Notes under the pieces: model-generated
Seen by the model: only the letters and a program-made list of their open reading frames with translations
Told to the model about the DNA's origin: nothing
Database searches by the model: none
Made by a program: the position numbers and the translations under genes
Assembly: GCF_004833285.1 (NCBI RefSeq)
Contig: NZ_STFG01000014.1
Location: 43,572-99,100 of the forward strand
DNA from: Lampropedia puyangensis
GTDB lineage: Bacteria; Pseudomonadota; Gammaproteobacteria; Burkholderiales; Burkholderiaceae_C
Length of the DNA stretch: 55,529 nucleotides
Direction: 5' to 3'
Part shown: one piece after another, positions 1 to 55,529 of the stretch
How positions within the stretch are numbered: the stretch's first letter is position 1
Layout of the letters: every line of letters starts with the position of its first letter

Positions 1-2
1 TA

Positions 3-119
3 GTCGTGGGCGCAGTTGGTGGTGTTATCCTGCAGCCCGCGCGTGAACTGGCCTCACTTCTGAAGGGCAGGATGCAGCGCCGCTCCGATCACTGCGGAAG
101 TTGGGCCGCATGGTGTTGA
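3..119 (+). CDS. Possible 3' end of an unidentified gene cut by the window edge
   Basis: One plus-strand frame is open from the left edge to a TGA at 117-119. It would encode about 38 residues beginning Val-Val-Gly-Ala-Val-Gly-Gly. The first part is hydrophobic and the end is basic and Cys/Trp-containing. No family is recognisable from this fragment, and 117 open bases at this composition can occur by chance. The next gene starts only 16 bp later, which would be compatible with an upstream partner. Confidence 0.2.
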
Positions 120-135
120 CGGGGTAGACATAAAG

Positions 136-597
136 GTGTCGCAGATGTCGTTTCTTGATCCTGTTGTATTGGTGTTGCTGGGCACAGCGGTGCTGGGCAT
201 CGTCAGCCATAACACGGCGGTGACCGTGGCGATGGTGATTTTGCTGGCGGTGCGCTTGACACCGCTGCATCAATTCTTTCCTTGGATTGAGAAGAATGGC
301 TTGACGGTCGGTATTATTTTGTTGCTTGTTGGCGTGATGGCGCCGATTGCCAGCGGAAAGATTCCTGCTGAAGATTTGTTGCGCTCCTTGACGCAATGGA
401 AATCGCTATTGGCTATTGTTGTTGGGATTGGTGTGGCTTGGTTGGGGGGGCGGGGCGTTCCCCTGATGATGAGTCAGCCGGGTTTGGTGCCGGGTTTGAT
501 GATTGGGACCGTGATCGGGGTAGCTTTTTTCAAAGGGGTTCCTGTGGGGCCCTTGATTGCTGCCGGCATCTTGGCCGTATTCATGGGCAAGTGGTAG
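136..597 (+). CDS. DUF441 (YeaL-type) inner membrane protein
   Basis: The product is 153 residues, close to the usual length of the DUF441/YeaL family. It consists almost entirely of hydrophobic segments: about residues 10-40, 53-72, 88-105 and 115-150. The Gly-rich C-terminal half and the short charged loop with Trp-Lys-Ser are typical of the family. The biochemical role of the family is not known. Start: a GTG at 136 is used here; an in-frame ATG at 145 is equally possible and would remove three residues. The gene stands alone upstream of an amino acid ABC transporter and is probably not part of that operon. Confidence 0.8.
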
Positions 598-850
598 TAC
601 GCGGGCCATTGCGTTAACGGGGGCCATGAAGTGGGCGCGGTGTGAAGGATTCGTTGTAATCTGAGCCAACTGCGGTGACAATCATGGGTTGCCGTTGTCT
701 GTGGCTGCCAAGTGGTTTGAGAGGCAGCGAGCAGGGTGGCAGCAGATGCCGTTTGGTATGCTAGGTTGGAATTTTTGTGGGCGTGGCATGGATTGTGCTC
801 GTTCCATCATTTCATCTCACCATCACACTAATAGGAAAATAGGAACGCAC

Positions 851-1636
851 ATGTTCAAAATCAAAAATCTCTTGCTCGCCCCCGTTGTGGTTGCCATGGT
901 CGCTTCTGCACATGCCCAGACTGCAGCGCCCGCGCAAGATGCCAAGGCCGCGACGACGATTGTGGTCGGTCTGGACGACAACTTCCCACCCATGGGCTTT
1001 CGTGACGAGAAAAACGAGATCGTAGGCTTTGACATTGACATGGCCCGTGAGGTGGCCAAACGTCTGAACATCAATGCGCAATTCCGCCCAATCGACTGGA
1101 GCGCCAAAGAGGCCGAGCTCAACAGCAAGCGCGTGGATGTGCTATGGAATGGTTTGACGATCACGGAAGAGCGCAAAAAGCACATTGGCTTTACGGCGCC
1201 CTACATGGAAAACCACCAAATCATTGTGGTGTCGGCCAAGTCTGATATCACCAATAAAGCCGGTTTGGCAGGCAAAGTGGTGGGTGCCCAAGAAGGCAGC
1301 AGCGCCGTTGACGCCATCAACAAAGACGAGGCTGCTAAAACGTTCAAGCAACTCAAAACGTTTGGCGACAACATCACCGCGATGATGGATTTAGGCACAG
1401 GGCGTTTGGATGCTGTGGTGCTTGATGAAGTGGTGGGCCGTTACTACGTGGCCAAGCGCGCCAGCGAATTCAAGGTGTTGCAAGACCACTTCGGTACGGA
1501 AGAGTATGGTGTGGGCACGCGCAAAGATGATGCAGAGCTGTTGAAAAAACTTGACGACACGCTCGCGGGCATGAAAAAAGATGGCACTGCTCAGAAAATT
1601 TCTGAGCAGTGGTTTGGTGCCAATGTGATCAAGTAA
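851..1636 (+). CDS. Polar amino acid ABC transporter, periplasmic binding protein
   Basis: This is a 261-residue solute-binding protein of the family 3 (polar amino acid) type. It has a Sec signal peptide: basic N-terminus, hydrophobic stretch, and a likely cleavage after Ala-His-Ala near residue 20. The mature protein begins the ligand-binding fold with Val-Gly-Leu-Asp-Asp-Asn-Phe-Pro-Pro-Met-Gly-Phe and then Gly-Phe-Asp-Ile-Asp-Met, the family signature. The reading frame is open upstream to 689, but the ATG at 851 is chosen because the signal peptide starts there and a purine-rich AGGAA lies just upstream. It precedes a permease and an ATPase, completing an importer. The exact ligand (cystine, glutamine, basic or other polar amino acid) cannot be told from sequence. 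Confidence 0.9.
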   Translation: MFKIKNLLLAPVVVAMVASAHAQTAAPAQDAKAATTIVVGLDDNFPPMGFRDEKNEIVGFDIDMAREVAKRLNINAQFRPIDWSAKEAELNSKRVDVLWNGLTITEERKKHIGFTAPYMENHQIIVVSAKSDITNKAGLAGKVVGAQEGSSAVDAINKDEAAKTFKQLKTFGDNITAMMDLGTGRLDAVVLDEVVGRYYVAKRASEFKVLQDHFGTEEYGVGTRKDDAELLKKLDDTLAGMKKDGTAQKISEQWFGANVIK

Positions 1637-1692
1637 TCCGTGTGCCTACTGCGCCTTGTCTATGGGGCGCAGCAGTGGCCCATGCCATTGAC

Positions 1693-1736
1693 AATGCCGA
1701 GGTGGGGCCTGCTTCACCACGGCATTTGCCTTTTTT
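1693..1736 (+). terminator. Intra-operon hairpin with T-run (attenuating terminator)
   Basis: An AATGCCG arm at 1693-1699 pairs with CGGCATT at 1720-1726, and an inner GGTG (1701-1704) pairs with CACC (1715-1718). Six consecutive T follow at 1731-1736. It lies between the binding-protein gene and the permease gene, where a partial terminator would keep the binding protein in excess over the membrane components. Confidence 0.7.
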
Positions 1737-1810
1737 ATCTGTTGGCCTTTTTTAGTATTTTTATGCTGTGATGTGGGGCTGCTGCGCACATCACTTTTGA
1801 AGTTTCTGTC

Positions 1811-2455
1811 ATGAACTACGTCCTCTCCATGCTGCCCGCGCTCTGGCAGGGCTTGCAGGTGACGCTGACTCTGTTCGCTATCACCTTGTCGCTGGCTATT
1901 CCGCTCGGATTGCTGCTGGCGTTGGCGCGCATTTCGCGCTTCGGGTTGCTGAGCGGTTTGGTCAACGGCTACATCTGGTTGATGCGTGGCACGCCGCTGC
2001 TGTTGCAAATCTTTTTTATCTATTTTGCGCTGCCCGGTATCGGCATCACCTTGCCCGATTTTCCGACCGCTGTTGTGGCCTTTGTGCTCAATTACGCCGC
2101 CTACTTTGCCGAGATTTTCCGCTCCGGCATTCAGTCCGTTGACCGGGGCCAGTACGAAGGCGCCAAGGTTTTGGGCCTGACCTATCCGCAAACCATGCGC
2201 CGCATTGTGATGCCGCAAATGGTGCGGCAAATTCTGCCGCCGATGAGCAACGAGACCATCACCCTGGTCAAGGACACCTCGCTGATTTATGTGCTGGCGC
2301 TCAACGACTTGTTACGTGCAGCACGCCAGATTGTGCAGCGTGATTTTGAGATCACCGCGTTTGTGGTGGCCGCCGCGTTTTATCTGCTGATGACGCTGGT
2401 GCTGACCTGGATTTTCCAGCGCTTGGAGCGACACTATGCCCGATACGACCAGTAA
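1811..2455 (+). CDS. Polar amino acid ABC transporter, permease
   Basis: The product is 214 residues, the normal length of HisM/GlnP-type permeases. It has a periplasm-facing N-terminus, about five membrane segments, and the cytoplasmic EAA loop around residues 115-140 (Glu-Gly-Ala-Lys-Val-Leu-Gly-Leu), which docks to the ATPase. The motif Arg-Gly-Thr-Pro-Leu-Leu near residue 60 is characteristic of the family. The stop codon overlaps the start of the ATPase gene by 20 bp, so the two are translationally coupled. A single permease gene implies a homodimeric channel. The preceding hairpin probably lowers its transcription relative to the binding protein. Confidence 0.9.
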   Translation: MNYVLSMLPALWQGLQVTLTLFAITLSLAIPLGLLLALARISRFGLLSGLVNGYIWLMRGTPLLLQIFFIYFALPGIGITLPDFPTAVVAFVLNYAAYFAEIFRSGIQSVDRGQYEGAKVLGLTYPQTMRRIVMPQMVRQILPPMSNETITLVKDTSLIYVLALNDLLRAARQIVQRDFEITAFVVAAAFYLLMTLVLTWIFQRLERHYARYDQ

Positions 2456-3239
2456 TACCCCAGCCGCAGCGCAAGCCGCGCGCTGGATGATTCAAGCTCA
2501 GGGCGTGGGTAAATCCTTTGGTGCGCACCGTGTACTGAACCAGGTGTCGCTGGACTTGGCCCAGGGCGAAGTGGTGGCGGTGATTGGTCCTTCTGGCTCA
2601 GGCAAAAGCACATTTTTGCGCTGCCTGAACCACTTGGAAACGATTGACGAAGGCAGCATCCAGATCGAAGGCGAAGCCTTGGCCCAGCCTGATGCGACTG
2701 GCCGCAGCGCCTATGTGCCTGAGCGCGAAGTGCGCCGCATCTGCCGCAAAATGGGCATGGTGTTCCAGTCCTTCAATTTGTTTCCGCACATGACGGTGCT
2801 GCAAAACATCATTGAAGCGCCAATGACCGTCAAGGGCATCAGCCGCGACGAGATCATCCCCAAAGCCGAGCGTTTGCTCGACAAGGTGGGCTTGCTGGCC
2901 AAGCGTGACAACTACCCAGGTCGCCTCTCGGGCGGGCAAAAGCAGCGCGTGGCGATTGCGCGGGCTTTGGCGATGGAGCCCGAGATCATGCTGTTTGACG
3001 AGCCCACCTCGGCGCTGGATCCGGAATTGACCGTGGAGGTCTTGCACACCATGCGCGATCTGGCCCGCGAGCACATGACCATGCTGGTCGTGACCCACGA
3101 AATGGGCTTTGCCCGTGAAGTCGCCAACCGCGTGGCTTTCATGGACCAGGGCCAGTTGATTGAGATTGCGCCTGCGGCCAATTTCTTCACCAGCCCGCAG
3201 CATGAGCGCACGAAGGCGTTTTTGCGCCAGATGCTGTAA
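2436..3239 (+). CDS. Polar amino acid ABC transporter, ATP-binding protein
   Basis: The product is a 267-residue GlnQ/HisP-type ATPase. The Walker A motif Gly-Pro-Ser-Gly-Ser-Gly-Lys-Ser is near residue 52, the Q-loop is in Met-Val-Phe-Gln-Ser-Phe-Asn-Leu-Phe, the ABC signature is Leu-Ser-Gly-Gly-Gln, and the Walker B is [10 protein letters not shown]. The switch His is in Val-Thr-His-Glu-Met-Gly-Phe-Ala, as is typical for amino acid importers. An insertion of roughly ten residues (Gln-Pro-Asp-Ala-Thr-Gly-Arg region) before the Q-loop resembles HisP-like members. It is the last gene of the transporter operon. Confidence 0.92.
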   Translation: MPDTTSNTPAAAQAARWMIQAQGVGKSFGAHRVLNQVSLDLAQGEVVAVIGPSGSGKSTFLRCLNHLETIDEGSIQIEGEALAQPDATGRSAYVPEREVRRICRKMGMVFQSFNLFPHMTVLQNIIEAPMTVKGISRDEIIPKAERLLDKVGLLAKRDNYPGRLSGGQKQRVAIARALAMEPEIMLFDEPTSALDPELTVEVLHTMRDLAREHMTMLVVTHEMGFAREVANRVAFMDQGQLIEIAPAANFFTSPQHERTKAFLRQML

Positions 3240-3272
3240 GCGCCTCAACGCATTTGAGCCTATCGCCATACG

Positions 3273-3302
3273 AACAAAGCGCCTGTTTCCAGGCACTTTG
3301 TT
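3273..3302 (+). terminator. Hairpin after the ABC transporter operon
   Basis: AACAAAG (3273-3279) pairs with CTTTGTT (3296-3302), and GCCTG (3281-3285) pairs with CAGGC (3290-3294). There is one mismatch and a TTTC loop. A short T-rich tract follows. It sits between the plus-strand transporter and the converging minus-strand acylase gene. Confidence 0.6.
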
Positions 3303-3363
3303 GTTTCTACGGTGAGGAGCAAACCCTGCTGCAGGACTGGCTCCTACCTATCGACCATGCAGA

Positions 3364-5808
3364 TCATTCGCTGATGCTGCTGGTACGCAAGCTAGGGGCT
3401 TGGGCAATTTCCGCTTCACTGAATGGCAGGCGCACCCATTGCTGCTGGCTATAGGCCTGGCTGTAGTCGCCGTAATGCGGCGAGGCTGGGTCGTCAGAGA
3501 GCGAGAAGGTCAGGAACGAATAGGCCTCGACCCCGCTGGATGGGAAGCTCACTACTTGCATGTAGGAGTTGCCGTGTGGTTGGCCATCCATGCTGAAACC
3601 GGTCGAAGTTAGGCGCAATTCCGAGCAGTTAATGGTGAAGTAACCCACGCCACCGCAACCGCCGTACAAAGGCAGGCGCTCGCCACTGCGCGTCAGGTAT
3701 AGCACTTCACCACGCGGTGCATCCAGCGCAAAACCGGAGGCTTGCACGGTCGCGACGGCCGTATCAAAGGCTTGCGCCAACTGCGCCCGTGTTGCGGGGT
3801 TGATGTCGCGCGGTGTGTTCAGCGGATCTTGGGCATCGAACGGCGTCAGGTACAAGGTGCTGCTGGCCACGCTGCCCAGGTTCATCCAGAACTCGTCCCA
3901 GAGGTGCGAGCCGCGTGAGCTGGCCGTGCCCCGGTTGTCCCAGGCTGCGAGCACTGCGCAAGCATTGGCACGCGAGGCTGCGTCATCGCCTTCGCAGACC
4001 AGGTCCAGAATTTCGTCCTTGAAACGTGTCGACTCGATGCGACTGTCCAACACCATCTGCCGCACGATGCTGCTGGTAGCCAGATTGCTGCCATAGCTAT
4101 CGGTGCCTGCCAAACGCTCCAGTGCCATGCGGTGGCCCAAGCGGGTGCGCAGGGTTTGGGCTTGTGTTCCGGCTGGGCCAAAAATGCTGGGGAAACCGGT
4201 CAATGGCGCGTTGGCATTGGTCAGCCAATAGCTGTCGTTCATGTTGCCGACGTAGTCGCTGCGGCGCAGGCTCGGCATGCGCGCTGGGCCAATGGCCCCG
4301 GCTTGCACCGAGTCTGCATCGCTTTGCCAGTTGCAGGCGCTGCGCGAGCCGTCGAGCACTGGCACACCGGGCAAGGCCACAGCAGCTGCGGCCGAGAAGG
4401 GCGTGCCGCAACTGGCCAGCAGGCTTTCAGGTGCATTGGGCACGGCGCCAATATCCGCATACCAGACCTGCTCGGAGCCACGGCCTGCGGCGATGGTGTT
4501 GACCCATGGAATGGCTGATTCTTCGCGTTGGATGTTGGCAAATTCATCGAGCGAGCCGGCTTGGCTCCAGCGCATCCAATTGCGCACGGTGCGGTAGTTC
4601 AGCGCATTCACATCGCGAATCACCACGGCACTTTGCGCATTCCAGCCCAGCGCAGGATGTAGGGCACTCAGGTTGATAACCGGGCCTTGTTCGGTTGCGT
4701 ACAAGGTGCGTTTGACGGTGGTTTGCCCGCCATCAACACCTTTGACGCTGACTTCGATATCACGCGCAATAAACGGTTTGGCTTGGCCATCCAAGACGTA
4801 GCGGGTTGGATCATTGGGGTCCAGAGTCATGCCAAAGAAACCAAAGCGGCGTGCGGTCGAGACCGTGTGGCTCCAGGCCACGTCGTTGTTAAAGCCAATT
4901 TGCGGAATCGGAAAACCCAGAAACGATGCACCACTGACGTTGACTTGGCCGTCGATGGTCAACTGCATCTGGTAGAAGCGGTCTACGCCTTTCCAGTACC
5001 AGTGTGGGTTGCCAAACAACACGGCGCTGCTGCCCGTGGCTTGCGGCCCAAAACCGTACATATTGCTGCCAATACCGGCATTGCCTCCAACTTGCAAGTC
5101 GGGTGTTTTCATGCTGCCGGGCGCTATCTCCATAGGAGTTGCTTGGGCTGCCGACTTGGCTGAAGATTGAGTTGCAGACGCGGCTGGCGGCTGGGCATTG
5201 GCGATCATCGCAACAAAATTGCTGTAGCCACCCGCCAGGTTGGCACCCATCACGCGACGCCACATGTCAAGCGCGGTGATCGGCTGCACCCATTCGGCGC
5301 TGCGGCAAGCGCTGTTGGCGTTGGCTTGACTGGATTTGGCTTCGGTGATGTAGCGGTTGTAGCCAGCGGCAAAGCCTTCCATCGCCTCAAGCGCATCGTT
5401 GGTTTGCGCCGCCATCATGGCTTTGACGGCCTCGTCATTGGCTACATGTTTGAAGAACAGGTCTGAGTCCAGATTGCGTGGTCGGCCAATGGTGGACGAG
5501 TAGGCCGCCAGCGCATCTGCGCCGAAATATTTGGAGCGCTCGCCCCGAAAGGTCAGGAAACCGTCGGCCAAGGTACACAGATCGTCGCTGGCTTGCGCGT
5601 AGCCCGCGCCGTAGCCCAAACCTGCCCAGTTACTGGCCTTGATGTGGGGGATGCTCATCTCGGTACGGCGAATTTCGGCGCTGTAAGTAGTGGGGTCGGG
5701 CGGTGTGCCGCCATTGTCGTCGTTGTCTGAGCCGCCGCAGGCGGCCAAGGCCAGCACGGCACCGATGGGTAAACACCATCGTGGTATGTGATGTTGTGGA
5801 AATGGCAT
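3364..5808 (-). CDS. Penicillin acylase / AHL acylase-family lipoprotein
   Basis: The product is an 814-residue Ntn-hydrolase of the penicillin amidase family, which cleaves amide bonds of acyl side chains (beta-lactams, acyl-homoserine lactones, peptides). The precursor has a lipoprotein signal peptide with lipobox Leu-Ala-Ala-Cys at Cys24, followed by an acidic linker. The alpha chain would be about residues 40-247. Autocleavage is expected at Gly247-Ser248 in Gly-Ile-Gly-Ser-Asn-Met, which would expose Ser248 as the beta-chain nucleophile. The beta chain continues with the expected Gly-Asn-Pro-His and Gly-Phe-Asn motifs. An AGGAGAC ribosome site precedes the start. The gene is monocistronic. 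Members of this branch are often annotated as acylases without a proven substrate. Membrane anchoring by lipid suggests an action in the periplasm or at the outer membrane. Confidence 0.85.
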   Translation of the reverse strand: MPFPQHHIPRWCLPIGAVLALAACGGSDNDDNGGTPPDPTTYSAEIRRTEMSIPHIKASNWAGLGYGAGYAQASDDLCTLADGFLTFRGERSKYFGADALAAYSSTIGRPRNLDSDLFFKHVANDEAVKAMMAAQTNDALEAMEGFAAGYNRYITEAKSSQANANSACRSAEWVQPITALDMWRRVMGANLAGGYSNFVAMIANAQPPAASATQSSAKSAAQATPMEIAPGSMKTPDLQVGGNAGIGSNMYGFGPQATGSSAVLFGNPHWYWKGVDRFYQMQLTIDGQVNVSGASFLGFPIPQIGFNNDVAWSHTVSTARRFGFFGMTLDPNDPTRYVLDGQAKPFIARDIEVSVKGVDGGQTTVKRTLYATEQGPVINLSALHPALGWNAQSAVVIRDVNALNYRTVRNWMRWSQAGSLDEFANIQREESAIPWVNTIAAGRGSEQVWYADIGAVPNAPESLLASCGTPFSAAAAVALPGVPVLDGSRSACNWQSDADSVQAGAIGPARMPSLRRSDYVGNMNDSYWLTNANAPLTGFPSIFGPAGTQAQTLRTRLGHRMALERLAGTDSYGSNLATSSIVRQMVLDSRIESTRFKDEILDLVCEGDDAASRANACAVLAAWDNRGTASSRGSHLWDEFWMNLGSVASSTLYLTPFDAQDPLNTPRDINPATRAQLAQAFDTAVATVQASGFALDAPRGEVLYLTRSGERLPLYGGCGGVGYFTINCSELRLTSTGFSMDGQPHGNSYMQVVSFPSSGVEAYSFLTFSLSDDPASPHYGDYSQAYSQQQWVRLPFSEAEIAQAPSLRTSSISE

Positions 5809-6061
5809 GGTTTGTCTCCTATTTTGGTGGTTGTCGTCTCTACTGCAGGGGCTTGTTCAGTGCGCGATAGGCATCTCTGCACTCTGGTTTTAGCCCATGC
5901 AAAGTGTAGGAGTGCCAAAGTACACGCGCATGCGCGTAAACCCGCGGGAAATGGGGCGCAACAATCGCTGGGGCAAACAACCATTGTGAGCGTATGGCGC
6001 AGCGCTCAATGTTCGGCGTAATGAGGCCTGATTCTGTAGGCCTATCCCATCAAAACAGGTT

Positions 6062-6715
6062 TCAGCCCAATGCGGGCAGTTTCGCTTTGAGTGCCCTGGC
6101 CGCTTCGGCGGGGTCAGCTGCATGGGTAATAGCACGAACAACCACTACCCGTGTCGCACCTGCTTGCACGACGCTTTCAATGGTCTCCAGATCAACGCCA
6201 CCAATCGCAAACCACGGCTTGCTTGTCGCTTGTGCCGCTTGTGCGACTTGGCGGACAACGTCCAAGCCCGTGGCGGGTCTGCCGGGCTTGGTCGGTGTGG
6301 GCCAGACAGGGCCAATGCAATAGTAGTCAGCCACGCTTTGCATCGCTTGTTGCGCTTGTTCCACGCTGTGGGTGGATTGCCCAAGCAGCACGTCTTTCCC
6401 CAGTAGTTGGCGTGCTGCGGGCAATGGTATGTCGCCTTGCCCCAAGTGCAGGATAGGGGCATGTGCCAGCAGGGCCATATCGGCGCGGTCATTGGCAGAA
6501 AATAGCTTGCCATGGCGAGCGGCTGCAGCACGCAATGCAGCAAAATAATCAAGCTCTTGCGCCGCCTCCATGCGTTTGTCACGCAATTGGATGATGTCTA
6601 CGCCAGCATCAAAGACCATGCTGGCCCAGTCCTCAAACGCCTTGAGCGAAAGCCCTTGCGCATCGGTGCAGACATAAAGCTGGGCTTGGGAGAGAGGGGA
6701 GGGGATGGCGGTCAT
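6062..6715 (-). CDS. thiE: Thiamine phosphate synthase
   Basis: ThiE joins the pyrimidine (HMP-PP) and thiazole phosphate halves of thiamine in the cytoplasm. The 217-residue product shows the TIM-barrel motifs of the family: Gln-Leu-Arg-Asp-Lys early, Ala-Asn-Asp-Arg, His-Leu-Gly-Gln-Gly-Asp, Gly-Gln-Ser-Thr-His-Ser, [10 protein letters not shown], and Ala-Ile-Gly-Gly-Val. The frame extends to an ATG at 6742, adding nine residues; neither start has a strong ribosome site, and the inner one matches normal family length. It is divergent from the TPP-riboswitch-controlled thiS-thiG-thiF genes and no riboswitch is visible on its own side. Confidence 0.9.
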
Positions 6716-6804
6716 GGTGTGGTGTAAGGCATAAAAAGCCATTCTTGGTGTAGACTTGCCAGCTGATTGTAGGGGTGTTTTTCGGCCCCCTGCGCACCTC
6801 TTGT

Positions 6805-6915
6805 TAATGCACGGGAGCCAGTGTGACTGGCTGAGAGGGCAATGGCAGTGTCAAACACACACTGCAGCTTGCTGACCGTTGAACCTGATCCGGCTTACAC
6901 CGGCGTAGGAAGCCA
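6805..6915 (+). promoter_or_regulatory. TPP riboswitch (THI element)
   Basis: The conserved blocks occur in order: ACGGGAGC at 6811-6818, the CTGAGAGGG box at 6831-6839, GACCGTTGAACCTGATC at 6874-6890, and GGCTTACACCGGCGTAGGAAG at about 6892-6912. These form the pyrimidine-sensing and pyrophosphate-sensing arms of a TPP aptamer. The variable arm (GTGTC...ACACAC region, 6848-6862) lies between them. The final GTAGGAAG resembles a ribosome site and lies 3-8 bases before an ATG at 6915, so ligand binding could occlude translation directly. The regulated genes are thiS-thiG-thiF. Confidence 0.92.
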
Positions 6916-7076
6916 TGCCCCATTCTGAACCTCCCCGTTGTTGTGCTCGTGTGCTGCTGGTTTCAAACCTGCGGCAGCACTGCTGCGCGTGCGTTTTGCG
7001 AGCAGGGGGCCTTTGGCGCCTTGGTCGGCATCTTCTCTTCCCCTTATTTGCCCAAGAGTTTCACTATGCCTATTGA
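6915..7076 (+). CDS. Possible leader ORF between the TPP riboswitch and thiS
   Basis: An ATG sits three bases after the riboswitch's GTAGGAAG, which can serve as its ribosome site. The frame runs 53 codons and stops at 7074-7076, overlapping the first 11 bases of thiS. The predicted peptide is rich in Cys, Arg and Leu and matches nothing I recognise. Its position suggests translational coupling: ribosomes loaded at the switch-controlled site would stop at the thiS start. It could equally be fortuitous, or the relic of a lost gene such as thiC or thiO. I assign no function to the peptide itself. Confidence 0.3.
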   Translation: MPHSEPPRCCARVLLVSNLRQHCCACVLRAGGLWRLGRHLLFPLFAQEFHYAY

Positions 7077-7332
7077 TCCTGCTGGTGTTTCTGCCAGCCT
7101 GTCCATTTCACTCAACGGTCAAGCGTACACCACACAGGCGCGCACGGTGGGCGCGCTTGTTGAAGAGATGACCGGGAGTTCAGTGAATGCCCAAGGCCTG
7201 GCTGCAGATGGCAAACGGCTGGGGATTGCCGTTGCAGTCGACAGCGCCGTGGTGCCCCGCGGCCAATGGCATACCCATGCGTTGCTCAATGGCGCAAAGG
7301 TTGAGGTGGTGACTGCCAAGCAAGGTGGCTGA
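7066..7332 (+). CDS. thiS: Sulfur carrier protein ThiS
   Basis: The product is an 88-residue ubiquitin-like protein ending in Gly-Gly, the C-terminus that is adenylated and converted to thiocarboxylate to donate sulfur for the thiazole ring. The core begins Ser-Ile-Ser-Leu-Asn-Gly-Gln and includes Val-Gly-Ala-Leu-Val, Ala-Val-Asp-Ser-Ala-Val-Val-Pro-Arg and Leu-Asn-Gly-Ala-Lys-Val-Glu-Val-Val, all typical. It is about 20 residues longer than the usual 66. The extra residues lie at the N-terminus and before Leu-Gly-Ile-Ala-Val. The ATG at 7066 is preferred over the longer open frame from 6943, which would reach back towards the riboswitch without a ribosome site. Confidence 0.88.
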   Translation: MPIDPAGVSASLSISLNGQAYTTQARTVGALVEEMTGSSVNAQGLAADGKRLGIAVAVDSAVVPRGQWHTHALLNGAKVEVVTAKQGG

Positions 7333-7383
7333 ACCAATACAGATCAGATGCATGGCTGCATGCAAGGCGCGGCAGCCTCATGA

Positions 7384-8211
<828 letters not shown>

Positions 8212-8221
8212 AGGATTGGGC

Positions 8222-9382
8222 ATGATCCCTTTGGTTGCGCCGGCGCTTACTTTGAGCCCACAAGAGCAGGCCCGCTATGCCCGCCATTTGGAGCTGCAAG
8301 GGTTTGGTATGCAGGCCCAGTTGTGCTTGAAAAATGCCCGAATCTTAGTTGTTGGGGCTGGTGGTTTGGGCTCTGCTATCGTGCCGTATTTGGCCGCAGC
8401 AGGTGTGGGGACACTGGGGATTGTGGACGATGATGTGGTGGATTTGTCCAATCTGCAGCGCCAAATCATGCACCGCGAAGCGGACATCGGATTGGCTAAA
8501 ACGGCATCGGCGCGCAGGCATGTGCTCGCTTTGAATCCCCATGTCGAGGTGATTGAGCATGCGATACGACTGACGGCTACCAATGCCTTGGAGATATTGA
8601 GCCACTACGACGTGGTGCTTGACGGAGCAGACAATTTCGCCACGCGCTATTTGGTCAGCGATGCGGCTGCGTTGCTTGGTATGCCGTGTGTGTGGGGTAG
8701 TATTTTGCAGTTTGAGGGACAGGTGAGCGTGTTTTGGCGCGGCCATGGTCCTACTTACCGCGATGTGTTTCCAGAGCCGCCAGAGCCAGGTGAGGTTCCC
8801 TCTTGTGCGCAAGCGGGGGTTCTGGGTGTTTTGCCGGGGCAGATTGGGGTCTTGATGGCCGCTGAAGCGATCAAGCTGGTGACTGGTGTGGGAGAGCCGT
8901 TGCTGGGGCGGATGCTGGTCTTTGATGCGTTGCGTACCCAATGGCGCGACATGCGGGTGCAAGCTGATCCCAGTGTGCCAGCCGTTACTGCGCTGCTGCC
9001 TGACTACCCTGCGTTTTGTGGTGTGGCAACAGACCGTGAAGCGGCAATGCCGCGTTTATCGGTGCACGCCTTGCACACAGCGATGGCCGAACACGTGTCC
9101 GGCCAAGTCTGGCTGGTTGATGTGCGCGAGTCCTCAGAGTGGAACTTGGGCGCTATTGATGGTGCGCGGCATGCACCATTGGCAACGTTGTTGCAGGCAG
9201 TAAGCCTCGCGACCTTGCCTTCAGCCTTGTTGGGAATAGAGGACGCGAGCCAAGTTGTCCTGTATTGCCAATCAGGTCAGCGCGCTGCCGCTGCTGCGGC
9301 GCATTTGGCTGAACTGGGGCTGGAGCGGGTTAGTGTGCTCGATGGGAATGTGGCGACTTGGCGCGTTTTAATGGCGCAATAA
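8222..9382 (+). CDS. thiF: ThiF/MoeB-type sulfur carrier adenylyltransferase fused to rhodanese
   Basis: The 386-residue product has an E1-like adenylation domain (about residues 15-255) and a C-terminal rhodanese domain (about 280-385). The nucleotide site Gly-Ala-Gly-Gly-Leu-Gly-Ser and the Asp-Gly-Ala-Asp-Asn motif are intact. The rhodanese loop Cys-Gln-Ser-Gly-Gln-Arg supplies a persulfide Cys. The usual zinc cysteine pairs of ThiF/MoeB are absent: the first pair reads Thr-Tyr-Arg-Asp and the second position has no CxxC. This matches the MoeZ-like zinc-less style. It should adenylate the ThiS C-terminus and pass sulfur to it, and it may also serve MoaD. The ATG at 8222 follows AAGGA and lies 11 bp after thiG. 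Confidence 0.88.
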   Translation: MIPLVAPALTLSPQEQARYARHLELQGFGMQAQLCLKNARILVVGAGGLGSAIVPYLAAAGVGTLGIVDDDVVDLSNLQRQIMHREADIGLAKTASARRHVLALNPHVEVIEHAIRLTATNALEILSHYDVVLDGADNFATRYLVSDAAALLGMPCVWGSILQFEGQVSVFWRGHGPTYRDVFPEPPEPGEVPSCAQAGVLGVLPGQIGVLMAAEAIKLVTGVGEPLLGRMLVFDALRTQWRDMRVQADPSVPAVTALLPDYPAFCGVATDREAAMPRLSVHALHTAMAEHVSGQVWLVDVRESSEWNLGAIDGARHAPLATLLQAVSLATLPSALLGIEDASQVVLYCQSGQRAAAAAAHLAELGLERVSVLDGNVATWRVLMAQ

Positions 9383-9408
9383 CCGCCTGGCTTGCGCTGG
9401 ATTGGCGC

Positions 9409-9888
9409 TTAATGCTCTTGCAATTGCGCTTGTGACGAATGCCAATTAGTGACTAGTTCGTGCAACTCGTGTGCGTCAGTGGAACTGATCATCGCATCAC
9501 GCAGATCGACATTGCTGAGCAACTCGGCGATTTCAGAGAGAATTTCCAAATGTTTTTCTGTTGCTGCTTCAGGAACCAGCAGAAAAATCATCAGGCTGAC
9601 AGGCAGATCATCTGGCGCATCGAAACCAATGGGGTGTGCCAATTGAAAAATGGCAGCCATTGGCGCTCGCAAGCCTTTGATGCGGCCATGTGGAATGGAG
9701 ACACGGTGCCCCAAGCCAGTAGAGCCCAATCGTTCGCGTGCAAACAAGCTGTCAGTGACTACAGCTCGAGACAGGCCATGCAGGCTCTCAAACAGCAGGC
9801 CTGCTTCTTCAAATGCGCGCTTCTTGCTGGTGACTTCAACGTTCACCAGCACGCGCTCGGGGGGAAGAATGGAAGCTAAACGGTTCAT
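9409..9888 (-). CDS. ptsN: Nitrogen-PTS enzyme IIA (EIIA-Ntr)
   Basis: The product is 159 residues with the EIIA (fructose/mannitol-like) fold. The phosphorylated His67 lies in Ser-Ile-Pro-His-Gly-Arg. The conserved Arg-Glu-Arg-Leu-Gly-Ser-Thr-Gly-Leu-Gly precedes it and Lys-His-Leu-Glu-Ile-Leu-Ser follows. It receives phosphate from PtsP via PtsO/NPr and acts by protein-protein contacts in nitrogen and potassium regulation rather than by sugar transport. The ATG at 9888 has GGGAG eight bases upstream; a longer frame starts at 9909. It lies downstream of hpf, as is common near rpoN, but a strong terminator separates the two here. Confidence 0.9.
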   Translation of the reverse strand: MNRLASILPPERVLVNVEVTSKKRAFEEAGLLFESLHGLSRAVVTDSLFARERLGSTGLGHRVSIPHGRIKGLRAPMAAIFQLAHPIGFDAPDDLPVSLMIFLLVPEAATEKHLEILSEIAELLSNVDLRDAMISSTDAHELHELVTNWHSSQAQLQEH

Positions 9889-9985
9889 AAGTGGGCTCCC
9901 ATTATGCATGGATGAACAAAGATTAACAGTAAATTGTCGGTATTTCCCCTAAGACCGACGCAAAAAGAGGTAGTAATTAGACAGG

Positions 9986-10023
9986 AAAAATGCCATTTGA
10001 AACAGCGCTCAAATGGCATTTTT
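9986..10023. terminator. Bidirectional terminator between hpf and ptsN
   Basis: A perfect 15-bp stem (9986-10000 with 10009-10023) encloses an eight-base loop, with A-runs on one side and T-runs on the other, so it can act in both directions. It should end hpf transcripts before ptsN, implying that ptsN has its own promoter in 9889-9985. Confidence 0.85.
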
Positions 10024-10102
10024 TGTGAAAAGGCGGTTTTCAATAGGCAAAAGACGGATTTCTCAAATGTTGCGTGAGTGCACCGCTCTGTGCAAGCCAC
10101 GC

Positions 10103-10438
10103 TCAAGCAGAGATGGTCTTTTTATGTGCTTGGTGGTCGTGTTCTTTTTGCTTGTCTTTAAAGCGTACCACTTGGCGGTCTAGTTTATCCACCATCTCAT
10201 CAATGGCAGCGTACAGGTCTTCATGGCTGGACTTCACATGCAAATCACCGCCCTTGAGCAAAACGGTGGTTTCGGCGCTTTGGCGGCCTTCTTTCTCTTT
10301 GGTGTTTTCCAGCGTAAGCAGCACCCGCACATCAATCACTTGGTCAAATCGTTTCACAACGCGTGCCAATTTGTTGGTCACGAATTCCCGCAGTGCAGGG
10401 GTTACTTCCAAGTGGTGTCCGCTAATGGTCAGATTCAT
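10103..10438 (-). CDS. hpf: Ribosome hibernation promoting factor (short form)
   Basis: The 111-residue product is the short HPF/YfiA type, which binds the 30S subunit near the decoding site and helps form inactive 100S ribosomes in stationary phase. The N-terminus Met-Asn-Leu-Thr-Ile-Ser-Gly-His-His and the segment Ser-Ser-His-Glu-Asp-Leu-Tyr-Ala-Ala-Ile-Asp are diagnostic. The C-terminus is His/Lys-rich and lacks the extra dimerisation domain of long HPF. AAGGAG precedes the ATG. The usual upstream rpoN gene is not found in the 557 bp before the next gene. Confidence 0.92.
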   Translation of the reverse strand: MNLTISGHHLEVTPALREFVTNKLARVVKRFDQVIDVRVLLTLENTKEKEGRQSAETTVLLKGGDLHVKSSHEDLYAAIDEMVDKLDRQVVRFKDKQKEHDHQAHKKTISA

Positions 10439-10995
10439 AAGGCATGCTCCTTGTCATTTACCGAATGCGACGCAGCATATAGGGCCCGTTGTGTCTCTTG
10501 AAGGTCGTGTGCTGCGCCCTACCTACTACAGAGTTGGGTGGACTGAAAAGACGGCAGGAGGTTCCTCCTGTATGCCCTTTTCCGACACCGCTGTCTGTGT
10601 CCACACTATGCGCGTCCAGTGGCATTTCTGCAAGCGAACATATATGCAGTCGGGTTTCTTACGGTAACTTTGCTCTAGCGATTTTTGTGCGTCACAATGC
10701 CAGATGGTATGGGGCCATTGCAGTTGGCCACCGGTGCGCTGAGTGCGCAAACAAGGTTGCCGATTCTGCCAAAGCGCGGCGTTGCTTTCGCTACTCCTTC
10801 AAGGCCATGCACAATGTGCCGCAGACAGGAAAGTTAGTGGTTTTGACTAGTCCAATAAAAGAGCTATGTGTGGCACTTTTGGGGTCAGGAGGCCGGACCA
10901 CCTCCTAGTTTTATTGCAGGTCGCCGTGAACTGAAGATGGGTTTGCGCGCTAGACTGAAGTGCATACCATTTGAGCAGCGTTTGAGGAGACATGT
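10439..10995. other. Gene-free stretch between hpf and ivd
   Basis: I see no supportable gene here. Frames on both strands are short or give Cys/Arg-rich, non-globular-looking peptides. Two small hairpins are visible: CAGGAGG/CCTCCTG at 10555-10570, and an AGGAGG/CCTCCT pair close to 10887-10906 followed by a T-rich segment. There is no trace of rpoN. The last bases hold the GAGGAG ribosome site of the next gene. Confidence 0.5.
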
Positions 10996-12177
10996 ATGAG
11001 TAACTTGCCAGGCCTGAACTACCAATTGGGCGAAGACATTGACGCACTGCGTGATGCTGTGCGTGATTTTGCGCAGGCAGAGATTGCCCCATTGGCCGCA
11101 GAGGTTGATCGCTCAGACCAGTTCCCCATGCACTTGTGGCAGAAAATGGGGGCATTGGGCGTTTTGGGCATCACGGTGCCAGAAGCTTATGGCGGCGCCA
11201 ATATGGGTTATTTGGCGCACATGATTGCGATGGAGGAAATCTCCCGCGCTTCTGCCTCTATTGGGCTTTCTTATGGTGCGCACAGCAATTTGTGCGTGAA
11301 CCAGATCAAGCGCAATGGCAGTGAAGCGCAAAAGCAAAAATACTTGCCGAAACTGATTTCCGGCGAGCATGTGGGCGCGTTGGCCATGAGCGAACCTGGC
11401 GCGGGATCCGACGTCATCAGCATGAAGCTCAAGGCTGAAGACAAGGGCGGGTACTACCTGCTCAACGGCAGCAAGATGTGGATTACCAACGGCCCGGATG
11501 CAGACACCATGGTGGTGTATGCCAAAACCGAGCCGGAGTTGGGCGCGCGTGGCGTAACGGCCTTCATTGTGGAAAAGGGCATGAAGGGTTTTTCCACGGC
11601 ACAAAAGCTCGACAAGTTGGGCATGCGTGGCAGCCATACGGGCGAGATGGTGTTTCAGGACGTCGAGGTGCCTGAGGCCAACATTTTGGGGGGCTTGAAC
11701 CAAGGCGCCAAAGTTTTGATGAGCGGCCTCGATTACGAACGTGCCGTGCTGGCTGCAGGCCCGATTGGCATCATGCAGGCCGTGATGGATAACGTGGTGC
11801 CGTATATCCATGACCGTAAACAGTTTGGCCAAAGCATTGGAGAATTTCAGCTCATTCAGGGCAAGGTGGCAGATATGTATACCGTGCTGCAGGCCGGGCG
11901 CGCCTTCCTCTACACCATTGGCAAGAACCTGGATGTTCTCGGCACGGACCATGTACGCCAAGTTCGTAAAGACTGCGCCTCGGTGATTTTGTGGTGTGCG
12001 GAGCAGGCCACCAAAATGGCGGGCGACGGTGTACAGATTTTCGGCGGCAATGGCTATATCAATGAATATCCGTTGGGTCGTTTGTGGCGCGATGCGAAGC
12101 TGTATGAAATTGGTGCAGGCACCAGTGAGATTCGTCGCATGCTGATTGGACGCGAGCTTTTTGCAGAAACCATGTAA
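10996..12177 (+). CDS. ivd: Isovaleryl-CoA dehydrogenase
   Basis: The product is a 393-residue acyl-CoA dehydrogenase that oxidises isovaleryl-CoA to 3-methylcrotonyl-CoA in leucine breakdown and passes electrons to ETF. The family motifs are [10 protein letters not shown] (flavin side), Trp-Ile-Thr-Asn-Gly, and the C-terminal Gly-Gly-Asn-Gly-Tyr...Gly-Ala-Gly-Thr-Ser-Glu-Ile. The catalytic base in isovaleryl-type enzymes is a Glu in the Gly-Leu-Asp-(x)-Glu-Arg segment, present here as Gly-Leu-Asp-Tyr-Glu-Arg. This favours isovaleryl over other short-chain types, in which the base is near the C-terminus. GAGGAG precedes the ATG. Methylcrotonyl-CoA carboxylase genes are not in the window. Confidence 0.9.
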
Positions 12178-12351
12178 ATGTGAAGGGCTTGTTGCCGCAT
12201 TGGCCGATGTGATGGCTGCTTGGCTTCCTCTGGGGCATGAATTCCATTTCACGTTGAAGCTGCAGCAGCCCTGTGGTCGTTCGCTGGACTTCGCTGCAGA
12301 GGCGATGTTGCAGTGCGACAATACGCTTCGTTAACAGTTACGAAAGCAACA

Positions 12352-13044
12352 ATGCCATCACTGAAACAACTGTTTGAAAACAACCGCCAATGGGCCGCCA
12401 GCATGGAGCGTGAGCGCCCAGGTTTTTTCACCCGTTTGCAAGAGCAGCAGCATCCCAAATACATGTGGATTGGATGCTCTGATAGCCGTGTTCCGGCCAA
12501 CCAGATCACTGGCCTGGATCCGGGAGAGGTTTTCGTGCACCGTAACGTGGCTAATGTGGTGGTGCCTTCGGACCTCAATTGCCTCTCCACCATTCAATAT
12601 GCTGTGGACCAGTTGCATGTTGAGCACCTGATGGTGGTGGGGCACTATGGCTGTGGTGGCGTGTATGCTGGGCTCACAGACCACCGTGTGGGTTTGGCCG
12701 ACAATTGGTTGCGTCATGTTAAAGATGTGCGTGACAAGCATTGGGGCATCTTGGAGCCCATTGCTGAGAGTCGCCGCCATGAGGCCTTGTGTGAACTCAA
12801 TGCGATTGAACAAGTGCTCAATGTGGCCCACACCACGGTTGTTAAAGATGCGTGGGCCAATGGCCAGAAATTGGTGCTGCATGGCTGGTGCTATCACCTG
12901 ACCAATGGTCTGATTACAGATTTGGAAATGACCGTTGTTGGGCAAGATGATTTGCAGCCGGCGTACAGCAGGGCTTTGCAGTTGGTGTGCGAGCGTTACA
13001 AGGATGGCGCAACGCAAGCCTCGGGCAGTTTGACCGCCCAATAA
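12352..13044 (+). CDS. can: Beta-class carbonic anhydrase
   Basis: The 230-residue product is a zinc enzyme interconverting CO2 and bicarbonate. The zinc ligands are Cys42, His98 and Cys101, with the Asp44-Arg46 dyad in Cys-Ser-Asp-Ser-Arg. The frame is open upstream to 12313, but the ATG at 12352 (Met-Pro-Ser-Leu-Lys-Gln-Leu-Phe) matches normal family starts. It follows ivd by 174 bp. A role in supplying bicarbonate to the biotin carboxylase that follows Ivd in leucine breakdown is an inference from this neighbourhood. Confidence 0.93.
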   Translation: MPSLKQLFENNRQWAASMERERPGFFTRLQEQQHPKYMWIGCSDSRVPANQITGLDPGEVFVHRNVANVVVPSDLNCLSTIQYAVDQLHVEHLMVVGHYGCGGVYAGLTDHRVGLADNWLRHVKDVRDKHWGILEPIAESRRHEALCELNAIEQVLNVAHTTVVKDAWANGQKLVLHGWCYHLTNGLITDLEMTVVGQDDLQPAYSRALQLVCERYKDGATQASGSLTAQ

Positions 13045-13061
13045 ACGTTTTGCTCTTTGGT

Positions 13062-13085
13062 ATGGCGAGTTGGGGCGCTCGCCAT
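13062..13085. terminator. Hairpin between converging can and mrdA
   Basis: A perfect 8-bp stem ATGGCGAG/CTCGCCAT has an 8-base loop. No T-run follows on either strand, so termination here would be weak or Rho-assisted. Its position between two converging genes is the main support. Confidence 0.3.
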
Positions 13086-13114
13086 CACTATCGCCACCCC
13101 TGTTTAGAACGTGC

Positions 13115-15154
13115 TTAGGGTGCTGAAGTCGGTTGTGGCGGCGGTGGCCCGTGTTCCCATGGCTCCAGCGGGTTGGCCTGACCATTGTTTTGCGGTCTTT
13201 GTAAAAATGGCAAAACTGCAGAAGGCAAGACTACATCTTCCACGCGCCGTGGCGTGCCAATGGGGGGACCGGAAGCATTGCCGTTTTGTACTGCTGCAAT
13301 GTCCTCTGGGCTGGGGTATTGGCCTGCGAGCCAATAGTCCATCACGCGCCTGACGATGGGCGCTGCCGCGGCGGCACCAAAGCCCGCATTCTCCACAATC
13401 GCTACTACAGCAATTTGCGGATTTTCGATCGGAGCAAACGCGGCATACAAGGAGTGGTCGCGCTGGTGTTCAGCCAATTTGGCCGCGTTATAGCGCTCTC
13501 TCTGTCCTACGGTGGCGGCTTGGGCTGTGCCGGTTTTTCCTGCGGAACGGTACGGTGCATTGGCGAAGATTCGCCTGGATGTGCCCCGGATGGTCACGCC
13601 TTCCATGCCATCAAAAATCACTTGGATGTTTTCTTTGCGAAAGCCTAAATTAACCCCTGCTGGCTGGGGGAAGCCCAGCAATTCATTGCGCATGGAGTCC
13701 AGGCGGCCCTTTGCCAAGTGGGGCGTATAGCTTGTGCCTCCATTAGCCAGCGTAGCCATGGCATGGGTTAACTGCAGCATGGTGAAGCTGTTGTAGCCTT
13801 GACCAATGCCGAGTGAGACGGTGTCACCAGGAATCCAAGTCTTGCGCCGCGGGTCAGAAAATGTATTGCGTTTCCACTCTCTGCTGGGCAATATGCCGCG
13901 GCCTTCCCCGTTGAGGTCAATGCCGGTGAGTTGGCCAAAACCCAGCGGTGCCATGAAGTCGTGGATTTTGTCCACGCCCATCTCATAGGCCAGCGAATAA
14001 AAGTACACGTTGCTTGAGCGCTCAATACTGCGGCGCATGTCCACAGGGCCCAGCGCATGGCCGCTGCGGTAGTTGTGGCCTGCCAATGTCCAAGTGCCGC
14101 TGTCTTGCACCACCATGTTGGGGCTGCGTGCTCCAGTCTCCAGCGCCGCTAAGGCCATGAATGGTTTGTAGGTGGAGCCAGGCGGGTAGGTGCCACGCAG
14201 GGCGCGGTTGAACAAGGGGCGATCGATGGATTCGTTTAGTGCCTGCCAATTCTCATGGTCAATGCCTTCGACGAAGAGGTTCGGGTCGTAGGTGGGCATA
14301 CTGACCATAGCCAGAATTTCACCGTTGTTCGGGTCAATGGCCACGAGCGCCCCGCGGCGGTTGCCGTACAACTCCTCCACTAGCTTTTGCAGTTTCACGT
14401 CCAGCGACAACACCACTGTATTGCCTGAGCGCGCGGGCGAGGTGTCCATGACACGAATCGGGCGACCAGCCGACGACTTCTCCAGCTCTTCAACCCCGGT
14501 AATGCCATGTAATTCGCTTTCGTAGCGGTCTTCAATGCCTGTTTTGCCAATATGGGTGGAGCCGCGGTAGTTGGCTTCCTCTCCGCGTTCTTCTATCCGC
14601 TCTTCGTCACGTTGGTTGATGCGTCCGATGTAGCCCACGATGTGGCTGGCCGTCGTGCCCATGGGATAAGAGCGGAACAGGCGCGCGGCAATTTGAACGC
14701 CAGGGAAGCGATAGCTTTGCGAGGTGAAGCGCGCCACTTCTTCGTCGGTCAATTGGGTGCGTATGGGCAGCGAATCGTAGGGCCCGGCCTCGCTGCGCAA
14801 GCGGTCGAAACGGCGGCGGTGAATCGGTTGGATATCGACGATTTTGGCTAATTCGTTGATGGTGTTTTCCAGATTGCGCACGCGTGAGGGCCAAATCTCC
14901 AGCGTATAGGCGGAATAATTGCTGGCCAACAACACACCATTGCGGTCCACGATATTGCCGCGGTAGGGAATGATGGGCACCACTGCTGTGCGGTTGCTTT
15001 CAGCCCTTTGCATGAAGTCGTCGTGGCGAATGACTTGTAGGTAATAGGCGCGAATACCTAGCAAGCTAAGGCACAGTGCCACTGCCAAGGCAATCACCCA
15101 TACGCGGGTCGTGAAGCGGTTGGCGCCGTGTTTGACCTCTTCAAAATCCGTCAT
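13115..15154 (-). CDS. mrdA: Penicillin-binding protein 2 (elongasome transpeptidase)
   Basis: The 679-residue inner-membrane class B PBP cross-links peptidoglycan during cell elongation with RodA and MreBCD. There is a short cytoplasmic N-terminus, one membrane anchor (about residues 18-38), a dimerisation domain, and a transpeptidase domain. The catalytic motifs are Ser327-Thr-Tyr-Lys330, Ser380-Ser-Asn382 and Lys540-Thr-Gly542. A Pro-rich tail ends the protein. Its ATG shares ATGA with the mreD stop, so it is translationally coupled as the last visible gene of mreBCD-mrdA. rodA, often next, is absent; the strand changes to can. Confidence 0.95.
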   Translation of the reverse strand: MTDFEEVKHGANRFTTRVWVIALAVALCLSLLGIRAYYLQVIRHDDFMQRAESNRTAVVPIIPYRGNIVDRNGVLLASNYSAYTLEIWPSRVRNLENTINELAKIVDIQPIHRRRFDRLRSEAGPYDSLPIRTQLTDEEVARFTSQSYRFPGVQIAARLFRSYPMGTTASHIVGYIGRINQRDEERIEERGEEANYRGSTHIGKTGIEDRYESELHGITGVEELEKSSAGRPIRVMDTSPARSGNTVVLSLDVKLQKLVEELYGNRRGALVAIDPNNGEILAMVSMPTYDPNLFVEGIDHENWQALNESIDRPLFNRALRGTYPPGSTYKPFMALAALETGARSPNMVVQDSGTWTLAGHNYRSGHALGPVDMRRSIERSSNVYFYSLAYEMGVDKIHDFMAPLGFGQLTGIDLNGEGRGILPSREWKRNTFSDPRRKTWIPGDTVSLGIGQGYNSFTMLQLTHAMATLANGGTSYTPHLAKGRLDSMRNELLGFPQPAGVNLGFRKENIQVIFDGMEGVTIRGTSRRIFANAPYRSAGKTGTAQAATVGQRERYNAAKLAEHQRDHSLYAAFAPIENPQIAVVAIVENAGFGAAAAAPIVRRVMDYWLAGQYPSPEDIAAVQNGNASGPPIGTPRRVEDVVLPSAVLPFLQRPQNNGQANPLEPWEHGPPPPQPTSAP

Positions 15155-15675
15155 AACGGACGCCGCTCTTTTTCAGTCAAGGCACTCAATTGGGGGGCCA
15201 GTAGCAACCGGCGCACAAAGGGCCATAAAACGGCCTGCAAAATCAGTGCGAAGACCGTGGTGACTTGCGGCAATACATGGCTGCTCAGCCAGCCTGTGAG
15301 GGCTTGCAGGGCAGCTGCGATGGCAAAGGGCACTAACAACAAAATGGCTTGCTGGATGCTGGATGGATACCACAGCAAACGGTTGCGCGCGCCTTGAATC
15401 CAGTAGACCGCCACTATGTAGGCCAGAGCATGCTGGCCAAGCAGGCTGGCTGCGTGCACATCCATGGCCAAACCTAGCAAAAAGGCTACCGTGATGCCCA
15501 TCCGCTGGGGTTGGTAGAGTGCCCAGAATGCGATGACCACCAGCAGCACATCAGGGCGCCAGGGTAAGGGCCCCAGCGGCACTAGCTCAATGCAAAGTGC
15601 AAGCACCAAACTCATCACCATGAAACTGGTCTTGGCGGGGCGCAGGATTTGTTCGGTATGGCGGATGGTGACCAT
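15151..15675 (-). CDS. mreD: Rod shape-determining protein MreD
   Basis: The 174-residue product is almost wholly membrane-embedded, with about five hydrophobic segments, typical of MreD. It belongs to the inner-membrane elongasome and links MreC/MreB to PBP2-RodA. Short motifs such as Leu-Gly-Pro-Leu-Pro-Trp-Arg-Pro-Asp and Gly-Leu-Ala-Met-Asp-Val are family-like. The start overlaps the mreC stop by one base, and the stop overlaps the mrdA start. Confidence 0.93.
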   Translation of the reverse strand: MVTIRHTEQILRPAKTSFMVMSLVLALCIELVPLGPLPWRPDVLLVVIAFWALYQPQRMGITVAFLLGLAMDVHAASLLGQHALAYIVAVYWIQGARNRLLWYPSSIQQAILLLVPFAIAAALQALTGWLSSHVLPQVTTVFALILQAVLWPFVRRLLLAPQLSALTEKERRPL

Positions 15676-16631
15676 TAGCGACCTCGCGACAGGGCGGCCT
15701 CGGTGGCCGGTGTGCTTGATGGGGGCACAAAACGGTTGGTTGATGATGGCGTTTCTTGTGGCAATTCAGGTCCGTTTTCGCCGCGCAATCCTACGGGATC
15801 GAGCACCATCACGTAACGGGCGCTGTGTACTTGCGCCACGGGGCGCGCCAAAATACGGATAAAAGGCGCATCGTTATGCGCTTCGACAAAACTGATTTCT
15901 GCCACAGGAATGCCTTGTGGGTAGTAGCCATCAATGCCACTGGTGATGAGCATGTCGCCTTCTTGCACGTCCGAGCCCGCAGGCACAAAGCGCAGTTCCA
16001 GTCCATTTCCGGTGCGGTTGGAGGCTTCACCAAAAGCCACCATACGCAGCCCTGTTCGCAAGTTCATCACGGGTACAGATTGGTCGCGATCAGTCACGAT
16101 GCGCACTTCGCTGGACAGCGGATAAACCTGCGTGACCTGCCCAAGAACACCAAACGAGTCGAGTACGGGCGCTCCTTCGCGCACTCCTGCAGCCATGCCC
16201 TTGTCAATAACCAGGCGGTTCGTAAAAGGATCGGGTGCTTCGTAGGCAATTTCGGCCGAGAGCGCATTGGTGGATACCCGTTCGCGCAATCCAAGCATGG
16301 CGCGCAGGCTATCGTTTTCGCGCTCCAGTGCTTCCATGTGGTTGATGCGTTCGGCCATGGTCACCACTTGGCGCTGTGCTTCTTGCGCAGCACTTTGGGC
16401 GTCTTGCACGTCGCGGGTATAGGTTTGGGCGATGTGCCAGCCTCGCACGGGCTGCCACATCAGCCATTGCAGCGGGTAGATGGCGCTGGCCAGGGTTTGC
16501 CGCACGGGCCCAGTGACCTGAAAGCGGGCGTCAACCACCATGAGCAGCAACGCCAGCGCGCCGAACACCAGAAGTTTGGCTACCGGCGATGGGCCTTGGG
16601 CGAAGATGTGGGGCGTGCGGCGCTCAAACAT
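15675..16631 (-). CDS. mreC: Rod shape-determining protein MreC
   Basis: The 318-residue bitopic protein has a membrane anchor around residues 20-42, a coiled coil at about 75-115 (Gln/Glu-rich), and then the periplasmic beta domains with Gly-Met-Ala-Ala-Gly-Val-Arg-Glu-Gly-Ala-Pro-Val and Val-Gln-Glu-Gly-Asp-Met-Leu-Ile-Thr-Ser-Gly. The last 45 residues are Pro/Ser/Thr-rich and probably disordered. It scaffolds PBP2 activation in the elongasome and sits between mreB and mreD. Confidence 0.94.
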   Translation of the reverse strand: MFERRTPHIFAQGPSPVAKLLVFGALALLLMVVDARFQVTGPVRQTLASAIYPLQWLMWQPVRGWHIAQTYTRDVQDAQSAAQEAQRQVVTMAERINHMEALERENDSLRAMLGLRERVSTNALSAEIAYEAPDPFTNRLVIDKGMAAGVREGAPVLDSFGVLGQVTQVYPLSSEVRIVTDRDQSVPVMNLRTGLRMVAFGEASNRTGNGLELRFVPAGSDVQEGDMLITSGIDGYYPQGIPVAEISFVEAHNDAPFIRILARPVAQVHSARYVMVLDPVGLRGENGPELPQETPSSTNRFVPPSSTPATEAALSRGR

Positions 16632-16737
16632 CAGATGCCCGTGGTTGCAAAGTTAAGTTAAGAAAGAGAGGGAGAGAGTCTGGACGAGCACATGGAAAAA
16701 ATGTTGCGCGGTGCATTCCCATGTGCGGCAGGGCCTA

Positions 16738-17841
<1,104 letters not shown>

Positions 17842-18019
17842 TTAGAGGGGTTGTTCGCCAGCAGCCAGTATCTAGCAACAAAGTTACCAGTCTGCGCCAC
17901 GAACAAGCCCTCAAATGTTCTGAAAATGCATTAAAGGGCAGATAATACCCCATCCCTTGATCCTTTTGGCCCTTTGCCGGGGATTTCAATCGCCTACCTG
18001 ATCAAATTTACATCCTGTT

Positions 18020-18041
18020 GATTTGTCAGAGATTTGTCAAA
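18020..18041 (+). repeat. Tandem 11-bp direct repeat just upstream of gatC
   Basis: GATTTGTCAGA is followed directly by GATTTGTCAAA, ending seven bases before the gatC ATG. It overlaps the place of the ribosome site, and no better ribosome site is visible. It may be an operator or an accident of local duplication. Confidence 0.5.
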
Positions 18042-18048
18042 ATTCACC

Positions 18049-18348
18049 ATGTCTTTATCTCTCGAAGAAATCCAGCGTATTGCCAACCTTTCCAAGCTCT
18101 CGTTTGATGAGCCGCAAAGCATTGCCATGCAGGGCAAAATCAATAGCTTTTTCAAGCTTGTAGAGCAAATGGATTCGGTGGACACCGAAGGTGTCGAGCC
18201 GCTGTTTCACCCCGTCTCTGTGGTGCAGGACATTACCTTGCGCTTGCAAGACGATGTAGCCGATACCGGCAATCACCGCGAAGGCAATATGCAAAATGCT
18301 CCTGCTGCACAGGGCGGTTATTTCTTGGTGCCCAAGGTCATTGAATAA
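18049..18348 (+). CDS. gatC: Asp/Glu-tRNA amidotransferase subunit C
   Basis: The 99-residue product is the small GatC subunit that wraps around GatA and stabilises the GatCAB complex. Leu-Ser-Leu-Glu-Glu-Ile-Gln-Arg-Ile-Ala-Asn-Leu-Ser-Lys-Leu at the start and Val-Glu-Pro-Leu-Phe-His-Pro in the middle are typical. The ATG at 18049 is chosen over a TTG at 18034. It heads gatC-gatA-gatB, divergent from mreB, with both promoters expected in 17785-18048. Confidence 0.93.
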   Translation: MSLSLEEIQRIANLSKLSFDEPQSIAMQGKINSFFKLVEQMDSVDTEGVEPLFHPVSVVQDITLRLQDDVADTGNHREGNMQNAPAAQGGYFLVPKVIE

Positions 18349-18520
18349 GCGCCAACACCTGCCATGAACAGGTGAAGCTCTTTTGTTGCCGCTTGCCTGA
18401 TCAGGCGGATGATTTGTTTTCTCTTTGTTTTTGAGCGATCTGGCACAAGCTTGCACTGGCCGCACGTACCACACGTATGACTGGCGAGCCTGTTCAAGCC
18501 TCGGATTGCATGGATTGACT

Positions 18521-20014
18521 ATGAGCCAAGCTCCTTTGCACCACCAAAGCGTACGCGCGTTAACCACCGCTTTGCGCCAGCGCGATGTTTCCGCCACTGA
18601 AGTGGCGCAGCACTTTCTTGCCCGCAGCCAAGCCCATCCAGAACTGGGCGCCTATTTGGCGATTGATGAAGACGCGACACTGGCGCAGGCCAAAGCCGCC
18701 GATATGCGCTTGGCCGCAGGTACCGCGGGCGCTTTGGAAGGTCTGCCATTGGCGCACAAAGACATCTTTGTAACCAAGGACTTTCCATCGACTGCGGCAT
18801 CCAAAATGCTCGCCGGTTATCGCTCGCCATTTGATGCCACCGTGGTCAGTAAACTCGCTGATGCTGGTGTGGTCACACTGGGAAAACTCAGTTGCGATGA
18901 GTTCGCCATGGGCTCTGGCAATGAGAACACTGCGGTTGCACCAGTCGGTGCCGAAGCGGCTGCGCCAGTACGCAACCCGTGGGATACCAGCCGCGTGCCT
19001 GGTGGCTCATCCGGCGGCAGTGCTGCTGCTATTGCGGCCGGTTTGGCCCCTGCGGCCACGGGCACCGATACCGGCGGCTCCATCCGCCAGCCTGCTGCGT
19101 TTTGCGGCATTACCGGTATCAAGCCGACATACGGCCGCATCAGCCGCCACGGCATGATTGCTTTTGCATCCAGCCTCGACCAAGCAGGCCCAATGGCGCG
19201 CAGTGCTGAAGACTGCGCTTTGCTGCTGTCGGCGATGGCAGGGCCTGATCCTGAGCGCGATTCCACCAGCCTGAGCGCACCGGCCGAAGACTTCAGCTTG
19301 CAACTGAACCAGTCGCTCGAAGGCCTGCGCATTGGTGTGCCCGCCGAGTTTTTTGGCGATGGCATTGAAGCTGATGTGCGCACGGCGATTGATGCGGCCT
19401 TGAAAGAATACGAAAAACTCGGCGCGAAGCTCGTGCCCGTGGCCTTGCCGCGCACCGAATTGTCGATTCCGGTCTACTACATCATTGCGCCCGCCGAAGC
19501 CTCTTCTAACCTCAGCCGTTTCGATGGCGTGAAGTTTGGCCACCGCGCCAAAGAATATGCAGATCTGCAGGAGATGTACACCAACACCCGCACCGAAGGC
19601 TTTGGTGACGAGGTCAAACGCCGCATCATGGTGGGCGCGTATGTGCTCTCGCACGGCTACTACGACGCTTACTATCTGAAGGCCTTGAAAATCCGCCGCA
19701 TCATTGCCAACGATTTCCAGCAAGCCTTCAAGGACTGCGATGTGATCGCCGGCCCTGTGGCCCCGAGCGTGGCCTGGAAAATCGGTGAGAAAGCCGATGA
19801 CCCGGTGGCGAACTACCTGGCCGACATCTTCACCTTGCCAGCCTCTTTGGCTGGTTTGCCAGGCATGAGCCTGCCGGTGGGCTTTGGCGCAGGCGGCATG
19901 CCGGTGGGCCTGCAGCTCATTGGCAATTACCTGCAAGAGTCCAAGCTGCTGAATGTGGCGCACCGCTTCCAGCAAGCCACAGACTTCCATCTGCAACGTC
20001 CAAAGGGATTTTGA
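18521..20014 (+). CDS. gatA: Asp/Glu-tRNA amidotransferase subunit A
   Basis: The 497-residue amidase-signature enzyme releases ammonia from glutamine for transamidation of mischarged Asp-tRNA(Asn) or Glu-tRNA(Gln). The catalytic triad is visible as Lys80 (Leu-Ala-His-Lys-Asp), cis-Ser163 (Pro-Gly-Gly-Ser-Ser-Gly-Gly-Ser) and Ser187 (Gly-Thr-Asp-Thr-Gly-Gly-Ser). The ATG at 18521 gives the normal family N-terminus; the frame extends to 18425 without family similarity. It is 172 bp after gatC. Confidence 0.96.
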
Positions 20015-20070
20015 ATGGGAAAAGGCATGATGGCTTTGCCAAGTTTGCTAACCCCATATGCCTGCCCACA

Positions 20071-20146
20071 CCGTTCGGACTGAGCTTGTCGAAGTCCACT
20101 CTTAACAACCACCGCCTGAGCCCTTCGACAGGCTCAGGGCGAACGG
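20071..20146. repeat. REP-like palindromic repeat pair between gatA and gatB
   Basis: CCGTTCGGACTGAGCTTGTC with GAAG (20071-20094) and its near-inverse, the CCTTCGACAGGCTCAGGGCG-AACGG run (20122-20146), face each other across about 27 bp. Related units occur at 24101-24126 and 24216-24265. Clustered, inverted, short extragenic units that recur between genes are typical of REP-type elements. Confidence 0.75.
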
Positions 20147-20230
20147 AGTCAATCACTTGCACAGACCTCAGTTGTGACGCAATTAGATGACCCCGTTCCA
20201 AAAACTGTATGACCTGAGAGGCCACCGACC

Positions 20231-21727
20231 ATGACTGCAAAACTCATCAACGGCTACGAAGTCGTCATCGGCTTTGAAACCCACGCCCAACTGGCCACCA
20301 ACAGTAAAATTTTCAGCCGCGCCGCCATCGGTTTTGGTGCCGAGCCCAATACCCACACCAGCGTGCTCGACTGCGCCTTGCCCGGCACCTTGCCGGTGAT
20401 GAACAAGCACGCAGTGGCCCATGCCATTCGCTTAGGCCTAGCGCTGGGAAGCCACGTCGCGCCCGTGAGTATTTTTGCGCGCAAAAACTACTTCTACCCT
20501 GATTTGCCCAAGGGCTACCAGATCAGCCAGTTTGAAATTCCCGTCGTGCAAGGCGGCGAGGTCAGCTTCTTCTTGGGCGATGAGAAGAAAACCGTGCGCC
20601 TGGTGCGCGCCCACCTGGAAGAAGATGCGGGCAAATCCGTGCACGACCAATTCCCCGGCGAGTCTGGCATTGACCTGAACCGCGCTGGCACGCCGCTGTT
20701 GGAAATCGTCACCGAGCCCGATATCCGCTCGACCGAAGAAGCCGTGGCCTACGCGAAAGAACTGCACAAAATCGTCACCTGGATTGGCATTTGCGACGGC
20801 AATATGCAAGAGGGCAATTTCCGCTGCGACGCCAACGTCTCGGTGCGCAAACCGGGCCAGCCACTGGGCACGCGCCGCGAGATCAAAAACCTCAACAGCT
20901 TTCGCAATATGCAAATTGCGATCGACTACGAAATCCGCTGGCAGATCGAGCAAATCGAAGACGGCTACGACATTCAACAAGCCACTGTCTTGTTCAACCC
21001 CGACACGGGCGAAACCCGCGCCATGCGCACCAAGGAAGACAGCGCAGATTACCGCTACTTCCCCGACCCGGATCTGCCCCCACTGGTGATCGCGCCGGAA
21101 TGGGTTGAACAAGTCAAGGCCGAGATGCCCGAATTGCCACGTCAAATGGCCGAGCGGTTTGTGCGTGACTTTGGCTTGCCGGAATACGACGCCACCACGC
21201 TTACCCAAAGCCGCGCCATGGGCGCGTATTTTGAAGAAGCCGCCAAACTCAGCGGCCAAGCCAAACTGGTCAGCAATTGGATCATGGGTGAAGTTTCACG
21301 TCGTTTGAACAGCGAAGAAGTCGCCATCGAAACCGCACCAGTCCAACCCCCACAATTGGCCGCCTTGATTGGCCGCATCGTCGACAACACCATCAGCAAC
21401 AACGCCGCCAAACAGGTGTTTGATGAGTTCTGGGTGACTGGAAACGTGTCCCTCGGACAAATAATTGTGTCTGGCAGTATTGAAGTTGATGCACAAAAGC
21501 AGGTCGATGCCATCATCGAAGCCAAAGGCCTCAAGCAAATGAACGACACCGGCGCGCTGGAGGCCATCATCGACGAAGTGATCGCCAACAACGCCGCCAA
21601 CGTCGAACAATACCGCGCAGGCAAAGACAAAGCCTTCAACGCGTTGGTGGGTCAGGTGATGAAAGCCAGCAAAGGCAAGGCCAATCCGGCGCAGGTGAAT
21701 GAGTTGTTGAAGAAAAAATTAGGTTGA
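20231..21727 (+). CDS. gatB: Asp/Glu-tRNA amidotransferase subunit B
   Basis: The 498-residue product carries the kinase-like catalytic domain that phosphorylates and amidates the mischarged aminoacyl-tRNA, followed by a helical segment and a YqeY tail that contacts tRNA. It begins with [13 protein letters not shown] and contains [12 protein letters not shown] and His-Leu-Glu-Glu-Asp-Ala-Gly-Lys, all diagnostic. It ends only 6 bp before the foreign-looking SIR2-domain gene. Confidence 0.96.
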
Positions 21728-21733
21728 TTTTTT

Positions 21734-23236
21734 ATGAAAATCCAAGAGTTTCTCGGAAGATATAAAAACCATCCGATTATTTTCATTGGAAGCGGTATGA
21801 GTCAGCGCTATCTAACTGGTTCGTATGGTTGGTATGCATTGCTGGAAAAAGTAGCACTAGACGTCTTTCCTAATGACGAACCTTTTTTAGACCTTAAAGC
21901 GCAATGCACAACAGGAGATGATGTTGATTTGCCGTTGCTTGCTGAGAAGCTAGAAAAAGCTTTTGACGATGTTCTTAGTAAGGATAGGAATGGTGCATTC
22001 TCAAATATCAATGAAAAATTTTATGGCCTACAGAGAAATGGAGTTTCGACGACTAGATTTAAAATATACATAGCTCATTTATTGTCTGACTGTAATTTTA
22101 TTGAAGGTAAAGAACAAGAACTGGCAGAGCTTAGAGGGGCCTTGAAAAATATATCGGCAGTCATAACAACAAATTACGACATTTTGTGTGAAAAAATATT
22201 TGATTTCCAGCCTCTTGTTGGGAATGAAATCCTTTTGAGTAACCCTTATGGGTCAATATACAAAATTCATGGAAGCATAGAGAGGCCGGAGTCAATAATA
22301 ATTACAAAAAGAGATTACGATAAATTCAAAAATAAGTATGAGCTAATAAGGGCGCAGCTGTTATCTTTATTCATACATAATCCAATTATATTTTTCGGAT
22401 ACTCTATTGGAGATGAAAACATTAGGGCAATATTGACAACAATATTTTCTTATATACCTGCAAAATCAGATGAGGCTGAAAAAATTCGCGCTAATTTTTT
22501 ATTGGTTGAACGCGCTAGCGGTGGGGCTTCTGATATCGTTTTGGATCATGATGTTGTTATAGATGGCGGCATTAATGTAAAAATCAATAAAATTAGAACT
22601 GATAATTTTACAAAGATATATCAATCCATCGGATCTCTGCAGCTTCCAGTTTCTGCCATGGATATTAGAAAAGTTCAGAATATAGTAAAAGAGATTATTG
22701 CAGGTGGCGATATAAAAGTCAGCGTAGCTGATGATATTGATGAAATTAAAAATGGAGACAAAATAGTCGCAATAGGTTCGGTTCATAAAATAAAATATGA
22801 ATACCATAATGAGACTGATCTTATTTCTAATTATTTCAGTATAATTTCATCGAAAAATATGGCGATCGTTGGCATCTTGGATAAATTAACCATTCCAAAA
22901 ACCAGATGGTTTCCTGCGTTTGGGTTTTCCAATCTAAATAACAGTATTGAATGCAGCGAAAAACTAAAGAGAAATATTTTTAACAAAATAGAAAGTCACT
23001 ACAATTCCATCGTTCCATCTTCCAAAAAATCATTTAAATCAATTTCAGCAATAATAGCAAATCAATCCATCTCAGATACAAATAAAGCTGACTGTATATT
23101 TTATAATTTTTACAAGGGTGCAATTAATATAAATGATCTAGAGGTTTATTTGAAAACCGGAGGCCTTTCAGGAACAAAATACAAGATGTTGCTGTGTATT
23201 TATGACTACAAAAAATATGGAGTCGGGTACTCATGA
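21734..23236 (+). CDS. SIR2-like (SIR2_2) domain protein, candidate antiphage NADase
   Basis: The 500-residue product has an N-terminal SIR2-like fold. Visible motifs are Ile-Gly-Ser-Gly-Met-Ser (19-23 region, nucleotide loop), Thr-Thr-Asn-Tyr-Asp (145-149), Lys-Ile-His-Gly with His179 as the likely catalytic residue, and Phe-Gly-Tyr-Ser-Ile-Gly-Asp-Glu-Asn (221-229), characteristic of the SIR2_2 branch common in defence proteins. The zinc cysteines of true sirtuin deacetylases are absent. Residues from about 265 to 500 match nothing I can name and are a candidate sensor or oligomerisation region. The gene is strikingly AT-rich against its neighbours. It starts 6 bp after gatB, and its stop shares ATGA with the metN start. 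No TIR, HerA, Argonaute or STAND partner is adjacent. NAD+ depletion during infection is inferred from the family, not shown. Confidence 0.85.
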
Positions 23237-24036
23237 TCAATATCAATGTTATTGACGTAGAGTCTGTTAGCAAACGCTTCGATCTCCCCGATGGCCGCAC
23301 TTTTGATGCCGTCAAATCCGTGTCTCTACAAATCCCCAAAGGCAGCATTTACGGCCTGATTGGCCAAAGCGGCGCAGGCAAATCGACTCTCTTGCGCATC
23401 ATCAATTTGCTAGAGCGCCCTGACAGCGGGCGTGTGGTGGTGGATGGGCAGGATTTAACGGCTTTGCCCAAATCGCAACTGCGCCAGGCGCGGCAGAACA
23501 TCGGCATGATTTTTCAGCAGTTCAATTTGCTGCAAAACGCCACGGTGTTTGAGAACGTCGCCTTTCCGCTGAGTCTGCATGGCAAGCGCAGCAAGCAAGA
23601 CATTGCGGTGCGCGTGGCCGAGTGCTTGGCCTTGGTGGGCTTGACAGAGAAAGCGCAAAGCTACCCCGCGCAGCTCTCGGGTGGACAAAAGCAGCGCGTG
23701 GCGATTGCGCGTGCTTTGGCGCCGCGCCCACAGGTGATGCTGTGCGATGAACCCACGTCTGCCTTGGATACCGGCACCACACGCACGGTGTTGCAAACGC
23801 TGCGCGAAATCAATGAAAAGCTGGGCGTGACGATTGTGATCGTGACCCATGAATTGGCGGTGGTGCAAGACCTGTGCGACCGCGTGGCAGTGGTGGAAGG
23901 CGGTGAAGTGGTAGAAGAATTTGCCGTAGCCGATGAAACTACCCCGCGCCATAGTGCATTGGGCAAAGAACTGCTTTTAGAGCAGCAGCGCCAGCATGTG
24001 TTGCGTGATTGGGAGGCGCAGCAGCCAGTGGTTTGA
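23233..24036 (+). CDS. metN: Methionine ABC transporter, ATP-binding protein
   Basis: The 267-residue ATPase powers methionine import with MetI and MetQ. It has Walker A Gly-Gln-Ser-Gly-Ala-Gly-Lys-Ser, Q-loop Met-Ile-Phe-Gln-Gln-Phe-Asn-Leu-Leu, signature Leu-Ser-Gly-Gly-Gln, Walker B [11 protein letters not shown], and His-Glu-Leu. It appears shorter than typical 340-residue MetN because the C-terminal regulatory ACT-like (NIL) domain is missing. Methionine feedback inhibition through that domain is therefore unlikely. The ATG overlaps the stop of the SIR2 gene. The nearest ribosome site (GGAG at about 23219) lies inside that gene. Confidence 0.92.
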
Positions 24037-24100
24037 TGGCTTTTTGAATGGTGGCTGGTTTTTTTGCAGGTGATGATAGAGAAATGGTTTGGTGTAATCC

Positions 24101-24265
24101 GGCTTCGACAGGCTCAGCCTGAACGGTCTTGGACGAGTCAGGCAAATCTAGGCGTTGTATTTGTCATATTCCGAGCACCTGCGGAGATTTAATTCTTCAA
24201 GAGAGCCTCCCAAAACCGTTCGGACTGAGCCCTTCGATAAACTCAGGACAGGCCTGTCGAAGCCC
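24101..24265. repeat. REP-like repeat units between metN and metI
   Basis: A unit reading GGCTTCGACAGGCTCAGCCT-GAACGG lies at 24101-24126. An inverted, longer and imperfect copy starts with CCGTTCGGACTGAGCCCTTC at 24216 and ends CCTGTCGAAG near 24264. They belong to the same family as the pair at 20071-20146. They split metN from metI and may fold into a hairpin that attenuates metI expression. Apart from these units I see nothing in 24037-24335. Confidence 0.75.
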
Positions 24266-24335
24266 AATTCAGCCGCAACCCACTTGCCTCTGATTCGACC
24301 TTCCCCATGCCCTCACTCTTATTTTGATTCTCGAT

Positions 24336-24998
24336 ATGTCTGAAAACTTGATTGCGTTAATGCCCGAATTGTGGATCGCCCTAGGCCAAACCGGCTTGAT
24401 GCTGGGCATTGGCTTGGCTGCTGCGATTGTGATTGGCGGGCCTTTGGGTGTGTTGTTGTTCTTGCTAAGTCCCGGCCAGTCGATGGCGCACCGTGGGTTT
24501 TATGTGGCGCTGAGCTGGGTGGTGAACACGGTGCGTTCATTCCCTTTCATCATTTTGTTGGTGGCTTTGGTGCCGTTTACACGTATCGTCGCAGGCACCT
24601 CCATCGGGCCATTGGCGGCGGCGGTGCCATTGTCGGTCGCGGCGATTCCCTACTTCGCGCGCTTGGTGGAACAAAGCATTCGCGAAGTGCCGCGCGGCGT
24701 GATTGAGGCGGCGCATGCCATGGGCGCATCTGAGCTGCAAATCGTCTGGCGCGTGTTGGTGCGCGAAGCACGCTCGGGCCTGATTCTGGCGCTGACGGTG
24801 CTGGCTGTGAGCTTTTTGTCGTACTCGGCGATTGCCGGTGTGGTCGGCGGAGGCGGCATTGGTGATTTGGCCATTCGTTATGGCTATTACCGCTTTCAAA
24901 CCGATGTGATGCTGCTGACCGTGGGCTTGTTGATTGTGTTGGTGCAAATCATCCAGTTCGGGGGCAATGCGCTGGCTGCGCGTTTGGATAAGCGTTAA
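24336..24998 (+). CDS. metI: Methionine ABC transporter, permease
   Basis: The 220-residue inner-membrane protein has five or so membrane segments. Its ATPase-docking EAA loop reads Glu-Ala-Ala-His-Ala-Met-Gly-Ala-Ser near residue 125. Family motifs are Asn-Thr-Val-Arg-Ser-Phe-Pro-Phe-Ile-Ile, Ser-Ala-Ile-Ala-Gly-Val-Val-Gly-Gly-Gly-Gly-Ile-Gly-Asp and Gly-Tyr-Tyr-Arg-Phe. The ATG at 24336 is chosen over an upstream TTG at 24324; neither has a clear ribosome site. Confidence 0.93.
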   Translation: MSENLIALMPELWIALGQTGLMLGIGLAAAIVIGGPLGVLLFLLSPGQSMAHRGFYVALSWVVNTVRSFPFIILLVALVPFTRIVAGTSIGPLAAAVPLSVAAIPYFARLVEQSIREVPRGVIEAAHAMGASELQIVWRVLVREARSGLILALTVLAVSFLSYSAIAGVVGGGGIGDLAIRYGYYRFQTDVMLLTVGLLIVLVQIIQFGGNALAARLDKR

Positions 24999-25190
24999 AA
25001 CCCTGTTGACGTGCTGTGGGGCGGCATGCTTTTCTCAATCAGATGGGGTTTGGTGTCAACCAATGCATCAATCTGGCATTGAAAATGAGGTGCTTGCCCC
25101 TAGATAGGGAAGCTCGCCCTGTAAGCGAGCGCCCTGCAGTCTTTATTTGAAACCAGCGTGGCATGGTGAGATGCCATTTGAGGAGTATGT

Positions 25191-26003
25191 ATGTCTTTTC
25201 TTCGTCGTCAATTGTTGTTGGCTGCTGCGGCTACGGCCTTCGGTTTGGCTTCCAGCGCCTATGCCGCTGACCCTGCTAAAACCAACCTGACTTTGGGCGC
25301 AACAGCCGGCTACAACTACGATGTGCTCAAGCTCGCCATCGCTCCGCAGCTCGAAAAAGAGGGCTACAAAGTCCGCTTGGTCGAATTCAACGACTATGTG
25401 CAGCCCAATATGGCGCTGGCACAAGGCTCTTTGGATGCCAACCTGTTCCAGCACATTGCTTATTTGAACCGCTTCAAAGAAGACCAGAAGCTCGATTTGA
25501 TTAACCTGGTGCAAAGCACGACAGCGCCCATGGGCGTGTATTCGGAAAGCGTGAAAAGTCTGGCCGAACTGCCCGATGGCGCCCGCGTGACCTTGCCCAA
25601 TGACCCCAGCAACCTGGCCCGTGCTTTGCAATTGTTGGTGCAACAAAAGCTCATTACCGTCAAAGCTGACGTGGACCCGCTGCGCGTGAGCGAGCGTGAT
25701 GTTGAGCAAAACACCAAAAACCTTAAATTCGTGCCGATTGAGGCAGCCCAGTTGCCACGTACCTTGGGCGATGCCGCTATTGCCATCGTGCCAGGCAACT
25801 TCGCGACTTCTGCAGGGCTGAAATTCACCAGTGCACTGGCGCTGGAAGTGCCTCCTGTGAACTACCAACAAGTGGTGGCAGTGCGCACAGCAGATGCCAA
25901 CAAGCCTTGGGCGCAAGATGTGAAGGCGGCGTTCCAGTCACCGTTTTTCAAACAGGTGTTGGACAAGGAGTTTCCTGGTTACACCCGCCCTGCTGGTTTG
26001 TGA
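25191..26003 (+). CDS. metQ: Methionine ABC transporter, substrate-binding protein
   Basis: The 270-residue NlpA/MetQ-family binding protein captures methionine for MetNI. It contains the family segments Gly-Ala-Thr-Ala-Gly (in place of Gly-x-x-x-Gly-Pro), Val-Glu-Phe-Asn-Asp-Tyr-Val-Gln-Pro-Asn, Asp-Ala-Asn-Leu-Phe-Gln-His and Pro-Asn-Asp-Pro-Ser-Asn. The signal peptide ends Ala-Tyr-Ala-Ala at about residue 26 with no lipobox Cys, so it is probably a soluble periplasmic protein rather than the lipoprotein seen in E. coli. GAGGAG precedes the ATG. It is 192 bp after metI. Confidence 0.92.
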   Translation: MSFLRRQLLLAAAATAFGLASSAYAADPAKTNLTLGATAGYNYDVLKLAIAPQLEKEGYKVRLVEFNDYVQPNMALAQGSLDANLFQHIAYLNRFKEDQKLDLINLVQSTTAPMGVYSESVKSLAELPDGARVTLPNDPSNLARALQLLVQQKLITVKADVDPLRVSERDVEQNTKNLKFVPIEAAQLPRTLGDAAIAIVPGNFATSAGLKFTSALALEVPPVNYQQVVAVRTADANKPWAQDVKAAFQSPFFKQVLDKEFPGYTRPAGL

Positions 26004-26026
26004 TTGCAAGGATTTTGATTGCGACG

Positions 26027-26053
26027 AAGCGGTGCTGATGCACCGCTTTTTTT
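26027..26053 (+). terminator. Rho-independent terminator after metQ
   Basis: A perfect 9-bp stem AAGCGGTGC/GCACCGCTT (26027-26035 with 26040-26048) has a TGAT loop and is followed by a run of T. It ends the metNIQ transcript. Confidence 0.9.
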
Positions 26054-26142
26054 ATGTTTGATCAACGGGCTGAGGCCGGTGGATTTTGCTTAATCAATGG
26101 TATAGGGTTAACCCCATGTATTGGTCTTTTTGAGCTATCGTT

Positions 26143-27684
26143 ATGGTATTGCAGCGTTGTGCTGTGCATTCGATGATGGCGTTTATGGGTATTCGCACTT
26201 TTTTCACTGAAGCTTGGCGCGCGGCGCCATTTAGAACTGTTCCGGCGTTGATTACTACGGCTGTTCTGGTTGTCTTGTTGTGCCTTCCTACCCCTGAAGG
26301 TTTGAGCGACCAAGGTTGGCAGATGCTGGCCATTTTTTTGACCACGATTGTGGCCATCATCTCCAAGGTCATGCCGATTGGGGTGATGGCGTTGATGTCG
26401 CTGGTGATTGTGGCGTTTTCGAAAGTCACCTCGAATACCTCTAAAGGCGCGGTCACGGATGTGCTGGCCAGCATGGCCAACCCGCTCATTTGGTTGATTG
26501 TGGTGGCTATTTTGATCTCGCTGGGGTTGAAAAACACAGGGCTGGGGCGACGACTTGGCATGCTGTTTATTGCGGCATTGGGTAAACGCACGATTGGTAT
26601 TGGCTATGGGTTGGCCTTGTGCGAGTTGCTGTTGGCGCCTGTCACCCCTTCGAATACCGCACGGGGCGGCGGCATCATGCACCCGATCATGAAGTCGATT
26701 GCTGTGGGGTTTGATTCAGATCCGGCCAAAGGCACTGAGCGCAAGGTGGGCACGTATTTAGCGCTGGTCAATTACCACGCCAACCCCATTACCTCTGCGA
26801 TGTTTTTAACGGCAACGGCCCCCAATCCGCTGGTGCAGAGCTTTGTGAGCAAAGCCACTGGCGGAGCCATTACCTTGACGTGGACCAGCTGGGCATTGGC
26901 CATGCTGATGCCGGGGGTGGTGGCGCTGCTGCTGATGCCGTTGGTGATTTATTTGCTGGCGCCTCCAGAGCTCAAACACACGCCTGATGCGGTGACCATG
27001 GCCAAGCACGAGCTCAAAACCATGGGGCCATTGTCAACGCCTGAAATCGTGATGTTGGGCACTTTCATTTTGCTGCTGGTGTTGTGGGCGAATCTTCCCG
27101 CGATGGTCTTTGGCCCTGCGTTCACGCTGGACCCGACTGCTGTGGCGTTGTTGGGGCTGTTCATCTTGGTGATCAGCGGTACAGTCCAATGGAGTCAGGT
27201 ATTGGCTGAGAAAAGCGCTTGGGATACGCTGATCTGGTTTGGTGCGTTGGTGATGATGGCCGAGCAGCTCAACAAGCTCGGTGTGATCAGCTGGTTCTCC
27301 AAACTGATGGAGAACGGCATTGTGTCTTCAGGCCTGCCTTGGGAAGCCGCAGCGCTGGTGCTGGTCTTGGTGTTCGCCTTGAGTCACTATGCTTTTGCCT
27401 CGACCACTGCGCACATCAGCGCGATGATGCTGGCCTTTCTTACTGTTGGACTGGCGTTGGTGCCGGCCCCATACCAAGGCTTGTTTGTGCTGATGATGGT
27501 GGCAGCTTCGGCCATCATGATGACACTGACACACTATGCAACTGGCACATCACCCATTATTTTTGGCAGTGGCTATGTGACCATGGGCCATTGGTGGGGT
27601 GTTGGCTTGGTGATGTGTGTAGTGGAACTGCTGGTGTTTGCTGTGGTGGGTGGACTTTGGTGGAAGGCGCTGGGTTATTGGTAA
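26143..27684 (+). CDS. DASS-family dicarboxylate/anion transporter
   Basis: The 513-residue product is an inner-membrane transporter of the divalent anion:Na+ symporter group, with about 12 hydrophobic segments. Family landmarks are the first substrate-site loop Thr-Pro-Ser-Asn-Thr-Ala-Arg-Gly-Gly-Gly-Ile and the second-repeat loop Tyr-Ala-Thr-Gly-Thr-Ser-Pro-Ile-Ile-Phe-Gly. The sequence style resembles the 2-oxoglutarate/malate translocator (CitT/SODiT) branch. The substrate among malate, oxoglutarate, citrate, tartrate or sulfate cannot be fixed. The start is uncertain: ATGs at 26143, 26173 and 26185 all lack strong ribosome sites. It appears monocistronic. Confidence 0.87.
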   Translation: MVLQRCAVHSMMAFMGIRTFFTEAWRAAPFRTVPALITTAVLVVLLCLPTPEGLSDQGWQMLAIFLTTIVAIISKVMPIGVMALMSLVIVAFSKVTSNTSKGAVTDVLASMANPLIWLIVVAILISLGLKNTGLGRRLGMLFIAALGKRTIGIGYGLALCELLLAPVTPSNTARGGGIMHPIMKSIAVGFDSDPAKGTERKVGTYLALVNYHANPITSAMFLTATAPNPLVQSFVSKATGGAITLTWTSWALAMLMPGVVALLLMPLVIYLLAPPELKHTPDAVTMAKHELKTMGPLSTPEIVMLGTFILLLVLWANLPAMVFGPAFTLDPTAVALLGLFILVISGTVQWSQVLAEKSAWDTLIWFGALVMMAEQLNKLGVISWFSKLMENGIVSSGLPWEAAALVLVLVFALSHYAFASTTAHISAMMLAFLTVGLALVPAPYQGLFVLMMVAASAIMMTLTHYATGTSPIIFGSGYVTMGHWWGVGLVMCVVELLVFAVVGGLWWKALGYW

Positions 27685-27748
27685 GGCTGATGGTGTTAAG
27701 GCTGATGGGGTGGCGCTGGTTTGTGGCGTGGTCAGCACCATAACCCCA

Positions 27749-28843
27749 TTAGCGCAGCACTTTGGAAGGCACTTCGTGCGTGAGTTGCAGCATGCCGTCG
27801 AGGATGAAGAAGTGGTCATCAAAAAAGCGCTCTGGCATGTCGCCCAACTCGCTGATGGGCACCCACAAAGCGGCTTTGGCATCGTCTGCGCCCAGCACTT
27901 TGGGCAAGGCGCCGTAGCCTAAATCAAAGTGAAAGACGTGTGTGACCGTGCGCCCGCGCAGGCTGCGGTCGGGGTGGTCAAATACGCGGCTGGTGCGCAG
28001 CGCTTGGCGCCAGGTGTCGTCGCTGATGTCCAGAGAAGTTTCTTCACGCAGCTCGCGCAGGCATGACTGCCACAGCGTATCGCGTGGTTCCAGATAGCCG
28101 CCAGGCAAGGCATACAAGCCTTTGCCAGGCATTTGCCCGCGCTCGACCAGCAGCACATGCCCCTGGCATTGCACCAATGCGTCAACCGTGATGAACATCG
28201 GCGGGTAGGGGGCACTGGCCCATGACTGGTGGTAGCTTTTAAGCATGTGCCATTCTTGTTGCAACTGCACAAAATTCGGATCTTGGCGCCATTGCAGCAG
28301 CCACTGCGCGACGGCTGCAGGCACATGCTCGAGCAGGATGGATTGCAGGCGGTCGAGCTCAGCGGTTGTGGCGTATTGTGGTGTAGCAAAGCACGCTTCG
28401 CGCACGACCGTGGCATCGGTGCCGCCTTGGCGGGGGTAGTTGAGCAATTCCCAATTGGGAAACTGGGCCAGATAGGCGCTACTGGCATCTTTGAAATGGC
28501 CAACCAAGGCCACGCGGGCGGCAGCGTCGGCATTGGCTTGCTGTGCCAACAGTCCATCGACCCCATTGCGCACGGCCTGAACCCAGCGTGCGTCATCGTA
28601 AAAATCGCGCATGGCAATGCATTGCACGCGTGCACGATCGGCCTCGGGTAAAGCCGCTAGCAGCATGTCGCGGCGTTCTTGCCAAGTGAATGGGTTTTTG
28701 GGTGTACGCGATTGGAAGGCAGAACCCAGCACAATGATGACGCGTTTGGCCGCATCAAGTGCATGCTGCACCATCGCCAAATGGCCTGAATGTGGCGGTT
28801 GAAAGCGGCCAATGAAAATAGCAGCGTCAAAAGGGTGTGGCAT
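27749..28843 (-). CDS. nadM: Bifunctional NMN adenylyltransferase / Nudix hydrolase
   Basis: The 364-residue product fuses two domains. The N-terminal nucleotidyltransferase (about 1-180) has Gly-Arg-Phe-Gln-Pro-Pro-His-Ser-Gly-His (HxGH) and makes NAD from NMN and ATP. The C-terminal Nudix domain (about 205-345) resembles the ADP-ribose pyrophosphatase type. Its Nudix box, starting Gly-Gly-Tyr-Leu-Glu-Pro-Arg-Asp, ends Arg-Glu-Leu-Arg-Glu-Glu. The first box Glu is Asp here, while the catalytic Arg-Glu...Glu-Glu core is intact. It lies downstream of pncB and elaA on the same strand, so this is probably an NAD salvage and ADP-ribose recycling operon. Confidence 0.92.
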   Translation of the reverse strand: MPHPFDAAIFIGRFQPPHSGHLAMVQHALDAAKRVIIVLGSAFQSRTPKNPFTWQERRDMLLAALPEADRARVQCIAMRDFYDDARWVQAVRNGVDGLLAQQANADAAARVALVGHFKDASSAYLAQFPNWELLNYPRQGGTDATVVREACFATPQYATTAELDRLQSILLEHVPAAVAQWLLQWRQDPNFVQLQQEWHMLKSYHQSWASAPYPPMFITVDALVQCQGHVLLVERGQMPGKGLYALPGGYLEPRDTLWQSCLRELREETSLDISDDTWRQALRTSRVFDHPDRSLRGRTVTHVFHFDLGYGALPKVLGADDAKAALWVPISELGDMPERFFDDHFFILDGMLQLTHEVPSKVLR

Positions 28844-28936
28844 GCAAATGTCCCTGAATATTTTTGTGCGCCACGGGTTCAGTGAGTTCCTGACTCATTG
28901 TGGCGTGCGGCAGTCGATTGTGCATGCGAAAACCCG

Positions 28937-29410
28937 CTATGGGTTGCTTCTTGGTTGACGGCACAGCATATCCACATGGGGAATGCCGTCCTCCAGGTAT
29001 TCAGGGCTGTCAGCGACAAATCCCAAAGAACCGTAAAACCCTTGTAAATGGCTTTGCGCACTGAGGCGAATGGGCTGACCAGGGTAGGTTCGCATAGTCA
29101 GGTCAATGGCCTCTTGCATCAGTGCGCGGCCATATTGGTGGGCACGAAAGGCGTGCGCGACCATGACGCGACCGATGGAGGGTTCGGCAAACTTCAGGTT
29201 GGGGCCAATGATGCGTGCGTAAGCAGCCAGCGCGCTGCCTTGCCAACCGAACAGGTGCAATGCACTGGCATCGTACGCATCGACTTCTTGATAGGGGCAG
29301 TTTTGCTCAACGACAAAGACGGCAATGCGTGCGCTAACCATTTCCAGCACTTGCGCAGGGGTGAGTTGCGCAAGTGGTGACCACGTAAAGTGCAGGGTGG
29401 GAGCGTTCAT
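28937..29410 (-). CDS. elaA: ElaA-type GNAT acetyltransferase
   Basis: The 157-residue GNAT protein matches ElaA: [13 protein letters not shown] near residue 28, Gly-Arg-Val-Met-Val, and the acetyl-CoA loop Arg-Ala-His-Gln-Tyr-Gly-Arg-Ala-Leu. The C-terminal [10 protein letters not shown] is also typical. The natural substrate of ElaA is not established. Its ATG overlaps the pncB stop by the ATGA arrangement, so it is translated with pncB. A link to NAD metabolism is positional only. Confidence 0.88.
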
Positions 29411-30627
29411 GGGCGTTTGACCTGAAAGACCTGCGTCAAGTAGTTGAGGAAGGTTTGGTCATCGCACAGCAATTTGCCGGGGGAATCGGAAATTTTGGCC
29501 ACGGGCTGGCCATTGGCACTGGTGAGCTTCATCACAATCGATAGCGGTTGCAGGCCCATGTCGTTGGTTAGCTGCGTGCCGATACCGAAGCCGCATTGCG
29601 TGCGGTCAGCAAAGTGGTGGTAAATGCGTAGCGCTTCGGGCACGTTGAGCCCATCTGAGAACACCAAGCGTTTGGTGTGTGCGTCAATGCGCAGCTTGGC
29701 GTAATGGGCCAAGGCTTTTTCGCCCCACGCAATCGGGTCGCCGGAGTCGTGGCGCAAACCATCGAACAGTTTGGCAAAGTATAGGTCGAAGTCTGCGATA
29801 AAAGCATCCATGCCGATGGTATCGGTCAAGGCAATACCCAAGTCGCCACGGTACTCTTGTACCCAGCTCTCCAGTGCCGCTTTTTGGAAGTTGCGCAACT
29901 GCACTACGCCCAGCGCCTGGTAGGTCTGAAAGTATTCGTGCGCCATGGTGCCAATGGGCACAATGTCTAAATCCATTGCCAAGAGCACGTTCGAGGTGCC
30001 TTTGAACCATTGCGGAGTTTCTTGTGCGAATGTCTTGACGACATGGTGTTGCCACTGGCGCGAATAACGCCGGCGCACACCAAAATCAAACAACTCAAAC
30101 GGGTGGCGCAGTGCGGCTTCGCGGCCAAGGGTTTTCAGTTCTTCGACCTTGATGGCAAGGCGCTTTTTACCTTCGGCAAGGGCAGCCTGTGCGTCGTATT
30201 GGCGGAAGTACAGCTCGTTGACGATGGCCAGCACAAAAATCTCGAACCCCATGACATGCACTTGTGGCCCTTTGGCCTCAATGTGCAACTCATCGCCTTC
30301 TGCATAGGCCTGAATAAAAGCCCGTTGGAATTGGAAGATGCGCAGGAAATCAATGAAGTCCGATTTGATAAAGCGCAACGCCCCCAAGTAGCGGAGTTCT
30401 TTTTCCGTAAACCGCAATTGGCACAAATGGTCCAGTTCCCGGTTGACGGCATCGAGCAGGCTGCTGAGTGGGAACTCGGGTTTTTTGCGGCAAACAAAAC
30501 GGTACTCCGCCTGCGTTTGCGGATGGCGATGCAGCATGGCCTGCCACATGGTGAATTTGTAGAGGTCAGTATCGAGCAGGCTGGTGATGATGGGTTCGTC
30601 AAACTGCTGGGCGCTTACTGTGTTCAT
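29407..30627 (-). CDS. pncB: Nicotinate phosphoribosyltransferase
   Basis: The 406-residue enzyme converts nicotinate, PRPP and ATP into nicotinate mononucleotide, the first step of nicotinate salvage to NAD. Typical segments are [11 protein letters not shown], [10 protein letters not shown], Gly-Thr-Ser-Asn-Val, Thr-Met-Ala-His-Glu and [10 protein letters not shown]. The ATG at 30627 follows GGAGAC. The frame extends to 30675 without support. First gene of pncB-elaA-nadM. Confidence 0.95.
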
Positions 30628-30928
30628 GGTGTCTCCGGCTTCCCCGGATGCATGCATGTTGATGGCGTAGTCCATACGTTTTGCATGCGGGAAAGAACAA
30701 TGGTGTCAATCGTGCGCCGCTAGTGTAGCCCGCAAGCGCGCAGCCGTTGGCCACGCGTGCCGATGGCTGGGCTGCAAAAGTGGCCGTTGTGGTAGCACTG
30801 CCCACTGGATCGGCTTGGCGTGCCCTGGCCGCAACGTGGTCACCTCTTGGGCTGGGGCATACCAGCATGGCTGCGCCTATAATTGGCGGTTTATCTGCGT
30901 TTTACTCTTTCTGTGTGGTTGAACTCGC
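30628..30928. other. Intergenic region with likely divergent promoters for pncB and the fmdB-like gene
   Basis: No gene is visible. A perfect TATAAT lies at 30878-30883, about 46 bp before the plus-strand start at 30929. No convincing -35 sits at the right distance. The pncB side contains only its ribosome site and no recognisable operator. Confidence 0.45.
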
Positions 30929-31264
30929 ATGCCGATCTATGCTTACCAATGCAGCCAATGCCACTTTCGCAAAGATGTGCTGCAAAAAATCTCAGATGCG
31001 CCTTTGACCGTGTGCCCGGAATGTGGCGCTAGTGCATTTGGAAAGCAACTCTCCGCCCCTAGCTTTCAGCTCAAAGGAACAGGCTGGTACGCTACTGACT
31101 TTAAAAACAGCGGCAAACCTGCAAGCCAGAGTGCGAGTGGTGCGGCCAGCGCGTCGAATGACGCCAAGAGCGAAGGTGGTGCCGCTGCGGAAACAGCGGC
31201 CAGTGCTCCTGCTCCTGCTGCAGAGAAAGCCAGCACTGCGCCTGCGAGCAAAGCTGCGGCATAA
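30929..31264 (+). CDS. FmdB-type zinc ribbon protein
   Basis: The 111-residue protein begins Met-Pro-Ile-Tyr-Ala-Tyr-Gln-Cys, the start of the FmdB zinc ribbon. It has Cys-Ser-Gln-Cys at 8-11 and Cys-Pro-Glu-Cys at about 31-34 as zinc ligands. After Gly-Thr-Gly-Trp-Tyr-Ala-Thr-Asp-Phe the remaining 50 residues are Ala/Ser/Pro/Lys-rich and probably disordered. The family is often annotated as putative regulatory protein, but its role is unknown. It lies 86 bp upstream of aspS, an arrangement often seen in this group of bacteria. Confidence 0.88.
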
Positions 31265-31350
31265 GCTGGGCTGCTTTTTTGCGTTTTAGGCACACGTTTT
31301 CACACAGTACATCTACCAAGGCTGCAAACCAGCCAGAAACGGATTTCATT

Positions 31351-33150
31351 ATGGCAATGCGCACCCAATACTGTGGCTTGGTCACAGAAGAATTGATTGG
31401 CCAGACCGTCACCCTGTGCGGCTGGGTTAACCGCCGCCGGGACCACGGTGGCGTGATTTTTATCGACCTGCGCGACCGCGAAGGCTATGTGCAAGTGGTG
31501 TGCGATCCTGATCGCCCAGAGATGTTTGCCGTCGCCGAGTCCGTGCGCAACGAGTTCTGTCTGCAAATCAAAGGCGTGGTGCGTGCGCGCCCTGAAGGCA
31601 CGACCAACGACAGTTTGGTTAGCGGCAAGATTGAAGTGCTCGCGCATGAAGTGGCCGTGCTCAACGCCTCGGTCACGCCACCATTTCAGCTCGATGACGA
31701 CAACCTGAGCGAAAACGTGCGCCTGACCCACCGCGTGCTGGACTTGCGCCGTCCTTACATGCAGAAAAACCTGATGCTGCGCTACAAAACCTCGATCCAG
31801 GTGCGCAACTACCTGGACGCACTGGGCTTTGTGGACATCGAAACCCCAATGCTGGGCAAAAGCACACCTGAAGGCGCGCGCGACTACCTCGTGCCATCGC
31901 GTGTGCATGACGGCCATTTCTATGCGCTGCCCCAGTCGCCCCAGCTGTACAAGCAAATGCTGATGGTGGCCGGCTACGACCGTTATTACCAGATCACCAA
32001 GTGCTTCCGCGACGAAGACTTGCGCGCTGACCGCCAGCCTGAATTCACCCAGATCGATTGCGAGACCTCGTTTCTGAACGAAGAAGAAATTCGCGCGATC
32101 TTCCAGCAAATGGTCGTTGAAGTGTTCAAGAAGCAATTGAACGTCGACCTGGGCGAATTCCCCATGATGACGTACCAAGAAGCGGCCTTCCGCTTTGGCT
32201 CGGACAAGCCGGACTTGCGCGTCAAGCTCGAATTCACTGAGCTGACCGATGTGATGGCCGATGTGGACTTCAAAGTGTTCTCTACCCCCGCGACCACCAA
32301 AGGAGGCCGTGTGGTGGCTATGCGTGTGCCAGGCGGCGCGGCCATCAGCCGTGGTGAGATCGACCAGTACACCGAATTCGTCAAAATCTACGGCGCCAAA
32401 GGTTTGGCCTGGATCAAGGTCAACGAAGTGGCCAAAGGCCGCGATGGCCTGCAGTCGCCCATCGTCAAGAACTTGCACGATGCTGCATTGGCAGAAATCC
32501 TCAAACGCACCCAGGCTCAGGACGGCGACTTGCTGTTCTTTGGTGCGGACAAGGAAAAAATCGTCAACGACGCCATTGGTGCCTTGCGCCTGAAAGTCGG
32601 CCACAGCGAATTTGGCAAGGCCAACGGCTTGTTTGAAGACCGCTGGGCACCGCTGTGGGTGGTGGACTTCCCGATGTTCGAATACGACGAGGAAAATGAC
32701 CGCTGGGCGGCCGTGCACCATCCATTCACATCGCCAAAAGACGGCCATGAAGAGTTGATGACCTCCGACCCTGCCAACTGTCTGGCTAAAGCCTACGATA
32801 TGGTGCTCAACGGCTGGGAACTGGGCGGTGGCTCGGTGCGTATCCACCGCGCGGACGTGCAAAGCAAGGTGTTTGACGCACTGAAAATCGGCCCTGAAGA
32901 AGCCCGTGCCAAGTTCGGTTACCTGCTCGACGCGCTGCAATACGGCGCGCCGCCACATGGTGGTTTGGCCTTCGGTCTGGACCGCTTGATCACTTTGATG
33001 ACCGGTGCAGAGTCGATCCGCGACGTGATTGCGTTCCCGAAAACACAGCGCGCACAAGATTTGCTCACGCAAGCCCCATCGCCCGTGGACGAGAAACAAT
33101 TGCGCGAGTTGCACATTCGCTTGCGTAACACACAAGCGGCTGCGCAATAA
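31351..33150 (+). CDS. aspS: Aspartyl-tRNA synthetase, residues suggest non-discriminating type
   Basis: The 599-residue class II synthetase has an N-terminal OB-fold anticodon domain, the bacterial insertion domain and the catalytic core. Motif 2 is Thr-Lys-Cys-Phe-Arg-Asp-Glu-Asp, and motif 3 is Gly-Leu-Ala-Phe-Gly-Leu-Asp-Arg near the end. His32 (in Arg-Arg-Arg-Asp-His-Gly-Gly) and Gly83 (in Arg-Pro-Glu-Gly) correspond to residues reported for the relaxed Pseudomonas aeruginosa enzyme that charges both tRNA(Asp) and tRNA(Asn). With gatCAB in the same window this supports indirect Asn-tRNA formation. The ATG at 31351 is favoured; the frame extends to 31279 without family similarity. Confidence 0.95.
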
Positions 33151-33160
33151 GCCCCAGAGG

Positions 33161-33239
33161 GCAAAGCGTTGTGGTTTTCCGCAACGCTTTGCTGTACCAA
33201 TACAAAAGCCACCTACTACAGGTGGCTTTTGTATTGGTA
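33161..33239. terminator. Two consecutive perfect hairpins after aspS
   Basis: The first hairpin has an 11-bp perfect stem (33161-33171 with 33182-33192). The second has a 20-bp perfect stem (33195-33214 with 33220-33239), a 5-base loop, and internal A/T runs on both arms. They separate the converging aspS and methyltransferase genes and could terminate both transcripts. Confidence 0.85.
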
Positions 33240-33274
33240 GCGCCCAGTGGGTGCGGGGATGTATGCAGGTCGGG

Positions 33275-34066
33275 CTATGGGGCTACACGCCCTTTGATGG
33301 CGTTGGCGCGGGCACTGTATGTAATGCGGCCGTCCGCATCGGCAGGCAGGCGGGCGAAGACGCGTTCACGCACAAGCGTGCGGTCTGCATCAGACAGTGC
33401 GGCAAGTGTTTGTCCAACACTTGGGGCGCCAAGAGCCGTACTCCAGAAATCCTCGAAATCATCAAATACGCGGTAGACCGTAATGGCACGTGCTTGAACG
33501 TCTTGCAGGCCTGCTTCACTCCACAGGCGCTGCATGACTTCCATGCGGGAGGCGTCAGGGCTGGAAGGTTCAGGAATGGTGATGCCCAAGGCGCGAATTT
33601 CTGACAGCAGAATTTCATACGGAAAACCGCCGCCGACCATGTCCCATGCATAAGCACTGACCGTGCCACCGGGGCGAACTACGCGCTTCATTTCAGCCAC
33701 ACCTTGTTCGGGCTTGGGGACAAAGAAGATCACCAAAGGCATTACGGCGGCGTCGAAGCGATCATCAGGGTAGGGCAGGGCCATGGCATCGGCCTGTTCC
33801 AGCACAACATGGGCCAACGCTGGGCGCTGGCGCGCGTAGGCCAGTTGTGGCTCCGATGGGTCAATGCCGTGCACGGATGCAGGTTGGCATTGGTTAATGA
33901 GCATTTCGGTGAATGCCCCGTTGCCACAGCCGACATCGAGCCATTGCAATTGGGCTGGAGCGGCCAACCAGTCCAGAAAGCGTTGCCCAACCAGTTGGCT
34001 CCATTTACCCATATAACGTTCATAAGAGGCGCCGTTCTGAAAGCGGATGGAGGCGGTGGTTTGCAT
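33275..34066 (-). CDS. Class I SAM-dependent methyltransferase
   Basis: The 263-residue product has the Methyltransf_11 style fold. Motif I is Leu-Asp-Val-Gly-Cys-Gly-Asn-Gly near residue 43, an acidic residue follows in Gly-Ile-Asp-Pro-Ser, then Gln-Ala-Asp-Ala-Met-Ala-Leu-Pro, and motif III is Arg-Val-Val-Arg-Pro-Gly-Gly-Thr. The methyl acceptor cannot be deduced; ubiquinone/menaquinone-type, small-molecule or stress-related roles are all possible. It appears to be its own transcription unit. Confidence 0.82.
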   Translation of the reverse strand: MQTTASIRFQNGASYERYMGKWSQLVGQRFLDWLAAPAQLQWLDVGCGNGAFTEMLINQCQPASVHGIDPSEPQLAYARQRPALAHVVLEQADAMALPYPDDRFDAAVMPLVIFFVPKPEQGVAEMKRVVRPGGTVSAYAWDMVGGGFPYEILLSEIRALGITIPEPSSPDASRMEVMQRLWSEAGLQDVQARAITVYRVFDDFEDFWSTALGAPSVGQTLAALSDADRTLVRERVFARLPADADGRITYSARANAIKGRVAP

Positions 34067-34117
34067 GCAATGTTCTCAGTTGGGGAATGGGGCTGGGGGC
34101 GTGATTGTCGGTCGTGT

Positions 34118-34510
34118 TCAGTGGCCTTGTGGCAGTAAAGGCTTCTGCGCTTCGGTGAGTTGCTCGCGGGCTTCTTGTAGCTTGGCTCTGCGTTTAGCCA
34201 TTTTTTCTGCATCGCCTTTCGCCTGCGCTTCGCTCAGCTCTTGTTCACGCTCTGCGACTTTCTGTAGTGCTTGCTGAATGTCCTTGTCACGTTCAGCCGC
34301 CAATTGCGCATCGGTGCAATGCGCTTTGTTGGCTGCTAGGGCTTTTTCGAGTCCTGCCACTTGCTGAGTGCGGCCTTGGGCGTTGGCCTGTGTTATTTGC
34401 GCCTCAATGGCTGCGCGTTTGGCTTCGCATGCGGGCGAAGCTTGTGCAAGCGCAGCAGAAGTTGCTGCGCTTGCGATGAACAGGGCAAAAATCTGTGCGG
34501 TGTGTTTCAT
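34118..34510 (-). CDS. DUF1090 (YqjC-type) exported protein
   Basis: The 130-residue product has a cleavable signal peptide ending Ala-Leu-Ala-Gln (about residue 22). The mature part starts Ser-Pro-Ala-Cys-Glu-Ala-Lys and carries a second Cys near residue 60, probably forming a disulfide. It then continues as a long charged helix rich in Glu, Gln, Lys and Ala, likely coiled coil. This layout is that of DUF1090/YqjC, a periplasmic family without a firmly known role. AGGAG precedes the ATG at 34510; the longer open frame to 34711 has no signal-like start. Confidence 0.85.
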   Translation of the reverse strand: MKHTAQIFALFIASAATSAALAQASPACEAKRAAIEAQITQANAQGRTQQVAGLEKALAANKAHCTDAQLAAERDKDIQQALQKVAEREQELSEAQAKGDAEKMAKRRAKLQEAREQLTEAQKPLLPQGH

Positions 34511-34975
34511 CAAGGCTCCTGAAAAGGGATGGGTGTACAGCGTAGAGTGTCGCACGCTATGGCTTGGGTTCCTGACCCTCCTGTGATGCAAGGGCTGCAG
34601 AGCATTGGGATGGGTGATGCACTTCGCGTCAGTGCAAATGGGGAAATGCCTATGCGTTTTGCAGTGCGTGATGGTGAATGCGGTTTTTTCCAATAGGTAC
34701 GAAGCAACCATGACGAGGTTTTGGTGGCATACAAGCCCGCTGACATGGATGTAAACGGAAGGTGTTCCTGCTAAAAATTCCTTCTAAATCAATTGCTTGT
34801 ATTTGATTTGCTGATGAGTTATTACTTCGGGTTGATGCTTGAAACGTCAATATAGGGTAAACACTAACAAGAAAAAAAGGCGTGGTGGCCATGGAATTTA
34901 TATCGTTTTGAGCAAGGGCGGAGCCTGCCGTTTAATGACGCCTGTCTTCAACGCAGCAGGTTTGCTTCTTGTCCC
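34511..34975. other. Gene-free stretch between the DUF1090 gene and the RraA-family gene
   Basis: No supportable gene is seen on either strand. The right half (about 34780-34880) is AT-rich and is the likely place for promoters. A TTGATG followed by TATAGG at about 34833-34857 is a weak promoter candidate with non-ideal spacing. Confidence 0.4.
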
Positions 34976-35650
34976 ATGAGCACTTTTGGATTCAGAATTT
35001 TCCCCAGCCCCATTGCTGAACAGGATGCGCAGATCCTGGCAGAGTTTGCCCAGATCGGCGTGGCCCAGATCAGCGATTGCATGCAACGTTTATACGGCAT
35101 TGTTGGCCTGCGACCGTTGCACGCTTGCCGTACGCGGATGGTTGGGTTTGCGGTCACCGTCAAGGCACGTCCGGGCGATAACTTGATGATTCACAAAGCC
35201 ATTTCATTGGCTGGTGAGGGCCAGGTCATCGTCGTCGATGGCAAGGGCGAGACCAGCAATGCGCTGGTTGGCGAGCTGATGATGCTTGACGCGCAACGCC
35301 GTGGCATTCGCGGTTTTGTGATTGATGGCGCTGTGCGCGATTCAGATGTGTTCGCAGCCAACGATTTCGGCTGCTTTGCTCGTGGCATTTCGCACCTTGG
35401 GCCATACAAAGACGGTCCCGGCGAGATCAATGTGCCCGTCAGCATTGGTGGTCAGGTGGTGCAGCCGGGCGACATTTTGGTAGGGGATGCCGATGGCGTG
35501 ATCGCTATTCCGTATGCAGCAGCAGCAGAGGTGCTGAAACTGGCGCAAGCCAAAGAAGCCGCTGAAGCAGTGGCCAAAGAAAAAATTGCCAATGGCACAT
35601 ACGCCAAACCCTGGATGGACAAGACCATCACAGAAAAGTCGGGAGCCTGA
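34976..35650 (+). CDS. RraA/HMG aldolase-family protein
   Basis: The 224-residue product belongs to the RraA-like fold that includes 4-hydroxy-4-methyl-2-oxoglutarate / 4-carboxy-4-hydroxy-2-oxoadipate aldolase. These enzymes cleave to pyruvate products and also decarboxylate oxaloacetate with a divalent metal. The active-site Arg121-Asp122 lies in Ile-Asp-Gly-Ala-Val-Arg-Asp-Ser-Asp, and Gly-Glu-Leu-Met at 99-102 forms the substrate loop. These catalytic residues argue against a pure RNase E inhibitor role. It is one base upstream of an aminotransferase gene. The aldol substrate is not identifiable from sequence. Confidence 0.83.
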   Translation: MSTFGFRIFPSPIAEQDAQILAEFAQIGVAQISDCMQRLYGIVGLRPLHACRTRMVGFAVTVKARPGDNLMIHKAISLAGEGQVIVVDGKGETSNALVGELMMLDAQRRGIRGFVIDGAVRDSDVFAANDFGCFARGISHLGPYKDGPGEINVPVSIGGQVVQPGDILVGDADGVIAIPYAAAAEVLKLAQAKEAAEAVAKEKIANGTYAKPWMDKTITEKSGA

Positions 35651-35651
35651 C

Positions 35652-36854
35652 ATGTCAATCATTGCCCAACGTATTCAACGCATCAAACTGTCCCCCAGTG
35701 TTGCGGCACGCACCATCATTGCTGAGCTGCGTGAGCAAGGCCGTGAAATCATTGACCTGACGATTGGTGAACCAGATTTCACAACGCCACTGCACATCCG
35801 TGAGGCGGCCAAACGCGCCATCGACCAAGGCCAAACCAAATACCCGCCGGCGCAGGGTGTCGTAGCACTGCGCCGCGCCATTGCTGCGCGGTTGCAGCAG
35901 GAAAACGGCATTGACTACCCGGTCAAGCAAATCATTGTGAGCACGGGTGGGAAACAGGTTTTGTTCAATGGGTTGGCTGCGACCTTGAACGATGGCGATG
36001 AGGTCATCGTGCCCGCACCTTACTGGGTGTCCTATCCGGATATGGTGTTGGTCAATGGTGGTGTGCCGGTGATTGCGAAGACTACGGTTGAGTCCCAGTA
36101 CAAACTTACGCCTGAAATTCTTGAAGCCAGTATTACGCCTCGAACCAAATGGTTGTTGTTCAACGCCCCCAGCAATCCGACAGGTGCGGTATACAGTGGC
36201 GAAGAGTTGCGCGCCTTGGCTGATGTGTTGCTGCGCCACCCGCATGTGTGGGTGATGACCGATGACATGTATGCCCGGCTGAACTTCACAGATGCACCGC
36301 CACGCTATATTCTTGAAGTAGCGCCAGAGCTGGCGCCGAGAACTTTGCTGGTCAATGGTGTCTCCAAGGCCTATGCCATGACGGGCTGGCGCATCGGTTA
36401 TGGTGCGGGTCCTGCCGAGTTGATTGCCGCTATGGCGATTCTGCAGTCGCAAAGCACCTCGGGTGCGTCGTCGATCAGTCAGGCCGCAGCATTAGAGGCG
36501 TTGACGGCTTCGCAGGATTGCGTTGAGCAATTCAGTGCCATTTTCAAGCAGCGTTGTGAACTGGCATTTGGCTTGCTTAGCCAAGTGCCTGGCCTGAAGC
36601 TGGTCAAGCCTGACGGCGCGTTCTATGTTTTCCCGGATTGTTCTGGTTTGATTGGCAAACGCACACCCTACGGTGATGTGATCGCTAATGATGGCGACCT
36701 GGTTTTGTACTTCCTGAAACAGGCCGGCGTAGCTGTGATTGGCGGAGATGCCTATGGTGCGCCGGGGACATTCCGCCTGTCCTTTGCTGCGTCACTTGAC
36801 GATATTCGCGCAGGTTGCGAAGGTATTCGAGCCGCCTGCGATGCATTGAAGTGA
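35652..36854 (+). CDS. PLP-dependent class I aminotransferase (aspartate aminotransferase-like)
   Basis: The 400-residue fold-type I enzyme resembles the AspAT Ib subgroup. The PLP Lys239 lies in Val-Ser-Lys-Ala-Tyr-Ala-Met-Thr-Gly-Trp-Arg, the pyrimidine-side Asn175-Pro-Thr-Gly is present, and Arg near residue 376 (Gly-Thr-Phe-Arg-Leu-Ser-Phe-Ala) binds the substrate carboxylate. An ATG at 35652 follows the aldolase TGA by one base, with GGGAG upstream. Given the aldolase before it and a Glu/Asp-type transporter after it, the likely job is converting an imported acidic amino acid into its 2-oxo acid. Housekeeping aspartate aminotransferase remains possible. Confidence 0.9.
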   Translation: MSIIAQRIQRIKLSPSVAARTIIAELREQGREIIDLTIGEPDFTTPLHIREAAKRAIDQGQTKYPPAQGVVALRRAIAARLQQENGIDYPVKQIIVSTGGKQVLFNGLAATLNDGDEVIVPAPYWVSYPDMVLVNGGVPVIAKTTVESQYKLTPEILEASITPRTKWLLFNAPSNPTGAVYSGEELRALADVLLRHPHVWVMTDDMYARLNFTDAPPRYILEVAPELAPRTLLVNGVSKAYAMTGWRIGYGAGPAELIAAMAILQSQSTSGASSISQAAALEALTASQDCVEQFSAIFKQRCELAFGLLSQVPGLKLVKPDGAFYVFPDCSGLIGKRTPYGDVIANDGDLVLYFLKQAGVAVIGGDAYGAPGTFRLSFAASLDDIRAGCEGIRAACDALK

Positions 36855-36939
36855 CTGTATTGCTGTCATCAGGCGCCTATTGGCGAATTTGGTGGCAGCC
36901 CTTAACACTGAACCCACACACTTTCTTTAGAGGTAAACA

Positions 36940-37758
36940 ATGAAGCAAACCATCATCGCTCCTGTTTTCTTGGCCTTGGCAGCATTGGCCGCGACCACAG
37001 CCCGTGCCGATCAATTGGCCGATATCCAGGCCAATAACAAGTTGGTGTGTGGAACGTTGGGTACTTCCCAGCCTTTCAGTTTTCAGGATGCGTCCACACG
37101 CACTTTGGTGGGCTACGACGTTGATGTTTGTAAGCTCGTTGCTGACAAATTGGGCGTGCCGGTGGAGTACAAGCTGCTGTCCGTGGCTGCGCGCGTGCCC
37201 GAGCTCAATGAAGGCCGTGTTGATATCTTGGCGGCTAACTTGGGCTATTCGCCCGAGCGCGCCGAACAGATTGCTTTTAGCCATGCGTATTACGTGAGCC
37301 CGCAAAAATTGCTGGTCCGCAAGGATGCCGGACTCGACACCATTGCCCAAGTGGATGGGCGTCGTGTTGGGGCTACTAAAGGCTCCAGCTCAGAGCGTGA
37401 AATCAAGCGCATTCTGGCCAAATCGAATGTGATTGGCTATGCCGACAGCTCGGCTGCTTATTTGGCGCTGCAGCAGAAAAAAGTGGATGCCCAGTTCGCT
37501 TCTGAATTGGTGCTGGCGCGTTTGATGCTGCAAAGCCCACCTACGGCACCTGTGTCGATCATCAAAGAGCCTGTATTCATGGAATATTGGGGCTTGGGCA
37601 TGCGCAAGGATGAGACGGCCTTCATCGCCAAGGTCAATGGCATCCTGGACGAAGCCGAGAAAGATGGCGCAGCTGCGGCGTTGTTTGACAAATGGTTTGG
37701 CGCACAGACGCCTTACAAGCTCGAGCGCGGTTTCACCATCGCGCCCATTGCTGAGTAA
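36940..37758 (+). CDS. Glutamate/aspartate-type ABC transporter, binding protein
   Basis: The 272-residue family 3 solute-binding protein has a signal peptide ending Ala-Arg-Ala (about residue 23). Leu-Val-Cys-Gly-Thr-Leu-Gly-Thr-Ser-Gln-Pro-Phe-Ser-Phe and Gly-Tyr-Asp-Val-Asp-Val-Cys are typical. The ligand-binding Arg is expected in the Ala-Asn-Leu-Gly-Tyr-Ser-Pro-Glu-Arg segment. It begins a GltI-J-K-L type operon and follows the aldolase-aminotransferase pair by 85 bp. Acidic amino acids or hydroxylated/methylated glutamates are plausible ligands. Confidence 0.87.
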   Translation: MKQTIIAPVFLALAALAATTARADQLADIQANNKLVCGTLGTSQPFSFQDASTRTLVGYDVDVCKLVADKLGVPVEYKLLSVAARVPELNEGRVDILAANLGYSPERAEQIAFSHAYYVSPQKLLVRKDAGLDTIAQVDGRRVGATKGSSSEREIKRILAKSNVIGYADSSAAYLALQQKKVDAQFASELVLARLMLQSPPTAPVSIIKEPVFMEYWGLGMRKDETAFIAKVNGILDEAEKDGAAAALFDKWFGAQTPYKLERGFTIAPIAE

Positions 37759-37786
37759 TGAGTAAGCCAGTCTGTTGGACACACTG

Positions 37787-38470
37787 ATGCTTCAATCTGT
37801 TTACTTGCTGCAACTGCTTGACGGCGTGGCGACAACACTCAAGTTGTTCGCAATTGGCTGGGTCATGGCCTTTTCACTGGCCGTGATTCTGGTGATTGTG
37901 CGAACAACCAATGTGGCTGTTTGCCGCTGGTTTGTTGATATTTACGTGGAATACCACCGCAATGTTCCATTAATGGTGCAAGTGCTGTTCTGGTATTTCG
38001 GCATGCCCGAATTGCTGCCCGAGAGTGTGCGTACCTGGCTTTATGCGCACAATGCGGAGTTGTCGCTGGCTGCCATTGCGCTGGGGTTGGGCTCTGCGGC
38101 CTATATCGCTGAAGATATTCGCAGCGGCCTGCGTGCTATTCCCGCCACGCAATTCGAGGCTGCTCGTGCACTGGGCTCAAGCTACATCCAGTGCATGCGT
38201 TACATCATCGTGCCGCAAGCGCTGCGCATTGCCATTGCTCCCCTTGTCAGCCGCGCCCTGTTGCTGTTTAAAAACACGAGTGTGGCCATGGCCATTGGTG
38301 TGGTCGAACTGACCTACCAGACCCGTGAGATTGAGAACGAGACATACCGTACGTTTGCCACATTTGGTGCTGCCACCATTCTCTATTTGTGCGGCTCGTT
38401 CCTGATCATGTTCATCGGATCGCGCGTTTATGCGCATTTCGCTTTGAACAAGGAGGTGCGTCGTGCTTGA
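37787..38470 (+). CDS. Glutamate/aspartate-type ABC transporter, permease 1
   Basis: The 227-residue GltJ-like permease has the N-terminal motif for amino acid permeases (Asp-Gly-Val-Ala-Thr-Thr-Leu-Lys-Leu), Tyr-His-Arg-Asn-Val-Pro-Leu-Met-Val-Gln, and the EAA loop Phe-Glu-Ala-Ala-Arg-Ala-Leu-Gly. The ATG at 37787 is used; a TTG at 37775 is an alternative and neither has a clear ribosome site. It overlaps the second permease gene by 8 bp. Confidence 0.9.
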   Translation: MLQSVYLLQLLDGVATTLKLFAIGWVMAFSLAVILVIVRTTNVAVCRWFVDIYVEYHRNVPLMVQVLFWYFGMPELLPESVRTWLYAHNAELSLAAIALGLGSAAYIAEDIRSGLRAIPATQFEAARALGSSYIQCMRYIIVPQALRIAIAPLVSRALLLFKNTSVAMAIGVVELTYQTREIENETYRTFATFGAATILYLCGSFLIMFIGSRVYAHFALNKEVRRA

Positions 38471-39158
38471 AATTCTGGCGCAATACTGGCCCACTTTGCT
38501 GGTGGGCCAATACCCCAACGGCCCACTAGGCGGCTTGGCCCTGACGCTGATTCTGGCGGCATGCGGGTTGTTGATGTCGTTTCCGTTGGCGATTCTTCTG
38601 GCTATTGGCAGTGTCAGCCCGTATCGGGCGGTGCAGCGTTGCTCGCGTGCTTTTGTCAATGTGGTGCGGGGGATGCCCCTGCTGATGCTGATTTTCTGGG
38701 CGTACTTCGTGGTGCCCAAAATTACAGGCCATTCCATCAGCGGATTCTGGACCTTGATTTGCGCGCTGGTTGTTTATGAAAGTGCGTATTTGTGCGAGGT
38801 CATTCGTGCTGGGATTGAGGCCATTCCCAAAGGTCAGATTGAAGCATCGCGCTCTTTGGGGGTCGGATACTGGACCACGATGCGCAAGGTGATTTTGCCG
38901 CAAGCGCTGTTTAACGTGCTGCCCGGCATGACCAGTCAGTTTGTCTCGACCATCAAGGAAACGTCACTGGGTTACGTCATCAGCGTCAACGAGCTGACTT
39001 TCTCGGCCAACCAGGTGAACAACATGGTGCTGACGCAGCCTTTGCAGGTCTTTGGCATTCTCGCGATCATCTACTTCATCGTCTGCTTCAGCTTGAGCCG
39101 TGGCGTTAGCTGGATGGAGCGTCGCATCCGCCGCAGCCGACAGATGGTGCTGGCGTGA
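38463..39158 (+). CDS. Glutamate/aspartate-type ABC transporter, permease 2
   Basis: The 231-residue GltK-like permease starts at a GTG supported by a strong AGGAGGTG ribosome site inside the end of the preceding gene. It contains Gly-Gly-Leu-Ala-Leu-Thr-Leu, Val-Arg-Gly-Met-Pro-Leu-Leu-Met and the EAA loop Ile-Glu-Ala-Ser-Arg-Ser-Leu-Gly. Together with permease 1 it forms a heterodimeric channel. Confidence 0.92.
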   Translation: MLEILAQYWPTLLVGQYPNGPLGGLALTLILAACGLLMSFPLAILLAIGSVSPYRAVQRCSRAFVNVVRGMPLLMLIFWAYFVVPKITGHSISGFWTLICALVVYESAYLCEVIRAGIEAIPKGQIEASRSLGVGYWTTMRKVILPQALFNVLPGMTSQFVSTIKETSLGYVISVNELTFSANQVNNMVLTQPLQVFGILAIIYFIVCFSLSRGVSWMERRIRRSRQMVLA

Positions 39159-39193
39159 CCACCGCCACGTTCAATTCATAGGGATAGGGATTC

Positions 39194-39925
39194 ATGATCC
39201 AATTCGATAAAGTCAATAAATGGTATGGCGAGCATCATGTCTTGACCGACATTGATCTGCACGTCAACAAAGGTGAGGTGGTGGTGGTGTGTGGGCCATC
39301 CGGGTCAGGCAAGTCCACGATGATTCGCACCATCAATCGCCTGGAAGAGATTCAGCAAGGCACCATTACCGTGAATGGCCAAGATGTGCATGCCAGAGGC
39401 GTCAACATCAACCATTTGCGTCAGGGCATCGGGTTTGTGTTTCAACAGTTCAACCTGTTCCCGCACATGAGCGCGATCGACAACGTCATGTATGCGCCGG
39501 TGCAGATTCAAAAGCAAAGCAAAGCACAGGCGCGAGCACTGGCTGAGCAACTGCTCGAGCGCGTGGGCCTTGCACACAAGGCTGATGCGTATCCAGGCTC
39601 CTTGTCAGGCGGGCAGCAGCAGCGTGTGGCCATTGCCCGTGCATTGGCACTCAAGCCTCCTGTGATGCTGTTTGATGAGCCTACGTCAGCGTTGGATCCG
39701 GAAATGGTGGGCGAGGTGTTGCAGGTGATGAAGTCATTGGCTCGCGATGGCATGACCATGATTTGCGTGACGCACGAAATGGGTTTTGCCCGCGAGGTGT
39801 CCGATCGCGTGGTGTTTATGGATGCTGGCAAGATCATTGAGGTGGATACGCCTGACGCATTCTTCAGTAATCCCAAACACCCGCGTGCGCAGAAGTTCCT
39901 CGCAGACGTGGTGCGTGCGCATTGA
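39194..39925 (+). CDS. Glutamate/aspartate-type ABC transporter, ATP-binding protein
   Basis: The 243-residue GltL/GlnQ-like ATPase has Walker A Gly-Pro-Ser-Gly-Ser-Gly-Lys-Ser at about 38-45, Q-loop Phe-Val-Phe-Gln-Gln-Phe-Asn-Leu-Phe, signature Leu-Ser-Gly-Gly-Gln, Walker B [10 protein letters not shown] and His-Glu-Met-Gly-Phe-Ala. It completes the importer begun at 36940. Confidence 0.94.
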
Positions 39926-40040
39926 GCCGTGTTTGGCCAGAGACACGCTTGTTTGCATGGCAGCAAGGAGTATGGCTGGGGATAGTGCATAGCTTGGTGT
40001 GATAATGACCAGTCGTCCTCACTACACCTCTACTGCCGCT

Positions 40041-40961
40041 ATGTACACCCTCAAGCAAATGGAGGCTTTTCATTGGAGCGCCGTGCTGGGTAGTTTCAAT
40101 GCAGCATCCAAGCGGCTCTACACCACCCAGTCTGCTATTTCCAAGCGCGTAAGCGAGTTGGAGTCTTTTGCTGGCGCCCCATTGTTTGAGCGCGACAGCC
40201 GCAAACTGGTCTTGACGCAGCATGGTAGGCGGTTGTTTGAAATGTCCACCCAGTTGCTGGCATTGAACAACCGCATCGTGCGCGACATGGCTGATTCTTC
40301 GCGCTTCGAGGGGACCGTGCGCCTTGGCGTGACGGAGTTGAGTGGTCTGACTTGGCTGGCGCGTTTGATTCGCGACATGGGGCGGCGTTTCCCCAATATC
40401 CAATTGCTGCCTGAGATCGACGGCGGCATTACGTTGTATGAACGTCTGGAACATGACAGCTTGGATTTGGCCATCATGCCGGGCCCGTTCTGGAGTTACG
40501 AGTACGAAAGCGTGCCGCTAGGGTTCGTTACGAACGCATGGATGGCCAGCCCCGATCTGGACATAGATTTTGAGGCCCGACTCACACCCCAAGATCTGGA
40601 GCCATTCCCGGTGATTTCGCAGCCCACAACCTCAGCCCTGTCGCATCTGTACGATGCTTGGTTTGCCGAGCAGGGCCTTGCACTCAAACGCGTACTCACG
40701 TGCAATAGTCTGGACATGATGGCGCGTTTGACCGTGATGCGCCAAGGCATCAGCCACCTGCCGCGGGGGTATTTTGGCCCCTTGGTTGAGCGCGGTATTT
40801 TGCGCGAGCTCGAAGTCTCGCCAGCCTTGCCGCAAATTCAGTATTACGCCGTATTCAAGCGCAGCCTTATCAGCCACCAAGTCTCGCTGGTGGTCGATAT
40901 GATCCGGGAAAATTGCGATTTCGAAGCGGGCGACACCTTGCTGACTTTCTTGCAAGCTTGA
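40041..40961 (+). CDS. LysR-family transcriptional regulator (beside the Glu/Asp transporter locus)
   Basis: The 306-residue product has an N-terminal winged helix-turn-helix (Phe-Asn-Ala-Ala-Ser-Lys-Arg-Leu-Tyr-Thr-Thr-Gln-Ser-Ala-Ile-Ser-Lys-Arg) and a C-terminal periplasmic-binding-like effector domain. The ATG at 40041 gives standard LysR length; in-frame starts at 39999 and 40005 would add 12-14 residues. It follows the transporter ATPase on the same strand, so it could regulate the aldolase-aminotransferase-transporter genes, with an acidic amino or keto acid as effector. That link is inference. Confidence 0.9.
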   Translation: MYTLKQMEAFHWSAVLGSFNAASKRLYTTQSAISKRVSELESFAGAPLFERDSRKLVLTQHGRRLFEMSTQLLALNNRIVRDMADSSRFEGTVRLGVTELSGLTWLARLIRDMGRRFPNIQLLPEIDGGITLYERLEHDSLDLAIMPGPFWSYEYESVPLGFVTNAWMASPDLDIDFEARLTPQDLEPFPVISQPTTSALSHLYDAWFAEQGLALKRVLTCNSLDMMARLTVMRQGISHLPRGYFGPLVERGILRELEVSPALPQIQYYAVFKRSLISHQVSLVVDMIRENCDFEAGDTLLTFLQA

Positions 40962-40991
40962 TGGTTTGCGCGCCATGATGCGCTCTTGGCT

Positions 40992-41648
40992 TCAGGGCGT
41001 GTGGTGCAGGTTGGCTGGGGCACAAGCGCGTAGTGCTTGAACGTCGCCAGCGACAATATCCGCAAGGTGCGCAGTAATCGTTTCAATGGGCCAATCCCAC
41101 CATGCAATGGCATTGAGGGTGTCCACTACCTCAGGCGCAAAGCGCTGCTTGAGCGGTTTGGCCGGGTTGCCGCCGACGATGGTGTAGGGCTCCACATCCG
41201 CAGTAACCACTGAGCGCGAGGAAATAATCGCGCCATTGCCAATTTTGATGCCAGGCATGATCAATGCTTGGTAGCCAATCCAGACGTCATGGCCAATCAC
41301 GGTATCGCCTTTGTAGGGCAAATCGCCGGGTGCGGGCATGGCCTTTTCCCAGCCGTTGCCAAAAATCTGGAACGGGTAGGTCGAGATGCCCGACATTTTG
41401 TGGTTCGCCCCATTCATGATGAATTGCGCGCCCCGCGCAATCGCGCAGAACTTGCCAATCACCAGCTTGTCGCCAATAAAAGGAAAGTGGTAGAGCACAT
41501 TGCGCTCGAAATCCTCGGAGTTCTCCGGATCGTCGTAGTACGTGTAGTCGCCGACGATGATGTTGGGATTGTCGATGGTGTTTTTGATGAAACACACCTG
41601 TGGAAAGCCCGCCATTGGGTGTTTGTTTTTCGGTTCTGGTCCGTGCAT
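40992..41648 (-). CDS. Vat-like xenobiotic O-acetyltransferase (left-handed beta helix)
   Basis: The 218-residue hexapeptide-repeat protein closely follows the streptogramin A acetyltransferase (Vat) pattern, more than CatB. The start is Gly-Pro-x-Pro, then Val-Gly-Asp-Tyr-Thr-Tyr-Tyr-Asp, the catalytic His83 in Asn-Gly-Ala-Asn-His-Lys-Met, Phe-Gly-Asn-Gly-Trp-Glu-Lys, Gly-His-Asp-Val-Trp-Ile-Gly, and Trp-Trp-Asp-Trp-Pro near the end. AGGAG precedes the ATG. The gene has the GC content of its neighbours and no mobile element nearby, so it looks like a resident chromosomal homologue. Whether it inactivates streptogramins is unproven. Confidence 0.85.
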   Translation of the reverse strand: MHGPEPKNKHPMAGFPQVCFIKNTIDNPNIIVGDYTYYDDPENSEDFERNVLYHFPFIGDKLVIGKFCAIARGAQFIMNGANHKMSGISTYPFQIFGNGWEKAMPAPGDLPYKGDTVIGHDVWIGYQALIMPGIKIGNGAIISSRSVVTADVEPYTIVGGNPAKPLKQRFAPEVVDTLNAIAWWDWPIETITAHLADIVAGDVQALRACAPANLHHTP

Positions 41649-41714
41649 TCATCTCTCCTGTTTTTTTATGGGAACGCCGTGCACTTGCGAGTGTCAGCGC
41701 GTAAAGGGGGCGCT

Positions 41715-42695
41715 TCAATAAGCGCGCATATTGCGCGCTTGGGCCTTGATGCATTCCTTGAAGCTGGCTACAACTGCTGGCGCTTGCACGCCTTGGCGCA
41801 CCACCATTCCGTAAGGCTCGGCGTTGGAATGAATCGTCAGATTCAAGCGTCGCAAGCTGCCAGTTTTTTCAAAAAACTCGACGGTTTCGCGCGATAGCAA
41901 GGCCACCAAGTCCGGGCTTTTATTGAGCAATAAGGCGGTCGCAAAGGTGGACGAGGTTTCAATGGCTTTGCGTTGAAAGCTCACATTCAGGCTGGCCGCT
42001 TCGCGCTCCAGCAAGGTGCGCAAAGGCATATGGCCGGGAAACAGAATCCATGGGTATTGTGCCGCTTGCGCCAGCGTCACCTTGGCCTGCCCGGCCAAGG
42101 GGTGCACGGGCGAGACGGCCACGTAAGCTTCTTCGTCACTGATCCATTCAAAGTGGAACAGCTCGGACTGCGTCGCCACCGAAGTGCGGCACAGCGCAAT
42201 GTCCAGGGTGCCGCTTTGCAAGCCTTCGAGCAAATGCGCGCTGGTGCCTTCGTGCAAATCCACCACCACCTCGGGGTGCTGTTTTTGGAATGTCAGCAGC
42301 GCATCGGCTACGACGGCGGCCAGGGCCCCGGCAATCGTGCCGACCGATATACGCACACCTGCGGCACGCGAGAGCGCAGCCATTTCATTGTGCATATGCG
42401 CCAGACTCGACAGCATCAGCCGCGCATGGCGAATCACGCACTGGCCCATGTCGGTGGCCACCAGCCCTTGCGGTGTGCGGGCAAACAGCACCACGCCCAG
42501 TGTTTCTTCAATTTCTTTGAGGGCCTTGCTGACACCGGGTTGGGACATGTGCAATAGCGCCGCCGCCTGGTGCACCGAGCCCATGTCCTGCACGGCAATC
42601 AAGAGCTTGAAATGGCGAAACTTCAGGCGCGAATTGACGGCGTGCAAGGTGGCTAACTGAGGGTTTTCCTGAGCGGGTTTTTCCGGAGATTCCAT
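41715..42695 (-). CDS. LysR-family regulator divergent from the FAH-SDR-MFS operon
   Basis: The 326-residue product has a LysR helix-turn-helix around residues 35-60 (Gly-Ser-Val-His-Gln-Ala-Ala-Ala-Leu-Leu-His-Met-Ser-Gln-Pro-Gly-Val-Ser) after a 20-residue N-terminal extension, then an effector domain. It is transcribed away from the hydrolase gene with 91 bp between starts, the classic LysR arrangement. It should control that operon in response to a pathway intermediate, probably a sugar-acid-like molecule. Confidence 0.9.
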   Translation of the reverse strand: MESPEKPAQENPQLATLHAVNSRLKFRHFKLLIAVQDMGSVHQAAALLHMSQPGVSKALKEIEETLGVVLFARTPQGLVATDMGQCVIRHARLMLSSLAHMHNEMAALSRAAGVRISVGTIAGALAAVVADALLTFQKQHPEVVVDLHEGTSAHLLEGLQSGTLDIALCRTSVATQSELFHFEWISDEEAYVAVSPVHPLAGQAKVTLAQAAQYPWILFPGHMPLRTLLEREAASLNVSFQRKAIETSSTFATALLLNKSPDLVALLSRETVEFFEKTGSLRRLNLTIHSNAEPYGMVVRQGVQAPAVVASFKECIKAQARNMRAY

Positions 42696-42786
42696 TTTGG
42701 TGATTGCCTGCGAACAAGTCGCATAGGTGCAGGGCCTGAAAGTTTCTACACTGCCCAGACTGTTTTAACGATAGCAAAAGGTAGCC

Positions 42787-43632
42787 ATGAAGTTCTTGAG
42801 ATACGGGCCCGCAGGCCAAGAAAAACCCGCTGTGTTGGATGCACAAGGCCAGTTGCGCGACCTCAGCGCCTGGACCCAGGATATTGATGGCGCTTTCCTG
42901 TCCGGCCCGCTGGTCGCTGCGCTCAAAAGCCAAGACTTGACTGCGCTGCCATTGGTTGAAGGCCAGCCACGCCTGGGCGCTTGCGTGGGCCGCATTGGTA
43001 AGTTTATCTGCATTGGCCTGAACTATGCAGACCACGCTGCAGAATCGAATATGGCCATCCCAACCGAGCCGGTGGTGTTCTCCAAATGGACTTCGGCTGT
43101 CGTGGGCCCGAACGACGATGTCAAAATCCCGCGCGGCTCGCTCAAGACCGACTGGGAAGTCGAGCTGGGTGTGGTGATTGGCAAGCAAGCCTCGTATGTC
43201 GAAGAAAGCGACGCCATGGACTATGTGGCCGGCTATTGCGTGGTCAATGACGTGTCTGAACGCGCCTACCAAATCGAGCGTGGCGGCACCTGGGACAAGG
43301 GCAAGGGCTGCGACACCTTTGGCCCCACCGGCCCCTGGCTGGTGACAGCCGATGAAGTGGCTGATCCGCACCAACTCAATCTGTGGCTGGAAGTCGATGG
43401 CAAGCGCTACCAGAACGGCAACACCGCGACGATGATTTTCAAGGTGCCAGAAATCATTGCCTACCTGAGCCAGTTCATGACCCTGAATCCGGGGGATGTG
43501 ATCTCGACCGGCACGCCACCGGGCGTGGGCATGGGCATCAAGCCTGAACCCGTGTTCCTGCGCGCTGGCCAAACTATGCGTTTGGGCATTGATGGTTTGG
43601 GCGAACAACAACAAAAAGTCGTGGCCGCGTAA
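42787..43632 (+). CDS. Fumarylacetoacetate hydrolase-family enzyme (diketo-deoxy-sugar acid hydrolase-like)
   Basis: The 281-residue product has the FAH fold: Ile-Gly-Leu-Asn-Tyr-Ala-Asp-His at about 76-83, the metal ligands Glu in Trp-Glu-Val-Glu-Leu-Gly-Val-Val, the Asp in Val-Val-Asn-Asp-Val-Ser, and Thr-Gly-Thr-Pro-Pro-Gly-Val-Gly at the end. Length and style match the 2,4-diketo-3-deoxy-L-fuconate/rhamnonate hydrolase or ureidoglycolate-lyase-like group. It is followed 11 bp later by an SDR gene. In known pathways an SDR oxidises the 2-keto-3-deoxy acid and this hydrolase cleaves the product to pyruvate and lactate or glycolate. A dehydratase is not present here. Confidence 0.85.
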   Translation: MKFLRYGPAGQEKPAVLDAQGQLRDLSAWTQDIDGAFLSGPLVAALKSQDLTALPLVEGQPRLGACVGRIGKFICIGLNYADHAAESNMAIPTEPVVFSKWTSAVVGPNDDVKIPRGSLKTDWEVELGVVIGKQASYVEESDAMDYVAGYCVVNDVSERAYQIERGGTWDKGKGCDTFGPTGPWLVTADEVADPHQLNLWLEVDGKRYQNGNTATMIFKVPEIIAYLSQFMTLNPGDVISTGTPPGVGMGIKPEPVFLRAGQTMRLGIDGLGEQQQKVVAA

Positions 43633-43643
43633 GGAGTACCCGC

Positions 43644-44396
43644 ATGAATACATACGATTACAAGGGGCAAGTGGCCGTCGTGACCGGTGGCGCACAAGGC
43701 ATTGGTTTGGCCGTGGTCGAGCGCCTGCTCGAAGGCGGAGCGACTGTGGCAATTTGGGACTTTGATGTGCAAGCCTTGGCTGCCGCGCAGCAGCACTTGG
43801 CGGGCAAAGGCCAAGTAGCCGTTTACCAGGCCAATATTGCCGAGCTGGCCTCGGTGCAGCAAGCGCACCAGCAGACCGTCGATGAGTTGGGCCCGATTGC
43901 CATTCTAGTCAACAGCGCAGGCATTGCCGGTGCCAATGCACCCGTGGTGGGTTATCCGGCTGCCGAGTGGAACCGCGTTATTGATGTGAACCTGAATGGC
44001 ACCTTCCACGTCAACCAGGAAGTGGTCAAAGGCATGATCGCCAGCGGCTATGGTCGGGTGGTGAATGTGGCCTCGATTGCAGGCAAGGAAGGCAACCCGA
44101 ATGCTTCGGCCTACAGCGCCTCCAAAGCCGCGGTGATTGCCTTGACCAAGAGCCTGGGCAAGGAAACTGCGGGCCTCAACATCGCCGTCAATGCGATCAC
44201 ACCAGCAGCGGCCAAAACCAAGATTTTTGAGCAAATGGCCCAGCAGCACATCGACTACATGCTGTCTAAAATCCCGCGCGGGCGTTTTGTGCTGGTCAAT
44301 GAAATCGCGGCCATGGTCGCCTGGTTGGTGAGCGAGGAAAACTCGTTTACTACCGGCGCGGTGTTCGATCTCTCGGGTGGTCGGGCGACTTACTAA
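43644..44396 (+). CDS. Short-chain dehydrogenase (2-keto-3-deoxy-sugar-acid dehydrogenase-like)
   Basis: The 250-residue SDR has the cofactor loop Thr-Gly-Gly-Ala-Gln-Gly-Ile-Gly at about 14-21, Asn-Ser-Ala-Gly, the catalytic Ser in Val-Ala-Ser-Ile-Ala-Gly-Lys-Glu-Gly, and Tyr-Ser-Ala-Ser-Lys. A Trp-Asp-Phe-Asp after the second strand (Asp) favours NAD over NADP. It fits the pairing with the preceding FAH-type hydrolase in deoxy-sugar acid breakdown. GGAG precedes the ATG. Confidence 0.87.
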   Translation: MNTYDYKGQVAVVTGGAQGIGLAVVERLLEGGATVAIWDFDVQALAAAQQHLAGKGQVAVYQANIAELASVQQAHQQTVDELGPIAILVNSAGIAGANAPVVGYPAAEWNRVIDVNLNGTFHVNQEVVKGMIASGYGRVVNVASIAGKEGNPNASAYSASKAAVIALTKSLGKETAGLNIAVNAITPAAAKTKIFEQMAQQHIDYMLSKIPRGRFVLVNEIAAMVAWLVSEENSFTTGAVFDLSGGRATY

Positions 44397-44404
44397 GAGC
44401 AATT

Positions 44405-44510
44405 AACACAACCCTTGATACGTCGTTGCAAAACCTTGTCGTACTACTCGTACTACCTGCGGTTTTGCGCCTAGTCTTAACTGCAAACCTTCGGTTTGCT
44501 GGGTTGTGTT
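44405..44510. repeat. Nested inverted repeat, potential three-way junction
   Basis: An outer stem AACACAACCC/GGGTTGTGTT (44405-44414 with 44501-44510) encloses two separate inner stems. These are GCAAAACC/GGTTTTGC (44428-44435 with 44461-44468) and GCAAACC/GGTTTGC (44483-44489 with 44493-44499). The larger inner arm contains a GTACTACTCGTAC core. Such compound palindromes recur between genes in many betaproteobacteria, but I see a single copy in this window. It lies between the SDR and MFS genes. Confidence 0.7.
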
Positions 44511-44588
44511 GGCTGCCCTAAAGCAGCAAAAAAATGGCCCATGCGCCCATAGACGGCGCAGGCGCAAATCAATTCACGGAGACAGTTC

Positions 44589-45935
44589 ATGAGTGTCAAC
44601 ACAAGCATCGGCGGTGCATCTGCCGCAAATGCCGCTAGTGCAGCGAATGCCGCCGCGTCCGCTTCGCGTGAGCAAGAGGTCTACAGCAAAGTTTTCTGGC
44701 GCTTTATCCCCTTGCTGGTGGTGTGCTGGGTGGTGGCGTATCTGGATCGCGTTAACATCAGTTTTGCCAAGCTGCAAATGCAAAGTGAGCTGGGTTTTTC
44801 GGATGCGGTCTATGGCCTGGGCGCCAGCGTGTTTTTCATTGGCTACTTCTTGTTTGAAGTGCCCAGCAACATGATCTTGCACCGCGTCGGCGCACGGGTG
44901 TGGATCATGCGCATCATGGTCACTTGGGGCATTGCGTCGGCCTGCACGATGTTTGTGACCAGCGAGATGGGTTTCTACATCATCCGCTTTCTGGTCGGTG
45001 CACTGGAAGCCGGTTTTGTGCCTGGTGCCTTGTACTTCTTCACCAAGTGGTTTCCAGCGACTCGCAGGGCGCGCATCAATACCATCTTCATGTCCGGTAT
45101 CGCGTTTTGCGGCATCATCGGCGGCCCGATCTCGGGCGGCATCATGAAGTTCAGCGATGGCTGGCTCAACCTGTCGGGCTGGCAATGGCTGTTCTTGCTC
45201 GAAGGCATTCCTTCGGTGATTTTGGGCGTGGTGGTGTGGAAGTTCCTCGACGATGAAATCGCCGATGCCCGCTGGCTCAGCAAAGACGACAAAGCCTTTT
45301 GGCATGCCGAAGTCAACCGCGATGCCAAGGAAGCGCAAGCGCACAACTTCCTGGCCGCTTTGAAAGAGCCTGCAACCTACACCTTGTCCTTCATTTACAT
45401 GTGCCTGGCTGGCGGTATTTACGGCCTGGTGTTCTGGATGCCGCAGCTGATCCGTTCGGCAGGCACTGAAGACACCTTCGTGATCGGTTTGATTTCTGCG
45501 CTGCCGTATTTGGTGGCCGGTATCTCGATGATCCTGCTGGGCAAAAACTCCGACCGCACCGGCGAGCGCCGCTGGCACCTGGCCTTGACCGTGCTGGCTG
45601 GCGGCATCGGCTACTTCTTGTGCGGCGCGTTCAGCACTAACACCGTCGCCTTGTTGTTCGGTTTGACGGTGGCTGCTACCGGCATCATCTCGGCGATTGG
45701 CCTGTTCTGGGTTTTCCCACAGCGCTTCTTGACCGGCATGGCCGCGGCTGCAGGCATTGCCTTGATCAACTCGATTGGCCAGCTCGGCGGCATCATCAGC
45801 CCCTACATGGTGGGCAAGGTGCGCGATCTGACTGGCAGTGCGACGCTGGGCTTGTACGCGCTGGCCGCAGCCTGTTTGGTTGCTTTTGTGCTGGTCGCCT
45901 GGGGCTTGCCAAAACGCTTTTACCAAAAAGTCTGA
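44589..45935 (+). CDS. MFS transporter, anion:cation symporter (ACS) family
   Basis: The 448-residue product has about 12 membrane segments after an Ala/Ser-rich cytoplasmic N-terminus of about 30 residues. The ACS-family motif Tyr-Leu-Asp-Arg-Val-Asn-Ile-Ser-Phe-Ala lies in the first helix. Gly-Tyr-Phe-Leu-Phe-Glu-Val-Pro-Ser-Asn and Phe-Leu-Val-Gly-Ala-Leu-Glu-Ala-Gly-Phe-Val-Pro-Gly follow. ACS carriers import organic and sugar acids such as tartrate, glucarate or phthalate. With the FAH and SDR genes upstream, a sugar acid or related carboxylate is the likely cargo. Confidence 0.9.
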   Translation: MSVNTSIGGASAANAASAANAAASASREQEVYSKVFWRFIPLLVVCWVVAYLDRVNISFAKLQMQSELGFSDAVYGLGASVFFIGYFLFEVPSNMILHRVGARVWIMRIMVTWGIASACTMFVTSEMGFYIIRFLVGALEAGFVPGALYFFTKWFPATRRARINTIFMSGIAFCGIIGGPISGGIMKFSDGWLNLSGWQWLFLLEGIPSVILGVVVWKFLDDEIADARWLSKDDKAFWHAEVNRDAKEAQAHNFLAALKEPATYTLSFIYMCLAGGIYGLVFWMPQLIRSAGTEDTFVIGLISALPYLVAGISMILLGKNSDRTGERRWHLALTVLAGGIGYFLCGAFSTNTVALLFGLTVAATGIISAIGLFWVFPQRFLTGMAAAAGIALINSIGQLGGIISPYMVGKVRDLTGSATLGLYALAAACLVAFVLVAWGLPKRFYQKV

Positions 45936-46004
45936 AACGACAGAGTCTGGTGAGCAATTTTGTTTTTCAGGCTGGTATACCTTCTCCATTTATCGCGTTT
46001 GAAT

Positions 46005-46940
46005 TTATTGAGAGCCGATTGGTGGTACGACCCACAGTGCCTTGCCAACTAAGTGGTCGGCGGGCACAAACCCCCAGACTCTGCTGTCGTAGCTATTGTC
46101 CCGATGATCCCCCAGCATGAAATAGTGGTCTGCAGGTACGGTGCAGGTCAGGCGGTCTGTCTCAAAAGTGCATTGGTTGCGATAAGGAAAATCCAGTGGC
46201 TGGGGCGGACTACGCTGCATATCTTCATTGATCAAAATGTCATGAGTCACCCCCATCAAATCTTCAGACCGAACCGATAGGCTCTGCATGCTGGTGTAGT
46301 CAAAGTACGCTTGCTGGTGGATTTTTTGGGGTATTGGCTGGTTGTTGATGATGAGTTGTTTGTGCTCATAGCGGATCGTGTCACCAGGCAAACCAACCAA
46401 ACGAGCAATCAAAGGTACAGATCTCTTTGGAGGGAACTCAAAAACGACAATACTGCCGCGCTCCAATACGGCAGAAATGGGAGTTCGCGAGAGCGTGATG
46501 CCATAAGTGCCATAGTTGCCATACCCCCATTTCTGGACGATAACCGAGGAATGTGGGGCAATGGAGGGCAGCATCGAGCCTGATGGGATGCGGAAAGACT
46601 CTACGAAAAAAGAACGAACCCCGAAGAAAAGCAGAAATAAGCCAGCAGCAACTGCCAGCAGAACGTACCATCGGCTATAGGTAGGGCGCTGCAGAGCAGC
46701 GCGACGCGTGCGATGCGCCAAGCGAGCGGCATGCAAGGCACACAAGCCATGAAACAAAAGTGGAATAACAGGAGCCAGAGGAGATGCTGCGCTAAGGTAC
46801 AGACCGTAGATTAGACCAATAGCTAACACCGCGATGAAATAGATACTTGCCCATTTGCGCTGACCGACATAGAGCATGCCGATGGGGGGCGCAATAAACC
46901 CCAGCACAGTTGCAATCCAAGTTTTTGGATAAGTGTTCAT
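46005..46940 (-). CDS. Signal peptidase I-like protein, expected catalytic Lys position is Ala
   Basis: The 311-residue product has an N-terminal region with several hydrophobic segments (about 8-24, 32-50, 55-70, 91-108) and then an S26 peptidase domain. The nucleophile Ser122 lies in Ile-Pro-Ser-Gly-Ser-Met, and the C-terminal box is Leu-Gly-Asp-His-Arg-Asp-Asn-Ser-Tyr-Asp-Ser-Arg. The box that normally reads Lys-Arg-x-Val-Gly-Leu-Pro-Gly-Asp reads Ala179-Arg-Leu-Val-Gly-Leu-Pro-Gly-Asp, so the usual general-base Lys is absent; Lys172 lies seven residues before. It is not beside lepA or rnc, is somewhat more AT-rich than its neighbours, and is probably an accessory paralogue. The frame extends upstream through tRNA-Val; the ATG at 46940 is the sensible start. 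Confidence 0.83.
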   Translation of the reverse strand: MNTYPKTWIATVLGFIAPPIGMLYVGQRKWASIYFIAVLAIGLIYGLYLSAASPLAPVIPLLFHGLCALHAARLAHRTRRAALQRPTYSRWYVLLAVAAGLFLLFFGVRSFFVESFRIPSGSMLPSIAPHSSVIVQKWGYGNYGTYGITLSRTPISAVLERGSIVVFEFPPKRSVPLIARLVGLPGDTIRYEHKQLIINNQPIPQKIHQQAYFDYTSMQSLSVRSEDLMGVTHDILINEDMQRSPPQPLDFPYRNQCTFETDRLTCTVPADHYFMLGDHRDNSYDSRVWGFVPADHLVGKALWVVPPIGSQ

Positions 46941-47056
46941 ATGTGGTCTTGGTTGAATGGTCGTTTCAAAACCGAGATTACACATAAGGGTGTAGATGTG
47001 AATACACCCTCTTTGAATAAATTGTTTCTGTAGTACAGATGATGCGAGCAAGAAAA

Positions 47057-47086
47057 AAGGACTTAGTCTGTTCAGACTAAGTCCTT
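47057..47086 (-). terminator. Terminator downstream of tRNA-Val
   Basis: A perfect 14-bp stem (47057-47070 with 47073-47086) with a 2-base turn is followed, in the minus direction, by a T-run (A-run 47053-47058 on the plus strand). It ends the tRNA transcript just after its CCA end. Confidence 0.88.
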
Positions 47087-47095
47087 GTTCTATTT

Positions 47096-47170
47096 TGGTG
47101 GGCGGTACAAGGTTCGAACTTGTGACCCCTGCCGTGTGAAGGCAGTGCTCTACCACTGAGCTAACCGCCC
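47096..47170 (-). tRNA. tRNA-Val, anticodon CAC
   Basis: The minus strand folds as a full cloverleaf. The acceptor stem GGGCGGT pairs with ACCGCCC, followed by A and an encoded CCA. The D arm has GCTC...GAGC, the anticodon arm CTGCC/GGCAG encloses TTCACAC with anticodon CAC (reads GTG), and the T arm contains GTTCGAA. Length is 75 bases including CCA. It is a single tRNA with its own terminator. Confidence 0.96.
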
Positions 47171-47387
47171 AAAATTTTGACGGTTTGGAAATTCATTCCG
47201 ATGAACGATTTCGCGAAGGGCTGAACTTTACCATTGTTTTTCGGTGTGAAAAGATAAAACGGTGCTTTTTTCAAATATTTGTGCTTCTGGCGCGCGCGTA
47301 GTCTTCAATGGTGTTCAGCGGGGTGGAGCATTGTGCGCACAATGCTCCACTCGTCAGAAACAGAAGTAAACTACATGTTTAATTACA

Positions 47388-47396
47388 TGTGATAAT
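47388..47396 (+). promoter_or_regulatory. Possible extended -10 promoter of lemA
   Basis: TGTGATAAT forms an extended -10 (TGn plus GATAAT), 24 bp before the lemA ATG. No clear -35 hexamer is seen at the usual distance, as is common for extended -10 promoters. It lies within an AT-rich stretch containing two ACATGT copies. Confidence 0.35.
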
Positions 47397-47420
47397 TAAA
47401 ACTTCTTTGAGGAGAAGACA

Positions 47421-48020
47421 ATGTCGACTACTGCTATTGTTGTGATTGCTGTTTTGGTTGCGCTGGTGCTGTGGTACGTGGTGACGTACAACCGTTTTGT
47501 GGGGTTGCGAAATGAAGTGAAGAATGCGTTTGCCCAAATCGATGTGCAACTCAAGCGGCGCTACGACTTGATACCCAATTTGGTGGAGGTTGCGCGCGGT
47601 TATATGCAGCATGAGCGTGAAACGTTGGAGGCTGTTGCTGCCGCGCGCAGTAACGCCGTAACTGCCGCGCAGCAGGCGCGTGCCAATCCTGCTGATGGCG
47701 GTGCATTGATGGCGTTGGCTGGGGCTGAAGGAGTGTTGGGGGCAGGTTTAGGGCGTTTGATGGCATTGTCGGAAGCGTACCCTGAACTCAAAGCTGACCG
47801 CGAAATGCAGCGTTTATCAGAAGAAATTGCGAGCACGGAAAACCGCATTGGTTTCGCGCGTCAAGCGTACAACGATACGGTATTGGCTTTCAATACGGCT
47901 ACGGAGGAATTTCCCTCGAACATCGTGGCAACGCTTAACCGTTTCCCCTCATTGCCGATGCTGCAATCGACGACGTCGGAGCAAGAGCGTCAGGCGCCGC
48001 AAGTGCGCTTTGGGCAATAA
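47421..48020 (+). CDS. LemA-family membrane protein
   Basis: The 199-residue product has one N-terminal membrane helix (about residues 3-22), followed by the LemA helical domain starting Tyr-Asn-Arg-Phe-Val-Gly-Leu-Arg-Asn-Glu-Val-Lys-Asn-Ala-Phe-Ala-Gln-Ile-Asp-Val-Gln-Leu-Lys-Arg-Arg-Tyr-Asp-Leu-Ile-Pro-Asn-Leu-Val in family style. The C-terminus ends in Phe-Pro-type repeats and a polar tail. GAGGAG precedes the ATG. LemA is commonly next to membrane metalloproteases, as here; its molecular role is not settled. Confidence 0.92.
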   Translation: MSTTAIVVIAVLVALVLWYVVTYNRFVGLRNEVKNAFAQIDVQLKRRYDLIPNLVEVARGYMQHERETLEAVAAARSNAVTAAQQARANPADGGALMALAGAEGVLGAGLGRLMALSEAYPELKADREMQRLSEEIASTENRIGFARQAYNDTVLAFNTATEEFPSNIVATLNRFPSLPMLQSTTSEQERQAPQVRFGQ

Positions 48021-48056
48021 GCGCTGCGCGCTGGTATTGACTGCATCGCACCAATT

Positions 48057-49049
48057 ATGGGGTTTCGTAAACAGCAGCAGCAAGCGCGCCAAACCACCTG
48101 GATTTTGCGTTTAGGGTTTTGGTTGATGGTGCCCTTGGTGGCGTTGAGTGTGCATGGGATGCTCAGTATTCCGTTGTGGTTGGCGCATTGGTTTTTTGGT
48201 GTCGATGGGCTGCCTAGAGGTTTTTTCTGGGCAAATGTCGGCACGGCCATGTTTTTGATGATCGGGGGATGGTGGTTGGAGTCCAGCCATTTGCACCAGG
48301 GCGGTGGTATTGCCTTGGCGAAACGGCTGGGGGCACGCCTAGCGAAGCCTGACGTGACTAGCGAAAAGGTCTATATCAACGTGGTGCAGGAGCTGTGTAT
48401 TTCGGCCCGCATGCCAGTTCCAGCCATCATGGTCAAAGATCGTGGGGAGCAAATCAATGCGCTGGCTGCTGGGTGGGAGCGTGGGGATAGGGCGGTGGTC
48501 GTGACAGCGCAGGCTATTGCGCAGCTCAGCCGTGATGAGTTGCAAGCTGTAATGGCGCATGAGCTTAGCCACATTCGTGAGGGGGATACCTATCTGAACA
48601 TGCAATTGGCCGCTATGGTCTATGGTCTGCAAATGATTTTTGGCTATGGTCGCAGTCTGGCGGGTACAGAGTTGGTGCTGCTGCGTGTATTTGGTGGTTT
48701 GGTGATGTATGCGGGCTTGGTAGGCTGGTTTGCGGGATGCTTGTTGCAAGCGGCTATTTCGCGTCAACGTGAATTTCTGGCTGATGCGCGGGCTGTGGAA
48801 TGGACACGCCAAACCGATGGATTGACCGGTGCATTAGAGAAGATCGATGCCCAGGCGATGCCTTCATTCCAAGCGCGAATGGTCATGGATGATCTGGAAT
48901 TGATGGGCAACCGTACGGAATGCAGTGCGATATCACACCTGTGGATGGCACCGCCCCTTGATACCTTGAACCTTTTTGGGCAGTGGCTTGATAGCCACCC
49001 AAGTGTGGATGAGCGGCTCAGGCGCTTGCGTCGCACAATCTCTTTTTAG
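48057..49049 (+). CDS. M48-family membrane zinc metalloprotease
   Basis: The 330-residue product has two N-terminal membrane segments (about 16-48 and 58-74), the zinc site His168-Glu-Leu-Ser-His172, and the third ligand expected as Glu in Gln-Arg-Glu-Phe-Leu-Ala-Asp-Ala. Two more hydrophobic stretches lie between them. It resembles HtpX-like M48 proteases but has the compact layout seen with LemA. The gene follows lemA by 36 bp, probably as one operon. A membrane protein quality-control role is inferred from the family. Confidence 0.9.
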   Translation: MGFRKQQQQARQTTWILRLGFWLMVPLVALSVHGMLSIPLWLAHWFFGVDGLPRGFFWANVGTAMFLMIGGWWLESSHLHQGGGIALAKRLGARLAKPDVTSEKVYINVVQELCISARMPVPAIMVKDRGEQINALAAGWERGDRAVVVTAQAIAQLSRDELQAVMAHELSHIREGDTYLNMQLAAMVYGLQMIFGYGRSLAGTELVLLRVFGGLVMYAGLVGWFAGCLLQAAISRQREFLADARAVEWTRQTDGLTGALEKIDAQAMPSFQARMVMDDLELMGNRTECSAISHLWMAPPLDTLNLFGQWLDSHPSVDERLRRLRRTISF

Positions 49050-49193
49050 CGCGTGGTTTTGTATTTGGGGTGCAGATGGAAAGCGTCCCGATGCATATGG
49101 AGCATCTCTCTCGTTTTTAGTGCTGTGCAGGGGGCGCCTTCGCGAGAGTTGCAGCTATGCCCGTGTTTTTCTTTTTGCCGTGCATTAGGCATA

Positions 49194-49228
49194 AAAAAAG
49201 CGCTGCAACGGTTTGCAGCGCTTTTTGT
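49194..49228. terminator. Bidirectional terminator between the M48 protease gene and ctpA
   Basis: An AAAAAGCGCTGCAA arm pairs with TTGCAGCGCTTTTT across a short loop, giving a strong stem with A- and T-runs on opposite sides. It can terminate both converging genes. Confidence 0.9.
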
Positions 49229-49245
49229 ACTTTCAAAGTACCTGG

Positions 49246-50748
49246 TTATTTCTTGATTTCAGCCGGGGCTTTTGATGTTGGATCGGCAGCATCAGCTGCA
49301 GCTTTGCCTTCTGCGTTGGCGACTTTTTCCGTGTTTTTGGCTACTTGAACGGGCTGCCCTTTGAGCTGCCTGATCGCTTGTTGCAGCTGGAAATCCTCAG
49401 CAGTACCAAATTGAGGCAGGCGGCGTGCAACCTGCCCTTCGTTGGCTTTGGTTTCGTCCTGCAGGCGTTTGAGGGCTTCTTCACGCTCTTTCTCTTTACG
49501 TGCTATTTCCTCTGGCGTTTCATCCTTGCCTAAGTGTTTGGCCAAATCCGCCTCGCGCACGCGCAATGAAGCGTAGGGGCTGCCATCGGCGGTTTCATCC
49601 AGAGTAATATCTGGTTCAATGCCCTTGGCTTGGATGGAGCGGCCATTGGGTGTGTAATACAGCGCAGTGGTCAGCTTGATGCCGGTGTCTGGGCCCAGTG
49701 GGCGCACGGTTTGCACAGAGCCTTTGCCAAAAGTCTGGCTGCCCATGATGGTGGCGCGTTTGTGGTCTTGCAGGGCGCCAGCCACAATCTCGCTGGCTGA
49801 TGCGGAGCCCTCGTTGACCAGAACCACCAGCGGCACGTCTTTCAGACCTGCAGGCAGGCGGCGCAGCGGATCACCCCCGCCGATGGGGAGGCGGCGCGGC
49901 ATATAGTCAGCCGCATTGGCGGAGAACAAGGCCTTGCTTTCTGGCAGTTGACCATCTGTGGTAACGACAACCGAGTCTTTAGGCAAGAAGGCTGCAGAGA
50001 TAGCTACAGCCGCATCGAGCAAACCACCTGGGTCATTGCGCAAATCCAGCACCAAGCCTTTGAGCTTGGGTTCTTTGGCATAAATCTCGATGGCCTTGTT
50101 GACGAAATCATCGACCGTGCGGTCTTGGAATTGCGATAGGCGCAGCCATGCGTAGCCCGGCTCAATCACCTCGCCCTTGACCGAGCGGGTTTTGATTTCT
50201 TCACGCGTGATATTGACGGTAAAGGTGCGGCTTTCGTCTTTGCGGAACACAGTCAGCACCACTTGGGTGTTGGGTTCACCGCGCATGCGCTTGACAGCTT
50301 CAGTCAAGCTCAACCCTTTGACGGCTGCATCATCAATCTTGGTGATCAAGTCGTTGGGCATCAGGCCTGCGCGGTCTGCGGGGGAACCTTCGATGGGGGA
50401 GACAATGCGAATGAGCCCATCTTCCTGGGAAATTTCAATACCAACGCCGACAAAACGTCCTGTTGTGCCTTCGCGGAATTCGGCGAAACTGGTTTTGTCG
50501 AAATATTGCGAGTGAGGATCGAGACTGGAAACCATTCCTGAGATGGCATCAGTAATGAGTTTTTTGTCGTCCACCGGCTCCACATAGTCGGTCTTGATCA
50601 GGCCGTATACCGCAGCCAGTTGCTGCAGTTCTTCCAGTGGCAGCGGTGCAACCGTATTGCGTGCGATGGTTTGCACCGAAAAGGTAGCCAGCGCGCCGGC
50701 TAGCACCCCTGCGCTGACCCATCCAACGGTTTGCATTTTGTTTCCCAT
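49246..50748 (-). CDS. ctpA: C-terminal processing protease (S41 family)
   Basis: The 500-residue periplasmic serine protease has an N-terminal signal/anchor segment (about 8-28), a PDZ domain (about 97-175), and the S41 catalytic domain. The expected dyad is Ser317 in Gly-Ser-Ala-Ser-Ala-Ser-Glu-Ile with Lys342 in Phe-Gly-Lys-Gly-Ser-Val-Gln. Leu-Asp-Leu-Arg-Asn-Asp-Pro-Gly-Gly precedes it. The C-terminal 80 residues are Lys/Glu/Ala-rich and low-complexity. The ATG at 50748 (Met-Gly-Asn-Lys) matches family starts; the frame extends to 50805. It is downstream of gpmA on the same strand. Confidence 0.92.
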   Translation of the reverse strand: MGNKMQTVGWVSAGVLAGALATFSVQTIARNTVAPLPLEELQQLAAVYGLIKTDYVEPVDDKKLITDAISGMVSSLDPHSQYFDKTSFAEFREGTTGRFVGVGIEISQEDGLIRIVSPIEGSPADRAGLMPNDLITKIDDAAVKGLSLTEAVKRMRGEPNTQVVLTVFRKDESRTFTVNITREEIKTRSVKGEVIEPGYAWLRLSQFQDRTVDDFVNKAIEIYAKEPKLKGLVLDLRNDPGGLLDAAVAISAAFLPKDSVVVTTDGQLPESKALFSANAADYMPRRLPIGGGDPLRRLPAGLKDVPLVVLVNEGSASASEIVAGALQDHKRATIMGSQTFGKGSVQTVRPLGPDTGIKLTTALYYTPNGRSIQAKGIEPDITLDETADGSPYASLRVREADLAKHLGKDETPEEIARKEKEREEALKRLQDETKANEGQVARRLPQFGTAEDFQLQQAIRQLKGQPVQVAKNTEKVANAEGKAAADAADPTSKAPAEIKK

Positions 50749-50842
50749 ATACCCAGCCAATCTAAAAATGTTCCAGTAATTGATGGCGCTTATGCGCGCA
50801 TGCAAAGCTGCGCGCCTATTCCCTCGGCCATCGGGTGGTTGA

Positions 50843-51535
50843 TCAAGACTCTAAATAGTAACTGCGAATGGGTTTGAGCGCTTCGTCCAACTCATAAACC
50901 AAAGGCGTACCGTTGGGGATATTGAGCGAGACGATGGCTTCATCCGAGATGCCATCCAAGTATTTGACCAGCGCACGCAGCGAGTTGCCATGCGCTGCAA
51001 TCACTACACGCTTGCCTGAACGAATATCGGGTGCAATGTGGCTTTCCCAGTAAGGCAAGACGCGTGCCACAGTGTCCTTGAGACATTCGGTCAGAGGAAT
51101 TTGTTCCGCTGCCAAGCCTTGGTAGCGGCGATCGCCACGTTCACTGCGAGGGTCATTGGCCTGCAATGCTGGAGGTGGTGTGTCATAGCTGCGACGCCAC
51201 ACCAGCACTTGCTCATCGCCATATTCTTTGGCGGTTTCTGCTTTGTTTAGGCCTTGCAAACCGCCGTAATGGCGTTCGTTGAGGCGCCATGATTTTTCAA
51301 CCGGCAACCATGTGCTGTCCATGCCATCCAAGCAATGCCACAGCGTATGAATGGCGCGCTTGAGCACACTGGTGTATGCCTTGTCGAATTCAAAACCCGC
51401 AGCCTTGAGGCGTTGACCAGCTTGTTGTGCCTGGGCAATGCCGGTGGCGGTCAATTCCACATCGGTCCAACCGGTAAAACGGTTTTCCAAATTCCAGGTC
51501 GATTCACCGTGACGGATCAAAACGAGTTTGTACAT
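50843..51535 (-). CDS. gpmA: 2,3-bisphosphoglycerate-dependent phosphoglycerate mutase
   Basis: The 230-residue glycolytic enzyme interconverts 3- and 2-phosphoglycerate. The phospho-His lies in Leu-Ile-Arg-His-Gly-Glu-Ser near residue 9. [12 protein letters not shown] and Ala-Ala-His-Gly-Asn-Ser-Leu-Arg-Ala carry the remaining catalytic residues. The C-terminus is shorter than the 247 residues usual in this family, lacking part of the mobile tail, as in some other betaproteobacteria. It is divergent from the rhodanese gene. Confidence 0.94.
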
Positions 51536-51892
51536 GGGTGGGCAGTTCTCAACAGAAGATGTGGATCAAAAAGCAGCCTGCAATGCCCCTTAGGGGGCCA
51601 TCACAGTGGGTGCTTACGCAATACAGCCGCTTATTTTAGTGGCGATGATGCGGGCTTTTCTCTCAGGCATTGCGCTCTTGGTGTCTTGGCACCGTAAAAT
51701 GCGTGCCTTTGCTCGCTCTGGGTGCTGCGTGTCCCCTCTCTGACTGGCGAGTTGTAGGTGTTTTTGTCGTTGTGGCTGCCTGTGAATAGGGCCTTGCCTT
51801 GGTGTGCCCTTTGACTGCCGCAGGGATGCTGGCGTTGCCTTTGCGACGCAGCCTTTTTGCATTTTTCTGAACTTTACTTTGCGAGCGACGTT
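51536..51892. other. Divergent intergenic region between gpmA and the rhodanese gene
   Basis: I find no gene here. A short palindrome GCCCC-TTA-GGGGGC type lies near 51582-51596. The remainder is moderately GC-rich with no clear promoter hexamers. Both flanking genes should have their promoters in this 357-bp stretch. Confidence 0.4.
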
Positions 51893-52309
51893 GTGAACTT
51901 CCTTCTTGAGAACTGGTATCTGTTTGTGGTGGCCCTGGTATCTGGAGCCATGCTGTTTGTTCCCGCGCTGAGCAAAAGTGGCTCAGCCAGCGTGACGCCT
52001 GCGCAGGCGGTGCAGAAAATGAATAGTGAAAAAGCTGCTGTGGTGGATATTCGCTCAAGCGAGGACTATGCCGCAGGCCATATCAAAGGCGCCAAGCATG
52101 TCAGCCTTGATCAAGTGGAGCAGCAACTGGGCAATGTGGCGAAAAACAAAGCCACGCCCGTGCTGTTTGTGTGTGCAACAGGCACGCGTGCTGGCAAAGC
52201 TGTTGCTGCGGCGAAAAAACTCGGTTACGAGCAGGCGCAAGTGGTTTCTGGTGGAATGAAGGCTTGGAAAGAAGCGGGCCTGCCACTCACCACGGGTGCG
52301 AAGGCATAA
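51893..52309 (+). CDS. Membrane-anchored rhodanese-like sulfurtransferase
   Basis: The 138-residue product has an N-terminal membrane anchor (about 6-26) followed by a single rhodanese domain. The active-site loop reads Cys-Ala-Thr-Gly-Thr-Arg, with the persulfide Cys near residue 98. Val-Val-Asp-Ile-Arg-Ser-Ser-Glu-Asp-Tyr-Ala-Ala-Gly-His-Ile is the typical early motif. A GTG start at 51893 is chosen for similarity to related proteins; a TTG at 51857 would add 12 residues. It precedes grxC by 26 bp and the pair probably forms an operon. Confidence 0.85.
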   Translation: MNFLLENWYLFVVALVSGAMLFVPALSKSGSASVTPAQAVQKMNSEKAAVVDIRSSEDYAAGHIKGAKHVSLDQVEQQLGNVAKNKATPVLFVCATGTRAGKAVAAAKKLGYEQAQVVSGGMKAWKEAGLPLTTGAKA

Positions 52310-52335
52310 CAGCGTGCATTTGAAGGAGAGCCCTT

Positions 52336-52599
52336 ATGCAAACGGTCACCATGTACACCACTGCAGTTTGCCCTTACTGCATTCGCGCAAAACAGTTGCT
52401 CAAAGCGCGTGGGGTTGAGGCAGTTGACGAAATTCGCATCGATCAGAACCCCGATGAGCGCGATGCCATGATGGCGAAAACCGGACGGCGTACTGTGCCC
52501 CAAATTTATATCGGCCAGACGCATGTTGGTGGCTTTGATGATTTGGCCGCGCTTGATGCCCAAGGCGGCTTGATGCCGCTGCTTGGACAAACCAGCTGA
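52336..52599 (+). CDS. grxC: Glutaredoxin 3 (GrxC)
   Basis: The 87-residue dithiol glutaredoxin has the redox motif Cys-Pro-Tyr-Cys at residues 12-15 and the glutathione-binding Thr-Val-Pro-Gln-Ile-Tyr and Gly-Gly-Phe-Asp-Asp segments. It reduces protein disulfides and mixed disulfides with glutathione. GGAG precedes the ATG. In many relatives secB follows grxC; here a terminator and an opposing gene follow instead. Confidence 0.94.
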   Translation: MQTVTMYTTAVCPYCIRAKQLLKARGVEAVDEIRIDQNPDERDAMMAKTGRRTVPQIYIGQTHVGGFDDLAALDAQGGLMPLLGQTS

Positions 52600-52685
52600 G
52601 TCCACCATCCTCAGGCTTGCCTTTGCGCACTGTGGGTCTTGATCTGGCGCAGTATTGTGCATGGGCCATGCAATAGCCATAAATA

Positions 52686-52725
52686 AAAAAAAGCCGCCAC
52701 ATTGTGCCTGTGAGCGGCTTTTTTA
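52686..52725. terminator. Bidirectional terminator after grxC
   Basis: AAAAAGCCGC pairs with GCGGCTTTTT, extended inward by CACA/TGTG around a short loop, with A-run and T-run flanks. It separates the rhodanese-grxC operon from the converging small lipoprotein gene. Confidence 0.88.
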
Positions 52726-52765
52726 TTGGGATGCATTCACATAAGAGAGTGATCGACGGTGTTGA

Positions 52766-53101
52766 TCAGCATCCCATTTGGGAGAACATGGGCGTGAGTT
52801 GCTGCTCCACTTGCGTGCAGGCTTGAGCCATTTTCTCCAGCTCTTCTTTGCTGGCTTTTTTCAACTGCTCAGTCATTTGTTTGGCTTGCTCTTCCATTTG
52901 CTTTTCCATGGCGGCCATGGCTTCGTTGCCGCTCATCTTTTTGACACAGGCCTGGGTTTTCTCCAAATACGTTTTGCAGGCAGGTGGCATGGCATTCATG
53001 GCCTGCTCCATCGCGGTCTCTTTTTTGCCGCAACCGGCAGCAGCCACAACGCACGCCAAAAATATGGTAGTGCGAACGGTTTTTACAGCAAAAGAATGCA
53101 T
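52766..53101 (-). CDS. Small Met- and Cys-containing lipoprotein of unknown function
   Basis: The 111-residue product has a lipoprotein signal: hydrophobic residues 10-22 then Ala-Ala-Gly-Cys-Gly-Lys with lipobox Cys24. The mature part contains Cys-Lys-Thr-Tyr-Leu-Glu-Lys-Thr-Gln-Ala-Cys, another Cys in Gln-Ala-Cys-Thr-Gln, and ends in Met-Gly-Cys. The middle is strongly helical, rich in Met, Glu, Gln and Lys, and likely coiled coil. The Cys spacing loosely recalls DUF5339-like proteins, but I do not make that assignment. GAGGG precedes the ATG. A periplasmic lipid-anchored location follows from the lipobox; metal binding is only a thought prompted by the Met/Cys content. Confidence 0.75.
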   Translation of the reverse strand: MHSFAVKTVRTTIFLACVVAAAGCGKKETAMEQAMNAMPPACKTYLEKTQACVKKMSGNEAMAAMEKQMEEQAKQMTEQLKKASKEELEKMAQACTQVEQQLTPMFSQMGC

Positions 53102-53365
53102 GGTTTTCCCTCTGGTTTATGGTTGATTTTTTTAATGGGCACGGCCTGAATGCACTGAATAAGTGCGGGCATGCACAGTCGGCGCAAGTGTAGGTGCGCC
53201 ATTAGGTTTCGGCAAGCATCAAAGTGGGCTGTTTATGACGAGAAGCCTGTATGGACACGCTGACTCAGGGTTTGTGTTTACGACTATCAGCCAATTGTTC
53301 TGCTTGAGCAGATGCGGTACAACGACCGCCAGTTGTCTATTCATGAAAATCAGGAGATAAGCGCG

Positions 53366-55012
53366 ATGAACCCCTACAGCCAGCATCTGGATCGCAATGC
53401 GGCGAATTTTTCGGCCATCACTCCACTGGACTTTATTCGTCGCAGCGCCGAGGTGTATCCCACACGCTTGGCGGTGGTGCATGGTGATATCCGGCGCAAT
53501 TGGCAACAGACGTATCAACGCAGCCGCCAATTGGCCAGCGCATTGCAGCGTGCAGGTGTAGAGAAAAACGATACCGTGGCCGTTATCTTGCCCAATACCC
53601 CGCCCATGGTCGAAGCCCACTTTGGTGTGCCTATGGCTGGTGCGGTGCTGAATGCGCTCAACACTCGGCTTGACCCGGAAACCATTGCTTTCATGCTCGA
53701 CCATGGCGAGGCCAAAGTCTTGGTGGTTGACCCCGAGTTCGCCAAGCTGATTGCACAAGCGTTGCCATTACGCAAAACCCAGCATTTGCGCACCATCATC
53801 ACTGTTGAAGACGCGCTGTATGGTCCAGCCCCGGTGCAGCTTGAAGGTGCAATCGATTACGAAGCCTTCATTGCACAGGGCGATGCGCAATTTGACTGGC
53901 AACGCCCTGCGGACGAGTGGGATGCCATTGCCTTGAACTACACCAGTGGCACCACAGGCGATCCCAAAGGCGTGGTTTACCACCACCGGGGGGCAGCACT
54001 CAATGCCATTTCCGCCATTCTTGAATGGGACATGCCCAAGCACGCCGTGTATTTGTGGACTTTGCCCATGTTCCATTGCAATGGCTGGTGTTTCCCTTGG
54101 GCCGTGGCTGCGCGCGCAGGCGTGAACGTGTGTTTGCGCCGCGTGGAGCCAGCGGCCGTATTCAATGCCATGCGTGAGCACGGCGTTACGCATTATTGCG
54201 GCGCACCGATTGTGCATGGCATGTTGGTCAACGCCCCTGTCGCTCTGAAAGAAGGCGTGCCTGCAGGCGTGAAAGCCATGGTGGCTGGGGCTGCTCCGCC
54301 TGCCTCCATGATTGAAGGCATGGAAGAAATGGGCTTTGACCTCACCCACGTTTATGGTTTGACCGAGGTATACGGCCCCGCCACCGTTTGCGCTAAGCAC
54401 GATGCGTGGCAAACACTCGATATTGGCGAGCGCGCCCAGCTCAATGCCCGCCAAGGCGTGCGCTACCACTTAGAGCAAGATGCTCAAGTGCTCGATCCAG
54501 AAACCATGCAGCCTGTGCCCTGGGATGGTGAAACCATGGGCGAGATCATGTTCCGTGGCAATATCGCCATGAAAGGCTATTTGAAAAATCCGGCAGCGAC
54601 AGAAAAAGCCTTTGCGGGTGGCTGGTTTCACTCTGGCGATCTGGCCGTGCAATACCCAGACGGATACATCAAAATCAAAGACCGTAGCAAAGACATCATC
54701 ATCTCCGGGGGCGAGAATATTTCGTCTATTGAAGTGGAAGACGCTCTTTACCGCCACCCCGCTGTTCTCGCCGCAGCCGTGGTGGCCAAACCCGATCCCA
54801 AGTGGGGCGAGACACCATGTGCTTTTGTTGAACTCAAAGATGGCGCTGACGTCACCCCGGAAGACATCGTGCTCCACTGCAAGAAGCACTTGGCGGGTTT
54901 CAAGGTCCCTCGTGCGGTGGTGTTTGGTCCCTTGCCAAAAACCAGCACCGGCAAAATCCAGAAATTTGAATTGCGCAAGCAAGTGGGCTCAGCGCAGGCC
55001 ATTGATGTGTGA
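53366..55012 (+). CDS. AMP-dependent acyl-CoA ligase
   Basis: The 548-residue product belongs to the ANL superfamily and activates a carboxylic acid to its CoA thioester through an acyl-AMP. The P-loop is Tyr-Thr-Ser-Gly-Thr-Thr-Gly-Asp-Pro-Lys-Gly-Val near residue 190. Val-Tyr-Gly-Leu-Thr-Glu, Trp-Phe-His-Ser-Gly-Asp-Leu, Lys-Asp-Arg-Ser-Lys-Asp-Ile-Ile and the C-terminal Lys in Thr-Ser-Thr-Gly-Lys-Ile-Gln-Lys are all intact. Length and style resemble medium-chain or methylmercaptopropionate-type ligases (DmdB-like); the substrate is unknown. The ATG at 53366 follows AGGAGAT. No other fatty acid genes are adjacent. Confidence 0.9.
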   Translation: MNPYSQHLDRNAANFSAITPLDFIRRSAEVYPTRLAVVHGDIRRNWQQTYQRSRQLASALQRAGVEKNDTVAVILPNTPPMVEAHFGVPMAGAVLNALNTRLDPETIAFMLDHGEAKVLVVDPEFAKLIAQALPLRKTQHLRTIITVEDALYGPAPVQLEGAIDYEAFIAQGDAQFDWQRPADEWDAIALNYTSGTTGDPKGVVYHHRGAALNAISAILEWDMPKHAVYLWTLPMFHCNGWCFPWAVAARAGVNVCLRRVEPAAVFNAMREHGVTHYCGAPIVHGMLVNAPVALKEGVPAGVKAMVAGAAPPASMIEGMEEMGFDLTHVYGLTEVYGPATVCAKHDAWQTLDIGERAQLNARQGVRYHLEQDAQVLDPETMQPVPWDGETMGEIMFRGNIAMKGYLKNPAATEKAFAGGWFHSGDLAVQYPDGYIKIKDRSKDIIISGGENISSIEVEDALYRHPAVLAAAVVAKPDPKWGETPCAFVELKDGADVTPEDIVLHCKKHLAGFKVPRAVVFGPLPKTSTGKIQKFELRKQVGSAQAIDV

Positions 55013-55138
55013 GGGGCGTTGTCTCGGTTATGGAGCTGAATTTTGGTTGAAGTTTTGCTCTTCCAGCCAGAAGGTATAAGAACATAACTATTCTGGCGAA
55101 TGCGGGACACACCCAACGCCGCGTTGCACACTAAGATG

Positions 55139-55192
55139 CACTTTCTCAGTGTCCACCTCGTGTGGACTTGTTGTATCTGAATACAGAAAGTG
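55139..55192. repeat. Nested inverted repeat upstream of the small exported ORF
   Basis: CACTTTCT (55139-55146) is complementary to AGAAAGTG (55185-55192), and within it GTCCAC (55151-55156) pairs with GTGGAC (55162-55167). The structure ends seven bases before the ATG at 55199 and could form in mRNA upstream of that ORF or be an operator. Confidence 0.5.
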
Positions 55193-55198
55193 GAACAT

Positions 55199-55345
55199 AT
55201 GCGCAGTGAGATGTTGGCGCTGGCCTTGGTGGCAAGTTTTGGACTTGTTGGAACATCGCAGGCACGTGTAACCCAATGGGAAATGGTGCCCAAGGCCCTG
55301 CGTTTGACGGCCAAAGCTTTGGGGACATCGGTTCATATGTTTTGA
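55199..55345 (+). CDS. Possible small exported peptide, 48 residues
   Basis: An ATG with GGAA eight bases upstream opens a 48-codon frame ending TGA at 55343-55345. The first 22 residues look like a Sec signal peptide: Met-Arg-Ser-Glu, then Leu-Ala-Leu-Ala-Leu-Val-Ala, ending Ser-Gln-Ala. The predicted mature part is about 26 residues, basic and amphipathic. No family is recognised. It could be a real small gene, the truncated start of a larger lost gene, or chance. Confidence 0.35.
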   Translation: MRSEMLALALVASFGLVGTSQARVTQWEMVPKALRLTAKALGTSVHMF

Positions 55346-55370
55346 TTTTGATACTTTTGCAGAGCTTCCG

Positions 55371-55405
55371 TAGGGTAGCAGGTTCGATTCCTACCAGGCG
55401 CGCTA
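55371..55405 (+). other. tRNA 3'-end-like fragment, possible attachment site
   Basis: The segment contains GGTTCGATTCC, a canonical T-loop with partial T-stem pairing (one mismatch), followed by CAGGCGCGC-TA, which resembles the 3' acceptor strand of a tRNA (Arg-like, where one expects CAGGCGCGCCA). The preceding bases do not form the D and anticodon arms, so no intact tRNA is present. Such duplicated tRNA ends are left by integrative elements. The DNA after it, to the window end, is markedly more AT-rich with long T-runs. Confidence 0.55.
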
Positions 55406-55529
55406 AATGTTCGATTAAGTAAGGCTAGACTCGGCAAAAGTTCTTGTGAATTGTGAAGATTTTTTTAATATTTAAATGTAGTTGGATTTTTTTGGTGTTA
55501 TAGTAGCGGGCTTGGCTGATGAGGTGTTT
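55406..55529. other. AT-rich right edge without a visible gene
   Basis: The last 124 bases hold several T-runs and no start-to-stop frame worth reporting. The composition differs from the housekeeping genes to the left. It may be the beginning of an acquired segment that continues beyond the window, or a promoter region. Confidence 0.4.

Follow-up and report, generated by a model that had tools for sequence, protein, structure and literature searches.

A lone SIR2-domain gene of Lampropedia puyangensis is placed by profile in the candidate phage-defence family PDC-S25

SIR2-like domains without a zinc site act as NAD-degrading effectors in Thoeris (ThsA), DSR1/DSR2, SIR2-HerA and SIR2-Argonaute systems. 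SIR2_2 NADases form one of the main classes of immune effectors in bacteria and have human kin (FAM118). Among the described SIR2_2 proteins, KomC, Avs5, SIR2-HerA and human FAM118B feature partners or domains other than those of the protein studied here, and DSR1/DSR2 comprise approximately 1000–1200 residues (DSR2 approximately 1000). NAD+ cleavage is reported to be abolished in ThsA N112A and H152A, the latter exchange also disturbing the oligomer (PMC7272460), and to be lowered in DSR2 N133A or H171A (PMC10981675), while D255 of FAM118B is said to polarise its histidine (PMC12700824, where the SIRim class is cited from Bonhomme et al. 2025, Science).

In the analyzed stretch of L. puyangensis DNA (55,529 nucleotides, hereafter the window), one intact open reading frame with an ATG start and no internal stop codon encodes a SIR2-domain protein (Table 1), which the original prediction had regarded as a previously undescribed one-protein antiphage system. 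This claim of novelty did not hold, since PADLOC-DB 2.0.0 (2023) already contains two full-length models of the phage-defence candidate PDC-S25. Model PDLC04968 matched end to end (residues 2–496 of 500 versus profile positions 13–515 of 517; E 5e-143), and PDLC04967 matched with E 1.3e-60; the protein is thus an additional member of an already catalogued candidate family. In contrast, a ThsA protein from the same order (L007) was recognized as ThsA over its full length (E 7e-202). Judged by profile, the protein is PDC-S25, not Thoeris, DSR, SIR2-HerA, SPARSA or Avs5, and it resembles the family in its end-to-end match, its length and its organization as one gene, but differs in sharing only approximately 43–50% identity with the intact non-redundant members found (78 rows, window included). 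We take the 'S' in PDC-S25 to mean single-gene.

Table 1. Positions of the SIR2 gene, its domains and its flanking genes in the window
Feature	Position	Strand	Remark
PDC-S25-type SIR2 gene, 500 aa	21734..23236	+	whole ORF including stop
SIR2 (NADase-type) domain, residues 1-305	21734..22648	+	candidate catalytic residues N147, H179, D227
Conserved linker, residues 306-358	22649..22807	+	low confidence in both structure models
Helical C-terminal domain, residues ~359-496	22808..23221	+	401-480 is the protein's most variable stretch
gatB, left flank	20231..21727	+	NCBIfam E 5.9e-227
MetN-like ABC ATPase, right flank	23233..24036	+	best NCBIfam match MetN, E 7e-95, under the model's cut-off

In accordance with the SIR2_2-type motifs named in the original prediction, which are present in the translation, SIR2_2 is the protein's only Pfam match (residues 142–243, E 5.8e-22). 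Since the SIR2 fold extends to approximately residue 305, the unrecognized part covers approximately residues 306–500 and not 265–500, the earlier boundary being approximately 40 residues off. Cysteines occur only at positions 58, 120, 152, 407, 454 and 488 and therefore form no CxxC pair (zinc site), so that the supposed loss of the sirtuin zinc cysteines was borne out. N147 aligns with ThsA N112 and DSR2 N133, and H179 with ThsA H152 and DSR2 H171 (correspondences read off the alignments manually); moreover, D227 may be equivalent to FAM118B D255, a match by motif and our own reading. G19, G21, S23, R25, N147, H179 and D227 are identical in all 100 intact rows (97 different sequences, window included), which supports a SIR2 NADase-type effector that keeps the key residues. 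In its mode of action, the protein would resemble DSR2, ThsA and similar immune NADases of the SIR2_2 type. The alternative of an NAD-dependent deacylase or ADP-ribosyl transferase with a housekeeping or regulatory role would likewise show a SIR2 fold, but is very unlikely in view of the absent zinc-binding cysteine pairs, which also led to rejection of a canonical zinc sirtuin deacylase, and of the patchy presence of matches, observed in 16 of 399 genomes of the order (E ≤ 1e-3) and 13 of 299 of the taxonomic family.

The protein shares with ThsA the SIR2_2 NADase-type domain, the equivalents of N112 and H152 and a similar length (ThsA approximately 480–500 residues), but differs from it in its C-terminal half. 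For this half, neither Pfam nor the PDB yielded a significant match (the window's best Pfam hit, E 0.046, was below that family's cut-off), and the PDB chains that the family profile retrieved at E ≤ 1, which did not include Avs5 or SIR2-HerA, showed no match to the C-terminal part. The description of this half as unrecognized consequently holds for domains and solved structures, but not for the protein as a whole, which matches the PDC-S25 profile. A helical domain is confidently predicted at residues ~359–496. The linker before it is conserved across phyla but modelled at low confidence in both structure models, and perhaps becomes ordered only upon oligomerization or ligand binding. Per residue, the stretch 401–480 shows 2.4 times the divergence of the SIR2 domain, a rate that suggests a DSR-like C-terminal sensor of a phage protein.

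In contrast to this helical prediction, a Thoeris-like effector answering to a nucleotide signal from an enzyme encoded elsewhere would be expected to carry the SLOG (STALD) domain. This reading is quite improbable: hhalign gave a probability of 0.1% for the C-terminal profile against the SLOG part of ThsA, ThsA models cover only residues 139–239, and ThsB_TIR (PF08937), the TIR family searched, was not matched in the species' own genome (0/1). The comparison with ThsA SLOG that had been proposed for checking the prediction accordingly showed no likeness by profile or predicted structure, and identity with Thoeris ThsA was rejected. The same applies to DSR2, since the NCBIfam Dsr2 model matched only at residues 143–202 (13.4 bits versus a cut-off of 1400), the protein being shorter than DSR proteins as anticipated. 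SIR2-HerA, SPARSA and Avs5 were rejected on account of the flanking genes and the single Pfam match, and the predicted lack of an adjacent TIR, HerA, pAgo or STAND domain was thereby confirmed.

The SIR2 gene is far more AT-rich than its surroundings, as had been noticed from the letters, with 33.5% GC versus 55.6% in the remaining window; the 1503-bp stretch of lowest GC in the window starts at 21701 (50-bp steps; mean of all stretches 55.0%, sd 3.8). Low GC is a trait of the family: wherever a genomic locus combined an intact gene with 4 kb or more of flank (65 loci), the gene lay below its flanks (means 30.0% versus 40.2%). It starts 6 bp after the end of gatB, and the first codon of the MetN-like gene, which is followed by MetI- and MetQ-like genes, overlaps its stop by 4 bp. 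Because promoter-like sites in its region do not exceed chance (seven versus 6.6 in shuffles), expression of the gene may depend on the gat operon, with which it would now be read. Terminator-like sites between window positions 21400 and 23500 number three, all on the minus strand. Downstream of the NADase-type gene, at a distance of 4.5 to 7.4 kb, lie NAD-salvage genes (nadM-like/Nudix, pncB; window positions 27749–30675, minus strand); their proximity is a coincidence, since they are arranged in the same order in a congener that lacks the SIR2 gene.

This SIR2-free congener (G404, locus L251) shares the gatA-to-aspS gene order with the window. Nucleotide similarity between the two ends at window position 21725, two bases before the gatB end, and resumes at 23258, 22 bp past the SIR2 stop; between these points, the congener has approximately 260 bp, including a 12-pair terminator-like hairpin. 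Furthermore, gatB was present in seven of nine congeners searched, with metN next to it in two of the seven and the SIR2 gene beside it in none (up to 1500 bp of flank; 627 bp downstream in L116). The gene is therefore a lone insertion that was horizontally acquired. Neither a bracketing repeat nor an integrase or IS was found at the insertion site, and the copy in the window is a solitary gene flanked by housekeeping genes, outside any defence island or prophage. It also encodes the only protein of its own genome that matches SIR2_2 (Pfam).

In order to trace relatives, species genomes and viral contigs were scanned with a ten-member alignment (A1) as query. Among 128 candidate stretches from species genomes, 83 were relatives (80 kept), and 37 of 133 from viral contigs were, resulting in 117 loci. 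Their hosts belong to Bacteroidota, Bacillota, Pseudomonadota, Campylobacterota and five further groups. Within the order, at least five of the 16 matching genomes carry the PDC-S25 family (own genome included, one copy broken); the other matches concern the SIR2 core, one being ThsA, one covering only part of the PDC-S25 model and nine remaining unscanned. In the taxonomic family, the match was full-length in the own genome only, and in the phylum sample, the C-terminal profile matched three of 398 genomes (own included, one copy apparently interrupted). Two same-family genomes (L256, L257) encode another SIR2 protein (open frames of 477 and 485) whose match to the window protein, at approximately 30%, is confined to residues 12–301.

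In 99 of the 117 loci, the frame is intact and spans 470 residues or more; of the 18 others, at least four are cut short by contig ends. In L254 (1492–2939), a transposase insertion apparently interrupts a relative, of which only the C-terminal part persists as an ORF, and the insect symbiont Candidatus Fukatsuia symbiotica harbors two separate copies (L098, L102), neither with an intact full-length frame. Such common damage, together with the long branch of the window protein (1.21), would suit a fading passenger that is little expressed or no longer selected in its own genome. Of the 107 positions with a conservation of 95% or more in the other rows, the protein departs from five (T107, A142, S181, S373, I415), compared with a median of one departure, and five of 78 rows depart more (eight or nine times). 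However, it retains the other 102 positions, the catalytic residues and an intact 500-residue frame, and we consider decay a poor explanation with little chance of being correct.

Regarding phages, eight phage records matched (four of them BK5-T), representing four distinct annotated phages and a fifth, unannotated one. According to the second model, the proteins of BK5-T (ORF30), SVep1 and Javan227 are PDC-S25 over their full length (E 7.8e-129, 1.8e-194 and 9.9e-196, respectively). In all four annotated phages, the gene adjoins the integrase gene, in two directly after the CI repressor gene: the order is CI-SIR2-int in SVep1 and IPP23, SIR2-int in Javan227 and endolysin-SIR2-int in BK5-T. 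The IPP23 gene is split into two frames matching SVep1 residues 1–354 and 368–530 at 97–99%. Streptococcus and Lactococcus phage loci with a PDC-S25-type gene and an integrase are L300 (4200–7909), L301 (2082–5477), L302 (2474–5560) and L028 (5962–9318). Moreover, in 12 of the 37 viral loci, all from BPP-1-like phages (L141–L145, L155, L157, L158, L162, L168, L172, L173), the gene resides in an early operon adjoining an ssDNA-binding-type gene (in L143, 65% identical to BPP-1 bbp40), and in 11 of these it lies upstream of the DNA polymerase gene, with a small ORF between in three. BPP-1 itself has a small ORF at the position of the SIR2 gene, and Escherichia phage vB_EcoM-606R2 features a different 630-bp minus-strand gene there and a TIR-like gene after the polymerase. 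This position looks like a cargo hotspot within the replication operon.

Plasmids were also found to carry the gene, over at least 80% of its length in 10 of 72,556 records, one being a chromosome-sized N. gonorrhoeae record. Hosts include Peribacillus, Carnobacterium, Cytobacillus, Pantoea (a 5.6-kb plasmid), Cronobacter, Pectobacterium and Halobacillus, among others; on the Pectobacterium plasmid, ToxN/AbiQ is encoded 726 bp upstream of the SIR2 gene. Both this range of plasmid genera and the place inside a phage replication operon would also agree with defence against plasmids or rival mobile elements, or with stabilisation of the carrier, NAD loss still being the output. We regard this reading as unlikely, since the integrase-side position in the four annotated phages, two of them after the repressor, fits phage exclusion, and nothing resembling an antitoxin turned up repeatedly as a partner among the listed neighbour clusters.

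As claimed originally, the gene has no recognisable partner: apart from the 12 loci of one phage type, no adjacent gene recurred in the 117 loci, as judged from neighbour clusters (BLASTP, E ≤ 1e-8) that very diverged partners could escape. PADLOC families at E ≤ 1e-8 numbered 333 in 146 immediate neighbour ORFs of the genomic loci versus 145 in an equally large sample drawn from 212 ORFs at the far ends of these loci, a coarse sign only, as redundant models and not proteins were counted and the far genes include defence genes. Among nine large neighbours picked by size, five were restriction or helicase defence-type proteins, and four of the nine, scanned singly, matched no PADLOC family at E ≤ 1e-30. 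The neighbourhood survey suggested with the original prediction thus revealed a mobile-element and some defence-gene context.

Based on these results, the protein is probably an NADase of the PDC-S25 candidate family that brings about abortive infection by itself, with a variable helical tail that senses the invader. The N-terminal SIR2 domain (residues 1–305), possibly within an oligomer, would act as the effector hydrolysing NAD+ via N147 and H179, and the C-terminal part would hold it off until a product of the invader is met by the helical domain (359–496), chiefly by its fast-changing residues 401–480. NAD+ would then fall, and the cell would stop before phage is made, which may confer protection against phages. 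Points against this reading are the lone copy between housekeeping genes, the chance-level promoters and the lack of a published test: no experimental work on PDC-S25 or stand-alone SIR2 was found in the literature searched, outside of which lie preprints and most subscription journals. In their available parts, PMC11514479, PMC12322248 and PMC9122126 name other PDC systems, SIR2-HerA or SIR2-STAND, but not PDC-S25. More tentatively, and with slightly less confidence than doubt, the family may be a widespread one-protein immune NADase on integrase-bearing phages, plasmids and chromosomes, with a C-terminal helical sensor fold absent from solved structures and evolving rapidly to keep pace with a phage protein.

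The family itself is not new; judging from the searches, the contributions of this analysis are the placement of the protein, the map of its domains, the contexts in phages and operons, and the contrast in rates. Since PDC-S25 is already on the candidate list, the analysis mainly ranks it for testing, defines its domains and ties its relatives to integrase and repressor neighbourhoods. If true, a partner-free 500-residue version with an unmatched, fast-changing C-terminus would represent a small, tractable one-protein sense-and-fire system.
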